From Gammaproteobacteria bacterium (GTDB taxonomy: Bacteria; Pseudomonadota; Gammaproteobacteria; Eutrophobiales; Eutrophobiaceae): DNA of 64,000 nt. The notes under the pieces were generated by a model, which saw only the letters and a program-made list of their open reading frames with translations, did no database searches and was not told the origin of the DNA. Position 1 is the first letter of the stretch. Every line of letters begins with the position of its first letter. Both the position numbers and the translations under genes were made by a program. Shown piece after piece: positions 1 through 64,000 of the stretch. The stretch covers positions 77,148 to 141,147 of the forward strand of contig CANKCB010000006.1 of assembly GCA_947480335.1 (NCBI GenBank), written 5' to 3'.

Positions 1-1308
1 GCCCAATAATTCAAAAAAACTTTCGACAGACGCGACAGGCTCCCGATTCACCGATGTAATTACATCTCCCTGACGCAAACCGGATCGCCAGGCCAGACTG
101 TTCTGATCAATTTCGCTGACCTGTACACCTTCAATCACACCGTAATACGGGCTATTGCTATCCAGATTGCCAAACTTGATGCCTTCCAGACGCTGGTTCT
201 CCGGAGCCACCATCGCCGTCGCTGTGAATGCTTTTCTCGAACTGACCTTGGTCTCCAGCTTCTGTTTTTTACCTTCGCGGAATATCTCGAATGAAATCGA
301 TGCCCCCACCGGCAACAAACCAATCTTGTTACGCACATCACTGGCACCGCTGACGATGTCACCATTGATCGCCACCAGCACATCTCCCGGTAGCAAGCCT
401 GCCTGCTCAGCCGGAGATCCCTGGGAAATATTGACAACCACAGCACCCCCCTGGTTCTTGACCCCTAGTGCTTCAGCCAGTTCCGGGCTTAGATCCTGCG
501 TTGCAATGCCAACAAACCCACGATCCACTTCACCATTCGCGACCAGTTGTTCCATCACATGTGTGGCCAGATTAATCGGAATAGCAAAGCCGATTCCGAT
601 ATTGCCACCAGATTGTGAAAAGATGGCGGTATTGATTCCGATAAGTTCACCACGCAAATTAACCAGTGCACCACCGGAGTTTCCCGGGTTAATCGAGGCA
701 TCTGTCTGGATAAAGTCCTCGTAACCCTCGATACCTAATCCACTACGTCCGAGCGCACTGACTATTCCGGACGTCACTGTCTGACCCAGTCCAAAGGGAT
801 TGCCAATTGCGACGACATAATCACCGACACGCAATGCCTCGGAATTTGCCGGTTTGACCTCCATCAGATTTTCCGCCGGGATCCTGATCACAGCCACATC
901 GGTTTCCGGATCCGTACCGACGAGTTTTGCCTCGAGCTGTCGTCCATCGGTAAGGGTTACAGTAATTTGTACTGCATTTTCAATAACATGATTATTGGTC
1001 AGTATCAGTCCGCGTTTCGCATCGACAATCACACCGGATCCCAGACTCTGGGTTTTTTGTTGTACCTGACCTGGTACATTAAAAAACCGGCGGAAAAAGG
1101 GATCGGCATATAACTGGTTTTGCTGAACCATTGTACGTCCTTCAGTAGCGATATTGACCACGGCAGGCGTAACCTGTTCCAGCATCGGCGCCAGACTGGG
1201 CACACTGTCATTGCCTGCAATACCTGGCAGTGCAGCTGTTGCTGCCCATGCAGACAAGCTGCAATACAGCATCAACAAATACTGACGTAGATCACGTTTG
1301 ATCGGCAT
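1..1308 (-). CDS. HtrA/DegP-family periplasmic serine protease (3' end beyond window)
   Basis: Periplasmic ATP-independent protease/chaperone that degrades misfolded envelope proteins. The reverse-strand frame is open from ATG at 1308 to the window edge (436 codons), so the C-terminus is missing. A signal peptide occupies about residues 1-26. The catalytic triad is visible: His107 in LTNNHVIE, Asp137 in PETDVAVI, and Ser211 in NPGNSGGAL. A PDZ domain follows (GFVGIATQDLSPELA onward), and a second PDZ domain is cut by the edge. The start is preceded by AGGAGAAAAAGC, a good ribosome site. It lies downstream of hsp20, but a strong terminator separates them. It could be named degP, degQ or mucD; the sequence here cannot separate these. 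Confidence 0.93.
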   Translation of the reverse strand, partial: MPIKRDLRQYLLMLYCSLSAWAATAALPGIAGNDSVPSLAPMLEQVTPAVVNIATEGRTMVQQNQLYADPFFRRFFNVPGQVQQKTQSLGSGVIVDAKRGLILTNNHVIENAVQITVTLTDGRQLEAKLVGTDPETDVAVIRIPAENLMEVKPANSEALRVGDYVVAIGNPFGLGQTVTSGIVSALGRSGLGIEGYEDFIQTDASINPGNSGGALVNLRGELIGINTAIFSQSGGNIGIGFAIPINLATHVMEQLVANGEVDRGFVGIATQDLSPELAEALGVKNQGGAVVVNISQGSPAEQAGLLPGDVLVAINGDIVSGASDVRNKIGLLPVGASISFEIFREGKKQKLETKVSSRKAFTATAMVAPENQRLEGIKFGNLDSNSPYYGVIEGVQVSEIDQNSLAWRSGLRQGDVITSVNREPVASVESFFELLG

Positions 1309-1375
1309 AAGCTTTTTCTCCTGTATGACGGGGCTACCCGGAACAGTCGCCCATCTGCGATACATTCAATGCCAG

Positions 1376-1412
1376 AAAAAAACTGAAGGCGGAAACCTGT
1401 TCCGCCTTCAGT
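1376..1412 (-). terminator. Rho-independent terminator of hsp20
   Basis: A perfect 13-bp stem (1382-1394 with 1400-1412) has a 5-nt loop and, read leftward, is followed by a run of seven T (A1376-1382 on the given strand). It begins 15 nt past the Hsp20 stop codon and would stop transcription before the protease gene. Confidence 0.9.
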
Positions 1413-1426
1413 CCTGCTACTGACAA

Positions 1427-1882
1427 TTAACTGTTAACCATAATCCGGCGTGGCTGGGATTTTTCCAGTTTCGGCAGAACGATTTCGAGCACACCATCCT
1501 TGCTCTTTGCTTCCACTTTCGCTGAATCAGCCGTATCAGGAAGACTGAAGCTGCGGGAAAAAGTTCCACGTACGCGCTCTACTCGCTTGTAACCTTCGCG
1601 ACTGTCTGTCTTCTCATTGGCGCGCACACCTTTCAGTGTAAGCACGCCATCTTCCATTGTGATCTCGATGTCTTTCGCCTCAACGCCAGGCAAGTCGGCA
1701 TGGATAACATACCTGTCTTTCTCTTCCTTGATATCCACTGCCGGACGCCAGTGACTGATTGACACATCATTTGCATCCTCATTCACTGACTCGCGAATAA
1801 ACTGATCAGACAGGGTAGATTTAAAAAATTCTTTTTGTAGTTGATTCAGTAATGTATAGGGTTCGTATCGTATAAGTGACAT
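1427..1882 (-). CDS. Small heat-shock protein, Hsp20 family
   Basis: ATP-independent holdase of the alpha-crystallin family that binds unfolding proteins in the cytoplasm. The 151-residue length is typical. The alpha-crystallin domain covers roughly residues 45-140, with PAVDIKEEKDRYVIHADLPG, the LTLKG strand and the late motif KSKDGVLEIVLPK; the C-terminal tail ends near an RRIMV sequence close to the IxI/V anchor. The start at 1882 was chosen over a longer upstream frame because AAGGAGAAGCTT sits directly before it and the longer version adds unrelated sequence. It is monocistronic, with its own sigma-32-like promoter (1924-1953) and terminator (1376-1412). Confidence 0.95.
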   Translation of the reverse strand: MSLIRYEPYTLLNQLQKEFFKSTLSDQFIRESVNEDANDVSISHWRPAVDIKEEKDRYVIHADLPGVEAKDIEITMEDGVLTLKGVRANEKTDSREGYKRVERVRGTFSRSFSLPDTADSAKVEAKSKDGVLEIVLPKLEKSQPRRIMVNS

Positions 1883-1923
1883 AAGCTTCTCCTTGAGTTG
1901 GTTGTTGTTACACCTGGAGAATA

Positions 1924-1953
1924 AGTAGGGGCAGTCCACACGGATTTCAAGGG
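1924..1953 (-). promoter_or_regulatory. Sigma-32 (heat-shock) promoter for hsp20
   Basis: On the reverse strand, CCCTTGAAA (1945-1953) is followed after 13 nt by CCCCTACT (1924-1931). This matches the RpoH pattern CTTGAAA-N13/14-CCCCAT, and the -10 box lies about 40 nt upstream of the Hsp20 start. The call is from sequence pattern and gene context. Confidence 0.85.
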
Positions 1954-2004
1954 CACCTGAATTCCGGAATTGAATTAGCGGAAAATATTTATATCTGGAT
2001 TGCG

Positions 2005-2652
2005 TTAAATGCGGGAAGCGATTGTGGTCATCACGCTGGAACAAAAACGCATCAGGTGTTTTACGGGTTCCGGAAGTTCCCTTGCGCCGGATTCAACGGC
2101 CACTGTCGCATGATGACTTTCATCAATACGCATCTGTTGCAGAATGGCCCGGCTCTTCTGATCATTTTCCGGCAGGCGGACAAGATGCGTATCCAGATGC
2201 CGGACTACCTGATGTTCTGTTTCAGCCACAAAGCCCAGACTCCAGTGATCACCCATCAGGCCAGCAATCAAACCAAAGGAAAATGAACCCACATACCAAA
2301 AGGGATTCAGATAGCTGGTGTGGGAATGCAGATCCTGTAACCGTTGCTGACACCAGACCAGATGGTCTGATTCCTCCAATGCGGCTGTTTTCATGATCTG
2401 CCTGACCTGAGGATTACGGGCGGTGAGCCCCTGCCCCTGATACAATGCCTGAGCTGAAACCTCACCGGCATGATTTACCCGCATCAGACTGGCCGACAAC
2501 GTCCGCATGAGCGTGTCCATCGGCATTTCAGCGACAGAATCTGCCGGATCCGGTCTGTTGACAGGGCTTTTAGCGGGTTTTGCCTGACGCAGAAACCCGT
2601 CAAAATCGATGATCAGACGGTCCAGAGCACTGTATTGTCGTGTCACTTTCAT
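2005..2652 (-). CDS. coq7: 3-demethoxyubiquinol 3-hydroxylase (Coq7-type di-iron monooxygenase)
   Basis: Catalyses the O2-dependent hydroxylation in late ubiquinone synthesis. At 215 aa it has the usual length for bacterial Coq7. The di-iron ligands of this ferritin-like four-helix fold are visible as E in RVNHAGEVSAQ, E..H in ALEESDHLVW, E in VAETEHQV, and E..H in MRIDESHHATVA. The start MKVTRQYSALDRLI at 2652 was preferred because the longer frame to 2754 adds sequence not typical of the family; the ribosome site is weak. It is divergent from rplM across about 108 bp. No terminator was recognised before hsp20. Confidence 0.94.
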   Translation of the reverse strand: MKVTRQYSALDRLIIDFDGFLRQAKPAKSPVNRPDPADSVAEMPMDTLMRTLSASLMRVNHAGEVSAQALYQGQGLTARNPQVRQIMKTAALEESDHLVWCQQRLQDLHSHTSYLNPFWYVGSFSFGLIAGLMGDHWSLGFVAETEHQVVRHLDTHLVRLPENDQKSRAILQQMRIDESHHATVAVESGARELPEPVKHLMRFCSSVMTTIASRI

Positions 2653-2683
2653 GGTTTCGAATAAAAATCCCGTCAAAAACAGT

Positions 2684-2721
2684 CTGTTAATATTGACAGT
2701 AATGAGGGCAATCCGTACCAT
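2684..2721 (+). promoter_or_regulatory. Predicted rplM promoter with two overlapping dyads
   Basis: TTGACA (2693-2698), a 17-nt spacer and TACCAT (2716-2721) form a plausible sigma-70 promoter, giving a short leader to rplM at 2761. The -35 lies in an imperfect palindrome, CTGTTAATATTGACAG (2684-2699). The -10 lies in a second dyad, GGGCAAT-N7-ATTGCCC (2706-2726), followed by CCTC and T6. The dyads may be operator sites or may serve the divergent coq7 promoter; this is inference. Confidence 0.5.
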
Positions 2722-2760
2722 TGCCCCTCTTTTTTCACTGGTTTTAACAGACAAACTGTA

Positions 2761-3189
2761 ATGAATACCTATACCGCAAAAGCCTCAGACATCAAACAGG
2801 ACTGGTACATCGTAGATGCGACCGGCAAAACATTGGGTCGCCTGGCGACTGAAATTGCCCACCGTCTACGTGGCAAACACAAACCGGAATACACCCCATC
2901 GATGGATGTTGGTGACTATATTGTAGTCATCAATGCCAAAAATGTCAGGATTACCGGCAACAAGGAAAAAAACAAAACCTATTACCAGTATTCCGGATAC
3001 CCCAGTGGCATGAAGTCAATTACCTTTGACAAGCTACTGGTCAGGAAGCCTGAGCTGGTAATTGAAAAGGCCGTCAAGGGCATGCTACCGAAAGGACCGC
3101 TCGGACGGAAAATGTACAGAAAGCTGAAAGTTTATCGCGGTGCAGATCACAAGCACACTGCACAGCAGCCACAACCCCTGGAAATATAA
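2761..3189 (+). CDS. rplM: 50S ribosomal protein L13
   Basis: Early-assembly protein of the large ribosomal subunit. The 142-residue length equals the usual bacterial L13. Family sequences are visible along the protein: [19 protein letters not shown] near the N-terminus, the GDYIVVINA strand, [15 protein letters not shown] in the middle, and the [19 protein letters not shown] segment near the C-terminus. It is followed after 3 nt by rpsI, the conserved rplM-rpsI operon. In enterobacteria L13 autoregulates this operon through the leader; the leader here is only about 33 nt if the predicted promoter is right, so I cannot support that directly. Confidence 0.98.
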
Positions 3190-3192
3190 TTT

Positions 3193-3585
3193 ATGTCAGA
3201 ACAAACCTATTACAGCACTGGCCGTCGCAAGAGTTCCACCGCGAGGGTGTTCCTGAAGAAAGGCAGTGGCACTATCACTATCAATCATCGTGATATCGGT
3301 ATCTACTTTGGTCGCGAAACCGGTCGTATGATCGTACGTCAACCGCTGGAAACCATTAACATGAAAGACACCTTTGATATCGAAATTACGGTATCTGGTG
3401 GCGGCATCTCCGGACAAGCCGGTGCAATACGCCATGGTATTACCCGTGCACTGATCGTTTATGATGAAACCCTGCGTAAACCTTTACGTAAGGCCGGGTT
3501 TGTTACCCGTGATGCCAGAGAAGTGGAACGCAAGAAAGTCGGTCTGCACAAGGCAAGAAAGAAACCTCAGTACTCCAAGCGTTAA
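3193..3585 (+). CDS. rpsI: 30S ribosomal protein S9
   Basis: Small-subunit protein whose C-terminal tail reaches the P-site tRNA. At 130 aa it has the standard length. It begins with [16 protein letters not shown] and ends in the basic tail KKPQYSKR, with the invariant final SKR that contacts tRNA. The internal [19 protein letters not shown] segment is characteristic. It is the second gene of the rplM operon and is followed by a 13-bp terminator hairpin. Nothing is unusual. Confidence 0.98.
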
Positions 3586-3603
3586 ACAGTTTATTGCTAT
3601 TCT

Positions 3604-3640
3604 CCCCCGTTCCGGAGATTACTTTCCGGAACGGGGGTTT
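3604..3640 (+). terminator. Terminator hairpin after rpsI
   Basis: CCCCCGTTCCGGA (3604-3616) pairs perfectly with 3625-3637 across an 8-nt loop, followed by only TTT. The stem is very stable but the U-tract is short, so partial read-through into the tRNA gene is possible. Confidence 0.75.
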
Positions 3641-3662
3641 AAACGTACTGATATACCAATAT

Positions 3663-3736
3663 TGGGGGTTCGTCTAAGGGTAGGACTGCGGACTCTGACT
3701 CCGCCAGTAGTGGTTCAAATCCATTACCCCCAGCCA
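3663..3736 (+). tRNA. tRNA-Gln (anticodon CUG)
   Basis: A full cloverleaf was traced by eye. The acceptor stem TGGGGGT (3663-3669) pairs with ACCCCCA (3726-3732), followed by discriminator G and encoded CCA (3734-3736). The D-arm is GTCT/GGAC. The anticodon stem GCGGA/TCCGC encloses loop CTCTGAC, giving anticodon CTG with T33. The T-arm is AGTGG-TTCAAAT-CCATT. The U1-A72 pair and the loop resemble bacterial tRNA-Gln and it reads CAG codons. It lies 77 nt after rpsI. Confidence 0.93.
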
Positions 3737-3984
3737 TTTCACCCATACAGCTGTATTCATTAACCTCACCTGTATGCTGTCCACTCTGGCAAAATAGATA
3801 CACTGCCAGTAGTCATCATCCGATTATGTCCATCTGTCCCGTATCCCTGAATTTTACATTGCACGTCAACCTGCTTGAGAGTTATACGTTAAGAATTTTA
3901 CCAGGGTGAAATTACAGTGCGCATGTCCGACAGATGGCACTTGTCCCGCAATGAACTAATAAAAAATAAATCAGGATTATTTAC

Positions 3985-5229
3985 ATGAGCTCATCAAGGC
4001 GTTTGGGCATACATTGTGCGGTACTGCTGTCTGCGCTGCTTCTACAAGCCTGTGGTGGGGGTGGCGCAGGTACGGGTGATACGCCTACTGCCGCTACAAC
4101 TACAACAGCAGTCACCACTCCGGCTCCCGTCGCAAACCGTCTGACAGTTTCAACATCTCTGTTCCGGGAAACGGCCTTATCTGCAAGCGGACGATTATCC
4201 TGTGCGGTATGTCATACGGATGAAACAGCCCATTCAACCGCGAGTCTGGTCAGCTTCCCAACCGGCGGGCCGAATATGGATCAGCAGGTACCCCGTGCCA
4301 GTCCGTCCATCCTGTATCTACAGGCCAATCGTCCCTTCAATATTAATGACAATGGTAATCCATCCGGTGGATTTAACTGGGACGGACGGTTTAACAGCCG
4401 GGCTCAACAAGCAACCGGGCCATTGCTTGCCGTCAATGAAATGGCCAATGCCGATGTGGCCGCTGTGGCCAGAAAAGTTCGCGGCTTGTCCTACTTTAAT
4501 GATTTTGTATCTGCATTTGGAATCTCCGCACAGGCCGGCGATCAATTAATTTTTGATACGCTGTTACAAGCGCTTGAGACTTACCAGCAACAGGATCCCG
4601 ATTATTTATTATTCAACAGCAAGTATGACCGCTTTCTGGACGGAACCACGACTTTGACAGCACAGGAAACGCGCGGACTGAATATATTCAACGATCCAAA
4701 CAAGGGAAATTGTGATAGCTGTCATACCAGTCGCATCGGACCGGGAAGAGAGCGACCATTATTCACCAATTTCCGTTATGCCGCACTGGGGCTACCACGA
4801 AATTCGGCTATCACGGCGAATGCTGACAATAATTTTTTTGATATGGGATTGTGCGGGCCAACACGCACTGATTTAACAGCCAGAACCGATTTGTGTGGTC
4901 ATTTCAAAATTCCCACCCTGAGAAATATCGCCATTACGGCACCCTATTTTCATAATTCCAGTATCGCGACACTGACCAATGCCGTTGAATTCTATGCAAC
5001 ACGCGATACCAATCCCTCACGCTGGTATCCGACCGTACTGGCTGTGGTGGATAAGTTTAACGACCTGCCGGTACAATTTCGTACCAACGTAAGACGTACC
5101 CGTCCATTCGGACAAAATGCCGGTGATCCACCGGCACTGAACAGTCAGGACATAGCCGATCTGGTTGCCTTCTTACAGACGCTTAGCGATGAGAGAAATG
5201 CAGCGCCAGGAGCGGCCACCGTCCCCTGA
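3985..5229 (+). CDS. Di-heme cytochrome c peroxidase/MauG-family lipoprotein
   Basis: Exported di-heme c-type enzyme of the bacterial cytochrome c peroxidase/MauG superfamily; the substrate is unknown. The 414-residue protein starts with a lipoprotein signal (SALLLQAC, lipobox Cys about residue 23) followed by a Gly- and Thr-rich linker. Heme sites are CAVCH near residue 73 and CDSCH near residue 244. The family segment PTLRNIAITAPYFHNSSI follows the second heme. It runs convergent with the Nramp-like gene, separated by 13 nt, so transcripts may overlap. About 250 bp upstream carry no gene apart from the tRNA end. Peroxidase activity versus MauG-like protein oxidation cannot be decided. Confidence 0.88.
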   Translation: MSSSRRLGIHCAVLLSALLLQACGGGGAGTGDTPTAATTTTAVTTPAPVANRLTVSTSLFRETALSASGRLSCAVCHTDETAHSTASLVSFPTGGPNMDQQVPRASPSILYLQANRPFNINDNGNPSGGFNWDGRFNSRAQQATGPLLAVNEMANADVAAVARKVRGLSYFNDFVSAFGISAQAGDQLIFDTLLQALETYQQQDPDYLLFNSKYDRFLDGTTTLTAQETRGLNIFNDPNKGNCDSCHTSRIGPGRERPLFTNFRYAALGLPRNSAITANADNNFFDMGLCGPTRTDLTARTDLCGHFKIPTLRNIAITAPYFHNSSIATLTNAVEFYATRDTNPSRWYPTVLAVVDKFNDLPVQFRTNVRRTRPFGQNAGDPPALNSQDIADLVAFLQTLSDERNAAPGAATVP

Positions 5230-5242
5230 CGAAGATTTAAGA

Positions 5243-6736
5243 TTATAATAAGGTGCGTATCGACATCACGGTGAAGAATCCATAAAACAGTGACATGAAT
5301 ACCAGTGCCACCCTTCGCCACATGGCGGGGCGCACAGCTACAGGTAACAAACAGGTGTTAATATAAAGCAGATGGATGGATGAAAACATCAGAATGATCC
5401 CGGCCATATTGGCACTCAGTTGCAGCAAGATGATTGGTGCAGCAAAACGCAATGCGATGATACCCCACAACACCACCATAGCCAGTACTGCGTAATAAAG
5501 TTTTTTCACATCCCGCCCGAACCAGTCGCGGCAACGACGGCTACCAGTCCAGAGTATGTCAGTGATGGAACGAACCATTCCCTCCAGAATATCCAGCTGA
5601 GTCTTGAACAATATCCAGACGCCGAGAAAAGCCACGAGTCCTGACATGAATGGACCACCAATCGAACCAATGCCCTGAGCCAGGGTCGCACTGATGCCCG
5701 GGCCACGTATATCACTGCCAGCGGGAATCAGTACCACATATAACAATGCAGGCAACATCATGCCCAGCATGGCACCAATGAAAAATATACCCCACTGATC
5801 GGCACGGATGATACGCCACCAGCCCCGCCATCGGCTCATATTTTCCGTATCTGCGACAAATGTAAAACCGGTATGTGACAGATCCATTTTTTCACTGTTC
5901 ATTGCGGCCGGTATGTAACCGGCAAGTTTGGCCATACCATAACCCTTGTCACGCGCCCAGTTCGACAAAACAATATTGATCATACCTCCGGCACCGGAAT
6001 AGGCAGCAAGTGCGGCGAGCAGGAAGAAGTCTGCGCCTTCAGGCAAAAAACTGAATTTGCCATGCACTGTATCGTAACCGGTATATCCGGCCAGTGCGCT
6101 TAGCCAGGTGCCCAGTGGAACCAGTATGACCGCCAGCACCAGAAAACCGCCGATAATACACACCACCAGTATCCAGTTCAGCACTTCCAGAGTACGTTCT
6201 ATCCTGCGACCAACAACCAATAGAGCCACACATAGCAGAAAGGTGCCAACACCGATCATGTAAGTTGTTGTGGCATCAGCAGCCACCGGTAAGCGTTGGG
6301 CAAACAGGAAGAATACCGCGCCGGCGGCTGTGCCGGCCCAGGCTGGCCAGCCTACCTGCATTAAATACAAGATTGCATAAATCCAGGCCCACATCGTGGA
6401 CGATGGACGTGTGCGCATAAATCCGGTCACAACCGGTTCACCGGTTGCCATCGTGTAGCGCATCAATTCGGTATTAAAAACAGTCTGCAGAAAGATGGCA
6501 ATACCGGTAACCCACAATAGTGACAGACCCAGTCGAACAAACACGGCCGGACCCAGCAGGAATTCACCGCTGCCAATTGAAGCCCCGAGTACAATTACAC
6601 CCGGTCCAACCACCGCCAGCCAGCCTATACCTTTCGGAGTTGGAGGTAACGGCATCTGATCCAGTTTCCATGCGCTTAATCCTGAACGCGCTTCCGGACT
6701 AACTTCATTATGGGTATTTATTGATAGACTGGACAT
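5243..6736 (-). CDS. Nramp-related membrane transporter without the canonical DPGN motif
   Basis: A 497-residue polytopic membrane protein of the Nramp (SLC11) superfamily, with about 11 hydrophobic segments. TM1 reads GPGVIVLGASIGSGEFLLGP: where proton-coupled Mn/Fe Nramps carry DPGN, this protein has GSGE. The MPH motif of TM6 is also not seen. This agrees with a divergent branch whose substrate may not be manganese or iron. The start at 6736 is preceded by GAGGAAA. It stands alone, convergent with the di-heme peroxidase gene. General automatic annotation would call it a divalent metal transporter; the substrate is uncertain. Confidence 0.82.
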   Translation of the reverse strand: MSSLSINTHNEVSPEARSGLSAWKLDQMPLPPTPKGIGWLAVVGPGVIVLGASIGSGEFLLGPAVFVRLGLSLLWVTGIAIFLQTVFNTELMRYTMATGEPVVTGFMRTRPSSTMWAWIYAILYLMQVGWPAWAGTAAGAVFFLFAQRLPVAADATTTYMIGVGTFLLCVALLVVGRRIERTLEVLNWILVVCIIGGFLVLAVILVPLGTWLSALAGYTGYDTVHGKFSFLPEGADFFLLAALAAYSGAGGMINIVLSNWARDKGYGMAKLAGYIPAAMNSEKMDLSHTGFTFVADTENMSRWRGWWRIIRADQWGIFFIGAMLGMMLPALLYVVLIPAGSDIRGPGISATLAQGIGSIGGPFMSGLVAFLGVWILFKTQLDILEGMVRSITDILWTGSRRCRDWFGRDVKKLYYAVLAMVVLWGIIALRFAAPIILLQLSANMAGIILMFSSIHLLYINTCLLPVAVRPAMWRRVALVFMSLFYGFFTVMSIRTLL

Positions 6737-7036
6737 CAGATTTCCTCGTGTCTCTGTACTCGTTCTACATTGTTATTATGGTTTTATGCAAAGACGGGGA
6801 AGTTAATACAGGCAAGCCGATGCGCATTTGACAAACCCCCGTTTTATCAAAGCGTTGGTTTAAGATAGCGGAGTTTCAGACTTATAGCCAGTTCTCCCGT
6901 GGATAAATTGAGTCTAGCCAGGCAAGTCTGTGGCGTACAACGGCATAACACATCCGGGATGGCAAGTTTAGTGCACGCTCCGGATGTGCCCGGCGCACAT
7001 CCGGAGTACTACTACTTATCAGTTTATATTCTCTAT
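6737..7036. other. Intergenic region between Nramp-like gene and phoH
   Basis: This 300-bp gap holds the upstream region of the leftward Nramp-like gene and the 3' flank of phoH, including the hairpin at 6978-7006. I recognised no RNA gene, riboswitch or convincing small reading frame. Confidence 0.6.
6978..7006 (-). terminator. Hairpin downstream of phoH
   Basis: A perfect 12-bp stem CTCCGGATGTGC / GCACATCCGGAG with a 5-nt loop lies 30 nt past the phoH stop. It lacks a clear U-tract on the phoH strand, so it may be a processing or stabilising hairpin rather than an intrinsic terminator. Confidence 0.55.
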
Positions 7037-7813
7037 TCAACCTGCTCTGGTTTCATATCTGTCCTTGGTAATAATGTAGTCCCTGACCAGTTTGCTACGA
7101 ACGATGTCTTCCTTCTGGAAATCCACATAACTGAAACCGGACAGGTTTTCGATGATGTGCATGAATTTGCGGATACCGCTACGCTCCTGCTCCCGGGTCA
7201 GATCCGACTGCCTGAAGTCACCGCTAAAGATCAGTCGACAGTTCCTGCCGGTACGGGTGATGATCGTATCGAGCTCATGAAAATTGCAGTTGGCGAACTC
7301 ATCTACCAGAACATAACAATTGTTAAGGGTAATCCCGCGCACAAACGAGGTGGAGACGAACTCGATGATGTTTTTCTGTTTCAGGATCTCGTAGGCATCA
7401 CCCCGGCCAAACAGTTCATTACAGATAGACTGGTAAGGTGCTTCATATACCCTGGTTTTATCCTTCTGATTTCCCGGCATGAAACCCATGTCACGTATGG
7501 GGACGACACTGCGGATAATATAGATTTTTTCCTGAGCCTGTTTAAAGTTAAGCAACTCATTGAGAGCAAGGAACAAGGAGAGAAAAGTCTTGCCGGTACC
7601 GGCCAGGCCGTGCAGCATCAGATGATCGCCGCGATTGAATGCTTCAAAGGTCAGTTTCTGGTTGCTGGTGAGGGGGGATACTTTATTGATGCGGAAATGC
7701 TGGGATTTGATGGAGGGGACAGATACCAGTTTGGGTTTTTCGTAGTGGTCAGGGTAACCATCATTATTATGTAGTATAAACTTTTTTCTGTTTTTCAGTC
7801 TTTTCGTAGCCAA
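7037..7813 (-). CDS. PhoH family P-loop ATPase
   Basis: Predicted cytoplasmic ATPase of the PhoH family (258 aa), linked in the literature to RNA metabolism and stress but without a settled role. The Walker A motif is GLAGTGKTF at about residues 70-78, and the Walker B region is CYVLVDEFANCN near residue 170. The protein lacks the N-terminal KH-like part of longer PhoH/YbeZ proteins, resembling the short form. The start is TTG at 7813, chosen because AGGAG lies 8 nt upstream and no ATG precedes the Walker A motif closely. It is monocistronic. Confidence 0.86.
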   Translation of the reverse strand: MATKRLKNRKKFILHNNDGYPDHYEKPKLVSVPSIKSQHFRINKVSPLTSNQKLTFEAFNRGDHLMLHGLAGTGKTFLSLFLALNELLNFKQAQEKIYIIRSVVPIRDMGFMPGNQKDKTRVYEAPYQSICNELFGRGDAYEILKQKNIIEFVSTSFVRGITLNNCYVLVDEFANCNFHELDTIITRTGRNCRLIFSGDFRQSDLTREQERSGIRKFMHIIENLSGFSYVDFQKEDIVRSKLVRDYIITKDRYETRAG

Positions 7814-8097
7814 TATAGCTCTCCTAAAAAAAGTGATTTTGAAGGTTTATAACATTTTGTCTCTGTGCATCTCCTCTCCACCCTGTAATGAACTGTTCCC
7901 CGATGTGCCAATACTCTGATTGCTCACTCTGAAAAGTATAGCAGCGATATCTGATTTCGCCACAATCCGTTGTGAGTTAATCAGAAGAATATGATCTGTG
8001 CGATTGGCAGATAGACAATCGCGAGGAAAATAACTGTTTACTGTCTGGTACAAGTGCGGGTTTGCTGTCATCACACCAACAGTATTCCCGGCAATTA

Positions 8098-9309
8098 TTA
8101 CAACTTCAGGCTATCCGCATGACGATCCTGTGAACTAACTGAATGGACTGCTGCACCGGGTTCCAGCATGAAACATTGCAATAGATCGTTCAGAAAATCC
8201 AGGCCGGAAGTCGTGGGTCGTGTTCTGTTTGCCTGTGTTTGCAACCATCCCTTGCGGGTAGCCTTTTCGATTGCTGGCAGTATGCTGTCCAAAGACAACC
8301 CGGTGCGTTCAGTAAATTGCCGATGTTCAAAACCGTTGGTGAGCCTGAGTGCATTCATCATGAATTCTAGAACACGATCCTCACGCGTTAACATTCTGGA
8401 TTCGGAAATTACCCCGGCATGACCGGCCAACTGCATGTATCGATCCGGTAGACGATGGCGGACGTAACGGGTGATTGAGTCTGTATTCGTATCGCTGAGC
8501 TTGCCGTGTGCACCGGCGCCAAGACCGAGATAATCCCCAAACTGCCAGTAATTCAGGTTATGCCGACATTGCTGTTCCGGTTTGGCATAGGCCGATATTT
8601 CATATTGCTGGAATCCGCTGACGGCCAGCAAGTGTTGACCGGACTGTTGCATGGTCCAGATCAGTTCCTCTTCCGGAACAGATGGCGGATGTTTATAAAA
8701 TACCGTATTGGGCTCAATGGTCAGTTGATACCAGGATAAATGCGTAGTTGCCGCTTCAATTCCCTGCAACAGATCCGCCATGGCCTGCTCCTGTGTCTGT
8801 TGCGGCAAGCCATACATCAAATCTATATTGATACGTTCAAAACCGGCAGCTTGCGCTATAGTTATTGCTTCACGGGCAGTAGCTGCATTATGTATGCGCC
8901 CCAGTCTTTGCAGCATTTGATCATTGAAACTTTGTATGCCGATAGAGAGTCGGTTGATTCCAATCTGGCGGTAGGCTTCAAAACGAGCTGCCTCAACGGT
9001 ACCCGGATTGGCTTCCAGCGTGATTTCGGCATTCGCCACCAGCGTCAGTCGGGATAAGATTGCCTCCAGCAACGACTGTAAGGCTTGTGGGCTGAACAGA
9101 CTGGGCGTACCGCCACCGATAAAAATACTGTGAATTTCCCTTCCCTGTATTCTGGGCAAATCAAAATCCAGATCACGTATCAATGCGGCGATATAGTCCT
9201 GTTCAGGAAAAGCGGCCTGTTCGGTCGCATGTGAATTGAAATCACAGTATGGACACTTCCGGATACACCACGGCAGGTGTATATATAAGGACAAGGGCAC
9301 TGCGTGCAT
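8098..9309 (-). CDS. hemW: Radical SAM heme chaperone HemW
   Basis: HemW-family radical SAM protein, related to coproporphyrinogen dehydrogenase HemN but implicated in heme insertion rather than oxidation. The N-terminus has the [4Fe-4S]/SAM motif CIRKCPYC around residues 15-22, then SIFIGGGTPSLF and ANPGT typical of the family. It has no N-terminal extension as in HemN. At 403 aa it is of normal size; the ATG at 9309 was preferred to a GTG two codons upstream. It lies 24 nt after rdgB in the rph-rdgB-hemW order found in many gammaproteobacteria, and is probably cotranscribed. Confidence 0.94.
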   Translation of the reverse strand: MHAVPLSLYIHLPWCIRKCPYCDFNSHATEQAAFPEQDYIAALIRDLDFDLPRIQGREIHSIFIGGGTPSLFSPQALQSLLEAILSRLTLVANAEITLEANPGTVEAARFEAYRQIGINRLSIGIQSFNDQMLQRLGRIHNAATAREAITIAQAAGFERINIDLMYGLPQQTQEQAMADLLQGIEAATTHLSWYQLTIEPNTVFYKHPPSVPEEELIWTMQQSGQHLLAVSGFQQYEISAYAKPEQQCRHNLNYWQFGDYLGLGAGAHGKLSDTNTDSITRYVRHRLPDRYMQLAGHAGVISESRMLTREDRVLEFMMNALRLTNGFEHRQFTERTGLSLDSILPAIEKATRKGWLQTQANRTRPTTSGLDFLNDLLQCFMLEPGAAVHSVSSQDRHADSLKL

Positions 9310-9333
9310 CTTCACTGTTCTGATAACAGCAGA

Positions 9334-9948
9334 TCAGGAAAACTGATCACCAAGACTCAGCTTCTGTAACAGGATTTGCAGTGCCTTACCCCGGTGACTG
9401 ATACTGTTTTTGACTTCCGGCGATAACTCTGCCGAAGTACAACCGTGCTCAGGCACCATAAAAACTGGATCATAACCAAACCCGTTACTGCCTCTGGGTT
9501 CCATCACCAGATTGCCTTCCCAACTGGCCTCGGCGATCACCGGAGTCGCATCCTTTTCACTGCGCATATACACGATTACACATTGATATCTCGCAATGGG
9601 TTGCTGCGCATCGGTTTTGCGTACATTGTGTAATAGTAGATCCAGATTCTGCTGATCGGTTGCAGATACACCGGCGTAACGGGCCGAATAAATTCCTGGC
9701 GCACCATTGAGTACATCTACCTCAATACCGGAATCATCTGCAATGGCCGGCAAACCTGACACCGCAGCGGCCATTCTGGCTTTCAGTATGGCATTTTCCA
9801 CATAGGTCAAACCGGTTTCATCCACCACCGGTACCTTGAAGCGCGACTGCGGCAACAGTTCGATACCGATACCGGCAAGAATTTCGCCGATTTCCCTGAG
9901 CTTGCCCTGATTACTACTGGCGAGCACTACCTGTTGCTGACGAACCAT
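9334..9948 (-). CDS. rdgB: dITP/XTP pyrophosphatase (Ham1/RdgB)
   Basis: House-cleaning nucleotide pyrophosphatase that hydrolyses dITP, ITP and XTP to keep deaminated purines out of DNA and RNA. The 204-residue protein has the family signatures LASSNQGKLREI at the N-terminus, the metal/active-site segment IADDSGIEVD near residue 67, GAPGIYSARYAG, and GSNGFGYDPVF near residue 153. It starts 3 nt after the rph stop, which suggests translational coupling, and precedes hemW. Confidence 0.96.
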   Translation of the reverse strand: MVRQQQVVLASSNQGKLREIGEILAGIGIELLPQSRFKVPVVDETGLTYVENAILKARMAAAVSGLPAIADDSGIEVDVLNGAPGIYSARYAGVSATDQQNLDLLLHNVRKTDAQQPIARYQCVIVYMRSEKDATPVIAEASWEGNLVMEPRGSNGFGYDPVFMVPEHGCTSAELSPEVKNSISHRGKALQILLQKLSLGDQFS

Positions 9949-9951
9949 AGC

Positions 9952-10668
9952 CTAACCGTTCAATGCGAGCTTCTGGAACTCGAACAACTGGCTGATACCC
10001 CCTTTCGCCAGAGCCAGCATACTGTTCAACTCGTCCTGGTTGAAGGGATGACCTTCGGCCGTACCCTGTATCTCGATAAACTCACCCGCATCATTCATGA
10101 CCACGTTCATATCGGTCTGCGCATCCACGTCTTCCTGGTAATCCAGATCCAGCACAGGTTTACCATTACAGATACCGACAGATACCGACGCAATCATGCC
10201 TATCAACGGATCGTTCTTGATGAGTTTTTCCCGTTGCGCGTAACGTAAGGCTTCCACCAGGGCCACATAACCACCGGTGATAGAAGCCGTACGTGTGCCA
10301 CCATCAGCCTGAATTACATCACAATCAATCGTAATGGTATGTTCACCGAGCGCTTTGGTATCGATTACGGCACGCAAGGACCGGCCGATTAAACGCTGGA
10401 TTTCCATGGTGCGTCCACCCTGCTTGTTTGCACTCGCCTCCCGCCGCATGCGCTGGTTGGTTGAACGTGGCAACATGCCATATTCAGCTGTGACCCAACC
10501 ACGTCCCTGTCCTTTCAGAAACGAGGGAACCGAGGATTCCAGCGTCGCCGTACAAATCACCCGTGTACGCCCGAATTCAATCAGTACAGAGCCTTCGGCA
10601 TGGCAGGTATATTCACGGGTAATTTTGATCTCACGCAGCTGATCCGGTTTTCTTCCACTTGGTCGCAT
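9952..10668 (-). CDS. rph: Ribonuclease PH
   Basis: Phosphorolytic 3'-5' exoribonuclease that trims tRNA 3' ends. At 238 aa it is the standard full length, without the frameshift known from some E. coli K-12 strains. Recognisable segments are [14 protein letters not shown] at the start, [30 protein letters not shown] near residue 57, and the phosphate-site region [19 protein letters not shown] near residue 115. AGGAG precedes the ATG. It is first in the leftward rph-rdgB-hemW unit and divergent from yicC across 81 bp. Confidence 0.97.
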
Positions 10669-10691
10669 CCACTATTCTCCTCATAAGGTAT

Positions 10692-10720
10692 GTTTCATTA
10701 TACCTGTAATACTCTATAAT
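10692..10720 (+). promoter_or_regulatory. Predicted sigma-70 promoter for yicC operon
   Basis: A consensus TATAAT (10715-10720) sits 29 bp before the yicC start, with GTTTCA (10692-10697) as a weak -35 at 17-nt spacing. The 81-bp rph/yicC gap must hold both divergent promoters. Confidence 0.55.
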
Positions 10721-10749
10721 CGGTCATTACATCTATCAGGAGTAACTAC

Positions 10750-11610
10750 ATGTTGGCCAGTATGACGGCGTTCGCCCGGGCGGAAACGACAGACAAATGG
10801 GGCAGCGCTATTCTGGAAATCAGGACGGTCAATCACCGCTACCTGGATATTTCCATGCGCTTGCCGGATGAATTACGGGCACTGGAATCGATGTTCCGCA
10901 CGGATATTCAGGAAAGACTCCGTCGCGGCAAGGTCGATTGTACCTTGCGGCTCGACAGTGGCAATTCCGCTAATACGGAACTGCCTGTCAATACTGAACT
11001 GGCGACCAGGCTGATTCAGGCCGCTAGTCGCTTACCGATTGAAAACCCGCAACCGATCAATCCTGTCGATATTTTGCGCTGGCCGGGTGTTATCAATCGT
11101 GAAGCTGTGGATATCGATTCGCAGGGCAAGGTGATACGTCAACTCCTGACGAAAACGCTGGATTCACTGATAGAAACACGGGTGCGTGAAGGCAGTAAAA
11201 TTCGCGAAATGATACTGGATCGCTGTAACCATATTGATACCCAGACCGGATTCGTCAAGGCACGACTGCCGGAAATCATTGCAGGAATACGAACACGTTA
11301 CCAGCAACGGGCAAGGGAAATCATGGCCGAACTGGACAACACCCGCCTGGAACAGGAAATGCTGATGCTGGCGCAGAAAATGGATGTGGCGGAAGAACTG
11401 GACAGGCTGGAGACACATGTGGCTGAAGTGAGGAGAGTACTGGATCAGAATGAGCCTGTCGGACGGAGGCTGGATTTTCTGATGCAGGAAATGAATCGTG
11501 AAGCCAATACACTGTCATCCAAATCAGTACACACCGACACGACGGGGGCTTCGGTTGAACTAAAGGTATTGATCGAGCAGATGCGCGAACAAATCCAGAA
11601 CATCGAATAA
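10750..11610 (+). CDS. yicC: YicC family endoribonuclease-like protein
   Basis: YicC proteins are conserved bacterial RNases with a role in mRNA/sRNA turnover. The 286-residue protein begins with MLASMTAFARAE and contains EIRTVNHRYLDISMRLP near residue 26, both hallmarks of the YicC N-terminal domain. The C-terminal DUF1732 part includes RRLDFLMQEMNREANTLSSK near residue 240. CAGGAGTAACTAC precedes the start. It heads the rightward yicC-gmk-rpoZ unit, 13 nt before gmk, an arrangement conserved in many proteobacteria. Confidence 0.93.
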   Translation: MLASMTAFARAETTDKWGSAILEIRTVNHRYLDISMRLPDELRALESMFRTDIQERLRRGKVDCTLRLDSGNSANTELPVNTELATRLIQAASRLPIENPQPINPVDILRWPGVINREAVDIDSQGKVIRQLLTKTLDSLIETRVREGSKIREMILDRCNHIDTQTGFVKARLPEIIAGIRTRYQQRAREIMAELDNTRLEQEMLMLAQKMDVAEELDRLETHVAEVRRVLDQNEPVGRRLDFLMQEMNREANTLSSKSVHTDTTGASVELKVLIEQMREQIQNIE

Positions 11611-11623
11611 CGAAATCAATACC

Positions 11624-12253
11624 ATGACTAACAAAGCCGGCAATCTGTTTGTAATTTCCGCCCCTTCCGGTGCAGGCAAAACTTCACTGGTGCGATCGCT
11701 CATCGAAATGGTGCCGATGCTGTATGTGTCGATCTCCCATACGACCCGGCCCAAACGTGCTTATGAAAAAGACGGTATCGACTACCATTTTGTTGATCAG
11801 GATACCTTTCTGGGTCTGATCCGGACCAACCAGTTTCTTGAGTATGCCCAGGTGTTTGACAATTATTATGGTACCTCCCGCCCCTGGGTTGAAAAGCAGT
11901 TGTCCGAAGGCAAGGACATCGTTCTTGAAATTGACTGGCAGGGTGCGGCACAGGTACGTAAACAGATCGCCAATACCATCAATATTTTTATCCTGCCTCC
12001 TTCCTACCACACACTGGAATCCCGCCTGATTGGCAGGGGTGACAGCGAGGAAAATGTGGAGCGCCGCATGGAAGGTGCCCAGACTGAAATCACCCACTAT
12101 CGGGACTATGATTTTCTGGTAATAAACGATAATTTCGAGATTGCATTACAGGAACTGGTCACCATTATCCGCACGATGAAACTGGGATATCCGCAACAAA
12201 AGGCCTATTACGACGAGTTTGTGAAGCAATTGTTGAACGAAGACGGAATTTGA
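11624..12253 (+). CDS. gmk: Guanylate kinase
   Basis: Phosphorylates GMP to GDP with ATP, essential for guanine nucleotide and (p)ppGpp supply. The 209-residue length is normal. The P-loop ISAPSGAGKTSLV is near residues 10-22, the GMP-binding segment has SISHTTRPKR and YHFVD near residues 35-55, and EIDWQGAAQVRKQ is near residue 101. It sits between yicC and rpoZ; the classical gmk-rpoZ-spoT order is preserved. The ribosome site is poor, in keeping with translation coupled to the upstream gene. Confidence 0.97.
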   Translation: MTNKAGNLFVISAPSGAGKTSLVRSLIEMVPMLYVSISHTTRPKRAYEKDGIDYHFVDQDTFLGLIRTNQFLEYAQVFDNYYGTSRPWVEKQLSEGKDIVLEIDWQGAAQVRKQIANTINIFILPPSYHTLESRLIGRGDSEENVERRMEGAQTEITHYRDYDFLVINDNFEIALQELVTIIRTMKLGYPQQKAYYDEFVKQLLNEDGI

Positions 12254-12296
12254 GTAAAATACCCGCCCTACTACCCAGATACCCGAGGATTGAATA

Positions 12297-12545
12297 ATGG
12301 CCAGATTAACAGTCGAAGATTGTATGAATAACGTCGACAATCGCTATGATCTGGTAATACTCGCCAGCAAACGTGCCCGTCAACTTGCCTTGGGTGCTGA
12401 TGCACTTGTCAGCGAAGATGGTGACAAACCGACAGTGATTGCACTGCGTGAAATTGCCAATGGCCTGGTTACCAACGAAAACATCGAAAAACTGAGACCC
12501 GGCGCCCGTAACGATGCCGATATGGGTTTCCTGCCACACAGCTAG
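12297..12545 (+). CDS. rpoZ: RNA polymerase omega subunit
   Basis: Small non-catalytic subunit that helps fold and assemble the beta' subunit and forms part of the ppGpp site. The 82-residue protein starts [20 protein letters not shown] and contains ASKRARQL, the family hallmark, near residue 23, then [13 protein letters not shown] near residue 45. GAGG precedes the ATG. A strong terminator follows at once, separating it from spoT. Confidence 0.97.
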
Positions 12546-12551
12546 TCTGCC

Positions 12552-12587
12552 TGACCGCTGATTCCTGTTGGAACCAGCGGTCATTTT
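12552..12587 (+). terminator. Rho-independent terminator after rpoZ
   Basis: A 9-bp stem TGACCGCTG/CAGCGGTCA with a further inner TTCC/GGAA pairing is followed by TTTTA. It starts 7 nt after the rpoZ stop codon, so spoT probably needs its own promoter or depends on read-through. Confidence 0.8.
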
Positions 12588-12616
12588 ATCCCTCCTGCAT
12601 ACCCTGGCGGCAGAAT

Positions 12617-12634
12617 TCATGCCTGCAGGCATGA
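12617..12634. repeat. Perfect 18-bp palindrome upstream of spoT
   Basis: TCATGCCTGCAGGCATGA is a perfect palindrome ending 23 bp before the spoT start. It has no U-tract, so it is a candidate operator or leader hairpin rather than a terminator. Confidence 0.5.
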
Positions 12635-12657
12635 CGCGGCTGGGTTACAATTAATCC

Positions 12658-14778
12658 ATGTTTACCGTTGGTGATCTTGAAAAACTCACGCGCAGTTACC
12701 TTCCCGCAAATGAGGTAGCCAGCATACTTCACGCCTATGAGTTTGGTTCCCGTGCTCATGCAGGCCAACGCCGCAAAAGTGGCGAACCCTATATCCATCA
12801 CCCGCTCGAAGTAGCACGCATACTTTCAGATATGCGCATGGATTATCAGACCCTGTCTGCTGCCATCTTGCATGATGTGATTGAAGATACAGATACCGCC
12901 AAGGCAGAAATCAGCAAGTTATTCGGCAAGGAAATTGCCGATCTGGTAGACGGAGTCAGCAAATTGACCCAGATTGAGTTCGACAGTCGGGCCGAGGCGC
13001 AGGCCCAGAACTTCCGGAAAATGTTGATGGCAATGAGTCAGGACATCCGGGTAATTCTGGTCAAGCTGGCGGATCGTTTGCACAATATGCGCACACTGGG
13101 TTCTTTGCGTCCGGACAAACGCCGACGCATCGCCCGCGAGACACTAGAGATCTATGCGCCGATTGCCCAGCGTCTGGGTATCAATACGATCCGCCTAGAA
13201 CTTGAAGAACTCGGATTCATGACCTTGTATCCGATGCGCCATCGCATACTTGAGCAACAGGTAATCAAGGCGCGCGGTAATCGCAAGGAAGTCGTCACCA
13301 AGATCCGTAATGCACTGAAACGCCGTCTGCGTCAGGAAAAAATTCCCGCACGAATATTGGGCCGGGAAAAACATCTTTATGGTATTTACCAGAAGATGAA
13401 AAAGAATAAATTGTCATTCAACGAAGTCTATGACGTGTACGCCTATCGCCTGATCGTCGACAGCGTAGAAACCTGCTATCGAGTCATCGGTACCGTACAT
13501 AATCTGTATAAACCAGTGCCAGGACGGTTCAAGGACTACATCGCCATACCCAAAGCCAACGGCTATCAATCACTACACACGGTATTGTTCGGGCCGTTTG
13601 GCGTGCCCATTGAGGTACAAATTCGCACCAATGAAATGAATGATGTGGCCGAGGCCGGTATTGCGGCTCATTGGTTATACAAGTCTGGCAGCACCAATGA
13701 GCACAAGACCGCACAGAAACGTGCCAGGGAATGGCTGAAAAATATCATCGACATGCAGACCACGGCCGGTAATTCCCAGGAATTTCTCGAAAACGTTAAA
13801 ATCGATCTATTTCCGGACTCAGTCTATATCTTTACACCGAAGGGCAAGATTATCGAATTACCCAGGGGTACTACGGCAATCGATTTTGCCTATGCAATCC
13901 ACACTGATGTGGGTAATCGCTGTGTGGGGGCCCGTATCAACAGGAGACTGGCGCCACTGGGTACCCAGCTACTCAGTGGTCAAACGGTCGAGATCATCAA
14001 GGCACCTGGCGCCCGTCCTGATCCCGCCTGGCTGAATTTCGCCGTCACCGCCAAGGCACGCTCAAATATACGTCATTACCTGAAAAACCTGAAAGCCAGT
14101 GAGGCGATATCGCTGGGCAAACGGTTGCTGATACGCGAACTGAAAATGCTGTCAGTCAATTACGATGATATCGATCCGGTGCGGATGCAGAAATTACTGT
14201 CTGAATACCATTTGCCGGATGAACAATCCTTGTTACAGGATGTTGGCTTCGGTAACCGGATTGCCAGGCTCATCGCCAGGCAATTAATTGAAGCCACTGA
14301 CTCCGGACACAAAAAGCCTAAAACTCCGGAACAGGAAAGTCATCCACTGGTAATCAAGGGTACCGAGGGGATGGTTGTCAACTTTCCAAAATGTTGTCTG
14401 CCAATTCCCGGAGACAAGATACTCGGGTTTGTAACCACCGGTAGAGGGATTGTCATCCATCATCAGTCCTGCCCCAATGTGACCGAGTTCCGCAACCATC
14501 CGGAAAAATGGATTACTGTGCAATGGGAGCCTGACATTACCGGCAGTTTTCAGACCAATATCACCATTGAAGTCACCAATCAGCGCGGCGTTCTGGCAAA
14601 GCTTGCTTCGGCAATTTCTGAAGAACAGGCCAATATCGTCCACGTGGAAATGAAAGATCGAGACGACCGTTACACCACCCTGAAATTTGTCATTGAGGTC
14701 AGGGACCGTATTCATCTGGCCCGTATCATGCGCAAGGTACGTAATATCAATAATGTCTCACGCTTGTTCCGCCGTTAG
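12658..14778 (+). CDS. spoT: Bifunctional (p)ppGpp synthetase/hydrolase SpoT
   Basis: Makes and degrades the stringent-response alarmones. The 706-residue length fits SpoT. Domain order is HD hydrolase ([20 protein letters not shown] near residue 35 and the HDVIEDT motif near residue 78), synthetase ([19 protein letters not shown] near residue 290 and EVQIRT near residue 320), TGS ([13 protein letters not shown] near residue 390), a helical/zinc-finger-like region with CC near residue 580, and a C-terminal ACT domain. The RxKD loop (RFKD) is the Rel/SpoT form rather than the EXDD form of RelA, and the HD residues are intact, so both activities are expected. It starts the spoT-ridA-recG group. 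Confidence 0.97.
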
Positions 14779-14810
14779 ATGAAATAACAATAATTCATAC
14801 TGGAAATCTG

Positions 14811-15197
14811 ATGCCACGCAAAATGATTACAACCAACCTGGCCCCCCAGGCCATAGGAACCTATTCACAGGCGATACGCGCAGGTAATACCGTTTATCTG
14901 TCAGGACAAATTCCACTGGATGCGGTAAGCGGCATGATTGTGAGTGATCAGATACGTGAACAGGTAGTACAGGTGTTTGCCAATCTATCGGCCGTGGCAG
15001 CAGCTACCGGTGGTTCACTGAACGATATCGTAAAACTGAATGTCTACCTGACCGATCTTGCAAATTTTTCCGTGGTCAATGACGTTATGGCTGGCCTGTT
15101 CACACAACCCTATCCGGCCAGGGCGGCAATTGGTATTTCCAGCCTGCCGCGTGGTGCGCTGGTCGAAATTGACGGTGTGCTGTTTCTGGATGAGTGA
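14811..15197 (+). CDS. ridA: Reactive intermediate deaminase RidA (YjgF/YER057c/UK114)
   Basis: Hydrolyses reactive enamine/imine intermediates produced by PLP enzymes such as threonine dehydratase. The 128-residue protein shows the family features [20 protein letters not shown] near the N-terminus, the motif [12 protein letters not shown] in the middle, and [20 protein letters not shown] near the end, including the conserved arginine (PARAA) that binds the substrate carboxylate. It lies 32 nt after spoT and 15 nt before recG, matching the usual spoT-ridA neighbourhood. Confidence 0.95.
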
Positions 15198-15212
15198 CAG
15201 GTAAGACCCTGC

Positions 15213-17300
15213 ATGGTGGTGGCACAGCCTCTAACAGCTTCGGTAACAACGCTGACGGGTGTCGGTCCCGGTTTGCAAGCCCGATTAAATAATCTCGGCA
15301 TTCACACTATCCTGGATCTACTTCTGCATCTGCCCTATCGCTATGTAGACAGGACCCGTCTGGTTCCTATCAGTAGTCTGCTTCCCGGCCAGGAAGTCTG
15401 TGTGCAGGGGACAGTCCAGTCCAGTCAGATTAAATTTGGTCGGAAACGGTCATTACTTTGCATACTGAGTGACGGGACAGAGAATCTCACCCTGCGCTTT
15501 TTTCATTTCAGTCAGTCGCAACGGACCGGGTTGAAAGACGGTACACGGATACGCTGCTGGGGACAGGTGAGGACAGGTAGTCAGGGACTGGAGATGGTTC
15601 ATCCAGAATACCAGTTTATCAATGAGGCGGAATCAACCGCGCTGGAACAGACTTTGACACCTGTCTATCCGGCCACGGAAGGACTGGCACAAGCCCGCTT
15701 GCGCAAGCTGGCCAGACTGGCACTCGCAGTGCTGTCACGTAATCCTGAAGGTCTGGAAGAACTGGTACCCTCCACAACCGCTAACATCTTGCCGGAACTA
15801 GCTGACTCGCTACGTTATCTGCATAACCCACCTGCAGATGCGGATATAGAATTGCTACGCGCGGGTAACCACCCCTCCCAGCAACGTCTGGCCTTTGAAG
15901 AACTGCTGGCGCATCAAATCAGCTTGAGGATCCTGCGACAACACATCCAGCAGACCGGCACCTGCACGCTGCAAAATCGCGATCATCAACAGGTTGACAA
16001 GTTTCTGTCTTATTTACCCTTCACGCTGACACGGGCACAGCAACGGGTACTCGAAGAGATTAACCGGGACCTGGAAAAAGACGTGCCCATGCTCAGACTG
16101 ATACAGGGAGACGTTGGATCAGGCAAAACCGTGATAGCCGCACTGACTGCAATCCGTCTCATCACCAGTGGCTATCAGGTTGCATTGATGGCACCCACTG
16201 AACTACTGGCTGACCAACACTACTACAATCTGCATAACTGGTTCTCCCGTCTGGATATGACGGTGGTTTTGTTAACCGGAAAGCTCAAAACCACTGTGCG
16301 CAAACAAGTGAGTGAGCAAATCGCCTCTGGCCAACCACTACTGGTAGTTGGTACCCATGCCCTGTTTCAGGAGGCTACTGATTTTGGCAACCTCGGCCTG
16401 GTCATTATTGATGAACAACATCGTTTCGGTGTCCATCAACGCCTGTCGTTGATGGAGAAAGGGGCGCAACAGAACCGTCGTCCACATCAGCTGGTAATGA
16501 CAGCGACGCCCATTCCTCGCACACTGGCGATGTCACTTTTTGCTGAGCTGGATGTATCTACCATTGATGAGTTACCACCGGGCAGACAACCTATTACCAC
16601 CGTGGTGTTGTCCAATCAAAAACGGGATGAAATCATTGATAGAATTACAAGTGTCTGTACGGAAGGCAATCAGGTTTACTGGGTTTGTCCATTAATCGAG
16701 GAATCGGACGTGCTGCAGTACCAGGCCGCTGCCAAAACCCATGAATATCTGGTACACATGCTCCCACAACTGAATATCGGACTAATTCATGGTCGTCTGC
16801 GCAGCCAGGAAAAAGAACAGGTTATGCAGGACTTCAAGGATGGCAAAATCAAACTGCTGGTCGCCACCACGGTGATTGAAGTGGGTGTCGACGTTCCCAA
16901 TGCCAGCCTGATGGTAATTGAAAATCCGGAACGCATGGGACTGGCGCAGTTACACCAGCTCAGGGGACGGGTTGGCCGGGGCAAAACCAAAAGTGTATGC
17001 GTCTTGCTGTATCAGGCACCCTTATCAGAACTGGCTCAGGCCAGACTGGAAGTAATGCGTAACCAGATTGATGGATTTATCATTGCTGAAAAAGATCTGG
17101 AATTACGTGGCCCGGGAGATATGCTGGGGACCCGCCAAACCGGCTTACCACAAATGCGTATTGCCAACCTGATTCGTGACGCAAGATTATTACCGGGCAT
17201 ACGTCAGATTGCTGATAAGATGATACGTGAAAATCCTGTACAATCTGAAAAACTCATGCAACGTTGGTTATCAAACCGTATCGGTTACGGCAATGTCTAA
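15213..17300 (+). CDS. recG: ATP-dependent DNA helicase RecG
   Basis: Double-strand DNA translocase that reverses stalled replication forks and branch-migrates Holliday junctions. The 695-residue length is normal. The N-terminal wedge/OB region includes LTGVGPGLQARLNNLGI near residue 10 and LPYRYVDRT. Helicase motifs are motif I GDVGSGKT near residue 303, motif II DEQHRFGVHQR near residue 400, motif III TATPIPRTL, motif V TTVIEVGVDVPNAS near residue 550, and motif VI HQLRGRVGRG near residue 585. The gene ends 19 nt before the ubiA ATG. Confidence 0.97.
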   Translation: MVVAQPLTASVTTLTGVGPGLQARLNNLGIHTILDLLLHLPYRYVDRTRLVPISSLLPGQEVCVQGTVQSSQIKFGRKRSLLCILSDGTENLTLRFFHFSQSQRTGLKDGTRIRCWGQVRTGSQGLEMVHPEYQFINEAESTALEQTLTPVYPATEGLAQARLRKLARLALAVLSRNPEGLEELVPSTTANILPELADSLRYLHNPPADADIELLRAGNHPSQQRLAFEELLAHQISLRILRQHIQQTGTCTLQNRDHQQVDKFLSYLPFTLTRAQQRVLEEINRDLEKDVPMLRLIQGDVGSGKTVIAALTAIRLITSGYQVALMAPTELLADQHYYNLHNWFSRLDMTVVLLTGKLKTTVRKQVSEQIASGQPLLVVGTHALFQEATDFGNLGLVIIDEQHRFGVHQRLSLMEKGAQQNRRPHQLVMTATPIPRTLAMSLFAELDVSTIDELPPGRQPITTVVLSNQKRDEIIDRITSVCTEGNQVYWVCPLIEESDVLQYQAAAKTHEYLVHMLPQLNIGLIHGRLRSQEKEQVMQDFKDGKIKLLVATTVIEVGVDVPNASLMVIENPERMGLAQLHQLRGRVGRGKTKSVCVLLYQAPLSELAQARLEVMRNQIDGFIIAEKDLELRGPGDMLGTRQTGLPQMRIANLIRDARLLPGIRQIADKMIRENPVQSEKLMQRWLSNRIGYGNV

Positions 17301-17319
17301 ATACTGATTGATAAATCTC

Positions 17320-18600
17320 ATGCACAATAATTTCAAGGACAGGATTCCGCTGCAGTTATTACGCGCCTGGTATCAGACCTGCTTTACCCGATTATTGCGA
17401 CTGTTTAACCAGCTTATGGATCATGCCACTCGCCTGTCCCGTGGCTTGCAGTATTGGCTGATTAAAAATTGGCCACGAGCCAGGCAACAACTTTCTGTCT
17501 GGTGTAGTCGGATTCTGATCAGCTTAATTGCAATATCAAACAGGTCCATGATGTACATTGGTCAGACTATTCAACTTTCACGAAGATGGCTTGCACACTA
17601 TTGGCCTATCGTGAAGCAATCTGTACGAATCCACGCGGGCAAGCTACGTGATTGGCTGATACTGACAGGCCAGCATCTGGCAATACAGGCACAACGTTTA
17701 CAGCAACAGTTAATGTCCTGGTATCAACAGTACTGGCCATTGATAAGGGCGAGACTGCTGCTGTATATAAACCTGACCCGACTCGACAAACCCATCGGCA
17801 GTTTGTTGCTACTCTGGCCTACACTCTGGGCGGTGTGCATAGCGGCAGAGGGCCACCCTGGATGGCATCTGTTGGTGGTGTTCACCCTTGGCGTGCTCCT
17901 GACACGCTCAGCCGGATGCGTCTTCAACGATATGGCCGATCGTAAGTTCGATCGCCATGTACGGCGTACCGCTCAACGACCACTGACGTCCGGTCAGGTC
18001 AGCCAGAACGAAGCGGTAGGGGTCGCCGGTGTGCTGTTGCTCCTAGCTTTTCTGCTGGTACTGACTACCAATCGATTTACGGTCATGTTGTCATTTGTTG
18101 CCCTGCCACTGGCAATGATTTATCCCTATATGAAGCGTTACACTTATATCCCTCAATTCTTTCTTGGGCTCGCATTCAGCTGGGGTATACCGATGGCTTT
18201 TGCAGCGCAGAAAGAAACCATACCCAATATCGCCTGGTTACTGTTTATCGCCAATATACTCTGGAGCGTCGTCTACGATACGATGTATGCCATGGTAGAC
18301 CGTGAGGATGATCGCCGGATTGGTATTAAATCCACGGCGATACTTTTTGACGATGCTGACCGGGTAATCATTGGCATACTGCAAGTCATGTTTTTATCGG
18401 TATTAATCATCATTGGCATACAACTGAAACTTAAAATGCTTTATTATGGCAGCCTGATGATGGCTGGCATGTTGATGATTTATCACCAGTATCTGATCAG
18501 GCACCGAACGCCGGAAGGCTGTTTCAAGGCGTTTATGAACAATCACTGGATTGGTTTAGCGGTACTTGCGGGGATCTATCTGAATTATAATTATGACTAG
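17320..18600 (+). CDS. ubiA: 4-hydroxybenzoate polyprenyltransferase UbiA with a long N-terminal extension
   Basis: Membrane enzyme that prenylates 4-hydroxybenzoate in ubiquinone synthesis. The canonical part starts near LINLTRLDKPIGS-type sequence about residue 145 and carries both Asp-rich motifs, NDMADRKFD near residue 204 and YDTMYAMVDREDD near residue 320, with about nine membrane segments. About 131 extra in-frame residues precede it: basic, predicted helical, and rich in tryptophan, with three similar units (YWLIKNWPRARQ, WLAHYWPIVKQ, WYQQYWPLIRA). No good ribosome site was seen at 17320 or at the alternative ATG 17713, which would give a normal 295-residue protein. The true start is therefore open. 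It is probably cotranscribed with recG. Confidence 0.9.
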   Translation: MHNNFKDRIPLQLLRAWYQTCFTRLLRLFNQLMDHATRLSRGLQYWLIKNWPRARQQLSVWCSRILISLIAISNRSMMYIGQTIQLSRRWLAHYWPIVKQSVRIHAGKLRDWLILTGQHLAIQAQRLQQQLMSWYQQYWPLIRARLLLYINLTRLDKPIGSLLLLWPTLWAVCIAAEGHPGWHLLVVFTLGVLLTRSAGCVFNDMADRKFDRHVRRTAQRPLTSGQVSQNEAVGVAGVLLLLAFLLVLTTNRFTVMLSFVALPLAMIYPYMKRYTYIPQFFLGLAFSWGIPMAFAAQKETIPNIAWLLFIANILWSVVYDTMYAMVDREDDRRIGIKSTAILFDDADRVIIGILQVMFLSVLIIIGIQLKLKMLYYGSLMMAGMLMIYHQYLIRHRTPEGCFKAFMNNHWIGLAVLAGIYLNYNYD

Positions 18601-19045
18601 CACGAGACTACACCTTACTTCTTATCTCATCCTGTTGCCCCTGCTGTTCCCTGCCCTCACTACGGCACAAGCTGTGAACGACTCTGCTCTGCCCACAGAA
18701 ACAGCAACCACCATTGATACACTTGCAGAAGTGGCCAATACGGATGTGGCCAGTGCGTCTAATTTGGCTGGCGAGGCTCCTGTCAGCGCCACGGTTGAAT
18801 CAGAATGTCGACAGATTGGCGATAAACTTGCCAGCATCAGTTACGATAACTGTATGGCATCAGGCCTAAACCTGACCGGCTCCGCCTCTGTAAAAAACAT
18901 ACCGATCCTGTATAGGGACTTTGCGCCACTGGCCAGAGTCACAATCGACCGTTTGGTATTGTTCAGATTCATGATTATCACGCAGGCGTTTCCCTTTGAT
19001 AGCAATCGAATTTTGCCGCAGATTCTACATGAAAACAGGGTTTAA
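18593..19045 (+). pseudogene. Possible truncated remnant of an exported peptidase/amidase-like gene
   Basis: A 150-residue frame with a signal peptide (cleavage near TTAQA) starts with an 8-bp overlap of ubiA. Residues about 67-110 contain CRQIGDKLASISYDNC and SVKNIPILYRDFAPLARV, which I recall from the N-terminus of M14-like murein amidase or succinylglutamate-desuccinylase-type proteins. In those, a GGIHGDE zinc motif follows. Here the sequence after LARV loses similarity and ends about 35 residues later, and I found no GIHGDE in any frame. It overlaps the 3' end of the convergent SPOR gene by 4 bp. It may be a 3'-deleted relic, or a real small exported protein; the family memory is unverified. 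Confidence 0.4.
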
Positions 19046-19821
19046 GGGCTATATTCCGTTGTGGATATCTGACTGCAATCCAGCGGTGTCGATTCATAAC
19101 GGGACGGATATCCCTGTTGCAGTTCCTGTTGCATGGCAGATGTATCGGTTATACGGACATCCAGCGAGTAAATCTTTTTCACATTTGCATAAGGTACTAC
19201 CACCGGGACGTAACCCTTTTCTTTCAGCTCTTCCAGTCGATTATTGACCGCTTCACGGCTGGAAAACAGTCCAAGTGAAATCGCATTCTGCAAATCTCCC
19301 CGGTTGATTAATCTGAAATCATCAAGACCCTTGCTTTGCATTTCCTTAAGCAAGGCCATCGCATTTTCCCTGGACTGTTGCGGTGCCAGATACACCCAGT
19401 ACATTTGTTTGCCCGGCTCTTCCCTGGCTTGAATGGTGGCTACAAAATTCCGCTGTACAAACCAGTTTCGCAAGTTGGTGGCAGGCTCTTCGTCCAGTAT
19501 GGGGCCATAACGGTAACAACTGTATACCGGTATATTTGCTGCGGTGACATCAGCCTGAATTTCAGGCAATTCAGTTACCATCGCTGGATCCGCCATTTCT
19601 GCGCTGGCAACGATAGTATCGATGACCACTTCAGGCGCGGGTTCCACTGTCCTCGGTGCTGGCGGACTGGGCATTTCATTAATCAATTGTAATTGTTGGG
19701 CGGTGGCAGGTATGGCCAAAAGCGCGCTGGCCTGCTTGCGCTGGATAGTCGTTTCACGATCCAGTTCCCAGCCGAAGTAGACCAGATTTGCTACCAGTAA
19801 CAGAAAGAAAATCCAGCGCAT
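19042..19821 (-). CDS. Membrane-anchored SPOR-domain-like protein
   Basis: A 259-residue protein with one N-terminal membrane segment (MRWIFFLLLVANLVYFGWEL), a Pro/Ala-rich linker, and a C-terminal region resembling SPOR domains that bind denuded peptidoglycan at the septum (QNAISLGLFSSREAVNNRLEELK near residue 185, then GYVPVVVPYANVKK). The start at 19821 was chosen because it lies 1 nt after the coaX stop and the hydrophobic segment begins there. It ends the birA-coaX-SPOR unit, an arrangement seen in other gammaproteobacteria. Its precise role in cell division or wall remodelling is inferred. Confidence 0.8.
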   Translation of the reverse strand: MRWIFFLLLVANLVYFGWELDRETTIQRKQASALLAIPATAQQLQLINEMPSPPAPRTVEPAPEVVIDTIVASAEMADPAMVTELPEIQADVTAANIPVYSCYRYGPILDEEPATNLRNWFVQRNFVATIQAREEPGKQMYWVYLAPQQSRENAMALLKEMQSKGLDDFRLINRGDLQNAISLGLFSSREAVNNRLEELKEKGYVPVVVPYANVKKIYSLDVRITDTSAMQQELQQGYPSRYESTPLDCSQISTTEYSP

Positions 19822-19822
19822 A

Positions 19823-20560
19823 TTAGCCCTTACTCGCAAGTTTGATGCCTTCCATTACCAGCATCTGTTCATGGTACATATCTGCATTTACTGAATTCAG
19901 TGCCAGATCTGCTCCGCCACCAGTAATGATGCATTTAAAAGTACCGTTAACTGATTTATTGGCCATATCCATAATCTTTTCGATAAATGCCACCAATGCT
20001 AGCGTCGTACCATGATAGACACAGTCATCGGTATTTATTCCTGGTTGGATACTGCAGGTAGCATCAGTCTGCAAGCGGATCAATCCGGTGTTGTTGACCA
20101 GCGATTGTTGCATCATGTTGTAACCGGGAATGATATATCCACCAAGATGCTGTCCTGCCGCTGTTACCAGATCGGCCGTCACCGCACTACCACAATCAAA
20201 TACACAGATATTAGCGCGGTATTTATTCCAGGCGGCGATCATCGCCAGCCATCGGTCAATTCCCAGTTGTGCGGGATTATGATAGCCATTGGTTACACCA
20301 CAACACACTTTGTCAGACTGCAGATATTCAGGTGTCACAGACCAGGTAGACTCACACCAGCTGTTTAGCCGGGAAGTGAGGTCCTCACCAGCCACACTGG
20401 CAACGACGACTCGATCAGGTACTGGCAAATTGGCAATAGTATTTTGTAAGGTAGATTCCAGACCGGCATGCCGGTACTCATGGGCGACAATTTTCCCGAT
20501 TCCATCTGGATCTGAAAGCAGTCGGATCCGGCTGTTACCCATGTCTATATAAAGTGTCAA
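19823..20560 (-). CDS. coaX: Type III pantothenate kinase
   Basis: First step of coenzyme A synthesis, by the CoaX route that is K+-dependent and not feedback-inhibited by CoA. The 245-residue length is usual. Motifs are the phosphate loop YIDMGNSRIR at the N-terminus, the GIDRWLAMIAAW segment near residue 99, and CVFDCGSAVTADLV near residue 118, followed by GGYIIPGYNMM. It overlaps the birA stop by 4 bp (ATGA type), so translation is probably coupled. This is a classical birA-coaX pair. Confidence 0.95.
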   Translation of the reverse strand: MTLYIDMGNSRIRLLSDPDGIGKIVAHEYRHAGLESTLQNTIANLPVPDRVVVASVAGEDLTSRLNSWCESTWSVTPEYLQSDKVCCGVTNGYHNPAQLGIDRWLAMIAAWNKYRANICVFDCGSAVTADLVTAAGQHLGGYIIPGYNMMQQSLVNNTGLIRLQTDATCSIQPGINTDDCVYHGTTLALVAFIEKIMDMANKSVNGTFKCIITGGGADLALNSVNADMYHEQMLVMEGIKLASKG

Positions 20561-21537
20561 TTGCTAATCCTGATCGACAAGTCACCGCTACTGAATCTTG
20601 CCAATTTGCCATTAACCGCCATAATTAAAAATCCGTTCTCATCTATATCAACAACCCTGCCTGACACATCACCGCCTACCCGATGAAGTATCGCATTGGA
20701 ACCACGGGTAATATCGAGTTGACGCCATTTATCTATACGGGTTTCAAATCCCAGTACAGCATAATTTTCCAGCATGCTGAACATACTGCTGATTATATTG
20801 GCGGCCAACTGATTGCGCGAGGGTGTATAGCCAAATACCTGACTCAGATCTGTCACCCTCTGTGTAATTTTTGTGGCCAATGCAGATGGCATCCGGATAT
20901 TCAAGCCTATGCCGATGATAACATCGACAGCGCCAGCCAGCTGTCCTCTCGACTCGATGAGAATACCACCCAGCTTGGCACCATCATAGACCAGATCATT
21001 TGGCCATTTCAGACGTACCGGTACAGAACCGCTTGCAGTCAGACATTCAGCCAGCACCACACCGGTTGCCAACGACAAGGCAGTAAGGGTTTTAGGAGTG
21101 CTGTCAAAATGCCAGCCGATACTTATACAAAGTCCGGCGGCCGGCGCCGTTAACCACTGGTTATTACCCCGACCTTTGCCATCTGTCTGGTATTCTGCCA
21201 TGACCACACTGGCATGAATCGACTGGCTGGCTGTGCGTGAGCTGAGCAACCGACTGGTCGAGTCCAGTTGGTAATGCAACTGTAAATCCTGCAATTGATC
21301 TGCTGCATCGGAATTTAAATTGGTGATGATGACTTGTCTGTCCAGCATTTCTATCGGGGAACTCAGGCGGTATCCCTTACCTTTTATCGCTTCGATCTCA
21401 ACGCCCTTGCTACGCAAATTGTCGAGATGTTTCCAGATAGCCGTCCGACTGACATTCATTGCCGATGCCAATTGTTGACCAGAATGAAACTCACCATCAG
21501 CAAGTAATTTAAACAGATCAGATTCGTTTATTTTCAC
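20557..21537 (-). CDS. birA: Bifunctional biotin-[acetyl-CoA-carboxylase] ligase / biotin repressor
   Basis: Attaches biotin to carrier protein and, in the holo-repressor form, represses biotin genes. The 326-residue protein has an N-terminal winged helix (SGQQLASAMNVSRTAIWKHL near residue 18) and a ligase domain with GRGNNQW near residue 122 as the biotinyl-AMP loop (GRGRRG in E. coli), KWPNDLVYDGAKLGGILIE near residue 178, and IIGIGLNIRMP near residue 207. The DNA-binding domain is complete, so regulation is likely. It is the first gene of the leftward birA-coaX-SPOR set. Confidence 0.95.
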   Translation of the reverse strand: MKINESDLFKLLADGEFHSGQQLASAMNVSRTAIWKHLDNLRSKGVEIEAIKGKGYRLSSPIEMLDRQVIITNLNSDAADQLQDLQLHYQLDSTSRLLSSRTASQSIHASVVMAEYQTDGKGRGNNQWLTAPAAGLCISIGWHFDSTPKTLTALSLATGVVLAECLTASGSVPVRLKWPNDLVYDGAKLGGILIESRGQLAGAVDVIIGIGLNIRMPSALATKITQRVTDLSQVFGYTPSRNQLAANIISSMFSMLENYAVLGFETRIDKWRQLDITRGSNAILHRVGGDVSGRVVDIDENGFLIMAVNGKLARFSSGDLSIRISN

Positions 21538-21697
21538 GCTGTGCTCTTTGGAAGATCAGAAATAAAACCGGTAGCTATAATACGACACGTCTGCACGGAT
21601 TAGCTGACAGACTGGGAGTTTGAATACGGGACAGTATCAAATCTGCAATAGCCTGAAATCCGTATAGGGGAACGATGTCAGTCGACAAGATCCCCAC

Positions 21698-22717
21698 CTA
21701 ACGATCCTTGTCGTCTGCTCCCGTCACATCAAAGAGACCATCTAGTGCACCCAAGGTCAGTATCAGAATGACGATAGCAATCATGATAATCATCGAACGT
21801 GTACGATCTTCAGACCCTGCAACCTGTACCGGTGCGACTGCCGGGGTTGTTTGTACAACAGGAGGTGCAGGTGACTCTGTGATCGCAGCTTGTGTTACCG
21901 AATTTTCCGTCACCGCCGCAAGTACAGGACCGCTGTTCAGCAGGATATAATCATTCACTCTGGCAAATACGGCAGACAATTCCTCAGCCTGCATTGCCGT
22001 GAAAGATTCTCCTCCTGATCGCAAGGAAACAGTGCTGACCAGCTCTGATCCGGCCGCTTCAGCCAGACCTACACCAAGTAACTTGATACCGGACTCGGCA
22101 ATATCAACGGCAAAACTCTGTTGCAACCAGTTAGAGCGTTCATTGTCGCGGTTGGTATCGCCGGTATCGATAGCTCCATCCGTCAGGAAGACTATGTATT
22201 GACTGGCGTTACTGCGTCCATTGGTTTTCAGCTCCGTAACGGCTTTTTCGATTGCTGACGCACTGTCCGAATGCTGTCCGGCATAATTTAGCTGAGCAAG
22301 CGCTCCCGTTATGGATTCACGGTTGGCGATGGTTGTAGGTGTGAGTGGGACGATAATTCTGACATCCTGATCAAACAGGATGAGCCCGATACGGCTATCA
22401 TCATCCAGTCTGGCTACAAATTCGGTGACAGCACCGCTGAGCTTGGAGAGTGGGTCTGTGGTTTTCATACTGGGCGAATTATCCAGAACCAGCATGATGT
22501 CGCGCACACTTGTGGAGGCACTCTCCAGTTCCAGCACAGCCATATCATTAACCGGGGATTCTGACAGCGTAACATCAGTAACAGGCTGGCTCGCAGGTGT
22601 AACTGTGATTGAAGTAGATTGCTCGATCGGGTTATCTGCCTGTGGCTGTGCAGACAAATTCTGGGCCAATACCAGCGTTAACAGGAGCAAAAACCGGAAA
22701 ATTTGTGTGATCGTCAT
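21698..22717 (-). CDS. Exported von Willebrand factor A domain membrane protein
   Basis: A 339-residue protein with a signal peptide (FLLLLTLVLAQNLSAQ), a VWA domain starting with the MIDAS motif DNSPSMKTTDP near residue 78, the TDGAIDTGDTNRD loop near residue 175, and one C-terminal membrane segment (MIIMIAIVILILTLGALDGL). The topology suggests a periplasmic VWA domain anchored in the inner membrane. No partner MoxR ATPase is nearby, unlike typical VWA operons. The start 22717 was preferred to 22750 because the signal peptide follows directly. The function is unknown. Confidence 0.8.
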   Translation of the reverse strand: MTITQIFRFLLLLTLVLAQNLSAQPQADNPIEQSTSITVTPASQPVTDVTLSESPVNDMAVLELESASTSVRDIMLVLDNSPSMKTTDPLSKLSGAVTEFVARLDDDSRIGLILFDQDVRIIVPLTPTTIANRESITGALAQLNYAGQHSDSASAIEKAVTELKTNGRSNASQYIVFLTDGAIDTGDTNRDNERSNWLQQSFAVDIAESGIKLLGVGLAEAAGSELVSTVSLRSGGESFTAMQAEELSAVFARVNDYILLNSGPVLAAVTENSVTQAAITESPAPPVVQTTPAVAPVQVAGSEDRTRSMIIMIAIVILILTLGALDGLFDVTGADDKDR

Positions 22718-22785
22718 GGTTTGATTATACCCGAATGACAGGATCTGCATAACAGACAGTTATTCTCAATCATTAAAAATGATGC

Positions 22786-23622
22786 TTATTTACGAATATC
22801 CACAGCCACCGGACGGCAAGGATCACGGCACCATTCACTCCAGGAACCAACATACAACCTTGGCAAGGGTAATCCGGCATAACTGGCCGAAAGTATGTTT
22901 TGACAGGCTGTCACACCTGAACCGCAATAAAATACAGCATTTTCTGCCTTCTCATCCGCATAGAGCGCTAACAAATTATTGCGAATTTCATCGAGTGAAC
23001 GAAATGTACCGTCTTCCTCAATGTTGGATTTCCAGAAGTAGTTCACAGCTCCCGGTATATGTCCTGCGACCGGGTCTATCGGTTCGGTTTTACCACTGAA
23101 TCTTTCCGGTTCTCTCGAATCTACCAGTAACGTCAAGGCGAGAACCTCTGAAACTGTTACCTGCATTCGTTGATCCGGTCTGCCGACAAACTGGCGATGG
23201 GTATTGTGATTGATCCGTTGTTCCGTCGGCAGGCTGCAACTCACCCAATGTTGCCACCCCCCATCCAGCACGCCGACAGATGGATGCCCCATATATTTCA
23301 GCATCCACCACATACGTGCGGCATAGGCACCGGCTGAGGCGTCATAAAGTACTACCTGTCTTGTCGAATCTATCCCACACCGGGAAAACAGTTCCATTAT
23401 CTGTTCAGTTGCAGGCAGGGGGTGTCTGCCGGTATCTTCATTGACAGGCCCACTCAAATCCTGGGCCAAGTCCACATAGATTGCGCCAGGAATGTGGCTT
23501 TTTGCATAGGCGTTACGACCAGCAGCAGGATCAGACAAATCAAACCGGCAGTCGATTATGACATACTGTGGATCCGTCAAACATGCGTGCAGTTGATTGC
23601 AGCTAACAATAGAATCATACAT
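22786..23622 (-). CDS. Sulfurtransferase (3-mercaptopyruvate/thiosulfate type, tandem rhodanese)
   Basis: A 278-residue protein of two rhodanese domains. The inactive N-terminal domain has YVIIDCRFDLSDPAAG near residue 17, and the active C-terminal domain has VDSREPERFSGKTEPID near residue 173 and the catalytic loop CGSGVTA near residue 233. The CGSGVTA loop is that of 3-mercaptopyruvate sulfurtransferase (SseA), whereas thiosulfate rhodaneses carry CRKGVT. It stands alone, 69 nt upstream of the VWA gene on the same strand, and divergent from the aminopeptidase gene. The sseA name is likely but not certain. Confidence 0.88.
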   Translation of the reverse strand: MYDSIVSCNQLHACLTDPQYVIIDCRFDLSDPAAGRNAYAKSHIPGAIYVDLAQDLSGPVNEDTGRHPLPATEQIMELFSRCGIDSTRQVVLYDASAGAYAARMWWMLKYMGHPSVGVLDGGWQHWVSCSLPTEQRINHNTHRQFVGRPDQRMQVTVSEVLALTLLVDSREPERFSGKTEPIDPVAGHIPGAVNYFWKSNIEEDGTFRSLDEIRNNLLALYADEKAENAVFYCGSGVTACQNILSASYAGLPLPRLYVGSWSEWCRDPCRPVAVDIRK

Positions 23623-23709
23623 GAGTCAATCATATAACGAGCCACTACACTTGGATAGACAGTTTACCCCTCGGCGATCCTGCACCCAGGATGCCAGTGC
23701 CCTTCGACA

Positions 23710-24771
23710 ATGAAACCTTGGCATTGGCTCACGGCAATCTGTCTGGTCACAACCAGTGCCTGCACAACTATCGGCTACTATGTCCAGGCTGTATCTGGTC
23801 AGACTGAGATTTTGGTCAAACAACAACCCGTTCAAAAACTGGTAGCCGATCCGGTGACGCCAGAGATTTTAAAACAGTCGTTATCCGCAGTAATGGACAT
23901 ACTCGATTTTGCCCATACTGATCTTGGACTGCCGGATAACGGCAGCTATCGTCAGTATGCTGATTTACAACGTCGCTATGTCGTCTGGAATGTTGTCGCT
24001 GCGCCCGAGTTTTCCCTGCAAGCAAAACAATGGTGCTATCTGGTAGTGGGATGCCTCAATTATCACGGCTATTTTGCAGAACAACAGGCTAGAGACTATG
24101 CAAGCAACTTGTCGTCTACTGGCTGGGAAGTCACTGTCAATGGGGTGAGCGCCTATTCGACCCTGGGCTGGTTTCGGGATCCGTTGCTAAACAGCATGCT
24201 GAACCGGGAACGCTGGGAAATTGCCAGAATGCTGTTTCACGAACTGGCCCATCAGCTACTTTATTTTGATGGTGATACCGATTTTAATGAAGCCTTTGCT
24301 GACAGCGTCGCCACGATTGGTTTGCAACACTGGTTGCATTCGCAGCCCTCTGCCATCAGGGAAACCGCTGAACTTTCATTACAACGAGAAGCCGCCTTTT
24401 ATAATCTGGTACTCACGGCACGCGACCGGTTTGCCACACTCTATGCTTCCGGCCAACCGGCCACAGAAATGCGCCTGCAGAAACAGCAGTTAACCTCGAA
24501 ATTACAGACAGAATATCGACAATTACAAGCCGGCTGGAATGGCGACACCCGCTATGATACCTGGATGCAGAGCCAGATTAACAATGCCGGATTTTCCATC
24601 ATTTCTACCTATCGTTTACAGGTTCCGCAATTTCTCGCTGCCTACCGACAGTTGGGTTCACGCTTGCCCGATTTTTACGCCTGGGCTGTTTCGCTGAAAG
24701 CCTGTAACAACCGTGAAAGACAGCAATACTTGCAAAATCCCAACCAAAGGGTCACCTGCCAGTCCTACTGA
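23710..24771 (+). CDS. Zinc aminopeptidase-like lipoprotein (Pfam Aminopep, PF10023 type)
   Basis: A 353-residue exported protein with a lipoprotein signal ending CLVTTSAC. The zinc-protease motif HELAHQLLY near residue 177 is followed by FNEAFADSVATIGL near residue 194, where the Glu would be the third ligand (HExxH...E). The length and layout fit the putative aminopeptidase family of proteobacterial lipoproteins. The substrate has not been established. It is divergent from the sulfurtransferase and ends about 30 nt before the disrupted FHA frame. Confidence 0.8.
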   Translation: MKPWHWLTAICLVTTSACTTIGYYVQAVSGQTEILVKQQPVQKLVADPVTPEILKQSLSAVMDILDFAHTDLGLPDNGSYRQYADLQRRYVVWNVVAAPEFSLQAKQWCYLVVGCLNYHGYFAEQQARDYASNLSSTGWEVTVNGVSAYSTLGWFRDPLLNSMLNRERWEIARMLFHELAHQLLYFDGDTDFNEAFADSVATIGLQHWLHSQPSAIRETAELSLQREAAFYNLVLTARDRFATLYASGQPATEMRLQKQQLTSKLQTEYRQLQAGWNGDTRYDTWMQSQINNAGFSIISTYRLQVPQFLAAYRQLGSRLPDFYAWAVSLKACNNRERQQYLQNPNQRVTCQSY

Positions 24772-24803
24772 ATCCATTCCGACGTATCGCTCTGGTGAAA
24801 TAT

Positions 24804-25313
24804 ATGCAGTACCTGTCATCACGGCAGGAGATCATCAAGTACCTGTATTCAGAAAAGAAGAAGGTCCAGAATGACCCACAGGAAGTTTAGGCAGAAGGCA
24901 GCCAGTTCAAGGACACGGTCATGCTGGAGAACACCATATTCGAACCTGCCGCCAATCTGGTTTCTGGCGATAAGTTCGAGCGTATGCCCAAGGGTGAATC
25001 AGTCACAATCACACTTAACCCCTCAGAAAATCTGGAAATCCTGCTGTCTCGATATGCCTGCAAGATACAGAGTAAAGCTGACCAGATGTTTTTTATCGAC
25101 AATGAAAACAGACGTTATGAACTGAAGAAGGGCCGCAATGTTGTTGGTCGCGATTCAGTCAGCACCATCATGATGGATCCGGCATTACGGGATGTCTCCC
25201 GCATACATATCGTCATCGAAAAATTTGATGACAAGACCATACAAATTACCGATATGTCAGCACATGGCAGTTATCTGCAGCTTAAATATCTGGAAGGCCA
25301 CACCGGTTATTGA
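24804..25313 (+). pseudogene. FHA-domain protein gene interrupted by an in-frame amber codon
   Basis: A forkhead-associated (phosphothreonine-binding) domain lies in the C-terminal part: KKGRNVVGRDSVSTI, then DVSRIHIVIE and DMSAHGSYL, with the conserved GR, SRxH and HGS elements. An intact frame runs from ATG 24921 to 25313 (130 aa). In the same frame upstream, ATG 24804 opens a 28-codon helical, charged segment (MQYLSSRQEIIKYLYSEKKK) that ends at TAG 24888-24890; the frame then continues openly (AEGSQFKDTV) into 24921. This looks like one protein of about 169 residues broken by a nonsense codon, or a reinitiating pair. ATG 24921 has only a weak ribosome site. Confidence 0.6.
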
Positions 25314-25456
25314 TTTTTCCCCATATACGAAAAGTTGATAACCGTATAATCACTAATTCTTTAGCTTAACCAGGCTATTCTGCTAATATCCTCTGCCAGT
25401 AACAAATCGTTACCGGTACACTCCGGTTTCTCCCTATAAACCAGCAGGTTGCAGAC

Positions 25457-26197
25457 ATGAGCAAGGCACAATTTGACACAAGCAGACTTGCCGCTGAGTA
25501 TGACAGCAGGCAACCTCCCGAGGTACTGAAACTGGCGCTGGACAGTTTTGACAATATCGCCATTTCATTCAGTGGTGCTGAAGATGTGGTGCTTATCGAT
25601 ATGGCCACAAAAATCAGACCGGACATCAGGGTGTTCTCGCTTGATACCGGCAGATTGCATGCACAAACCTATCAGTTTATTGACAAGGTCAGAACCCATT
25701 ATCAAATTTCAATTGATGTGCTGTTCCCGGAATCCGAAGCAGTACAAAAACTTGTCAATAACAAGGGACTGTTCAGTTTCTATCAGGATGGACACAAGGA
25801 ATGTTGCGGCATCCGCAAGGTCATACCATTACGACGCAAGCTGGCAACACTCGACGCCTGGGTTACGGGTCAACGCAAGGATCAGAGTCCTGCCACCCGT
25901 GCCGGTGTTCCTGTCGTGGAAACAGATGGTGCGTTCTCCTCGACAGACCATGAACTAATTAAGTTCAATCCCTTATCCAACTGGAGTTCGACCCAGGTGT
26001 GGGATTATATTCGTACTCACAATGTACCCTTTAATGAGTTACATAACAGTGGATTCATCAGTATCGGCTGCGAACCCTGCACCCGTCCAGTGTTGCCAAA
26101 TCAGCACGAGCGTGAAGGTCGCTGGTGGTGGGAAGATGAGACCATCAAGGAATGTGGCTTGCATAGCGCCTCACGCCCCGTAACCACAGGTCGTTAA
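25457..26197 (+). CDS. cysH: Assimilatory adenylyl-sulfate (APS) reductase
   Basis: Reduces activated sulfate to sulfite in cysteine synthesis. The 246-residue protein has the P-loop-like [15 protein letters not shown] near residue 35, [12 protein letters not shown], and [12 protein letters not shown] near residue 114. Two cysteine pairs (ECCG and GCEPC near residue 198) plus the catalytic C-terminal KECGLHS are present. The CC...CxxC set ligates a [4Fe-4S] cluster and marks the APS-using form, in contrast to the cluster-free PAPS reductase of E. coli. The next gene encodes a thioredoxin-like protein that may be its electron donor, and cysB lies beyond. Confidence 0.95.
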
Positions 26198-26199
26198 CC

Positions 26200-26535
26200 A
26201 TGCACATCACCCTGGTAAAAAAAATTCTGGCTGATGGTTCGCCTTGCCGCAAATGTCAGCAAGTGGAGAGTCGACTGGTAGAAGCCGGACTGCTCGACAA
26301 GATAGATAGCATTGTGATTGCCGATGAGCGGGATACCGACAGTGCCGGAATGCTTCTGGCGACGAAGCATCAGGTAAAACAGGCGCCGTTTTTTATCGTT
26401 CGTGATGAACAGGGCAACGAAACTATACACACAGTGTACTTCCGGTTTATCAAGGAAATATTCAATCGAAATGCCAGTGAATCGGAAGCGGCGGCTGACA
26501 TACTCGATAGCAGCCCGGATATGGATTACATCTAA
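26200..26535 (+). CDS. Small thioredoxin/glutaredoxin-like protein with a CRKC site
   Basis: A 111-residue cytoplasmic protein with a thioredoxin-like N-terminal half (MHITLVKKILADGSPCRKC, Cys pair at about residues 16 and 19), and the cis-proline region KQAPFFIVRDEQGN near residue 66. The active site CRKC differs from the common CGPC or CPYC. It begins 2 nt after cysH, so it is almost surely cotranslated, and a role in recycling APS reductase or a related redox step is an inference from this position. I do not recognise a named family. Confidence 0.78.
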   Translation: MHITLVKKILADGSPCRKCQQVESRLVEAGLLDKIDSIVIADERDTDSAGMLLATKHQVKQAPFFIVRDEQGNETIHTVYFRFIKEIFNRNASESEAAADILDSSPDMDYI

Positions 26536-26540
26536 TTCCG

Positions 26541-27581
<1,041 letters not shown>

Positions 27582-27676
27582 TTAGTATAGAAAATTCTGT
27601 TCAAAGCACAAGCACAATCTGAGTATACACGCTGGTAATCCGGTAAATAGTTATGTGGGGGAGAATGCTTATGTGA

Positions 27677-27702
27677 CCCGCACCCAAGCTCCCGGGTGCG
27701 GG
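27677..27702. terminator. Hairpin downstream of the DUF465 gene
   Basis: CCCGCACCC (27677-27685) pairs with GGGTGCGGG (27694-27702) with an 8-nt loop. On the + strand it is followed by TTTGTT; on the - strand, the direction of the adjacent DUF465 gene, there is no U-tract. It may act as a boundary between cysB and the small gene. Confidence 0.5.
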
Positions 27703-27734
27703 TTTGTTGCGGAGATTACAGTCAAGCCTTTTAG

Positions 27735-27953
27735 TCAGGCATGGCGATGATGTTCAATCAATACGGCCATCTTATCCTTTAATAATAATTTCTCTTTTTT
27801 AATGTTCTCCAGAGATAATTCATCCATCAGGGCTTTTTTGTTTTTTACCTGCTCTACCTTGCGTTTTAGCTGATCATGCTTGGTATACAAGCGACGGAAA
27901 TCATTATTAACTTTCAATAAATCCTCGACAATCTCTCTTTCAAATTCAAACAT
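27735..27953 (-). CDS. DUF465 (YdcH-like) small coiled-coil protein
   Basis: A 72-residue, highly charged, predicted coiled-coil protein (MFEFEREIVEDLLKVNNDF, then HDQLKRKVEQVK, ending IEHHRHA). Length and pattern fit the DUF465/YdcH family, whose function is not known. The start at 27953 is supported by GGAGGT 8 nt upstream; a longer upstream frame adds unrelated sequence. It lies alone between cysB and dadA. Confidence 0.82.
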   Translation of the reverse strand: MFEFEREIVEDLLKVNNDFRRLYTKHDQLKRKVEQVKNKKALMDELSLENIKKEKLLLKDKMAVLIEHHRHA

Positions 27954-28216
27954 GCTGGGATACCTCCGGTTCGAGTTGGAAACATAAGTTTTGGATACTA
28001 CGGTTGAAAGTAGTCTGTATGGCACTGCAGAAACCGGCATAGTCCGGCGCAACGCCTGTATGGCGGGGATAGATTACTCTGGCGGGGAGTGCGTATGACA
28101 GTTTGTAGACCTCCTGTTTAAAACCTAGACCACAAACGGCGTATGCGCAAGGTAAAATAAGCAGGTCCTATTACGGGTGATCTTACCCTGTTCAGTTCAG
28201 GGCCAAAACGGGCTGT

Positions 28217-29482
28217 TTATTCAAATCGAGACAATGCGTAAGGCGTCAAATCAAGACCCGGCCTGTTTCCACTGATCATATCTGCAATCAATCTGCCGGA
28301 GCCAGCCGCCAGAGTCCAGCCCAGATGGCCATGACCGGTATTCAGGATCAGATTTTCAATACTACAAGAACCGATGAGTGGCACACCATCACAGGTATAG
28401 GGACGCAGACCAGTCCACGGTTGTATGGCGTCCGGCTCCAGCCCACTCGCCAGTTCCGGATAGAGTTGCCGGAAAAACTTCAGCAATAATCCACTCCGGC
28501 GGGAATCTATCGTCGTATCATATCCAGCCAGCTCGGCCTTGCCGGCAATACGTAACCGCTGGCCCAATGGAGTTACGGCAATATGGCGCAACTCATCGAT
28601 AACCGGTAACACCGGTAAACGGCCTGGTGTATTTACTGTGTCTATGGTTAACGAGTAACCTTTGACCGGATAAATTGGCAAGCGCAAATTAATCGATTGC
28701 GCCAACATGCGGCTGTAACTGCCAGCGGCGAGTACGTACAAGTCCGCTGTCAAATCGCCGCTTGTGGTTCTCACAGACTGGATCCGGTTTCCCTGACGCA
28801 CCATGGCGGTCAAGGTCGTATCATACAGAAAGCTGACACCGGCCAGACTGCTGGCGTTTGCCAGCTCTAGACAAAACCGGTGTGCATCACCGGCTTCATC
28901 ATCCGGAAAATACAAACCTCCAGCCAGTGTATCACTTACAGGTTCAAGTGCCGGTTCCAGTGCAATAACAGCCTGCTGATCCAGTAATTCATAACGAATC
29001 GTTTCAGGTGCGGCTATCTCAAGCAATGCACGTGCATGACGCAGCGCTTCCCTGCTCTGAAATATTTTCAGCGTACCCTGATGGCTATGGTCGTACACAA
29101 TACCCTGCTGTTGTCTGATCATTTTGACCTGATCCAGACTGTAACGGGCGAGCCGGATATTTTTCTGAAAATTATTGCGGAAATGTTCTGATTTTGAATA
29201 CCGCAGAAAAGCGGTGCCCCAGCCTGCAAGTCCTGCCAGGCGGGAATACTTTATCCGTATCGGTGATTCATCCTGTCCAAGCAGTCGCAGTATCTGCCAG
29301 GCAATGCCAGGGGTATTCCAGGGTGCCGCCTGACTGGGTGTCAACATACCACCATTGGCAAAACTGGTTTCCAGCGCCGGAGCAGAACGACGGTCGATGA
29401 CTACCACTTCATTACCGGATTTGGCAAGAAACCACGCCGTGGAAACGCCAAGTAGTCCTGCACCAATAATGACTATACGCAT
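28217..29482 (-). CDS. dadA: D-amino acid dehydrogenase (DadA-type FAD enzyme)
   Basis: FAD-dependent oxidation of D-amino acids, chiefly D-alanine, at the inner membrane feeding the quinone pool. The 421-residue length is standard. The dinucleotide-binding fold MRIVIIGAGLLGVSTAWFLA is at the N-terminus, with SFANGGMLTPSQAAPWN near residue 41, typical of DadA, and the C-terminal PWTGLRPYTCDGVPLIG and NTGHGHLGWTLAAGSGRL segments. No alanine racemase (dadX) is adjacent. It is divergent from tesB. The exact substrate is not decided by the sequence. Confidence 0.93.
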   Translation of the reverse strand: MRIVIIGAGLLGVSTAWFLAKSGNEVVVIDRRSAPALETSFANGGMLTPSQAAPWNTPGIAWQILRLLGQDESPIRIKYSRLAGLAGWGTAFLRYSKSEHFRNNFQKNIRLARYSLDQVKMIRQQQGIVYDHSHQGTLKIFQSREALRHARALLEIAAPETIRYELLDQQAVIALEPALEPVSDTLAGGLYFPDDEAGDAHRFCLELANASSLAGVSFLYDTTLTAMVRQGNRIQSVRTTSGDLTADLYVLAAGSYSRMLAQSINLRLPIYPVKGYSLTIDTVNTPGRLPVLPVIDELRHIAVTPLGQRLRIAGKAELAGYDTTIDSRRSGLLLKFFRQLYPELASGLEPDAIQPWTGLRPYTCDGVPLIGSCSIENLILNTGHGHLGWTLAAGSGRLIADMISGNRPGLDLTPYALSRFE

Positions 29483-29623
29483 AGACGGTCAGTAATCCGG
29501 ATAAAAAATTGATCAGGGATCAGTACTACAGCAACCGTGTTGCCGTACTCTAACAAATTCGTGTATTGCACCCGACTATATTAACATGGGGTGGAGGGAT
29601 AACCTGTATCACCGGAAAATAAA

Positions 29624-30478
29624 ATGGCCGACACACTTGATAAACTTGTAGCACTGATGGCACTGGAGCCACTCACAGAAAACACGTTCCAGGGTAATAG
29701 TACTGACATCGGTACCGGTCGTATTTATGGTGGTCAGGTGCTGGCACAGGCCTTGACAGCAGCACAACTGACAGTCAGCGATGGCAAGCTCATACATTCG
29801 CTACATGCGTATTTTTTACGCGAGGGGGACTTTCGTCTACCGGTCATTTTTAAAGTAGACCTGACCCGTGATGGCAGGAGTTTTTCCACTCGTACCGTCA
29901 CAGCTATCCAGCGTGATAAACCAATATTTATAGCCAGCACCTCGTTCCAGATCCTTGAAACAGGACTGGAATACCAATCAACCATGCCACACGTTCCGGA
30001 TCCGGAATCAATACCCAATCTGCGTGATACGGACACAACTGAACCGTCTAACCGACTGTTGCAATTGTCTGCTCCGTTTGACCTGAGGCCTGTACGATCA
30101 GTCTGTTCAGGGAATAATGCAGAAGAAACAAATTTTCACAATTATTTATGGATCAAAACCAAACATGCCGTCGCCTCAAATGCCGATTTGCACCGGGCAA
30201 TACTGGCCTATCTTTCGGATTATGGCCTGATCAGTACTGCCCTGTTACCCCATAAAATGCGGCTTGGCCATCCAACTTTACAAGTTGCCAGTCTGGATCA
30301 TGGCCTGTGGCTGCATCGGCCGTTTCGCATAGATGAGTGGCTGCTTTATACGTGCGAACCGATATCGACCAGCGGAGCAAGAGGACTGGCCAGAGGCCAG
30401 TTTTATACCCGTGATGGGATACTGGTCGCTACCACCATCCAGGAAGGTCTGCTTAGAATGATTAAAAAGCCCGAATAA
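29624..30478 (+). CDS. tesB: Acyl-CoA thioesterase II
   Basis: Hydrolyses acyl-CoA to free fatty acid and CoA; it has a double-hotdog fold. The 284-residue protein shows GRIYGGQVLAQALTAAQLTV near residue 30, HSLHAYFLREGD near residue 56, and in the second hotdog SLDHGLWLHRPFRIDEWLLY near residue 224 with ARGLARGQFYTRDGILVATT near residue 250. The catalytic Asp/Thr/Gln set of TesB is expected in this region. A 6-bp terminator stem begins inside the last codons. Confidence 0.95.
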   Translation: MADTLDKLVALMALEPLTENTFQGNSTDIGTGRIYGGQVLAQALTAAQLTVSDGKLIHSLHAYFLREGDFRLPVIFKVDLTRDGRSFSTRTVTAIQRDKPIFIASTSFQILETGLEYQSTMPHVPDPESIPNLRDTDTTEPSNRLLQLSAPFDLRPVRSVCSGNNAEETNFHNYLWIKTKHAVASNADLHRAILAYLSDYGLISTALLPHKMRLGHPTLQVASLDHGLWLHRPFRIDEWLLYTCEPISTSGARGLARGQFYTRDGILVATTIQEGLLRMIKKPE

Positions 30479-30498
30479 ATCCTGCAGTCGGGCCTTTT
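30469..30498 (+). terminator. Terminator overlapping the tesB stop codon
   Basis: GCCCGA (30469-30474) pairs with TCGGGC (30488-30493), preceded by AAAAA and followed by CTTTT. The stop codon lies in the loop. The stem is short, so it is a moderate-strength candidate. Confidence 0.6.
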
Positions 30499-30503
30499 CC
30501 AAC

Positions 30504-30526
30504 GTCATGATCGTGATAATCATGAC
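30504..30526. promoter_or_regulatory. Operator-like inverted repeat upstream of speE promoter
   Basis: GTCATGAT-N7-ATCATGAC is a perfect 8-bp inverted repeat. Its last base touches the predicted -35 box of the speE promoter, a typical position for a transcription-factor site. The regulator is unknown. Confidence 0.5.
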
Positions 30527-30555
30527 TGACATTCCGGTGCAGGATTGTATATACT
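30526..30555 (+). promoter_or_regulatory. Predicted sigma-70 promoter for speE
   Basis: CTGACA (30526-30531) and TATACT (30550-30555) each match the consensus hexamers at five of six positions, with an 18-nt spacer. Transcription would start near 30562, giving a leader of about 115 nt. Confidence 0.6.
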
Positions 30556-30568
30556 GCAATGCAAAATA

Positions 30569-30625
30569 ACGGGATATTACATCAGCCTGTAATGTTTCAT
30601 GACTAGCATGTGTTTTGTATCCCGT
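30569..30625 (+). promoter_or_regulatory. Structured 5' leader of speE (predicted three-way junction)
   Basis: An outer 8-bp stem ACGGGATA (30569-30576)/TATCCCGT (30618-30625) encloses two hairpins: ATTACA/TGTAAT (30576-30593, sharing one base with the outer stem) and CATG/CATG (30598-30610). It lies between the predicted transcription start and speE. It may be an RNA regulator of polyamine synthesis, but it matches no riboswitch that I recognise. Confidence 0.4.
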
Positions 30626-30677
30626 AATCAACAATTTATTTAACTCCAGTACTCATTATTAACCAGGGCCATTAAGA

Positions 30678-31538
30678 ATGAACAATCGATTTGAAGAAAC
30701 CTTATACGACGCTCACAGACACGTTTTTAGTGTTGAGGAAGTGTATTTCGAACACAAGTCCGAGCATCAGCACATCATCATATTCCACAATTCGAAATTT
30801 GGCCGGATCATGGCACTCGACGGTGTCATTCAAACCACCGAAAAAGACGAATTCATTTACCATGAAATGCTGACCCATGTGCCCATACTCGCCCATGGCG
30901 CAGTCAAAAATGTACTGATCATCGGTGGTGGCGATGGTGGCATTCTGCGCGAAGTATTACAGCACAAGGGTGTTGAGCGTGTAACCATGGTCGAAATCGA
31001 TGGTGCAGTGGTCGATATGTGCAAGAAATTTCTGCCTGCCCATTCCGCCGGTTCGTTTGACAATCCAAGACTGAACCTGGTGATTGCTGATGGCGCCGAT
31101 TTCGTACGCACCACCAAGGACAAATTTGATGTAGTCATCGTAGATTCCACTGATCCAATCGGTCCTGGCGAAGTGCTGTTCCGTTTTGACTTTTACAAGG
31201 CCTGCAAGGATCTGATGACACCCGGTGGCATTATTGTTACCCAGAATGGTGTCATTTTCTTCCAGCCGGATGAAGTGAAGAACACAGCCCGTTGCTTTAG
31301 CAAGCTGTTCGCGGGCTGGACTATATATTCCGGTGCTGTTCCGACCTATATCGGTGGGGTAATGGGATTTGGCTGGGGCACAGACAATGCCGATCTGAAA
31401 AAGATCCCGCTGGAAACCTTGCAACAGCGTTATGCCACTTCCGGTATCAAGACCCGTTATTACACACCGGAAATTCACAAGGCCAGCTTTGCCTTGCCAC
31501 AATATGTGAATGAGCTGATTACCAACGCACTGAAATGA
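30678..31538 (+). CDS. speE: Spermidine synthase
   Basis: Aminopropyltransferase that converts putrescine and decarboxylated S-adenosylmethionine to spermidine. The 286-residue protein shows GVIQTTEKDEFIYHEMLTHV near residue 51, the methyltransferase-like nucleotide motif VLIIGGGDGGILREVL near residue 78, DGADFVRTTKDKFDVVIVDS near residue 139 (catalytic Asp region), and DPIGPGEVLF. The preceding adenosylmethionine decarboxylase gene (speD) is absent here. It overlaps the decarboxylase gene by 4 bp (ATGA) and heads a three-gene operon. Confidence 0.95.
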   Translation: MNNRFEETLYDAHRHVFSVEEVYFEHKSEHQHIIIFHNSKFGRIMALDGVIQTTEKDEFIYHEMLTHVPILAHGAVKNVLIIGGGDGGILREVLQHKGVERVTMVEIDGAVVDMCKKFLPAHSAGSFDNPRLNLVIADGADFVRTTKDKFDVVIVDSTDPIGPGEVLFRFDFYKACKDLMTPGGIIVTQNGVIFFQPDEVKNTARCFSKLFAGWTIYSGAVPTYIGGVMGFGWGTDNADLKKIPLETLQQRYATSGIKTRYYTPEIHKASFALPQYVNELITNALK

Positions 31539-32707
31539 CACGACCACGCGATATCGTCTCGCCGGTAGCCGGTTATGACTGGCCGGATCTGGTCAAGGAG
31601 TACGGATCACCGTTGCTGATCCTGGACTGTGAAGTACTACGGAATCAGTATCGCCGTCTGCAGAAAGCTTTACCCAAAGTCGATTTGTACTTTGCCATCA
31701 AGGCGCTGCCGAATGAAACGGTGATTGATGTCTTGCACAAGGAAGGCTGTCATTTTGATATCGCCACGCAGGGTGAGGTCAAATTGCTGGAGAAGAATGG
31801 TGTGATGGCCACCAAGACCATACACACGCATCCTATCAAGCGGGATATTGATATTCGCTCTACCCTGCGTTATGGCTGCACCACTTTCGTGGTCGATAAT
31901 GAGTTTGAACTTGAAAAATTTGTGCGTTACAAGGAACGCGTTGGACTACTGTTACGTCTGAGTTTTCCCAACCCGGATGCGATGGTCAATCTTTCCAAAA
32001 AATTCGGTTTGTCCGTCGAGGAAGCACCTGAATTTATCAGCAAGGCAGAACAACTGGGCATCCATGTCAAGGGCATCAGCTTTCATGTGGGGTCGCAATC
32101 GCCACACTCACAATCGCATGTTGATGCGATTGTGAAATCGCTAGCGATCATTGAGGAGAGTCGCAAAACCCGTGATATCCCCATGAGTATTCTTGATATC
32201 GGTGGCGGCTTCCCGATCAACTACGATGGTAGCAGTATCGATATAGAAAAATTTTGCGCACCCATAAACGAAATACTGGAAACCATACCAAAGAATATAC
32301 GCGTGATTGCCGAACCGGGACGCTATATTGCTGCACCGGCGATGACCTGTATTACTTCAGTCATAGGCAAAGCTGTGCGTGATGGCACACCCTGGTATTA
32401 TCTGGACGATGGTGTTTACAACTCCTTCAGTGGCCAAATCTTCGATCATGCTATCTATCCAAAATTCACCCTGAAACAGGGAGCAACCATGGCCAGTGTA
32501 CTGGCAGGACCTACCTGTGACAGTATTGATGTCATCGCTGAAAGTATTGAATTACCCGATCTCGGCATCGGTGATCTGATTGTGGCACCAATGATGGGTG
32601 CCTACACCAGCGCTACTGCCACTGAATTCAACTCACTGCCCAAGACCAATATCATCGCCGTCAACGTCGAGGAAATGGCGTCCACTACGATTACGCGTAT
32701 TCAATGA
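31535..32707 (+). CDS. Fold-III PLP decarboxylase, ornithine decarboxylase-like
   Basis: Alanine-racemase-fold decarboxylase (390 aa), most like ornithine/lysine decarboxylases of this type; it would supply putrescine to the adjacent spermidine synthase. The PLP lysine lies in YFAIKALPNE near residue 53, ISFHVGSQSPHSQSHVDA near residue 187 holds the conserved His/Ser, LDIGGGFPINYD near residue 222 and AEPGRYI near residue 262 form the phosphate site, and GPTCDSIDVI near residue 325 carries the catalytic Cys/Asp pair. Its start overlaps the speE stop by 4 bp and its stop overlaps the next start by 4 bp, so all three are coupled. Diaminopimelate- or arginine-type activity is less likely. Confidence 0.88.
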   Translation: MTRPRDIVSPVAGYDWPDLVKEYGSPLLILDCEVLRNQYRRLQKALPKVDLYFAIKALPNETVIDVLHKEGCHFDIATQGEVKLLEKNGVMATKTIHTHPIKRDIDIRSTLRYGCTTFVVDNEFELEKFVRYKERVGLLLRLSFPNPDAMVNLSKKFGLSVEEAPEFISKAEQLGIHVKGISFHVGSQSPHSQSHVDAIVKSLAIIEESRKTRDIPMSILDIGGGFPINYDGSSIDIEKFCAPINEILETIPKNIRVIAEPGRYIAAPAMTCITSVIGKAVRDGTPWYYLDDGVYNSFSGQIFDHAIYPKFTLKQGATMASVLAGPTCDSIDVIAESIELPDLGIGDLIVAPMMGAYTSATATEFNSLPKTNIIAVNVEEMASTTITRIQ

Positions 32708-33768
32708 CCGGTACGGTTCCAGAACAGATCAAGCCCGAAACAGTACTTCGTCTTTACGGCATCACACAAGCCGCTATCACTCCACTCGAAATTGGTCTGA
32801 TCAACCGGACCTGGCAGGTAGTCTGCCAACAAGGCAATTATATCCTTCAGCAAGTTAATCCGATGTTTGGTCCGGATATTCATCAGGATATCGAATCAAT
32901 TACCAGTTGGCTGTCAACACGAGGCATGATTACGCCCCGCTTGTTACACACACTCGATCAACATTTATATTGCGAGCTGGACGGGCGGATCTGGCGAGTC
33001 TTTGATTATATTGAAGGTTATACGGTGAACAGTGTAAGCACACCGCACACCGCATTTGAAGCCGGAAAGCTACTTGCCAGTTTCCATCGTGCCTTGTTCG
33101 ATTTGGATTACTCGTTCCATAACCAACGTTCCGGTGTACATGATACGAATCGACATTTACAAATATTACGCAGCACGCTGCAAAACCAGCAACACCATCC
33201 GCGCTACCGGATAATATTACCGCTGGCCACCGAAATCCTAGACACAGCCAGTCGACTCGCCCCCTTGCCTGAACTGAATCTGCGCAAGGTACACGGCGAT
33301 CCAAAGATTAATAACTTCCTGTTTGACACAAATACAAACCAGGGAGTGTGTATGCTGGATTTCGATACGCTAGGTAATATGGCCTTGCCACTTGAACTCG
33401 GCGATGCGATGCGTTCCTGGTGCAACCCTGCGGGGGAGAACAGCGAGCAGGCCAGCTTCTCAACAGAATATTTCACTGCCGGATTGCAAGGCTATGCCTC
33501 CGTAGCGGCTGACTTCATATCAAAGACAGAATGGAATTCAATAATACCGGCGACAGAGTTGATCTATATCGAACTTGCTGCACGGTTCTGTGCCGATGCA
33601 CTTAATGAAAATTATTTCAGCTGGGACAACCGCCGCTTTGAAAGTCACAGTGAACACAGCCGGATACGTGCACTGAGTCAGTTGAACGCCTACAAGTCAC
33701 TCGTTGCACAGTACGGTGACACCAGAAGGATACAGTCACAGGTCACTTCAGATTCTGGATTGGAATGA
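32704..33768 (+). CDS. Aminoglycoside phosphotransferase-fold kinase, third gene of spermidine operon
   Basis: A 354-residue protein of the APH/choline-kinase fold. The N-lobe begins with GLINRTWQVVCQQGNYILQQ near residue 28, and the catalytic loop VHGDPKINNFLFD near residue 198 carries the Asp and Asn of the HGDxxxxN motif, followed by MLDFDTLGNMALPLELGD with the metal-binding Asp. NahK-type sugar kinases and homoserine or choline kinases share this form; I cannot assign a substrate. The 4-bp overlap with the decarboxylase gene makes a link to polyamine or amino-acid phosphorylation worth testing, but this is inference from position. Confidence 0.8.
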   Translation: MTGTVPEQIKPETVLRLYGITQAAITPLEIGLINRTWQVVCQQGNYILQQVNPMFGPDIHQDIESITSWLSTRGMITPRLLHTLDQHLYCELDGRIWRVFDYIEGYTVNSVSTPHTAFEAGKLLASFHRALFDLDYSFHNQRSGVHDTNRHLQILRSTLQNQQHHPRYRIILPLATEILDTASRLAPLPELNLRKVHGDPKINNFLFDTNTNQGVCMLDFDTLGNMALPLELGDAMRSWCNPAGENSEQASFSTEYFTAGLQGYASVAADFISKTEWNSIIPATELIYIELAARFCADALNENYFSWDNRRFESHSEHSRIRALSQLNAYKSLVAQYGDTRRIQSQVTSDSGLE

Positions 33769-33795
33769 CGAATACTCACCCCTGTCCCTCACGTC

Positions 33796-34278
33796 TCACA
33801 TACCCTTAAGCCACTCATCCAGTATTTCCTGGGTGAGTTTGCCACTCAGGCCAATCCGGCTGGCGTCAACATCATAAATATAATTACGGGGTAATTCTCC
33901 AAACCACTCTGGATCGATGCTGTATTTCAGCTTCTCCAGATTGGTATCCGCAAATAACCAGGAATCAATCGATGACAATCCGTGCGATTCCAGCATCGTG
34001 GTTATTTCTGCCGTCTTGCTGATATCATCGGTTGAAATCATCACAATATTGGCTTGCGGATGTTCCTGTTTCAGCTTGCCCAAAAGACCCATTTCTTCAT
34101 GACAGGGGAAACAGCTGATTTCCCAGAGAACCAGTAGAAAACTTTTGCCTGCGTATTTTTTTTCAATCTGTTTGAGACTGTCGGCCCTGAACGCCTGATG
34201 GTCTGCAAATGCAATAGCAGGAACCAGCAACCAGACAGAAGCTAAAAGTATTGCAACAGCTTTCGTAACCGTTTTCAT
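33796..34278 (-). CDS. Exported thioredoxin-fold (TlpA-like) protein
   Basis: A 160-residue periplasmic protein with a signal peptide (AIAFA cleavage near residue 25) and a thioredoxin-like domain: LLVLWEISCFPCHEEMGLL near residue 49 carries the CFPC pair and a following His. The late cis-Pro/aromatic region has WFGELPRNYIYDVDAS. Start 34278 is favoured by GGGAG upstream and by a 4-bp overlap with the stop of the BNR gene. It is the last gene of the DUF2946-TonB-BNR unit, where metal or disulfide chemistry in the periplasm is plausible. Confidence 0.82.
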   Translation of the reverse strand: MKTVTKAVAILLASVWLLVPAIAFADHQAFRADSLKQIEKKYAGKSFLLVLWEISCFPCHEEMGLLGKLKQEHPQANIVMISTDDISKTAEITTMLESHGLSSIDSWLFADTNLEKLKYSIDPEWFGELPRNYIYDVDASRIGLSGKLTQEILDEWLKGM

Positions 34279-35546
34279 TTGACACTCCCGGCCTGATTCA
34301 AGGGGATGATACGTAAACCTTCCTTGCTGGTATGCCAACTCAGACTCACGTTATCCTTGTAGCTGATCAGCAAGGGATGATCCGACGCATCAGTGGTTTC
34401 TGCCACAATTGTTTCCGGTTGCCAGCTGGCACCTTCATCCACAGAGATGCTCAGCTTGATAGTCGTCTTTTCACCGTCGAAGAATTTCCATACCAGATAA
34501 AGTTTATTTCCGGTTCTGGCCAGATAAGAATGACCGGCACCAGCTGCGGCCACTGCATGCATATTATCAATCACACCGGTTTCCGGATTGTAACGACCAT
34601 AAAAAATACCCTTACGTGCTTCACCCAGTGTGAACCAGCTCAGGTGATAGGTACCATCACTGGCGGTGACCATGGTTGGGCCATGATGTGGACAGGCATC
34701 GATTTGCCAGTTATCCACCGTGGCCCGTTGTGCAGGAGTAACCACACCATCCGTAGCCAGTTCTGCAAAACCATGATCACGGGTGGTCTTGTTATAGATA
34801 TGACGCCAGAAAGCGGCCACATCACCATATTGGGTTTCACTCAGTGCAATACGACAACATTCACAACTGTAGTCTGCGACCTTGATGTTTTTGGCAAAAG
34901 TTACGCCATTGTCTTTCGACCAGGTGTAATAAAGCGCTGCACCGCCGTATTCGCGTCCGGCTGTCTGTGCGGCCACCATATCCCGCTTGTCCAGCCAGGC
35001 CATAAAGATGTCTCCGGCTGTATTTACAAACAGGGTTTCAAAACGATGACTGGTCACCAGACCATCGTCGTTGACAGTTCTGACAGGTTCAAAGGTTTTG
35101 CCACCATCGGTTGAACGGGAAAAACGGATATCACCAAAAAACGGCCCGCCCGTCACTTCCTGGGTCCAGGACACCAGAATTTCACCGTTTCGACCAAAGG
35201 CCACCTTCGGGCGGTTTTCACCATTGGTGTATACCTTCTCCGGTTTGGCATTCACTTTTACCGGTTCGCTGTATTGTTTACCTTGATCATCGGAATACGC
35301 CACATAGACCGATTCACCAATAACATAACTGACCCATAACCGGCCATTTTTATCGTAGGCCGTGGTCGGTGTGCGACCACAATTCACAGACAGTGCGGGA
35401 ATAAAGGGGCATGCCAGAGTCTCCCCATCCATATGCATCTTCGTGTCATGCACAGTATGGATACATCCAGCCAGTATGAATAAAATTCCAGACACAAAAT
35501 TTCGCATTAGCATGAACAGTAATTTCCTGTTGTCCCGATATACCAT
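34275..35546 (-). CDS. BNR/Asp-box beta-propeller lipoprotein with Cys/His clusters
   Basis: A 423-residue exported protein with a lipoprotein signal (LFILAGC) and several Asp-box repeats of the sialidase/BNR type (YSDDQGKQY, RSTDGGKTF, SKDNGVTF, SVDEGASW). It resembles exo-alpha-sialidases in sequence repeats only; no sialidase catalytic set was identified. It carries unusual clusters, YSCECCRI near residue 230 and DACPHHGP near residue 285, as well as HMDGETLACPF near the start, that could bind metal. AGGAG precedes ATG 35546. It follows the TonB receptor by 12 nt and overlaps the thioredoxin-like gene. Confidence 0.78.
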   Translation of the reverse strand: MVYRDNRKLLFMLMRNFVSGILFILAGCIHTVHDTKMHMDGETLACPFIPALSVNCGRTPTTAYDKNGRLWVSYVIGESVYVAYSDDQGKQYSEPVKVNAKPEKVYTNGENRPKVAFGRNGEILVSWTQEVTGGPFFGDIRFSRSTDGGKTFEPVRTVNDDGLVTSHRFETLFVNTAGDIFMAWLDKRDMVAAQTAGREYGGAALYYTWSKDNGVTFAKNIKVADYSCECCRIALSETQYGDVAAFWRHIYNKTTRDHGFAELATDGVVTPAQRATVDNWQIDACPHHGPTMVTASDGTYHLSWFTLGEARKGIFYGRYNPETGVIDNMHAVAAAGAGHSYLARTGNKLYLVWKFFDGEKTTIKLSISVDEGASWQPETIVAETTDASDHPLLISYKDNVSLSWHTSKEGLRIIPLNQAGSVK

Positions 35547-35558
35547 AATCAGCTCCTG

Positions 35559-37853
35559 TTAAAAGTCCAGCGCGGTCTCAAGAAAGACGGTGCGGAACGG
35601 GTATGGATGATTCACATATGCCAGTTTGTTAAACACATTGTCCACGGCCAGACTCATCCGCAGATTTTCGTTGAAGTGATAATTGGTCTTCAGATTAACA
35701 AACGTGTATTTGTCCATCACCGCATAGGTCTGGTGACCTATATCGGAATTATCCAGTTGCTGGAACGCCTTGGTGGCATAACGCAGTCCACCACCAAAGT
35801 CCCAGTCATTTGTAATGTGGTAGGTTAACACCACGTTACCACGCCATTTCGGCAGGCGCGGGAAATCATTGCCCTCGATGGCTGGATTCAAACTATTGCG
35901 TGTAATCTCCGATTTCATCAGTGTCAGATTGAAGGTGGCATCCAGTTTTCCATCCAGATAACCTTTCTGGGTGTAGATCAGTTCAGCACCTTTTGTCGTC
36001 ACTTCATCTACAGGCAGAAACGTACTGACTGCAACATTATTGACAGTCACATTCTGACTGAAGATCACGTCATTGATGGTTTCGTAAAGGAAATTCACGC
36101 GAACATAACCATTCTCCATTCCGCGTTCTATCATGAAGTTATGATGCAGCCCGTCTTCCGGTGCAAGATCTGCATTCGCGAGTGATGTACCGATTGTGCT
36201 GCTTTCATTACCATATAATTCCTCTACGATTGGGAAACGATAGGCTTTGGCAATCGAATAACGAAACAGCCAATCCGTATCGGGTGTATATCCGATAGAG
36301 AATTTGGGTGAAAACCGGTCAACTGAACGGTCAGCAAGATTCTGCAAGGTATCCGGATTGGGGACAAAGTTGTATACCAGACCCTTGTTGGACTGCCAGA
36401 ACTCCTGACGGCCACCAATGACCATATCCCACTTGTCCGTGATATCCCAGCCTGCCTGTGCAAACAGCGAATGAATCATGGTCTCGCCGCCGCTCCGGTT
36501 ACGTTCTGCACCAAAGACACCGGCCTTATAGTCGGGTGAATCGTAGTCAGAAATGGTCATGCTGTAGTTTGCATACTGATATCCGGTAACAAATTCCAGG
36601 TCGTCACGACCAAACAATTCGCCTGTCTCCAGCTTGATATCAGCCGTTTTCCAGCCGGTATTGTCAAAATCCCGAATACGACCGGCTTTGGTATAGGTCG
36701 GATCCAGTGGGTGTTGCAGGGAACTGCGGGTCTCATCCTGTAACATTTCATAGTAACTGACATTGGCTTCCAGCCACCATGCATCTGTGACCGGTCCCTG
36801 CACTCTGCCCGCAACCAGAATATTATGACGGTCTGAAGCGTCTTCCGTAAAGTTACTGCGTGTTACATTGAATCTGCGACCATCCGGCGTCCTGAAATTG
36901 CCATTCCATACCGGCTGTCCGTTGGTACCAATCAGGTAATTATTTACAGCATCGCGGTCCCTTACTCGGTCTTCATAAGCAAAGTTTAGCAAGGTAAACC
37001 AGTCCCCGAAATCATAGCCAACCTTGACCTTGAACTGATCGGTATTGACTGCCTGTACTCCCGTGTCGCCGTAATTAATCACGTCAGTATCGGTTGAACT
37101 CTTGCCAGCGATACCACCGGTCACCAGCGGCTCATTCCCGACTGCCGTTGTGGAGTTTGAGAAGCGGTAATCCATCGGATGACTGTCATTCTCAAGATGA
37201 ATCCAGGAGGTATACAGACTCAGATTACCGAACTTGTCACCATATGATCCAAACAACCGTCTACCGTTTAACTTGTCCTTGAAACCAACTTCATCGAAAT
37301 CATTCTGGAACATGGATACTTCCAGATGAAATGTCTGCTTAGTCGGAATTTTCGTTTCAAAATTGACCACACCGCCCATCGCATTGCCACCATACTCGGC
37401 CGAAAACGGACCATAGACGACTTCTATAGAACCAACTTCCTCAGCACCGACCAGTGCCCAGCGGGGAGATCCATTAAACGATGTTTGCAGAAAATAATGC
37501 AGTGGAACACCATCCGCATAGACTGAAGTACGTGCCGTCTGGAACATACTGGCGGTACGCAGACCCATCGTGCCATTTGGATCACCAATAAAACGCTGAC
37601 GAATAATCAGACTCGGTTCAAACTTGAGCAAATCTTCTGTCGTCATCGGATTGATACTGACCAGATCATCCTTGGTCATCAACACGGTTGAGCTGCTACG
37701 GTGGGATTCATCCACAGGCCGCCCCTGTCCCCAGACGGTTATTTCCTCGGCCGCTGAACTTGTCTGCGCATAAACTACATTGGCAGAAATTGAAATTGCA
37801 CTGACGACAGCGGCTAATTGCAAGCTGTCGAAGTAATTCCTTGTAACATTCAT
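35559..37853 (-). CDS. TonB-dependent outer-membrane receptor
   Basis: A 764-residue outer-membrane transporter with signal peptide (ISANVVYA) and a plug domain with EEITVWGQGR (TonB-box-like, residues about 37-46), TEDLLKFEPSLIIRQRF, and YGPFSAEYGGNAMGGVVNF typical of plugs. The C-terminal beta-barrel ends in ETALDF with a terminal aromatic. Its neighbours (DUF2946, BNR propeller, thioredoxin-like, then CopC-CopD nearby) suggest metal uptake, copper being the best guess. Siderophore or cobalamin substrates cannot be excluded. The start 37853 is supported by GGGGAG. Confidence 0.9.
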   Translation of the reverse strand: MNVTRNYFDSLQLAAVVSAISISANVVYAQTSSAAEEITVWGQGRPVDESHRSSSTVLMTKDDLVSINPMTTEDLLKFEPSLIIRQRFIGDPNGTMGLRTASMFQTARTSVYADGVPLHYFLQTSFNGSPRWALVGAEEVGSIEVVYGPFSAEYGGNAMGGVVNFETKIPTKQTFHLEVSMFQNDFDEVGFKDKLNGRRLFGSYGDKFGNLSLYTSWIHLENDSHPMDYRFSNSTTAVGNEPLVTGGIAGKSSTDTDVINYGDTGVQAVNTDQFKVKVGYDFGDWFTLLNFAYEDRVRDRDAVNNYLIGTNGQPVWNGNFRTPDGRRFNVTRSNFTEDASDRHNILVAGRVQGPVTDAWWLEANVSYYEMLQDETRSSLQHPLDPTYTKAGRIRDFDNTGWKTADIKLETGELFGRDDLEFVTGYQYANYSMTISDYDSPDYKAGVFGAERNRSGGETMIHSLFAQAGWDITDKWDMVIGGRQEFWQSNKGLVYNFVPNPDTLQNLADRSVDRFSPKFSIGYTPDTDWLFRYSIAKAYRFPIVEELYGNESSTIGTSLANADLAPEDGLHHNFMIERGMENGYVRVNFLYETINDVIFSQNVTVNNVAVSTFLPVDEVTTKGAELIYTQKGYLDGKLDATFNLTLMKSEITRNSLNPAIEGNDFPRLPKWRGNVVLTYHITNDWDFGGGLRYATKAFQQLDNSDIGHQTYAVMDKYTFVNLKTNYHFNENLRMSLAVDNVFNKLAYVNHPYPFRTVFLETALDF

Positions 37854-37947
37854 TGTGATACTCCCCACATCAAGATTTATTGCGTACATACCCACATGGT
37901 GCAGTACATACAAACCGGTCAAATAACGTAACCGGGAAATAAATTGA

Positions 37948-38382
37948 CTAACTGATCAGGGAGACGGGAGGTGCGCGGGGTTGTTGGGGTTGTTGACGGT
38001 ATAAAGTGGTAACGAACGAAATACGGCTGATAACAAATTCATCTGGACCAACCGGCACCAGATGATCGCTGACAAACGACAGGGTTTCAACAAAGGTAGA
38101 GCTGGTTGACCACAGGCCGCAGGTCTCACCGGCCATGCCGTTATTGGCATTCTTGTTTGTATTATCGCTACCGTGCTGATGATGCAACGCATGCGGGTCT
38201 TTTGCCGGATCAATCTGTGTGAGACTGTTGATGCCATCGCAAAAGACCACTCCAAGACCGAGCGGACCATCGCCATTCACTTCCAGCATGTATCCAGGGG
38301 CAATCAGCGAACGCAGAGCCACTGTTATGGCCAACAGCCAGAACAATAAATGGTTGCGGTGCGCTTTTCTGATTACGTTCAT
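37948..38382 (-). CDS. DUF2946-type small membrane/periplasmic protein, His-rich
   Basis: A 144-residue protein with an N-terminal hydrophobic segment (LLFWLLAITVALRSLIAPGYML) and a periplasmic part with HALHHQHG near residue 63 and Cys at VVFCDG and GETCGLW. It resembles DUF2946 proteins, which often precede TonB-dependent copper receptors in proteobacteria. The start at 38382 was chosen over an upstream TTG because the latter sits in an A/T homopolymer. No clear ribosome site is visible. It lies 94 bp ahead of the receptor gene in the same direction. Confidence 0.65.
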   Translation of the reverse strand: MNVIRKAHRNHLLFWLLAITVALRSLIAPGYMLEVNGDGPLGLGVVFCDGINSLTQIDPAKDPHALHHQHGSDNTNKNANNGMAGETCGLWSTSSTFVETLSFVSDHLVPVGPDEFVISRISFVTTLYRQQPQQPRAPPVSLIS

Positions 38383-38563
38383 ACTAAAAAGTATTGACCA
38401 TTTAATAAAAAAAAACAACTGCGTTTATTTTCTGTATCCGGTTGAGAACATTCAATTTGTCTGGTTCATATTGTTTGCACAATCAAGCTGTGTATTGGTG
38501 CGTGCACAATAATGACTATTTTCAACCGACTACGTACTTTCAGGGAAATTCAGTTCGGCCTGC

Positions 38564-39889
38564 TCAATCAAGTTCGGGTAATGACAAAGTACTGGTCAAC
38601 GTAAGCAGAAATGCTTCCAGATCCTGCATTTCAGCTCTGGTCAGGTTCAGCGCAGACAACTCGGTTGCTTGACCATTCACAGGATAGGCCTTGTTATAGT
38701 GATTCAACACATCTGCCAGAGTTGCAAACTGTCCGGCATGCATATAGGGCGAAGTGCTGGCAATATTCCGCAATCCCGGTGTTTTAAATGCGCCGGACAG
38801 ACTGCTGCCAGTAGTACGCATATAACGCAATTGCAAACACTGATTAGGTGATGCATCGCTGTACTCACCCAGACAATTAAACGGATCCGCTTTTACACTG
38901 ACGACTCCCGCACTGCGACCACTGTCTACTGTCTGACTGATTTCGGGATTAACAGTACCCGTCACGTTCTGCGGCACGCCGGTGTTATGAAAGGAATAAT
39001 TGGTCAGCAAGGGTCCATTATGACAATTCACACATTGCGCTTTATTGATAAATAGATGCAGTCCTCTGGCTTCTGCATCTGAATAGATAACCTTCATGTG
39101 GGCAGCGTCATCTGCGAGTACAGCCCTGAGGTATTCATCGAAACGGGCGGGTGTGGGTTTGATCCCTCGTTCATAGGCGGCAATCATTTTGCCGGCGTTG
39201 GCAAATATACGGTTAATAGTTTTCTGGTCCGGTTCAGACATACTCTCCCATGCACGCCTCGACTCAGTATCCTCAACCGGCCCAGCCGCGGCAGGAAAAC
39301 GAACACGATCGGATATATCTGGAAATGCTCCAAACAGAGCGACATATCCCCGTTGATACACAGGATCATTATTCAGTAGGTGCGCAATCTGTGACCGGTT
39401 GGCTCCATGCTCAACAGCATTTTCGAGCGGACCTAGCGCCTGAGACCACTGACTGTCCTTGCGCCCATCCCAGAAATACCAGAGGTTGTAAGAGGCACCC
39501 ACCAGTGACATGGAATGCCGTTTGGTAGTCCCCTCGCCTTTGGCCAGCGCCAGACCATCTGTAAAATATCGGTCTGGTTGATGACAGGTCGCACACGCCA
39601 CTTGTCCATGCGCACTCAGGCGAGTGTCATAAAAAAGTTTATAACCCATTGCTGCCGCTGATTGTTTGTCTGCCACTGCATTCGAAGGATCCACTGCAAG
39701 CGGCGGCAGTTTCTCAAGTGACAGGTTTGTCAGCGTCTTTTTTTCAGTGAGTGACCAGATATGGGGAGTCTGGTCTGGGTTGGTTGTTTGCTGTGCAACC
39801 ACATAAGGTACTGATACCGACAGGCACAGTGTTAATAACCGCGGCAACTTAACCAGAAGACAACGGAGAAATAAATCACGGGAAAACAC
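38564..39889 (-). CDS. Exported di-heme cytochrome c peroxidase / MauG-family enzyme
   Basis: A 441-residue exported di-heme c-type protein. It has a signal-like N-terminus (LLTLCLSVSVPYVVAQ), heme sites CATCH near residue 97 and CVNCH near residue 283, and the segment TPGLRNIASTSPYMHAGQF near residue 380 of the MauG/peroxidase superfamily. The start is probably GTG 39889, 8 nt beyond the stop of the YtkA-like gene with GGAG upstream; the longer frame overlaps that gene. It is cotranscribed with the YtkA-like gene. The copper-locus context recalls MbnH-like enzymes, but the usual MbnP partner is not present. Confidence 0.85.
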   Translation of the reverse strand: MFSRDLFLRCLLVKLPRLLTLCLSVSVPYVVAQQTTNPDQTPHIWSLTEKKTLTNLSLEKLPPLAVDPSNAVADKQSAAAMGYKLFYDTRLSAHGQVACATCHQPDRYFTDGLALAKGEGTTKRHSMSLVGASYNLWYFWDGRKDSQWSQALGPLENAVEHGANRSQIAHLLNNDPVYQRGYVALFGAFPDISDRVRFPAAAGPVEDTESRRAWESMSEPDQKTINRIFANAGKMIAAYERGIKPTPARFDEYLRAVLADDAAHMKVIYSDAEARGLHLFINKAQCVNCHNGPLLTNYSFHNTGVPQNVTGTVNPEISQTVDSGRSAGVVSVKADPFNCLGEYSDASPNQCLQLRYMRTTGSSLSGAFKTPGLRNIASTSPYMHAGQFATLADVLNHYNKAYPVNGQATELSALNLTRAEMQDLEAFLLTLTSTLSLPELD

Positions 39890-39897
39890 GATTACTG

Positions 39898-40392
39898 CTA
39901 CTCCACCAGCAACTCGAACACAGCCGTGTCCGTCATCTTTTCTGACTGGATATAAAACATCACATACCACATGCCTGGCATCTGAAAATTCATACCTTCA
40001 ACATGATAATCACCCTTGCCCAGATAACGGGTAACTTCCGGCAGTGTGGGCAAATCATGATCATGCAGAGGCATGCCTCCGCTGACCTGTATCACCGCAT
40101 TTTCAACCGGCAGACCATCCATCGATTCGACATGCAATACCCAGCTATGAAATTGACTGATAACTATCGGATCCAGCTCACTTCTGGCGGAGACTTTAAA
40201 AATACTTCTATTTGAATTTCTGGGTTCGGACAGGGCTTTTATTAATTCTGGTTCGGGGATGCCCCCAATCAAATCAACCGATTTGGGTACCAGTTGTCGG
40301 TAGTTACCCTCCGGGGTTTCAATTGCCTGACCATAGACAAATACGGGTTGAGTCATACCCACCAGAATTAACACCGAAAATATACGCCACAT
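39898..40392 (-). CDS. YtkA/FixH-like exported protein
   Basis: A 164-residue protein with a signal peptide (IFSVLILVGMTQPVFVYG) and a C-terminal beta-sandwich resembling YtkA-like domains: FHSWVLHVESMDGLPVENAV near residue 90, GGMPLHDHDLP near residue 114, and MPGMWYVMFYI near residue 144. The His/Met residues would suit copper binding in the periplasm. The start was taken at MWRIFSVLI (40392). It is the first gene of the leftward pair with the di-heme enzyme, and divergent from DUF1499. Confidence 0.72.
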   Translation of the reverse strand: MWRIFSVLILVGMTQPVFVYGQAIETPEGNYRQLVPKSVDLIGGIPEPELIKALSEPRNSNRSIFKVSARSELDPIVISQFHSWVLHVESMDGLPVENAVIQVSGGMPLHDHDLPTLPEVTRYLGKGDYHVEGMNFQMPGMWYVMFYIQSEKMTDTAVFELLVE

Positions 40393-40469
40393 AGTCAACC
40401 GCAAATAAGTGAAAGTGATATTATACATCAAGTCTGATCTGACACTGTTTGTTCAATACGGAGCTGGAA

Positions 40470-41249
40470 ATGAAAACAAATCCTGACTGGCAATTTGTCT
40501 CGAGCACAGACAATCCTGAACCAAAAACCCGGTTGATTATCCGTATCGGCATCCTGCTGGCTTTACTGAATCTGCTGCTGGTGCTTGCTGGTCCGCTCGC
40601 CCGTCATTACGAACTATTGCCCGTGATGACAGCTTTTCGTCTGTTTTTCAATTCTGTGCTGGCAGGTTTGGTATTGGGCGTACTAGGTTTAGTATTAGTT
40701 TTAACTACCTGGCTGAGTCAGAACCGGTATGCTACCGGGGGTGGATGGATGATGTTGCTACCGGGATTATTGCCAGCAGTTATCGTGCTGGCGATGACGG
40801 GTCCCGCCAGTCTGGGCAAACCAATGATCCATGACATCAGTACGGACACCAGCAACCCGCCAATATTTGTCGAGGTAAAAAAACAGCGCACCGTGGATCA
40901 AAACCCGGTTGACTACAAAGGCGCAGAAATTGCCGCCTTGCAGATTGCGGCCTACCCGGATATCAAATCGATAATATCCAGTATGAGCACAGATGACGCG
41001 CTGACCGAAGCCACCCAGGTGGTAAAGGATCTGGGCTGGGAGTTTATCAACGTAGACTACAAAAACGGTATCGTCGAAGCGTATGACAGAACCCGCGTAT
41101 TTGGTTTTACAGATGATATTATCTTCCGAATCAAACCTGAGGGATCAGGCAGTCGAATTGACGTTCGTTCAGCCTCTCGCTATGGCAAGGGTGATCTGGG
41201 CAAGAATGCCGAGCGTATCCGTTTGGTAATCAAAACCTTTCGTTCATAA
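40470..41249 (+). CDS. DUF1499 domain membrane protein
   Basis: A 259-residue protein with three N-terminal membrane segments (about residues 24-45, 57-82 and 92-114) and a C-terminal DUF1499 domain: PPIFVEVKKQRTVDQNPVDY near residue 131, then LQIAAYPDIKSI and DDIIFRIKPEGSGSRIDVRS near residue 213. The family function is unknown. GGAG lies 7 nt upstream of ATG 40470, which decides the start over an earlier ATG. It heads the rightward set with the SH3 and CopC-CopD genes. Confidence 0.82.
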   Translation: MKTNPDWQFVSSTDNPEPKTRLIIRIGILLALLNLLLVLAGPLARHYELLPVMTAFRLFFNSVLAGLVLGVLGLVLVLTTWLSQNRYATGGGWMMLLPGLLPAVIVLAMTGPASLGKPMIHDISTDTSNPPIFVEVKKQRTVDQNPVDYKGAEIAALQIAAYPDIKSIISSMSTDDALTEATQVVKDLGWEFINVDYKNGIVEAYDRTRVFGFTDDIIFRIKPEGSGSRIDVRSASRYGKGDLGKNAERIRLVIKTFRS

Positions 41250-41270
41250 TAAATCATAACTGGATCAATC

Positions 41271-41843
41271 ATGAATTTTGCACCACTGTTTCTGTTTCTG
41301 TTGTATGTGCTACCAATCAGTGCCAAGGCAGATCCAGGCGATGAACTGGTGATTACCGGTTTTGTTGTCAATTTACGCGCGCAACCCTCAAAGGACGCCG
41401 CTGTGTTGCTAAAGCTGAAAGAGGGCCTCACCGTCGTGGAAATCCAACGCGAGGGAGATTGGGTGCAAGTATATAATGATCGCGCTGGCGTCCCCACAGG
41501 CTGGGTCCATTACTCGCTGATTGTGCCCTTATCCACGGGCAATACCACCGCTATAATTAATCATACCGAATCCTATAACCGGTTTATGACTGCCTACAAT
41601 AAATTGAGTGAGTCCTGGAAACAAATACATGGCGCCCTGCCATTCGTGATGGTCGAAGAATATATAACTCGCAAGGTTCGGATTACCGCTACAACTGAAT
41701 GGTTACAGGCAGAACAAACTGATCGCGAACAGATGGTCGCGGATCTGTTCAAAAGTTGGAGTCAGATTGTCGAACCAGGTTTGACTGCGGAGATTGAAGT
41801 CGTTGACACAAATGGCAACAAATTGATGTCGATGTTTCAATAA
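41271..41843 (+). CDS. Exported bacterial SH3-domain protein
   Basis: A 190-residue protein with a signal peptide (FLLYVLPISAKA) and a bacterial SH3 domain at about residues 26-85 (ITGFVVNLRAQPS, VLLKLKEGLTVVEIQREGDW, GWVHYSLI). The C-terminal half is helical and unassigned. SH3 domains of this type bind cell wall or proteins. It sits between DUF1499 and CopC-CopD; its part in the locus is unknown. Confidence 0.8.
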   Translation: MNFAPLFLFLLYVLPISAKADPGDELVITGFVVNLRAQPSKDAAVLLKLKEGLTVVEIQREGDWVQVYNDRAGVPTGWVHYSLIVPLSTGNTTAIINHTESYNRFMTAYNKLSESWKQIHGALPFVMVEEYITRKVRITATTEWLQAEQTDREQMVADLFKSWSQIVEPGLTAEIEVVDTNGNKLMSMFQ

Positions 41844-41902
41844 CCTGTTTGTCATATTAAACAGAACACCCACTTATTTCAGATACTGCTGTATACAGTT
41901 AA

Positions 41903-43513
41903 ATGAACAAATTCTACCTTGACCGAATGTTGCACCTGTTACTGGTAGTCCTGCCAGTGGTGTTACTGCCTTTACAAGTACAAGCTCATACGAGTCTGCT
42001 CGAATCCCTACCGGCCAACGGTGCGGTAATGCAGAATGCACCTTCCGTCATTACATTGAAATTCAATGAACCGGTCAGGGTCATACGCATCCAGTTACTC
42101 GACGTAAAAGGTGCGGCCGTTTCGCTAAAAGCGACCGGTGCAATCAATAATCAAACAAACTATGCGCCGGAACAACCATTGCCTGATGGTCAATACCTGC
42201 TCAGTTTTCGGGTATTATCCGTTGATGCACACCCGATTTCCGGCAATATCGGTTTTGCCATCGGGGATATGGCTGCACCCGAAGCCCGTGCGCTGAAGGA
42301 TGCTGATCCTGGAGTGTTGATATTGACACGTGCGAACCGCACCCTCGAACTGATTACCTTGCTTTCCAGTGTGGGGCTGGTTCTGTTTCCGCTGTTATTT
42401 ACCCTGCCTCCCTCACTGGAAAAACACCGACGCAAATATCTGCACTTTACCGCAATTACCGGATTAATAACGGCGATCATTGGACTGGGCCTATGGGGCG
42501 CCTTGCTTGCTGAAGTCTCACTTCTGGATTTTTTCAGTGCTGAAGTCTGGTCGCTGGCCAATACCACTACCCTGTCACAAAGTACGGCATTTATCACTCT
42601 CGGACTGACAATCGTGCTGATTTCCACCTGGTATGAATCACGATTGGTCTGCAATACGCTCGGTATCACAGGCAGTTTGATTGGCATTGCCGGTCTAGCC
42701 AGTAGTGGACATGCAGCAGCGAGCACAGGGTTACTGACACCAGTATTTATGTTGCATACGTTGATGGCGGGCATCTGGTTGGGTGCACTTTTGATATTGT
42801 TGCCGCTGACACAGCGTGGCCCGGACACAACCATCATCCAGGTGCTCAAACAATTTTCAGTACGTGCAACGATCGTTGTGACCTTATTACTGGTTTGTGC
42901 CGGCATACTCAGCTGGTACCAACTCGGAAGCTTCAGCGCACTGTATAACACGCCTTATGGTAACTGGCTGGTTTTGAAACTGTTACTCGTGATGGTTGTA
43001 TTGTATATGGCTATTAAAAACCGCTGGTCATACACACCAGCACTGATAAGTAATCTGCAGGGTGCCCGTTTGACGCTGTTCCGTTCTATCCGGATTGAAA
43101 CGGTAGTCATGTTTCTGGTGATCGCCGTCACAACGGGACTGGCCTCGACCCCTCCGCCGGAACAGGATGAGATACAAACGTTACTAACTCAACAAGTGCA
43201 GGCAATAGATGGAACTGTGCTGGATCTGTCAATGAATCCCGCCCAATCCGGTAACAACACGGTTGAGATGGTTTTCAATAAGGCAGGTCAACCACTGACT
43301 CCAAAGGAAGTCACCCTGCGCTGGCTGAACCCGGAAGCTGGCATTGAGCCTTTGTCACGCAAGGCTTATTACCAGAGCAATGGTAATTTCACAGTGGACG
43401 AAGTAGATCTGCTGGTTGATGGTAAATGGCAATTCAAGGTGGAGGCATTGATTGATGATTTCACGTTGACGCGATTTACCACAACGGTGACCATAAAAAA
43501 AGGGACGGAGTAA
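41903..43513 (+). CDS. CopC-CopD fusion copper resistance/uptake protein
   Basis: A 536-residue fusion. After a signal peptide (LPLQVQA), the CopC-like domain starts AHTSLLESLPANGA, with the N-terminal His that binds Cu(II) and a second His in VDAHPISG near residue 111. A CopD-like domain of about eight membrane segments follows, with HAAASTGL and MLHTLMAGIWLGAL histidines near residues 275-295. The C-terminal periplasmic beta domain covers about residues 430-535. Such fusions (YcnJ type) move copper across the inner membrane. The 3' end overlaps a terminator hairpin shared with the convergent hydrolase gene. Confidence 0.9.
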   Translation: MNKFYLDRMLHLLLVVLPVVLLPLQVQAHTSLLESLPANGAVMQNAPSVITLKFNEPVRVIRIQLLDVKGAAVSLKATGAINNQTNYAPEQPLPDGQYLLSFRVLSVDAHPISGNIGFAIGDMAAPEARALKDADPGVLILTRANRTLELITLLSSVGLVLFPLLFTLPPSLEKHRRKYLHFTAITGLITAIIGLGLWGALLAEVSLLDFFSAEVWSLANTTTLSQSTAFITLGLTIVLISTWYESRLVCNTLGITGSLIGIAGLASSGHAAASTGLLTPVFMLHTLMAGIWLGALLILLPLTQRGPDTTIIQVLKQFSVRATIVVTLLLVCAGILSWYQLGSFSALYNTPYGNWLVLKLLLVMVVLYMAIKNRWSYTPALISNLQGARLTLFRSIRIETVVMFLVIAVTTGLASTPPPEQDEIQTLLTQQVQAIDGTVLDLSMNPAQSGNNTVEMVFNKAGQPLTPKEVTLRWLNPEAGIEPLSRKAYYQSNGNFTVDEVDLLVDGKWQFKVEALIDDFTLTRFTTTVTIKKGTE

Positions 43514-43527
43514 TCGACTCCGTCCCT
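43495..43527 (-). terminator. Terminator of the dienelactone hydrolase gene
   Basis: An 11-bp perfect stem (43501-43511 with 43517-43527) with a 5-nt loop is followed, reading leftward, by seven T. It also includes the stop codon of the convergent CopC-CopD gene. Confidence 0.85.
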
Positions 43528-43547
43528 CGCAGTTGCATCAGTATTTT

Positions 43548-44423
43548 TTATTTCAGGTTCTTGCCAAAAAACTCAACTGATCGTGACCAGGCCAGTTCGG
43601 CCGCTTCCTTCACATAACGATCCGGACGATCGTCCTGATGGAATGCATGCTGGGTACCGGGATACACATAAAGTTCATAAGGCTTGTTGTTCGCCTTCAT
43701 CTTCTCTTCAAAACCGGGTAATCCTGCGGTCAAACGCGGATCGTTTTCGGCGTAGTTCATCAGGATATTGGCATGAATCTTTTCATAACCGGAATCCGGC
43801 TGTTCACCATAGAACGATACCGCGGCATCCAGCACGGGTGAATTGACAGCCAGACTGAGCACATGACCGCCACCCCAGCAAAACCCAATCACACCGACCT
43901 TGCCGGTAGTTTCAGGACTGGACTTGAGGTATTCGACAGCCTTGACCAGGTCAGCATCCAGATCAGCACTTGGAATTTTTGCCAACGTTTCCAGTGCCGC
44001 ATCCCCTTCCGGTCCACGTGAATCACCCGCTGGCGTACCACCTGAACGTGAAAGCAGATCCGGGGCTATAACGATATAACCTTCCAGCGCCATACGACGG
44101 GCAACATCCTTGAAGTGCTGCCAGAGACCACGATTCGCATGGATGACAATCACTGCAGGTAATTTTTCGGTGCCTTTGGGTCGTGCCTTGTACGCACTGA
44201 CTTGGTTGCCAGAAGCACCTGGATACGTGATCATCTCAATGCTGAGACGTTCATCATTTTCCGGTGTCAGGTCTGCCATTGCACTCTTGCCTTCTATCAA
44301 AGCCAGCGTTGCGTAGGCGGCAACTGTTCCACCCGTCAGTACGGCAAGGCGATTTAAAAACTCACGGCGTCCCATATTGGTATGCAGGTATTCGTCGTGT
44401 AATTCAGATATTCTGCTATCCAT
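43548..44423 (-). CDS. Tat-exported dienelactone hydrolase family protein
   Basis: A 291-residue alpha/beta hydrolase with a Tat-type signal (GRREFLNRLAVLTGG near residue 17). The dienelactone-hydrolase nucleophile is a Cys in GFCWGGGH near residue 190, followed by SFYGEQPDSGYEKI, the Asp in ENDPRLTAGLP and the His in GTQHAFHQDDRPD near residue 261. Start 44423 is supported by GGGGAG. The substrate is unknown; export via Tat is unusual for the cytosolic chlorocatechol-pathway enzymes of this family. It is monocistronic. Confidence 0.88.
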   Translation of the reverse strand: MDSRISELHDEYLHTNMGRREFLNRLAVLTGGTVAAYATLALIEGKSAMADLTPENDERLSIEMITYPGASGNQVSAYKARPKGTEKLPAVIVIHANRGLWQHFKDVARRMALEGYIVIAPDLLSRSGGTPAGDSRGPEGDAALETLAKIPSADLDADLVKAVEYLKSSPETTGKVGVIGFCWGGGHVLSLAVNSPVLDAAVSFYGEQPDSGYEKIHANILMNYAENDPRLTAGLPGFEEKMKANNKPYELYVYPGTQHAFHQDDRPDRYVKEAAELAWSRSVEFFGKNLK

Positions 44424-44691
44424 TGATACTCCCCTCTGCTGGTTAATGGTAATAATTTGTATATGTTGGTAGGTCTGAGAACAAAATCTGCTCTGGATGC
44501 TAGTGTAGAAATTTTGGTCTGTCAATTCATCAGCATCCGGTGCTTTATCTCACCGGCAGGTCGAGCTTCCAGACTACCAATATATTCAATCATTCACTTC
44601 CTGTTACGCTATCGACCTGAACATTTTGCAGGTAAAGTACTCCTGATAGTACAACCCGCTACACAGGATATCGTTTCAGGGAGACCGTATT

Positions 44692-45699
44692 GTGCGCGAC
44701 GACAGAATAGATGTACTCCGGTTTCTCGGTCTGGCATTGATTATACTTGCACACACCAATCCGGTTGATGTTGTGTTTCAGTTACGTAATTTCGATGTGC
44801 CACTAATGGTGATCGTCTCGGGCATGTCTTTTCGAGCGGCCTACCGACAGGAAGCCTACCTTTCCTACTTGTTCAACCGGATCAAGCGACTGCTTTTCCC
44901 GGTATGGCTGTTTCTGTCGATTTATTTCGTTGCGGTCTATCTGACCGGATTTCCGATCGCTCTGCCCTCCACCGACGTGATTCTGTCCAGCTTTATGCTG
45001 CTGGAAGGGATAGGTTATGTCTGGATCATTCGCGTATTTTTAATGGTTGCGATGATTTCACCTTTTCTATATCGCTATAGCAGTGCTACACGCTCAAATC
45101 GTCGCTATCTGCTTTCACTACTGATCGTCTATTTATTATATGAAATTTTCATGAGCAGTCCGCTACACGGACTACTGTACTCGTATATGTTCGAGAACAG
45201 TATTTTATACGTCCTGCCTTATAGTGTGGTATTCGCGCTGGGATTACGGTTGCCGGATCTGGATAAGAAGCAACTCATTATAATAATGGCTATCACACTC
45301 TGTGTATTTGCCTGTTGGGCTGGCATACACTGGAACCAGAGTGGCAAATTCATCGGCACGCAGGCGTTTAAATATCCACCTCGTAGTTATTATCTGACCT
45401 ATGCCATTTTTGCCTCGACACTGGCCTGGCATTTTTCTGCCAGACTTGTCACTGCCATAAAATCGATACATGCATTGCCAGTGGTACTTTATATCGCACA
45501 AAACAGTATCTGGGTCTACTTGTGGCATATTCCCCTGATACAGGCCTTCCATTTGCCCAGCACGCTGGAATACCCGCTTGTTTTTAGTCTCGCAGCCACC
45601 ATGACCTATATGCAGGTAGAGCTGGTTAAACGGGTTGTAATGACCAGAATTGACAGCGATACCATACGTAAAAATGTGCGTATATTACTAACTGGTTAA
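44692..45699 (+). CDS. Acyltransferase 3 family integral membrane protein
   Basis: A 335-residue membrane protein with about ten hydrophobic segments. The N-terminus has RDDRIDVLRFLGLALIILAH, the His in TM1 typical of the acyltransferase 3 family (OafA/NolL type), which O-acetylates or succinylates surface polysaccharides. The segment RIKRLLFPVWLFL is also usual. GTG 44692 is the start, with GGGAG upstream. No polysaccharide genes flank it, so the acceptor is unknown. Confidence 0.85.
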   Translation: MRDDRIDVLRFLGLALIILAHTNPVDVVFQLRNFDVPLMVIVSGMSFRAAYRQEAYLSYLFNRIKRLLFPVWLFLSIYFVAVYLTGFPIALPSTDVILSSFMLLEGIGYVWIIRVFLMVAMISPFLYRYSSATRSNRRYLLSLLIVYLLYEIFMSSPLHGLLYSYMFENSILYVLPYSVVFALGLRLPDLDKKQLIIIMAITLCVFACWAGIHWNQSGKFIGTQAFKYPPRSYYLTYAIFASTLAWHFSARLVTAIKSIHALPVVLYIAQNSIWVYLWHIPLIQAFHLPSTLEYPLVFSLAATMTYMQVELVKRVVMTRIDSDTIRKNVRILLTG

Positions 45700-45867
45700 G
45701 CGATTTACTGAAACCTGTTAATCACTCTATATCCAGTAATACAGATAACTACCAGACAGTGGCTGGGAACAAAGTACAGATTCCAGTTATCGAATGCCCA
45801 GAGTGGGATTACAATGCAGTTTAAATAATCGATAACACACTTTCCCAATCAACCGGAGACGAAACTG

Positions 45868-47223
45868 ATGAGATTTGATTTAGCAAAAAGCGGGTTAACT
45901 TGCTTGCTGGCCACCGTGTTATCTTTATTTGGCGTGATTTCTCCAGTTATGGCCGTAACGCCGGCGCCTCAGTTTATCCAGTTCAGCCCCAGCGCCACTA
46001 AAGGGGCTTTGTATCTTCCGGATCCTGAACTATTTCCCAAACCGCATATCGCGATTATCGTCATGCACCGTGATTCCAATTTCATGTCGCATGTCGCCAC
46101 ACGCGAAATGCCCAAACGGGGGATTGTGGCACTGGGCATGAATGCCCGTTGTGACAACAATGAAGCCTTATGTGCACCCTGGGAAAATAATGCACTGGAT
46201 GTGAAACAGGGACTGGAGTATCTGCGCAAACTGCCCGGTATTACCCGTGTTATTTTACTGGGCCACAGCGGGGGTGGACCAACGATGAGTTTTTACCAGG
46301 CAGTGGCAGAAACCGGCAAGGACTTCTGCCAGCAATCCCAAAAACTGATGAAATGCCCGGACACACTGGCGAACCTGCCTGCTGCTGACGGATTGATATT
46401 ATGGGATGGGCATCCTGGCAACGGACTGGGTGTCATGCGTAGTCTGAATGCAGCAATCATAAACGATGCTGACATTATCAATCATAATGCGGCCCCGCAA
46501 TTTGACCCTGCACTCGACCCCTTTGATCCTGCGAATGGTTATGACCCGAACGGATCTCACTATACGGAAGAGTTTAAGGAAATGTTTTTCGTAGGCCAGG
46601 CAGCAAGAATGAATCGTCTGGTTGATATTGCCCTGGAAAGAATGAAACAAATTGAGGCGGGAACCTATCCTTATCCTGATGATGATGCGTTCATCGTACC
46701 TGCAGGAGCTGGCACACGTCTGGCCAATCACGATGCCAGTATTGACCATACATCTGCCAAACCACAAAAACTGTTGCGCAATGATGGCACCATTGAAGAT
46801 TGTTGTGTCGTGGCCAGCGTACGCAAGGTCGGACAGACCCCGGAAGTCAGCCGCAGCTTTTCCGGCGTGCTGTTCCAGACACTGAAATCATTTCTCAGTG
46901 TCAATGCGATGCGGGCAAAACAATCGATGACCGATGTGGACTGGTGTTCGACCAATAATTCCTCACCGTGCAATCTGCAGCACGTTTCCGTACCGTTGCT
47001 GGTAGTGGCCATGGGCGGTCACTATTTTATACGTGACAGCGAAATCAATTATGATATGGCTGTCAGCAAGGATAAGGACTTTATTATTGTTGAAGGCGCG
47101 ACCCATGGCGGCACACCCTGCAAGGAATGTATGCCGGATAGTCAAACCTACGATGGTCGATACGATAATTCAATCAAGAACAATTTTGACTATCTGGTCA
47201 AATGGATGAATGCCCGGTTTTAA
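45868..47223 (+). CDS. Exported Cys-rich alpha/beta hydrolase-like protein, tandem copy 1
   Basis: A 451-residue exported protein (signal peptide ending VISPVMA). It has an alpha/beta hydrolase nucleophile elbow LLGHSGGGPTMSF near residue 134, and a late His in GATHGGTPCKEC. Many cysteines are placed in pairs (CDNNEALC, DCCVV, DWCSTNNSSPC, CKEC), as expected for disulfide-bonded periplasmic protein. The next gene is a close paralogue. GGAG precedes ATG. The family is not named by me; esterase or lipase activity is a guess. Confidence 0.75.
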   Translation: MRFDLAKSGLTCLLATVLSLFGVISPVMAVTPAPQFIQFSPSATKGALYLPDPELFPKPHIAIIVMHRDSNFMSHVATREMPKRGIVALGMNARCDNNEALCAPWENNALDVKQGLEYLRKLPGITRVILLGHSGGGPTMSFYQAVAETGKDFCQQSQKLMKCPDTLANLPAADGLILWDGHPGNGLGVMRSLNAAIINDADIINHNAAPQFDPALDPFDPANGYDPNGSHYTEEFKEMFFVGQAARMNRLVDIALERMKQIEAGTYPYPDDDAFIVPAGAGTRLANHDASIDHTSAKPQKLLRNDGTIEDCCVVASVRKVGQTPEVSRSFSGVLFQTLKSFLSVNAMRAKQSMTDVDWCSTNNSSPCNLQHVSVPLLVVAMGGHYFIRDSEINYDMAVSKDKDFIIVEGATHGGTPCKECMPDSQTYDGRYDNSIKNNFDYLVKWMNARF

Positions 47224-47291
47224 ATGATGTCTTGCATTTGAAAAACTAAATTTCTGTAGCGACATGTGGTAGTTTACTTTAGGAGGTGGTT

Positions 47292-48635
47292 ATGAAAAGA
47301 AGTTATCTTGCAACATTGTTCCTGTCTATTTTAACCCTGTTGGCATCACAGGCATTTGCCAGTCCGCCACCACCGCAGTTTGTTCAGTTCAGTCCAAGTG
47401 CGACTATGGGAGCACTGTATTACCCGGATCCGGACATTTATCCGAATCCGCACATCGCCGTTCTGGCAGCTCATCGAGATGGCAATTTCATGTCGCACAT
47501 CTCAACTCAGGAGTTTCCAAAGCGCGGAATCGTGGCAATGGGTATGAATCCACGCTGCCAAAACAATGAAGCATTGTGCGCACCCTGGGAAAACAATGCA
47601 TTGGATATAAAGCAGGGTGTGGAATACCTGCGTAAGCTACCCGGCATTACCAAGGTAATATTACTTGGTCATAGTGGTGGTGGACCAACAATGAGTTTTT
47701 ATCAGGCTGTGGCTGAAAATGGATTGGCCTACTGTCAGGATCCAAAACGGTTGATGAAATGCGGAGATAAACATGCTGACTTACCCCCGGCGGATGGTCT
47801 AGTACTGTTTGACTCGCATCCAAGTAATGGTGTTAACGCCGTACGTAGCCTTAATCCCTCGGTTACGAATGACGCAGACATCATTGAACACAATGCATTA
47901 CCGAAGATTGACTCGACACTTGATCCCTATAATCCTGCTAACGGCTATAACCCTGATGGGGTGTCACACTATAGTGATGACTTCAAGGATAAATATTTCA
48001 GGGCACAATCTGCACGCATGAACAAATTAATCGATATAGCTCAGAATAAACTGAAACAAATTGAAGCTGGCACTTATAAATACCCGGATGACGATGCTTT
48101 TATCGTACCCAGAGGAGACCAGACAAGATTACTCAGTATGGATTTGAGTATCGATAAAAGTTCGTTGAAACCAGCCAAGTTACTCAAGAATGATGGTTCA
48201 ATTGAAGATTGCTGTATTGTAAGCAGCGTACGCCCAACAGTTCTGGAACCGAAGGCAAATGAAGCATTTCGGGGAGGAACACTGTTCCTGACTTTGAAAT
48301 CGTTCCTGAGTGTCCGCGCCATCCGTTCTACACAATCAATGACTGATGTTGACTGGTGCTCCAGCAATAATTCTGCCCCATGCAGTCTGCAAAAGGTTTC
48401 GGTTCCATTACTGGTGGTTGCAATGGGTGGACATTATTTCATTCGAGACAGCGAAATCAGTTATGAAGCCGCCGCCAGTAAAGACAAGGACTTCATTGTT
48501 ATTGAAGGCGCAGTACATGGTGGCACTCCCTGCAAGGATTGCATGCCCAAAGGTCAGAAGTATGATGGACGATATGATAACGCTGTGAAAAATCATTTTG
48601 ACTATGTGGCCAAATGGATTAACGCCCGCTTTTAA
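47292..48635 (+). CDS. Exported Cys-rich alpha/beta hydrolase-like protein, tandem copy 2
   Basis: A 447-residue paralogue of the previous gene, lying 68 nt downstream. The same landmarks occur: signal peptide (ASQAFA), CQNNEALCAPWENNALDIKQ, LLGHSGGGPTMSF, DCCIV, DWCSSNNSAPC and CKDC. The two are alike over nearly the full length, pointing to tandem duplication. ATG 47292 follows AGGAGGTGGTT, so an upstream in-frame GTG (47286) is not needed. Confidence 0.75.
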   Translation: MKRSYLATLFLSILTLLASQAFASPPPPQFVQFSPSATMGALYYPDPDIYPNPHIAVLAAHRDGNFMSHISTQEFPKRGIVAMGMNPRCQNNEALCAPWENNALDIKQGVEYLRKLPGITKVILLGHSGGGPTMSFYQAVAENGLAYCQDPKRLMKCGDKHADLPPADGLVLFDSHPSNGVNAVRSLNPSVTNDADIIEHNALPKIDSTLDPYNPANGYNPDGVSHYSDDFKDKYFRAQSARMNKLIDIAQNKLKQIEAGTYKYPDDDAFIVPRGDQTRLLSMDLSIDKSSLKPAKLLKNDGSIEDCCIVSSVRPTVLEPKANEAFRGGTLFLTLKSFLSVRAIRSTQSMTDVDWCSSNNSAPCSLQKVSVPLLVVAMGGHYFIRDSEISYEAAASKDKDFIVIEGAVHGGTPCKDCMPKGQKYDGRYDNAVKNHFDYVAKWINARF

Positions 48636-48681
48636 ACTGTAAAAACCGGATCAGCTGTAATCTGATCTTATATCATACCGA

Positions 48682-48716
48682 CCCTGTCATCATCGTCAAA
48701 GTTGATGATGACAGGG
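48682..48716 (+). terminator. 13-bp hairpin upstream of rnd
   Basis: CCCTGTCATCATC (48682-48694) pairs perfectly with 48704-48716 around a 9-nt loop. It has no U-tract. It could end the hydrolase transcript or regulate rnd; two candidate ATG codons (48705, 48708) lie inside its 3' arm. Confidence 0.5.
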
Positions 48717-48743
48717 CCAATACCCTCTCAGGAATCTTACCCT

Positions 48744-49610
48744 TTGTCAGTCCAAGACTATATATACATAGATAATGATGCGGCACTCCGTAATCTAGCC
48801 GAGCAGCTTGCAGATACTGCCTGGCTGGCCATTGATACCGAGTTTGAACGTGAAACAACCTATTATCCGGAACTGTGTCTGCTACAAATCGCCAATGCAG
48901 ATGTGGTAGCCATCGTTGATCCTTTTTCGCTGACAGAAAAAGAACCACTCCACGCGCTGTTATATAATCCATCAATCACCAAAGTCTTTCATTCCGCACG
49001 CCAGGATCTTGAAATATTCTTTCATCTGCATGGCACTGTGCCCACACCCTTATTTGATACGCAGATTGCGGCAGGTAAATACGGCTATGACAACGGGATC
49101 GGTTACGCCAATCTGGTGGAAAAAATGTTCGGGGTAATTCTCGACAAGACCCACACACGTACCCGTTGGAAACGCCGGCCACTGAATACCGAACAACTCC
49201 GATATGCGGCTGATGATGTGATTTATCTTGGTCAGATATATGAACAAATGGTCAGTAAACCTGAATATCCCTCCTTGAAAAAATTATTACAGGTTGAATT
49301 CAACAAACTGACCGACCCTCAGCTCTATCTGCCTGATCCTGCCAGGATGTGGCAAAAGATTCATGAAGCACGGCGGCTGAGTGGTAACAGCCTTGCTGCA
49401 CTGCAGGCATTGGCCGCCTGGCGTGAGCTTACCGCACGTAAGGAAAACCAGCCGAGAAAATGGGTTCTGACGGACCAGATACTACTGGAGATTGCGCGGA
49501 AATTACCGGTAAATGAACAGGAACTAACCCAGATCAAGGGCCTGAATGACCAGCAGTTGATTCGTTATGGAATTGAGCTGCTGAATATCATCAATGGTGT
49601 CCCTACCTGA
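48744..49610 (+). CDS. rnd: Ribonuclease D
   Basis: 3'-5' exoribonuclease for tRNA maturation. The DEDD motifs are visible: AIDTEFERETTYYPELCLLQ near residue 25, HSARQDLEIFFHL near residue 84, and YAADDVIYLGQIY near residue 154. One HRDC domain follows (SLAALQALAAWRELTARKEN near residue 220); E. coli RNase D is longer, with a second HRDC-like part, so this is a short form of 288 aa. I favour TTG 48744 as start because it aligns with the family N-terminus, while upstream ATGs (48705, 48708) lack a ribosome site and lie in a hairpin. E. coli rnd also starts with UUG. Confidence 0.88.
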   Translation: MSVQDYIYIDNDAALRNLAEQLADTAWLAIDTEFERETTYYPELCLLQIANADVVAIVDPFSLTEKEPLHALLYNPSITKVFHSARQDLEIFFHLHGTVPTPLFDTQIAAGKYGYDNGIGYANLVEKMFGVILDKTHTRTRWKRRPLNTEQLRYAADDVIYLGQIYEQMVSKPEYPSLKKLLQVEFNKLTDPQLYLPDPARMWQKIHEARRLSGNSLAALQALAAWRELTARKENQPRKWVLTDQILLEIARKLPVNEQELTQIKGLNDQQLIRYGIELLNIINGVPT

Positions 49611-49664
49611 CTCTGGCAGTTTTCCAGCGAGATGTTATGCTAGCCTGCAACTACTGAAATTCCC

Positions 49665-49673
49665 GGGGGGGGG
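49665..49673 (+). repeat. Nine-G homopolymer at the ribosome site of the ThDP enzyme gene
   Basis: Nine consecutive G, then TGT, then ATG. Such a tract lies where the Shine-Dalgarno sequence should be and may slip during replication, changing spacing and translation. Confidence 0.7.
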
Positions 49674-49676
49674 TGT

Positions 49677-51608
49677 ATGACAAACAGGCGAGATTTCATC
49701 AAGGGCGTAGCCGGTACAGTCACTGGTGTCGTGGCCACTGCAGGTCTGAGCACACAAAAGGAGGCTGCCGCTCAACAGGCAAACCCCGAAAAAACATCTG
49801 CACTTCCCCCTACACATTATGAATCCAGTATGGAAAAAGGTCCGATACCGGAAGGCTATACTGAAGCGGAGGCACAACACTACTTTGTACAAAGCCCGGG
49901 GTCGGACTACATGGTGGATGTGGTCAAAAACCTAAATATTGACTATATCGCTTCAAATCCAGGTTCCAGCTTCCGTGGCTTTCAGGAATCGATTACCACA
50001 TACGGTGGCAACAAGAAGCCGGAGTTCATAACCTGTCTGCATGAAGAATCTGCAGCTGCATTGGCACACGGTTATTCCAAGATTGCCTATAAGCCGATGG
50101 GAGTGGCCGTTCATGGTACTGTAGGTTTACAACACGCGGCCATGGGAATCTATAACGCTTATTGCGACCGGGCACCGATGGTGATTTTTGCCGGTAACCA
50201 TATGGAAATGACAGGTCGTCGTCCGGGTGCGGAGTGGAATCATTCTGCTCTCGATTGTGTCAAGCTGGTTCGTGACTTTATCAAATGGGATGATATTCCC
50301 CTTTCGCTTGAACACTATGGTGATTCACTGACACGCGCGTACAAAATTGCAGTCACCCCACCGATGGGCCCCACAGCCATTGTTATTGATGGTCACTTGC
50401 AGGAAGAAGACACACACGGCAAGGTTCCACCCATACCCAAATATACTTCGCCCAGTCCGCCGAATGGCGATATGGGCGCACTGACTGAAGCGGCCAAACT
50501 GCTCGCCAATGCAGACAACCCCGTCATACTGGCTGGTCATGTGGCACGCACACCGGTTGGACTGGATCTTATGATCGCACTGGCCGAAACACTGGAAGCT
50601 CCTGTTTCCGGTGATGGCAGAATGAACTTCCCCAACAACCATTATCTTTATCAGGGTGGCCGTACATTGATTCGTCAGGCCGACGTCATACTCGGACTCG
50701 AGAATCGTGACCTGTGGGGTCAAGTCAATGCCTCGCGTGATCTGGTACATCGTGACAGCAAGCGGGTAGCACGTGACGATGTCAAACTGATCTCTATCAG
50801 CTCTGACGATTTGTATATGTTATCGAATTACCAGAATTTCCAGCGCTTCCAGCCGGTTGATCTGGATATTACCGGTGATGCCCAGGCATCATTGCCGTTC
50901 CTGATTGAAGAAATCAAACGCCAGATGCCGCGTAACAAGCGTGCGCAACTTAAAGAACGTGCAGAAAAGCTGAAAGCTTCATTCCAGAAAGGTGTGGAGG
51001 AAGAACGCATCGCTGCAGCCCGCGGCTGGAATGACCGGCCTATCAGTCTGTATCGCCTCAGCCTTGAACTTTATGATGCCATCAAGGATCGTGACTGGTC
51101 GTTTGTATCCCAACAACCTTCCGGCATGAACTTCTGGCCCATGACCAAACACTACCATCATATCGGTGGCTCAGGCGGTGCAGGCATCGGTTATGAACTA
51201 CCTGCTTCGGTCGGCGCAGCTTTGGCCAATCGTGAGCATGGTCGTTTTTCAGTAGCAATCCAACCAGATGGTGACTTCCTGTTTGCTCCCGGCGTGGTTT
51301 GGACTGCCGCACATCACCGTATCCCCATCCTTTGGGTCATGCACAATAACCGCGCCTATCATCAGGAACTAATGCACCTGCAACGTATGGTTACCCGACG
51401 CCAACGCGGCAATAACAATCAGGCAAAAATCGGTAATGTATTCGAGGATCCATTCATCAACTTTGCCAAACTGGCAGAAGGCTTTGGAGTTTATTCAGAA
51501 GGTCCTATTACTAATCCGGACGATCTGGGTCCCGCTATCCGGCGTGCGGCCGCCATCGTAGACAGTGGCATGCCGGCACTTGTCGATGCTGTCTGCCAAC
51601 CAGCCTAA
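49677..51608 (+). CDS. Tat-exported thiamine-diphosphate (acetolactate synthase-like) enzyme
   Basis: A 643-residue enzyme of the ThDP-dependent pyruvate-decarboxylase/acetolactate-synthase superfamily, unusual in carrying a Tat signal at its N-terminus (TNRRDFIKGVAGTVTG). The pyrimidine domain begins near residue 77 with SDYMVDVVKNLNIDYIASNP and the essential Glu is in CLHEESAAALAHGYSK near residue 122. The diphosphate-binding domain has PDGDFLF near residue 532, then WVMHNN, the GDG..NN motif. A 16-nt gap separates it from a small cytochrome c gene, suggesting a periplasmic oxidative ThDP reaction. The substrate is unknown. Confidence 0.88.
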   Translation: MTNRRDFIKGVAGTVTGVVATAGLSTQKEAAAQQANPEKTSALPPTHYESSMEKGPIPEGYTEAEAQHYFVQSPGSDYMVDVVKNLNIDYIASNPGSSFRGFQESITTYGGNKKPEFITCLHEESAAALAHGYSKIAYKPMGVAVHGTVGLQHAAMGIYNAYCDRAPMVIFAGNHMEMTGRRPGAEWNHSALDCVKLVRDFIKWDDIPLSLEHYGDSLTRAYKIAVTPPMGPTAIVIDGHLQEEDTHGKVPPIPKYTSPSPPNGDMGALTEAAKLLANADNPVILAGHVARTPVGLDLMIALAETLEAPVSGDGRMNFPNNHYLYQGGRTLIRQADVILGLENRDLWGQVNASRDLVHRDSKRVARDDVKLISISSDDLYMLSNYQNFQRFQPVDLDITGDAQASLPFLIEEIKRQMPRNKRAQLKERAEKLKASFQKGVEEERIAAARGWNDRPISLYRLSLELYDAIKDRDWSFVSQQPSGMNFWPMTKHYHHIGGSGGAGIGYELPASVGAALANREHGRFSVAIQPDGDFLFAPGVVWTAAHHRIPILWVMHNNRAYHQELMHLQRMVTRRQRGNNNQAKIGNVFEDPFINFAKLAEGFGVYSEGPITNPDDLGPAIRRAAAIVDSGMPALVDAVCQPA

Positions 51609-51623
51609 TCCGGGAGAACTCAC

Positions 51624-52025
51624 ATGACTGTATATCTTCATTCATTACTACGAAACACACTGTGCCCGTTGTTCATGTTGCTGCCCCTGCTATCCTTGCC
51701 AGCGACTGCGCAACAAAAAACGTTAGATTACAACGGCGAGGTGGATGATGCCGGACACGCCGAGGGTTACCGTGATTTCGTAGAAAATGGTTGCTGGCAG
51801 TGTCATGGTTTCCAGGGACAAGGCATGGCAGGCCCCTCACTGGCCCCCAATCCGTTACCATATGAGGCATTTTCTGCGCTGGTACGCAAACCCGCCAACG
51901 TGATGCCGGCATTTTCACCCAACGTGCTAAGCGAAGAGAAGCTGAAACGAATTCATCAGTATCTGCAGTCAATACCAAAGACCGCCGATCCGGATGCTAT
52001 CCCCTTGTTGTCGACCAAAAAATAA
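51624..52025 (+). CDS. Small exported c-type cytochrome paired with the ThDP enzyme
   Basis: A 133-residue protein with a signal peptide (LLSLPATA) and a single heme c site CWQCHGFQGQGMAG near residue 52; the axial Met is probably within NVMPAFSPNVLSEEKL near residue 92. GGGAGAACTCAC precedes the start. It follows the ThDP enzyme by 15 nt, so it is probably its electron acceptor. The region 52026-52181 after it holds a long hairpin. Confidence 0.85.
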   Translation: MTVYLHSLLRNTLCPLFMLLPLLSLPATAQQKTLDYNGEVDDAGHAEGYRDFVENGCWQCHGFQGQGMAGPSLAPNPLPYEAFSALVRKPANVMPAFSPNVLSEEKLKRIHQYLQSIPKTADPDAIPLLSTKK

Positions 52026-52095
52026 ATTAATAATTCAGGTTCAAGGACAGGATTGTCAGGCCGTAAGTTTTAAGATTGAGAAACTGACTTGTTAT

Positions 52096-52137
52096 TTGCA
52101 CAATGAGGCTGACAGGACTGTCAACCTCATTGTGCAA
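52096..52137. terminator. Long hairpin between convergent genes
   Basis: A 13-bp perfect outer stem TTGCACAATGAGG / CCTCATTGTGCAA (52096-52108, 52125-52137) encloses a further TGACAG/CTGTCA dyad (52110-52123). It has no U-tract on either strand but sits between the cytochrome (+) and peroxiredoxin (-) ends. Confidence 0.6.
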
Positions 52138-52181
52138 GGATTTGAATCACCGGATTATCCGGCAGTTATAACCAGCTAATA

Positions 52182-52703
52182 CTATCGGGGCGCAATTTTC
52201 AGCTCTGCCAGTTTGGCAGCCATATCTTCTGCAGATGTTTCAGGTTTGACTTCACGATCAATTGCCAGGATGACACCGTTTTCGTCGATATAAAAAGTCT
52301 GACGCATGGCTACACCACGTTCTTCATTCAGTACACCATAAGCCCTGGCTGTTTCCTTGGAAGGATCGCTTAATAAGGGGAAATCAGCATGATGTTCATT
52401 AGCGAATCCCTTGTTGTCTTCGAGCGCATCCACACTGGCCATGAAGTAGGTGCTTTTGAATTTCTTCAAAAGATGGCCGTTTTCAGCCAATGATTTGCAT
52501 TCAATTGTGCATCCCTTGGTATAAGCTTTTGGAAACCAGGCAATGATGACAGATTCCTTGCCCTTGAAATCAGCAAGCGAGTAAGTCTTGCCATCGGTAG
52601 CTTCCAGCTTGAAATCCGGTGCCTTGTCACCAACTTCCAGTGCATGACTAATACTGGCCAGGGAAAACAGGAACAACACCATCAGTACGCGGGTAATTTT
52701 CAT
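52182..52703 (-). CDS. Exported peroxiredoxin (AhpC/TSA, Bcp-like)
   Basis: A 173-residue thiol peroxidase with signal peptide (LASISHA). The active-site region is FPKAYTKGCTIECKSLAENG near residue 53, with peroxidatic Cys in the TKGCTIEC sequence and a second Cys five residues on, as in Bcp/PrxQ proteins. The ending of the protein includes EVKPETSAEDMAAKL. GAGGAG precedes ATG 52703. Export to the periplasm differs from cytosolic Bcp. It removes peroxides near the respiratory and cytochrome systems, by inference. Confidence 0.88.
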   Translation of the reverse strand: MKITRVLMVLFLFSLASISHALEVGDKAPDFKLEATDGKTYSLADFKGKESVIIAWFPKAYTKGCTIECKSLAENGHLLKKFKSTYFMASVDALEDNKGFANEHHADFPLLSDPSKETARAYGVLNEERGVAMRQTFYIDENGVILAIDREVKPETSAEDMAAKLAELKIAPR

Positions 52704-52895
52704 ACACTCCTCTCCGTTTTGTTTGAATAATGCAGACAAGTATAACTCTCCTGTTTTAACTACGCGACAGTTGTTATTTTACTTCGGACAAATGTGATTT
52801 ACCCATAACATACAATGACATATGTAATTATTGGTCTGCGTGTTTCCTGTTGATTCGTGCTACTGACCTAATTCGTAGATTGAACGTTGAAATGA

Positions 52896-52909
52896 TTGAT
52901 CCTGATCAT
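52896..52909. promoter_or_regulatory. FNR/Anr-like box upstream of universal stress gene
   Basis: TTGAT-CCTG-ATCAT matches the consensus TTGAT-N4-ATCAA in nine of ten fixed positions. It lies about 93 nt upstream of the Usp start, in the gap 52704-53001. Usp genes under Anr/FNR control are known in pseudomonads. Confidence 0.55.
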
Positions 52910-53001
52910 GCCTGTTTTGAGTATTAGATGGTACGTTAAGCTCACAAAAGGTCTATAACAGTAATATCATCCGAATAACCCAAATTGTGGGAGTTTTTAA
53001 T

Positions 53002-53448
53002 ATGTATAAAAAAATTCTGATTTCTACTGACGGATCCAAATTTGGAACCAAGGCTGTTACCCATGGAGTTAATCTGGCTAAATCCGTTGGCGCAGCTGTA
53101 ACTATCGTCGCGGTTACTGAAAGGTGGTCCGCTATTGATATGGCCAGGAAAGCCAAAAGTGGTAAAGCCAATCCTGTTGATGCCTATGAGCAGGCGGCTG
53201 ATGCGGCAGCAAATAAAATACTGGCTGAGGCTGAAGCCGTAGCCACCAAGGATGGTGTAAAGGTTGAATGCCTGCATGTACGGGATCAGCATCCCGCAGA
53301 AGCTATCATGACTACGGCGAACAACAAGAAAAGTAACCTGATTGTACTCGGTTCACATGGTCGCAGAGGTATCGCAAAAATCCTGATGGGCAGTGTCGCG
53401 TCGGAAGTGATCACGCATGGAAGCATTCCGGTACTGGTAGTCAAGTAA
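53002..53448 (+). CDS. Universal stress protein (UspA family)
   Basis: A 148-residue single-domain Usp. It starts YKKILISTDGSKFGTKAV, and the ATP-type loop GSHGRRGIAKILMGSVASEV near residue 118 matches the G-2x-G-9x-G-(S/T) pattern of ATP-binding Usp proteins, followed by SIPVLVVK. Start 53002 is preceded by GGGAG. It is monocistronic, ends in a bidirectional terminator, and has an FNR/Anr-like site upstream, suggesting induction at low oxygen. Confidence 0.93.
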   Translation: MYKKILISTDGSKFGTKAVTHGVNLAKSVGAAVTIVAVTERWSAIDMARKAKSGKANPVDAYEQAADAAANKILAEAEAVATKDGVKVECLHVRDQHPAEAIMTTANNKKSNLIVLGSHGRRGIAKILMGSVASEVITHGSIPVLVVK

Positions 53449-53463
53449 GCCAGAGAAAACTAC

Positions 53464-53491
53464 ACTCCCCTGATCTGGCCATCAGGGGAGT
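53464..53491. terminator. Bidirectional hairpin between usp and the molybdenum hydroxylase gene
   Basis: ACTCCCCTGAT (53464-53474) pairs with ATCAGGGGAGT (53481-53491) around a 6-nt loop. On the - strand it is followed by GTAGTTTTC, a short T-rich stretch. It separates two convergent genes. Confidence 0.65.
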
Positions 53492-53509
53492 ATTCAAACC
53501 GGACTGAAG

Positions 53510-55690
53510 TCAGGCTTGCAATGCAGCGAGCACTCTCTCTTTAGTAAATGGCATATGCGACAAGCGTTTGCCTGTCAAACGGAAAAATGCACCAGCGACG
53601 GCTGCTGGTATACCCGGGTTACCAATTTCACCCAACCCTTGTGGACGTTCCTGTTGCGGATCCACAAATTCAATATGGATTTCTTCCGGCGTATCCGACA
53701 TACGCATGACATTGTAGTCATGAAAATTGGATTGTTGCACAATACCGTCCTTCATCGTTACGCGTTCATGTAACACACTGGACAGCCCGTAATTAATACC
53801 ACTTTCAATATTGGCCTTTGCGGCATCCGGTTGAACCACCAGACCACCATCAACAGCCAGCCACACCTTATGTACCCTGATCTTACCGGAATTTTTATCA
53901 AGCGATGCTTCAACCACGACAGCACCCAGAGATCCTGAACGTTCAGTGATCGACAAACCGAGAGCACGACCTTCCGGCCTGGGAGCCTTCCAGTCCGACA
54001 TCTGCGCCACTTTCTCAAAAACCTTTTTTCCGCGCGGGGTGATGGCCATCTGGTTCAGACGGAAATCAACAGGATCGATTCCTTCTGTCACGGCTATATG
54101 ATCAATAAACTCCTCAATCGCAAACAGATTGAATGGATGCGATACCGCTCGCCAGTGTTTCAGACGGATACCATGGGAGGTGCCACGCAAATCAATATAT
54201 TGATTAGGTACCTTGTAATACAAATCAATCTTCATGCCGCCTGTCAGCAAACTGTCTCCGTCGCCCACTATACAATGCTTCCAGCCTGTAACCTTGCCGG
54301 AGGCATCAAGAGCCGCTTCCAGGCATTGGTAGTTCTGGGGACGAAACATTCCGTAACCTATATCCTCTTCACGGGTCCAGATCAATTTGATCGGTTTTTT
54401 AATTTCACGCGCCACCAGTGCTGCTTCGACCGCATAATCACCTTCCGAACGCCTGCCGAATCCTCCACCCATATAACACTGATTAACAGTAACCTGACTC
54501 TGATTGACACCCAACGCTTCGGCTACCAGCTGACGGCAGCGATCCGGTGACTGACTGCCATCCCAAACTTCAATCTTATCGCCTGCCGCATTTACACGGG
54601 CAACTGCATTCAACGGTTCCATCTGTGCGTGATAACCATAATCTGCTCGAAAATCCGCCTTGTAAGTGCGTGCCGCACTCGCAAATGTGGTATTCACATC
54701 CCCTTGACTGAACACGGGTGTAGATTGCATTGCCTGATCCGCGTGAACCTTGACATAGTCATCGTCCAGTACAGATTCAGAATTAAATCCACGCGACAAG
54801 GTCGTTCCCCAGCTGACCTTGATTTGCTTGCGAGCAGCTATGACACTGGCAAAAGACGTGCCGACGATCGCCACACCTGTAGGTAATTTTACTGTCGAAC
54901 GGATACCTTTGAGCGCACTAATCTCGTCTACATTCCAGCTCTGGGGGGCCGCACCCTGCACAGGTGAATGTACAGTGGTCGCATACAGCATCTCGGGCAA
55001 GTTCACGTCAATTGCAAACTGGGCCGCACCATTGACTTTCAAAGGGATATCACGACGTGGTAGGGTTTTACCGATTAACCGATACTGTTCGGGCTTTTTG
55101 AGATCGCTTTCACTGACTTCAGGCAGGCCCTCTGCAGTAACTACAGAAGCTGCAAGGTCACCGTACTTGATACGGCGATTACTGGCCGCATGGACTACGA
55201 CACTGGGTTCAGTCGTCAACTCACTGATTGGCACATTCCACTGTCTGGCCGCAGTCTGTAACAACAGTTTGCGTACCTGGGCACCAGCTGTACGCATCAC
55301 ATCGAAATAACTGCGTACTGCCCGCGATCCGACAATAGCCATTGATTTTCGATTACCACTTCCATAACCATAGATATCAACATCACTCGGTGCCCATACC
55401 AGATTTACCTTGTCCCAGTCAGCATCCAGTTCCTCGGCCAGCATTAATGGCACACTGGTCATGGATCCCTGCCCCATTTCTGCTCCCGCGGTAAACAGGG
55501 TGATGGAATTGTCATCATGTATTGTCAACCATGCTGACACGGCCTTGTCTGCTGTTTGCGCAGGGCTGTTCGCGGACAATAACATGGCTGTACCGCTGCT
55601 AGTGATTGTGACCGCAAAACTGAGTGTTGCGGTCCCTTTGAGAAAATCACGACGGCTTACGATCGCCACATGATTGAAATCTGTCGTCAT
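53510..55690 (-). CDS. Tat-exported molybdopterin hydroxylase large subunit (IorB/aldehyde oxidase type)
   Basis: A 726-residue subunit of the xanthine-oxidase family, like isoquinoline 1-oxidoreductase beta subunit, which binds the molybdopterin-cytosine-dinucleotide cofactor. The N-terminus has a Tat motif VSRRDFLKGTA. Family segments include GAEMGQGSMTSVPLMLAEEL near residue 68, QCYMGGGFGRRSEGDYAVEA near residue 407, and the late RPQGLGEIGNPGIPAAVAGA, which contains the catalytic Glu region (GEIG). It starts 3 nt after the iron-sulfur subunit gene. The substrate is unknown, possibly an aldehyde or N-heterocycle. AGGAGGG lies upstream. Confidence 0.92.
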   Translation of the reverse strand: MTTDFNHVAIVSRRDFLKGTATLSFAVTITSSGTAMLLSANSPAQTADKAVSAWLTIHDDNSITLFTAGAEMGQGSMTSVPLMLAEELDADWDKVNLVWAPSDVDIYGYGSGNRKSMAIVGSRAVRSYFDVMRTAGAQVRKLLLQTAARQWNVPISELTTEPSVVVHAASNRRIKYGDLAASVVTAEGLPEVSESDLKKPEQYRLIGKTLPRRDIPLKVNGAAQFAIDVNLPEMLYATTVHSPVQGAAPQSWNVDEISALKGIRSTVKLPTGVAIVGTSFASVIAARKQIKVSWGTTLSRGFNSESVLDDDYVKVHADQAMQSTPVFSQGDVNTTFASAARTYKADFRADYGYHAQMEPLNAVARVNAAGDKIEVWDGSQSPDRCRQLVAEALGVNQSQVTVNQCYMGGGFGRRSEGDYAVEAALVAREIKKPIKLIWTREEDIGYGMFRPQNYQCLEAALDASGKVTGWKHCIVGDGDSLLTGGMKIDLYYKVPNQYIDLRGTSHGIRLKHWRAVSHPFNLFAIEEFIDHIAVTEGIDPVDFRLNQMAITPRGKKVFEKVAQMSDWKAPRPEGRALGLSITERSGSLGAVVVEASLDKNSGKIRVHKVWLAVDGGLVVQPDAAKANIESGINYGLSSVLHERVTMKDGIVQQSNFHDYNVMRMSDTPEEIHIEFVDPQQERPQGLGEIGNPGIPAAVAGAFFRLTGKRLSHMPFTKERVLAALQA

Positions 55691-55693
55691 GGT

Positions 55694-56146
55694 TCAACCC
55701 TCCTGTGAGGCACGCTCAATGGCGGCGAGTATGCGATTGTATGTTCCGCAACGGCAGATATTGCCATCCATATGGTTAATGATAACTTCGCGCGACGGTT
55801 TTGGATTGGTCGCCAGTAATTCGGCGGCCATCATGATCTGCCCTGACTGGCAATATCCACATTGTGGCACCTGCTCGGCTATCCAGGCCTTTTGTAAGGG
55901 ATGACTTGAATCCTGAGACAATCCTTCAATTGTGGTAACGCGGGTATTGTTTACCGTGCTGGCCTTGATCAGGCAGGAACGTACTGCCTTGCCGTCAATA
56001 TGCACTGTACAGGCACCACAAATACCTGCACCACAACCGTACTTGGTACCGGTAAGCTGCAACTGGTCCCGCAATACCCACAACAATGGCGTATCACTGT
56101 CGACATCAAGCGATACCTGCTTTCCATTAAGGGTAAAATCAACCAT
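55694..56146 (-). CDS. [2Fe-2S] subunit of molybdopterin hydroxylase (IorA type)
   Basis: A 150-residue electron-transfer subunit with two [2Fe-2S] clusters. The plant-type cluster motif is [16 protein letters not shown] near residue 38 with a following Cys in RSCLI, and the second cluster has [11 protein letters not shown] near residue 97 and CRCGTYNRI near residue 131. The start 56146 ([14 protein letters not shown]) was chosen because AGGGGG precedes it; the longer frame adds unrelated sequence. No separate FAD subunit is nearby, as for IorAB-type enzymes that pass electrons to a membrane cytochrome. Confidence 0.93.
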
Positions 56147-56271
56147 GCGCCATCCCCCTGAAATTTGAATGAATAGATACGAATTAGATGAATTACATTG
56201 GCAAAAGCTACACGCCGTCGTAATGACTGTCAATTACCGGTACTACTACGCTGAGTTGTATTGAGCCGCCG

Positions 56272-57819
56272 TTACTTGGCAGTAGGTACTTCTGCCTCTG
56301 ACATTTTGATTGAACGTGGCGTGGCGCCGAGTTTTATTAATAAAGCCATCGTACTGTCATGATGACCGTAGAGTCCCCGACTACCAAAATCCGGACTCAA
56401 GCCAGAGGCCATCGTCCAGGGTGTCTCCCCATCTTCATTTTCAGGATCAATGCCTGCACCCTTTTCGGCCAGAAACTGAACCACTGAATCCGAACCTGTA
56501 AAGGCTGCAATATGCATGGCAGTACGACCTGACTTGTCGACTGCGTTTACATCCACATCCAGTTTCATTACTTCCTTTACTGTAGCTAATGCCAGAGCGA
56601 TATTTTCCTTGTTGGCAATGTTTCCCCCTGCCTGATAGGAACACGTACCGGTACAGGCTATCTGGGCTGCTGCCATCAATAAGGTAATCCCCTGCTCATT
56701 CCTGACTCCAGGTTTTGCACCAGCGTTAAGCAGTATCTGCATAATGTGCTCATCCCCCGCCGCGGTAGCAAGTAATAACGGGGTCGCACCGACCATGGTA
56801 AAGGGGTACCCATCCGGACCGAGCAGTTGTTCCTGTTGAATCTGGACATCCGGATTCAGTCCTGCTTTTAGCAATGCCTCAGCCAGTCGGTACTGGTTTT
56901 GAGGACGGAGCCGGTAAACATTATCGTAAATGACTCCATTTAGCAGGGACAAGCCTTCAGCCACCGTATGATGCAAGGCGGTAATACCATTTTCGTCTGC
57001 AGAATGGATATCGGCCCCCCGTTCTATCAGATAGAGGGCGAGATCTTCATGTCCACTCGCACTGGCGATAACCAGCGTATTACCGTGCAGTTTGGTCGCT
57101 TCATTCGGATCTGCCCCGGCATCTATCAACAGTTTCGCTGTTGCGATATCACCAGTACGAGCAGCAAACAATAATGGCGTAAAATCACCTGTCGTCACTT
57201 TCCAGTCACACACACGACAGGTTCCCGGTATGGTGGCCACACCTGCAAGGGTTCGTGCATGAATATCGGCCTTGCTCCGGATAAGACGCTCAACAATATC
57301 AGCATGTCCGGCCGCAGCCGCCCACATCAAGGCCGTCTGTCCACTTTGTTTTTCGGCATGATTGACATCGGCACCAGCCGCGAGCAATAGATCAAGTGCC
57401 TCATTTGCATGGGTACGCGCGCAGTTCATTAATACCGATTCACCCGAGATCAGTTCTGCATCTGGATTGGCGCCGGACTGCAACAATGCTTTCACCATCA
57501 GCTGACTCCGGTTAGTACAGGCAAGATATAATGGCGTGACACCATATTCATTTGCCACATCCGGGTGCGCGCCTGATTGCAACAAACGAGAGACTAGCTC
57601 GACATCATCATGCAATACCGCCCAGTGCAAGGCGGTAGTGCCGTCCGGCATGGTGGCATTCACATCTGTCGATTCATCGAGCAGTTTCCTGACAGCATTA
57701 CTCTCGCCGGATTTGGCGGCTTCAATCAGGGATGTGCTTACAGCCGATGCAGCCAAAACATTTAACAGTAGAAACAAGGCTACACTAGTGCGCAACAGCA
57801 CGGACGATGAGGATTTCAT
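56272..57819 (-). CDS. Exported ankyrin-repeat protein
   Basis: A 515-residue protein with a signal peptide (LLNVLAASA) and about ten ankyrin repeats of the form DGTTALHWAVLHDDVELVSRLL, with repeated GADPN and GATPL elements. It is placed between the DUF1552 gene and the molybdenum hydroxylase genes on the same strand, 20 nt after the former. In other bacteria, ankyrin proteins also sit beside DUF1552/DUF1592 genes. It may bind its exported partners. No catalytic domain is seen. Confidence 0.85.
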   Translation of the reverse strand: MKSSSSVLLRTSVALFLLLNVLAASAVSTSLIEAAKSGESNAVRKLLDESTDVNATMPDGTTALHWAVLHDDVELVSRLLQSGAHPDVANEYGVTPLYLACTNRSQLMVKALLQSGANPDAELISGESVLMNCARTHANEALDLLLAAGADVNHAEKQSGQTALMWAAAAGHADIVERLIRSKADIHARTLAGVATIPGTCRVCDWKVTTGDFTPLLFAARTGDIATAKLLIDAGADPNEATKLHGNTLVIASASGHEDLALYLIERGADIHSADENGITALHHTVAEGLSLLNGVIYDNVYRLRPQNQYRLAEALLKAGLNPDVQIQQEQLLGPDGYPFTMVGATPLLLATAAGDEHIMQILLNAGAKPGVRNEQGITLLMAAAQIACTGTCSYQAGGNIANKENIALALATVKEVMKLDVDVNAVDKSGRTAMHIAAFTGSDSVVQFLAEKGAGIDPENEDGETPWTMASGLSPDFGSRGLYGHHDSTMALLIKLGATPRSIKMSEAEVPTAK

Positions 57820-57839
57820 TTTTTACTTACCCGCCAGGT

Positions 57840-59183
57840 TCAGCTTACGTTCAATAGTTCCAGACGACCATTACCATCACCAAATTTATCCACCGGCATA
57901 TCCAGTTTATCCAGCAAGGTAAGATACAGATTCGCCATCGGGGTTTTGTCCGGATACCTAAGATGCAATCCACCTTTCAATTTGCCACCGCCACCTCCAA
58001 GCAATACCACGGGCAGATTCTGTAAGGAGTGTGCATTACCATCGCTGATCGAACTTCCAAACATGATCATACTGTTATCGAATAAAGAACCGTCCACATC
58101 GGGCGTGGCTCTCAGCCTGTCCAGATAATAGGTCAACAGTGTCGCATGATAGGTATCAATCTTGGCCAGCTTTTCCAGATTTTCAGGATCATTTCGATGA
58201 TGTGATATTGAATGGTGTACATCTGGCACACCAATTTGTGGGTAGGTACGATTACTTTGTTCCGGCGCCATCATGAAAGTAATCATACGGGTCATGTCCG
58301 TCTGGAAGGCCAATATTTGCAAATCAAACATCAGTTTCAGATGATCAACAAAATCAGCCGGGATGCCAGCTGGTCTTTCCATTTGTGGCAACTCACGACC
58401 TGACTGTTGTTCAGCCATCTGGATGCGCCGTTCAACATCCCGCATCCCATCCAGATATTCGGACAATCGTTCCCGATCCGCTGCACCAACACGCCCCATC
58501 ATCGTCGTGGCTTCTGCAGTGATATCGTCCAGTATGCTTTTCTCCTTGTGAATTCGAGTCAACCGATCTGCTGTATTGGTGCTGTTACTGGCGCCGAACA
58601 GTCGTTCAAACACGGCGCGCGGGCGATATTCCACCGGCAATGGTGTCGTGGGCGTGCGCCAGGACAGCGTGTTCATGAATGCACAGCTCCATCCCTTTTC
58701 ACAGTTACCAGCCACGTCCTTACTATGCAATCCGAGTTCCAGTGAAGCCAATTGGGTGTATTTTCCCAGTTCACGTGCGATGATCTGATCAATCGATACA
58801 CCGGTAACACCTTCACTCTGCGGGTGCACACCTGTCAGAAATACCCCTCCGGCACGCTCATGCGGAGCCGTCTCACCTTCTCCAGGTAGTGCATTACCAG
58901 CACTGTTACACAGACCAGTCAGTACCAGCATATTCTCTCGATATGCAGCGAGCGGCTGTAATGACCTCGACAGGTCATAAGACCTTCCGGTCGTTGTTGG
59001 CGTCCATTGCGACATATTCATCCCGTTCGGTGAATAGATAATCGACATTCGTCGTGGTATCTGGACACCTTGATTCGTTCCGGCAAACACAGGAATCATT
59101 GCGTCGAGCATGGGTAATGCAACGGCCGCGCTGGCGCCGCGCAAAAAAGTACGACGCGCCATTGGTTTCTTAATTATCAGCAT
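57840..59183 (-). CDS. DUF1552 family Tat-exported protein
   Basis: A 447-residue protein with a Tat signal (KPMARRTFLRGASAAVALPM). The body matches the DUF1552 type: IYSPNGMNMSQWTPTTTGR near residue 50, HERAGGVFLTG near residue 102, FGSSISDGNAHSLQNLP near residue 375 and HLRYPDKTPMANLYLTLLD near the end. The function is unknown; the fold may be related to alkaline-phosphatase-like DUF1501 proteins. It starts inside the last 14 nt of the DUF1592 gene, so the two are coupled. GGAGGG precedes ATG 59183. Confidence 0.88.
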   Translation of the reverse strand: MLIIKKPMARRTFLRGASAAVALPMLDAMIPVFAGTNQGVQIPRRMSIIYSPNGMNMSQWTPTTTGRSYDLSRSLQPLAAYRENMLVLTGLCNSAGNALPGEGETAPHERAGGVFLTGVHPQSEGVTGVSIDQIIARELGKYTQLASLELGLHSKDVAGNCEKGWSCAFMNTLSWRTPTTPLPVEYRPRAVFERLFGASNSTNTADRLTRIHKEKSILDDITAEATTMMGRVGAADRERLSEYLDGMRDVERRIQMAEQQSGRELPQMERPAGIPADFVDHLKLMFDLQILAFQTDMTRMITFMMAPEQSNRTYPQIGVPDVHHSISHHRNDPENLEKLAKIDTYHATLLTYYLDRLRATPDVDGSLFDNSMIMFGSSISDGNAHSLQNLPVVLLGGGGGKLKGGLHLRYPDKTPMANLYLTLLDKLDMPVDKFGDGNGRLELLNVS

Positions 59184-61593
59184 GGTCAGGGACCCTCCTC
59201 GTCTGGAACGGTTGACTGTCAATTACAGCCATTATTAATGAAGACAATCGGTGTTCATCCGCCACGGTTCGGCGCATGATTTCGCGCATTGCTGGTGCAT
59301 CAGTATGTTCTACACCGCGACCTAGTGCATAGGTGAGCAGTTTTTCTATCGCTGTCATCACAAAATCATAATTACGCTGCTGAATCAGCACACTGCGAAG
59401 TTGATCCGGACCTTCAAAGGGCGTGCCATCCGGCAAAGTACCGGTCGAATCGATCGGTGAACCCGACTTGGCATCCACAGTACGCCAGCTGCCAATTGCA
59501 TCGTAGTTTTCCAGTGCAAAGCCAAGTGGATCCATAACCTTATGGCAACTGGCACAAACCGGATTTGCACGGTGCTGCTCCATCTGTTCGCGCATCGTCA
59601 GCACCTTGCCCGCATCATTCTTGTCGCGCAATCCTGGAACATTGGGTGGCGGTGGCGGTGGCGGGGCACTCAGAATGTTCTGCAAAATCCATTTTCCACG
59701 TATGGTCGGTGCCGTACGATTTGCATAGGATGTCACCGTGAGTATACTGCCCTGTCCCAACAATCCACCACGTGTCTTGTCTGGCAAATTTACTTTTCGG
59801 AAGTGGCTACCATAAATATCCGGGATATTGTAGTGGTGTGCCAGACGTTCATTGATAAATGTGTAATTTGCATCGAGTAATTCAAGCAACGGGCGATTAT
59901 TACGCATCACATACTCAAAGAACAATTCAGTCTCCTTGCGAAATGCCACACGTAAATTGTCATCAAAATAGGGGAATTGTTCGCCATTTGGAGCCACAGT
60001 ACTGAGTCTGTTCAGGTTGAGCCATTGCGAAGCAAAATTCTTTACCAATGCTGAAGAACGGGTGTCTTCCAACATGCGTTCAACCTGCTGTTTCAACACT
60101 TTGGGTTTATGTAGTTGACCTGATTTTGCAATCTTTAATAATCCCTCATCCGGAATACTGCTCCAGAGAAACAGTGACAGCCTTGTCGCCAGATCCAGAT
60201 CCGATAACTGATACACCTCATCCACTGCAAGTTTCTCCGGTATCTGTTCACTGACAAAGATAAACTTCGGCCCGGCCAATATGCGTTCTAATGCCAACCC
60301 GATACCTTCATCAAAACCGCCTTGCTCCTGCCCTTGGCGATAAAACGCCATCAACCCTGCAAGTTCATCAGCCGTCAAAGGACGTCGATACGCACGTTGT
60401 CCCAATGTTGAAATTATTTTTTTGGCGCAGGATGGATCATTGCTATGCTTCGGTTTGCAGACATATATACGCTGACGACTGGGGCTGTCTTCAGTTACTT
60501 TCGGTTCGAATGGCCCTTCTACTATCACCGTACTGACACCGGGCACTCCGGCCTTGAACTGTGCATAATCGATAATCGAGTGCTGCGTATATTTGGGTTG
60601 CTCTGGCATTAAGGTACTGTCGATAAAAGCCACATTCAATTCATGTGTACCTGCCCTGGCCGGAAACCGCAGCTCAAGCGCCTTATCTGCAAACCGTTCA
60701 TACTGCTCCTGTGCCGGCACACCCTGGGCACTGGTAGAATAGATACCACTAGATTGTCCAAGTTTTTCACCGCCAACACTGAGTTTGCCAATGCGTTCGT
60801 CATCCAGTCTGATATCAACCTGATGAGCACCGTTTAACAATCCGCGTATATAATCGCGGGAGTTACGCTGTAACCGGACACGAATTATGTATTCTCCATC
60901 CATCGGAAAATGATGTTTGACTGTCATGCCACCGCGCGATCCCAGTGGCATGTCTTCTCCAAGCCAGTCATCCTGCATCAGGTATCTTGGAACATTGTAG
61001 GTGACCATATCCGGCGGCATATTTTCCTGACCAAGCGCTAACCTGCGTATCGTGCGCGCTGCAACAATATATTGTTCTGCAAGCATGGGTGACAAAGTCA
61101 AAACTGCCCCCACATTGTCAAAACCGTACATTGTGTCGTCGGGCGGCAGTAGCGTGTCATCGTTGACTTCGACAGCGAGCAGTTCGCGAATAGCATTGAA
61201 ATATTCGGTACGATTCAGGCGTCGTAATGTAGCTATAGCTGGACGGGGGTGATTTGATCCGTAAACATCCAGTGAGGTTTCCAGATAGGTGGCAAAGGTT
61301 TCATATGTAGCAATGTCCGGACGAGGCATACCGGAAGGTGGCATCGAACGCACTTTGATTTTGCGTAATACCTTTTCCCAGGTGCTTGCTCCCGGACCGA
61401 TGTTTTTTACATCCAGACTTTGCAGGGACAGTCCTGCTGTGTGCAGTGCGTCGTTATGGCAGCCGATACAATACTGATTAACCGTAGCCTGAAAATCCTG
61501 GGGTGCGTTCATTACAGGCACTGACTGTGCCAAACCGGTATTAACTTGACTAAATAGCACAACGGCTATCCAGCTTATCAACTGTTTCTGCAT
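59170..61593 (-). CDS. DUF1592/DUF1588/DUF1585 multi-domain cytochrome-type exported protein
   Basis: An 807-residue exported protein with signal peptide (VNTGLAQ). A heme c site CIGCH near residue 42 begins a PSCyt-like domain, then DUF1587 (LRRLNRTEYFNAIRELL near residue 110), DUF1595 (ISTLGQRAYRRPLTADE near residue 405), DUF1592 (SDLDLATRLSLFLWSSIPDE near residue 470), DUF1588 (NYTFINERLAHHYNIPDI near residue 580, proline stretch APPPPPPPNVPG) and DUF1585 (CASCHKVMDPLGFALENYDA near residue 700), which carries a second CxxCH. It overlaps the DUF1552 start. Such proteins are abundant in Planctomycetes and some proteobacteria; the role is unknown. Confidence 0.9.
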   Translation of the reverse strand: MQKQLISWIAVVLFSQVNTGLAQSVPVMNAPQDFQATVNQYCIGCHNDALHTAGLSLQSLDVKNIGPGASTWEKVLRKIKVRSMPPSGMPRPDIATYETFATYLETSLDVYGSNHPRPAIATLRRLNRTEYFNAIRELLAVEVNDDTLLPPDDTMYGFDNVGAVLTLSPMLAEQYIVAARTIRRLALGQENMPPDMVTYNVPRYLMQDDWLGEDMPLGSRGGMTVKHHFPMDGEYIIRVRLQRNSRDYIRGLLNGAHQVDIRLDDERIGKLSVGGEKLGQSSGIYSTSAQGVPAQEQYERFADKALELRFPARAGTHELNVAFIDSTLMPEQPKYTQHSIIDYAQFKAGVPGVSTVIVEGPFEPKVTEDSPSRQRIYVCKPKHSNDPSCAKKIISTLGQRAYRRPLTADELAGLMAFYRQGQEQGGFDEGIGLALERILAGPKFIFVSEQIPEKLAVDEVYQLSDLDLATRLSLFLWSSIPDEGLLKIAKSGQLHKPKVLKQQVERMLEDTRSSALVKNFASQWLNLNRLSTVAPNGEQFPYFDDNLRVAFRKETELFFEYVMRNNRPLLELLDANYTFINERLAHHYNIPDIYGSHFRKVNLPDKTRGGLLGQGSILTVTSYANRTAPTIRGKWILQNILSAPPPPPPPNVPGLRDKNDAGKVLTMREQMEQHRANPVCASCHKVMDPLGFALENYDAIGSWRTVDAKSGSPIDSTGTLPDGTPFEGPDQLRSVLIQQRNYDFVMTAIEKLLTYALGRGVEHTDAPAMREIMRRTVADEHRLSSLIMAVIDSQPFQTRRVPDHADN

Positions 61594-61704
61594 CGAGTGC
61601 CCCCCACCCTGTTATCCAGAAGATACAGCTACAACTTATGTCTGATAACTCTAGTCCAAACAGGCAGGAACATCAATGAGACAAGCCCGTTTGACTGAAA
61701 TCTC

Positions 61705-62190
61705 TTACTCCCCCTCAGGATCGTCCCGATACAATCCATCCGGATCCGGTGCAGGCTCATTTTTTATAACAGCAGTAATGACTGATACGAATGGATCCAT
61801 GGGTTTAGCGCGGCACCATCGATACATCAGATACATCATGCCTGCCAGTCTTGATGAAGATACTGATTTGAACTCCTCCGTCTGTTCCTGTGGAGCATAA
61901 CTGGATAGATTGGATTTTAACCAGTCCTGATAGTCCCGGGTGGAATGTAAGTGATTTCCCTGCAGGTTAACCGCATATAAATTTCCGATATGAATATGAT
62001 TTACGTCCTTGGAGCTGTGTTCATACGTGTCGGAAAATTCCGCACACAGCGTGGTCTCTACTCCCGGTGTATTGGTCGCAGTTGCTTCCTGCTTATTCTT
62101 GTTCAGATTTCCAAAATAATAACCAGCAGCCGCACCAGTCAATATTAATGCTGACAGCAGGATTGCTGCCAGCTTACGATTGATACGCAT
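61705..62190 (-). CDS. Hypothetical anchored protein
   Basis: I do not recognise this 161-residue protein. One N-terminal hydrophobic segment (LAAILLSALILTGAAAGYYFG) would anchor or export it, and the rest is polar and acidic at the end (PAPDPDG, DDPEGE). It has two Cys (TTLCAEF near residue 48 and YRWCRAK near residue 125) and a His-containing stretch NHIHIGNLYAVNLQGNHLHS near residue 64. It lies 42 nt downstream of the homocitrate-synthase-family gene in the same direction and may be its operon partner. Confidence 0.55.
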   Translation of the reverse strand: MRINRKLAAILLSALILTGAAAGYYFGNLNKNKQEATATNTPGVETTLCAEFSDTYEHSSKDVNHIHIGNLYAVNLQGNHLHSTRDYQDWLKSNLSSYAPQEQTEEFKSVSSSRLAGMMYLMYRWCRAKPMDPFVSVITAVIKNEPAPDPDGLYRDDPEGE

Positions 62191-62232
62191 TGACTGTTGC
62201 TGTCTGCCGGTACTGGTTCTATTCTCTGTAAA

Positions 62233-63432
62233 CTAACAAAGACGCTGAACGATACCCTTGAATTCGGCATCGGAAACCAGTCTGGCCTCTTTGGTACCGA
62301 TATCCTTAACCACAGCCAGAACGGCTCCACGCTTGTCTTCGGGTATATTCAATCCCAGCTCCTTACCCTTCATTTCAATACTGACCAGACCACTCTTCTT
62401 GCCAAGTACAATCTTGCGCTCTGCACCCACTATCTCGTGAGAATAGGGTTCAATTGCTTCAGGGATATGAAACTGGCTGACTACGCCACCACTCTCTCTT
62501 GTAAACAGAAAATCACCCACGACCGGCTTCCAGCCATCAACCGTATATTTTCCGGCTTTCTGCACCAGCTTGGATATTTCACGGGCTTTTGTCAGGTCCA
62601 GCTCTACCGGCATGTGATACAGCGCGGACAGTGCCAATGCTACCTCACAAATATCGGCATTACCGGCACGCTCACCCATACCGTTGATGGTGCCCTGGAT
62701 CCAGCTGGCTCCGCCCCGAACAGCGGCAATCGCCGCCGCTGTGGCCAGACCAAAATCATTATGACCATGCCAATGCACCGGGATATTCGGACCAACCCAG
62801 CCTTTTACCTGGCGTATCAATCGTTCAACCACTTCTGGCGCACACACGCCTATCGTATCAACGACCGAGACCTCTTCTGCACCGTGTTCAATTGCGGCCA
62901 TATACACGTCCTGCAGGTAAGCCAGATCGCTACGGGTTGAATCTACAGCAAAGAAGTTTACTTTCTTTATACCGGCATCCTTTGCATGCTTTATCGCATC
63001 AACTGCTCTTTGCACCACCTTTTCACGCGTAAACCCAAACGCCTTCATCTTCCTGTCACTGGTGGTAATTTCAATCAGCAGGTATTCCGTACCCAATTCA
63101 ATATGTGCATCCACATCGGCAATCATGGCCCGGGCAAAGCCCCAGATTTCCGAGGATAATTTTGCATCCAGTATACGGCGCACCGCTTTGGTATCGTCCT
63201 CTGACACTCGCGGAAAACCTGATTCTATACGGCCAATTCCAAGTTCAGCCAGCTTGCAGGCAATCTGGAATTTATCTTCGGTCGAGAACGACACACCGAC
63301 TGATTGCTCACCATCACGCAAGGTGGTGTCATAAAAACGAACCGGTCGGGTTCTGTCGAATCCGGCCTGCACTTCAGGCGCGTCGTTTAATTCAGTCGTC
63401 CAGAGATTTTCTTTGCTAAATTTAATTGTCAT
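62233..63432 (-). CDS. Homocitrate/2-isopropylmalate synthase-family enzyme
   Basis: A 399-residue DRE-TIM metallolyase that condenses acetyl-CoA with a 2-oxoacid. The signature RFYDTTLRDGEQSVGVSFS is near residue 32 and VHWHGHNDFGLATAAAIAAV near residue 215 carries the metal-binding His-x-His. The HMGL-like barrel is complete, but the C-terminal LeuA regulatory domain typical of leucine-synthesis enzymes is short or absent, so it looks like homocitrate/NifV-type or a related enzyme. No nitrogenase, leuCD or lysine genes are nearby, so the physiological substrate is open. Confidence 0.85.
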   Translation of the reverse strand: MTIKFSKENLWTTELNDAPEVQAGFDRTRPVRFYDTTLRDGEQSVGVSFSTEDKFQIACKLAELGIGRIESGFPRVSEDDTKAVRRILDAKLSSEIWGFARAMIADVDAHIELGTEYLLIEITTSDRKMKAFGFTREKVVQRAVDAIKHAKDAGIKKVNFFAVDSTRSDLAYLQDVYMAAIEHGAEEVSVVDTIGVCAPEVVERLIRQVKGWVGPNIPVHWHGHNDFGLATAAAIAAVRGGASWIQGTINGMGERAGNADICEVALALSALYHMPVELDLTKAREISKLVQKAGKYTVDGWKPVVGDFLFTRESGGVVSQFHIPEAIEPYSHEIVGAERKIVLGKKSGLVSIEMKGKELGLNIPEDKRGAVLAVVKDIGTKEARLVSDAEFKGIVQRLC

Positions 63433-63770
63433 CACTACAAGCTCTCATTATTTGTGTGGATAGATCAGGAACAGCAGGATCAGATAGTATCGCTACCGGA
63501 TCACGGACTAGGTGGGCCAATATAGACGAACTGCCCGTATCGAACAAGCAACTCGCGAACACTACGACGCGCCTACACAGTATTCAACAATTTCGCTATT
63601 TTAAGCCGATTTTTATGTTCCCTCAGTAATCCGGTCAGTCCTGTCAGCTCACGACGAGTACCCGTGTATTTCGTGTCGCCTATCAAAGATCGAGATTTGA
63701 TTTATGTACTTCTATTCGCGTTATTAATACGTTACAATGTAACGCATTATGCTGCATATCTTTTACTATT
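63433..63770. other. Intergenic region upstream of the RHH gene
   Basis: 338 bp between the divergent homocitrate-synthase-family and RHH genes. It contains the palindrome at 63730-63744 and a looser inverted sequence ATCAAA-N8-TTTGAT near 63682-63701. I recognised no RNA gene or convincing small protein gene here. Confidence 0.55.
63730..63744. promoter_or_regulatory. Operator-like palindrome upstream of the RHH gene
   Basis: CGTTACA-A-TGTAACG is a perfect 7-bp inverted repeat about one central base, 26 bp before the RHH start. It contains TACAAT, a possible -10 box, so a protein bound here would block transcription. Autoregulation by the RHH protein is the natural reading but is inferred. 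Confidence 0.55.
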
Positions 63771-63968
63771 ATGGTTGCTAAAAAGACTACCACGCTGAAT
63801 CTGCGTGTAGATCCGGTCATCAAGGAAGCCCTGAAGCAGGCGGCTGAGATGGACCATCGCAGTATTACCAATTTCATTGAATTGCTGGTGAGAAACCATT
63901 GTATTGATGTGGGTATTACCATCCCTGAACAACAACCTCTATTCAAGGAGACTCGAGATGAACATTAA
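63771..63968 (+). CDS. Ribbon-helix-helix (CopG/Arc-type) DNA-binding protein
   Basis: A 65-residue protein of the RHH type: KKTTTLNLRVDPVIKEALKQ gives the N-terminal beta-strand and helix A, followed by AAEMDHRSITNFIELLVRNH as helix B. Such proteins are antitoxins or small regulators. Its 3' end overlaps the next start (63958) by 11 nt, and the promoter carries a palindrome. Its partner runs off the window edge, so a toxin-antitoxin identity cannot be judged. Confidence 0.78.
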   Translation: MVAKKTTTLNLRVDPVIKEALKQAAEMDHRSITNFIELLVRNHCIDVGITIPEQQPLFKETRDEH

Positions 63969-64000
63969 TATCTTCCGCGCACTGATTGAAGCAGGTGCGA
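63958..64000 (+). CDS. Partial CDS coupled to the RHH gene
   Basis: ATG 63958 follows AAGGAG at 7-nt spacing and opens a frame (NINIFRALIEAGA) that continues past the window edge. It overlaps the RHH gene by 11 nt, indicating translational coupling. Fourteen residues are too few to name the protein. Confidence 0.6.
   Translation, partial: MNINIFRALIEAGA

Follow-up and report, generated by a model that had tools for sequence, protein, structure and literature searches.

A putative Tat-exported thiamine diphosphate enzyme kept beside a cytochrome c gene across phyla: a possible periplasmic route for 2-oxo-acid oxidation

Introduction

To our knowledge, thiamine diphosphate (ThDP) enzymes of the pyruvate oxidase, pyruvate decarboxylase and benzoylformate decarboxylase (POX/PDC/BFDC) superfamily are cytoplasmic, and their electrons, if any, go to a flavin, lipoamide, ferredoxin or NAD. 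The window, by which we mean the whole 64,000-nucleotide stretch of gammaproteobacterial DNA analysed here, encodes a member of this superfamily that carries a twin-arginine (Tat) signal, with a cytochrome c gene directly behind it. Is this pairing a lasting one, and what would a ThDP enzyme do with a cytochrome? BFDC-fold ThDP enzymes, class I cytochromes and Tat export are each known, and their combination is undescribed in the literature that could be searched. An earlier note on this DNA knew of no described pathway with an exported ThDP enzyme and a dedicated cytochrome; in the open-licence literature, where absence is a weak indication, we too found no description of one.

Results

The 643-residue ThDP protein begins with MTNRRDFIKGVAGTVTGVVATAGLSTQKEAAAQ, in which an RR motif precedes a 17-residue uncharged stretch with an Ala-rich end (Table 1). 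The RR motif, hydrophobic stretch and AxA-type end are features of Tat substrates, from which we predict export, and a TatC gene was found in the organism's genome. Pfam places all three TPP_enzyme domains in order and above curated cut-offs (N 9e-19, M 6e-10, C 1e-19); this order, the cofactor Glu and the GDG...N Mg motif identify a member of the POX/PDC/BFDC superfamily. None of the curated NCBIfam models scored above its own cut-off, the best being PRK08327 (233 of 456 bits), and the benzoylformate decarboxylase model reached 151 bits against a cut-off of 493. The nearest structures to the AlphaFold model (pLDDT 87.9) were benzoylformate decarboxylases (Z 36-37). The earlier note's picture of a Tat signal ahead of an intact ThDP enzyme agrees with the N-terminus and the three domains, and the pyrimidine-domain Glu and PDGDFLF...HNN motif that it named are E123 of CLHEESAAALAHGY and D531 and N558; this first observation was correct in every detail that could be tested.

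The next gene starts exactly 15 nt after the ThDP stop (gap 51609-51623) on the same strand and encodes, as had been read before, a monohaem cytochrome c, with a single CWQCH and M94 (in MPAF) as candidate axial Met. It is the only copy of this cytochrome in the genome. Its subfamily shares the pattern GCxxCHGxxGQG...GPrLAP...VR...MPpY...D..LaDIyaYL...IPLL, and a second haem domain occurs in 8 of 75 partner cytochromes. The modelled fold is class I (pLDDT 81), nearest to the p-cresol methylhydroxylase subunit (TM 0.78), XoxG, cytochrome cL and SorU, all of them acceptors for periplasmic dehydrogenases; because no Foldseek E-value fell below 0.001 (range 0.003-0.03), this likeness is only a lead. 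The p-cresol methylhydroxylase subunit PchC, the nearest small acceptor fold, was also among the few PDB sequence matches (E 4e-5), but its own partner is a flavoprotein and the likeness is one of class I cytochromes in general.

Table 1. Positions of the features discussed, in window coordinates unless another locus is named
Feature	Position	Strand	Basis or conservation
ThDP-dependent enzyme, benzoylformate-decarboxylase fold, 643 aa	49677..51608	+	Pfam, AlphaFold model, kept in 85 genes
Putative twin-arginine signal peptide, residues 1-33 (end approximate)	49677..49775	+	MTNRRDFIKG...EAAAQ; RRxF[LIM] in relatives
E123, cofactor-activating Glu (BFDC E47), within CLHEESAAALAHGY	50043..50045	+	84/85 branch, 8/8 sister rows
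H146 (BFDC H70)	50112..50114	+	85/85 branch, 8/8 sister rows
H189, at BFDC L110 / PDC H114-H115 position	50241..50243	+	85/85 branch, 8/8 sister rows
Diphosphate/Mg motif D531-G-D ... N557-N558	51267..51350	+	D531, N558 invariant
E564, at BFDC L461 / PDC E473-E477 position	51366..51368	+	Glu 85/85 branch; Asp 8/8 sister
Cognate monohaem class I cytochrome c, 133 aa, Sec-type signal	51624..52025	+	Pfam Cytochrome_CBB3 1.5e-11
Haem motif CWQCH, residues 57-61	51792..51806	+	C57, C60, H61, M94 invariant in 55 relatives
Tat-tagged molybdenum hydroxylase large subunit (53510-55690) and 2Fe-2S subunit (55694-56233)	53510..56233	-	Pfam MoCoBD_1/2, Fer2/Fer2_2
L002-type ThDP gene	L002:1417-3668 (-); G000 contig C3 129259-131151		

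A scan across the genomes of 84,980 bacterial and archaeal species yielded at least 568 encoded relatives; the best 80 were read with 6 kb flanks and joined by two from plasmids, one of Caballeronia zhejiangensis and one of Novosphingobium sp. KACC 22771. A single branch (SH-like support 80-94) comprises 85 genes from Acidobacteriota and from Alpha-, Beta- and Gammaproteobacteria. RRxF[LIM] stands ahead of an uncharged stretch in 82 of the 85, counting L017 as signal-bearing on the start identified for it; two of the three exceptions (L032, L060, L084) are fragmentary or uncertain in their start. Of 82 rows scanned, 68 had AxA. A single scan of viral contigs turned up no relative.

The cytochrome is kept as well. 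A same-strand CXXCH occurs within 450 nt past the stop in 72 of the 82 branch genes with enough DNA, versus 2.2% of 1192 random windows. With the search extended to 900 nt and a MauG-like false match (L060) taken out, 74 genes had a cytochrome, and in three more the cognate gene is rearranged (on the opposite strand in L045 and L064; upstream, with a damaged haem motif, in L074). In total, the cognate subfamily lies beside about 77 of the 85 genes; the median gap is 14 nt, and 6-8 members have no cytochrome nearby. The check that the earlier note had proposed, adjacency across genomes, therefore came out strongly in favour of the pairing across phyla. In a search of 72,556 plasmids with the cytochrome alone, only the two that bear the exported ThDP gene matched, and the independent annotation of the Caballeronia record lists a 'thiamine pyrophosphate-binding protein' and then a 'c-type cytochrome'. 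ThDP and cytochrome distance matrices correlate at r=0.79 (n=71; best of 2000 permutations 0.17), of which shared species history explains part. The window gene clusters with the acidobacterial L009/L010 for both proteins, and transfer therefore seems, on these groupings, to move the pair jointly. We saw no natural ThDP-cytochrome fusion among the 85 genes.

Copy number varies at some loci. The Novosphingobium gene has two cytochrome c genes in succession behind it (L006:10689-11401) and the Caballeronia gene (L005) one two-haem cytochrome, while the alphaproteobacterial L083 has three tandem exported-ThDP paralogues, each with its own cytochrome c.

Nineteen further loci, at 31-40% identity, fell outside the branch wherever they were placed (17 tested). 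This sister clade, which includes Sinorhizobium, Cupriavidus and Novosphingobium pCAR3 among others, shares E123, H146 and H189 with the exported branch but differs in its surroundings: neither a Tat signal (0/19) nor a cognate-type cytochrome (0/19) was found. An NAD-type aldehyde dehydrogenase (ALDH) lies within about 5 kb at 15 of the 19 sister loci versus 1 of 83 exported loci, a comparison of unlike samples, the former mostly plasmids and the latter MAG contigs, many of them short; with a mean of 10.8 kb for the exported branch against 11.1 kb, mean length does not account for the difference. Some sister loci also carry an alpha-hydroxy-acid oxidase, phthalate genes, 4,5-dihydroxyphthalate decarboxylase or Tct transporters. 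We read this to mean that the sister enzymes supply the NAD-linked ALDH with an aldehyde, and that the exported branch swapped that sink for a cytochrome.

These counts bear on the simplest objection, that an ordinary cytoplasmic ThDP enzyme has acquired an RR N-terminus by chance and adjoins an unrelated cytochrome operon. Both features recur in more than 90% of the 85 genes across phyla and at none of the 19 sister loci, which makes this account hardly credible. Coincidence of a chance motif and a chance cytochrome was rejected on the branch-wide conservation, the absence from sister loci and the random-window rate.

Active-site residues were compared in BFDC numbering on an alignment of 85 exported-branch and 8 sister rows. 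The reference, which we take to be the P. putida BFDC sequence, serves as a lead and is not a database record. Its numbering agrees with that in PMC13327070 (L461, L110, S26, H70, H281). E123, H146, D531 and N558, the last two aligning to BFDC D428 and N455, are conserved in the exported branch and the sister clade alike; S97, at BFDC S26, is kept as Ser by 83 of 85 exported rows, and 7 of 8 sister rows have Ala there. S97 and H146 are thus conserved, but the H281 position is His in only 35 of 85 rows, which leaves the S26-H70-H281 triad of BFDC incomplete. Residues confined to the exported branch include H562, M566, N384 and Q386. Overall, the enzyme resembles BFDC (MdlC, EC 4.1.1.7) in its fold, its ThDP/Mg residues and the equivalents of S26 and H70, at 20-24% identity, but differs in its predicted export, its cytochrome partner, its greater length (about 115 residues more, signal included), and the replacement of L461 by Glu and of L110 by His.

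Those two replacements point to the substrate. His occupies the L110 position in pyruvate, indolepyruvate and phenylpyruvate decarboxylases, and oxidases and lyases mostly have Gln there; in the same residue table, the pairing of Glu with His is confined to 2-oxo-acid decarboxylases, and pyruvate oxidase has Ile with Gln (PMC13327070). A 2-oxo acid is therefore well supported, on residue identity, as the substrate class. Pyruvate and indolepyruvate decarboxylases, which have the same His (H114) and Glu (E473), are less similar overall, cytoplasmic and without a cytochrome partner. The central domain is present by Pfam, POX is absent from the top 50 structure-match rows, and the Ile480 and Gln122 of POX are replaced by E564 and H189. 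As far as residues can tell, the catalytic set S97, H146, H189 and E564 is decarboxylase-like, not pyruvate-oxidase-like. The earlier suggestion of an envelope oxidation of 2-oxo acids or acyloins is thus retained in its first half, by way of H189 and E564; nothing specific spoke for acyloins.

E564 also raises the question of whether the carbanion is oxidised at all. The Glu at this position protonates the carbanion in PDC and 2-hydroxyacyl-CoA lyase, and pyruvate oxidase has Ile there (PMC13327070). Since Glu is what the aldehyde-forming enzymes have, aldehyde release is possible, and an aldehyde leaving unoxidised counts against the explanation that we prefer below. The invariant change from Glu in the branch to Asp in the sister clade suggests that the two clades treat this step differently. 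The main rival, favoured by E564, is accordingly worded as follows: a periplasmic non-oxidative 2-oxo-acid decarboxylase would release the aldehyde, a separate periplasmic enzyme would oxidise it, and the cytochrome would accept the electrons of that enzyme. The window has a candidate for the second enzyme in the Tat-tagged molybdenum hydroxylase and its 2Fe-2S subunit, 1.5 kb downstream, which may be an aldehyde oxidase acting on the aldehyde product in this organism. Both are retained in L008, the closest relative, which has 89% identity, syntenic flanks and a genome of 2.2 Mb. Elsewhere, no aldehyde-oxidising gene is conserved: relatives of this hydroxylase lie near 4 of 83 branch loci, another Mo-hydroxylase type near 7 and an ALDH near one, whereas the cytochrome directly adjoins the ThDP gene. 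With PDC-like residues on one side and this scatter on the other, we consider the rival rather unlikely.

Another way to account for both E564 and the cytochrome is a ThDP-dependent aldehyde or acyloin dehydrogenase, in which an aldehyde would add to ThDP, E564 would take the C2-alpha proton and the cytochrome would oxidise the carbanion, with no decarboxylation. Such a Glu does serve reactions in which the C2-alpha conjugate acid must be deprotonated, but His at the H189 position is tabulated only for 2-oxo-acid decarboxylases (PMC13327070). The separate ALDH and alpha-hydroxy-acid oxidases at sister loci likewise indicate 2-oxo acids, and we regard this dehydrogenase as improbable.

Other neighbours were surveyed. 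The Mo-hydroxylase genes are convergent with the ThDP/cytochrome pair; as fixed partners, Mo-hydroxylase, UbiD/UbiX, the Tct transporter and TcuA were each rejected, since none occurred near more than 10 of 83 loci. A UbiD-family decarboxylase occurs near the exported ThDP gene in L011, L012, L013, L016, L017, L020, L038, L069, L081 and L082, and those from Comamonadaceae have UbiX too, a hint of aromatic acid metabolism. Upstream in the window, 45868-47223 and 47286-48635 (+) encode tandem paralogous secreted alpha/beta-hydrolase-like proteins with a GHSGGGP motif, which matched no Pfam or NCBIfam model at 0.001; a relative is retained upstream of the pair in L008. At 57843-61593 (-), a DUF1552 (HXXSHH) protein lies beside one with DUF1587/1592/1588/1585/1595, domains that are known as a set mainly in proteins of planctomycete type and are met here on gammaproteobacterial DNA.

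The same genome encodes a second Tat-tagged ThDP protein (L002; 632 aa), with 24% identity to the window enzyme and with T and E in place of E564 and H189. A different, SorB-like monohaem cytochrome c gene lies 54 nt upstream, a layout shared by L111 and L112, so that all three close copies have their own upstream cytochrome. The genome of the closest relative holds two L002-type copies, 85% and 59% identical, each with the cytochrome gene upstream; the more distant L097 and L098 (38%) keep the RR motif and have no adjacent cytochrome. With two exported ThDP types that are deeply separate and each have a cytochrome of their own, a functional link becomes more likely. Another paralogue in the genome (L003) is an ordinary acetolactate synthase within an ilv operon.

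Discussion

A conserved adjacent class I cytochrome c with a Sec-type signal, as found here, is a feature of cytochrome c-linked periplasmic dehydrogenase pairs. The explanation that we prefer, and to which we give an even chance, is a periplasmic ThDP-dependent decarboxylating dehydrogenase of 2-oxo acids, probably aryl-glyoxylates, that feeds its own cytochrome c. The enzyme would fold and load ThDP and Mg in the cytoplasm before Tat export. In the periplasm, it would bind the 2-oxo acid and decarboxylate it to the enamine/carbanion on ThDP, which the dedicated cytochrome would oxidise in two one-electron steps; the acyl-ThDP would be hydrolysed to the acid, and the cytochrome would pass the electrons to a terminal oxidase. 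One envelope enzyme would thus do what its cytoplasmic sisters appear to do with an NAD-linked aldehyde dehydrogenase as partner. No flavin or iron-sulphur relay was identified in the pair, and we know of no ThDP enzyme of this fold that reduces a cytochrome directly.

Within the superfamily, the nearest parallel is pyruvate oxidase (POX, PoxB): the ThDP carbanion of PoxB is oxidised for the respiratory chain, but POX uses FAD and is cytoplasmic. In logic, the closest experimental precedent is the group of flavin amine dehydrogenases NicA2 and Pnao with CycN, likewise a Tat-exported enzyme and an adjacent Sec-exported cytochrome c acceptor. Among flavin amine oxidoreductases, a Tat signal and an adjacent cytochrome c predicted cytochrome-using dehydrogenases, as kinetics confirmed, and the authors rate the adjacent cytochrome a stronger predictor than the signal (PMC12224317). 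Being flavin enzymes of unrelated fold and chemistry, they serve as a works-like comparison only.

More tentatively, and with some doubt, we consider a broader proposal: that a ThDP:cytochrome c oxidoreductase, with one-electron transfer in the periplasm straight from the ThDP enamine to the partner haem c, evolved at least twice, once with a downstream cytochrome (window type) and once with a SorB-like upstream one (L002 type), replacing the cytoplasmic route through a decarboxylase and an NAD-linked aldehyde dehydrogenase.

Many soil and water bacteria carry this branch, which is common among Acidobacteriota of soil and in many uncultured Proteobacteria; its proteins, if annotated, are labelled only 'thiamine pyrophosphate-binding protein' and 'c-type cytochrome'. 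If the preferred explanation is true, cytochrome c would be a new redox partner for ThDP, and these bacteria would oxidise keto acids in the periplasm, tied straight to respiration and with transport saved.
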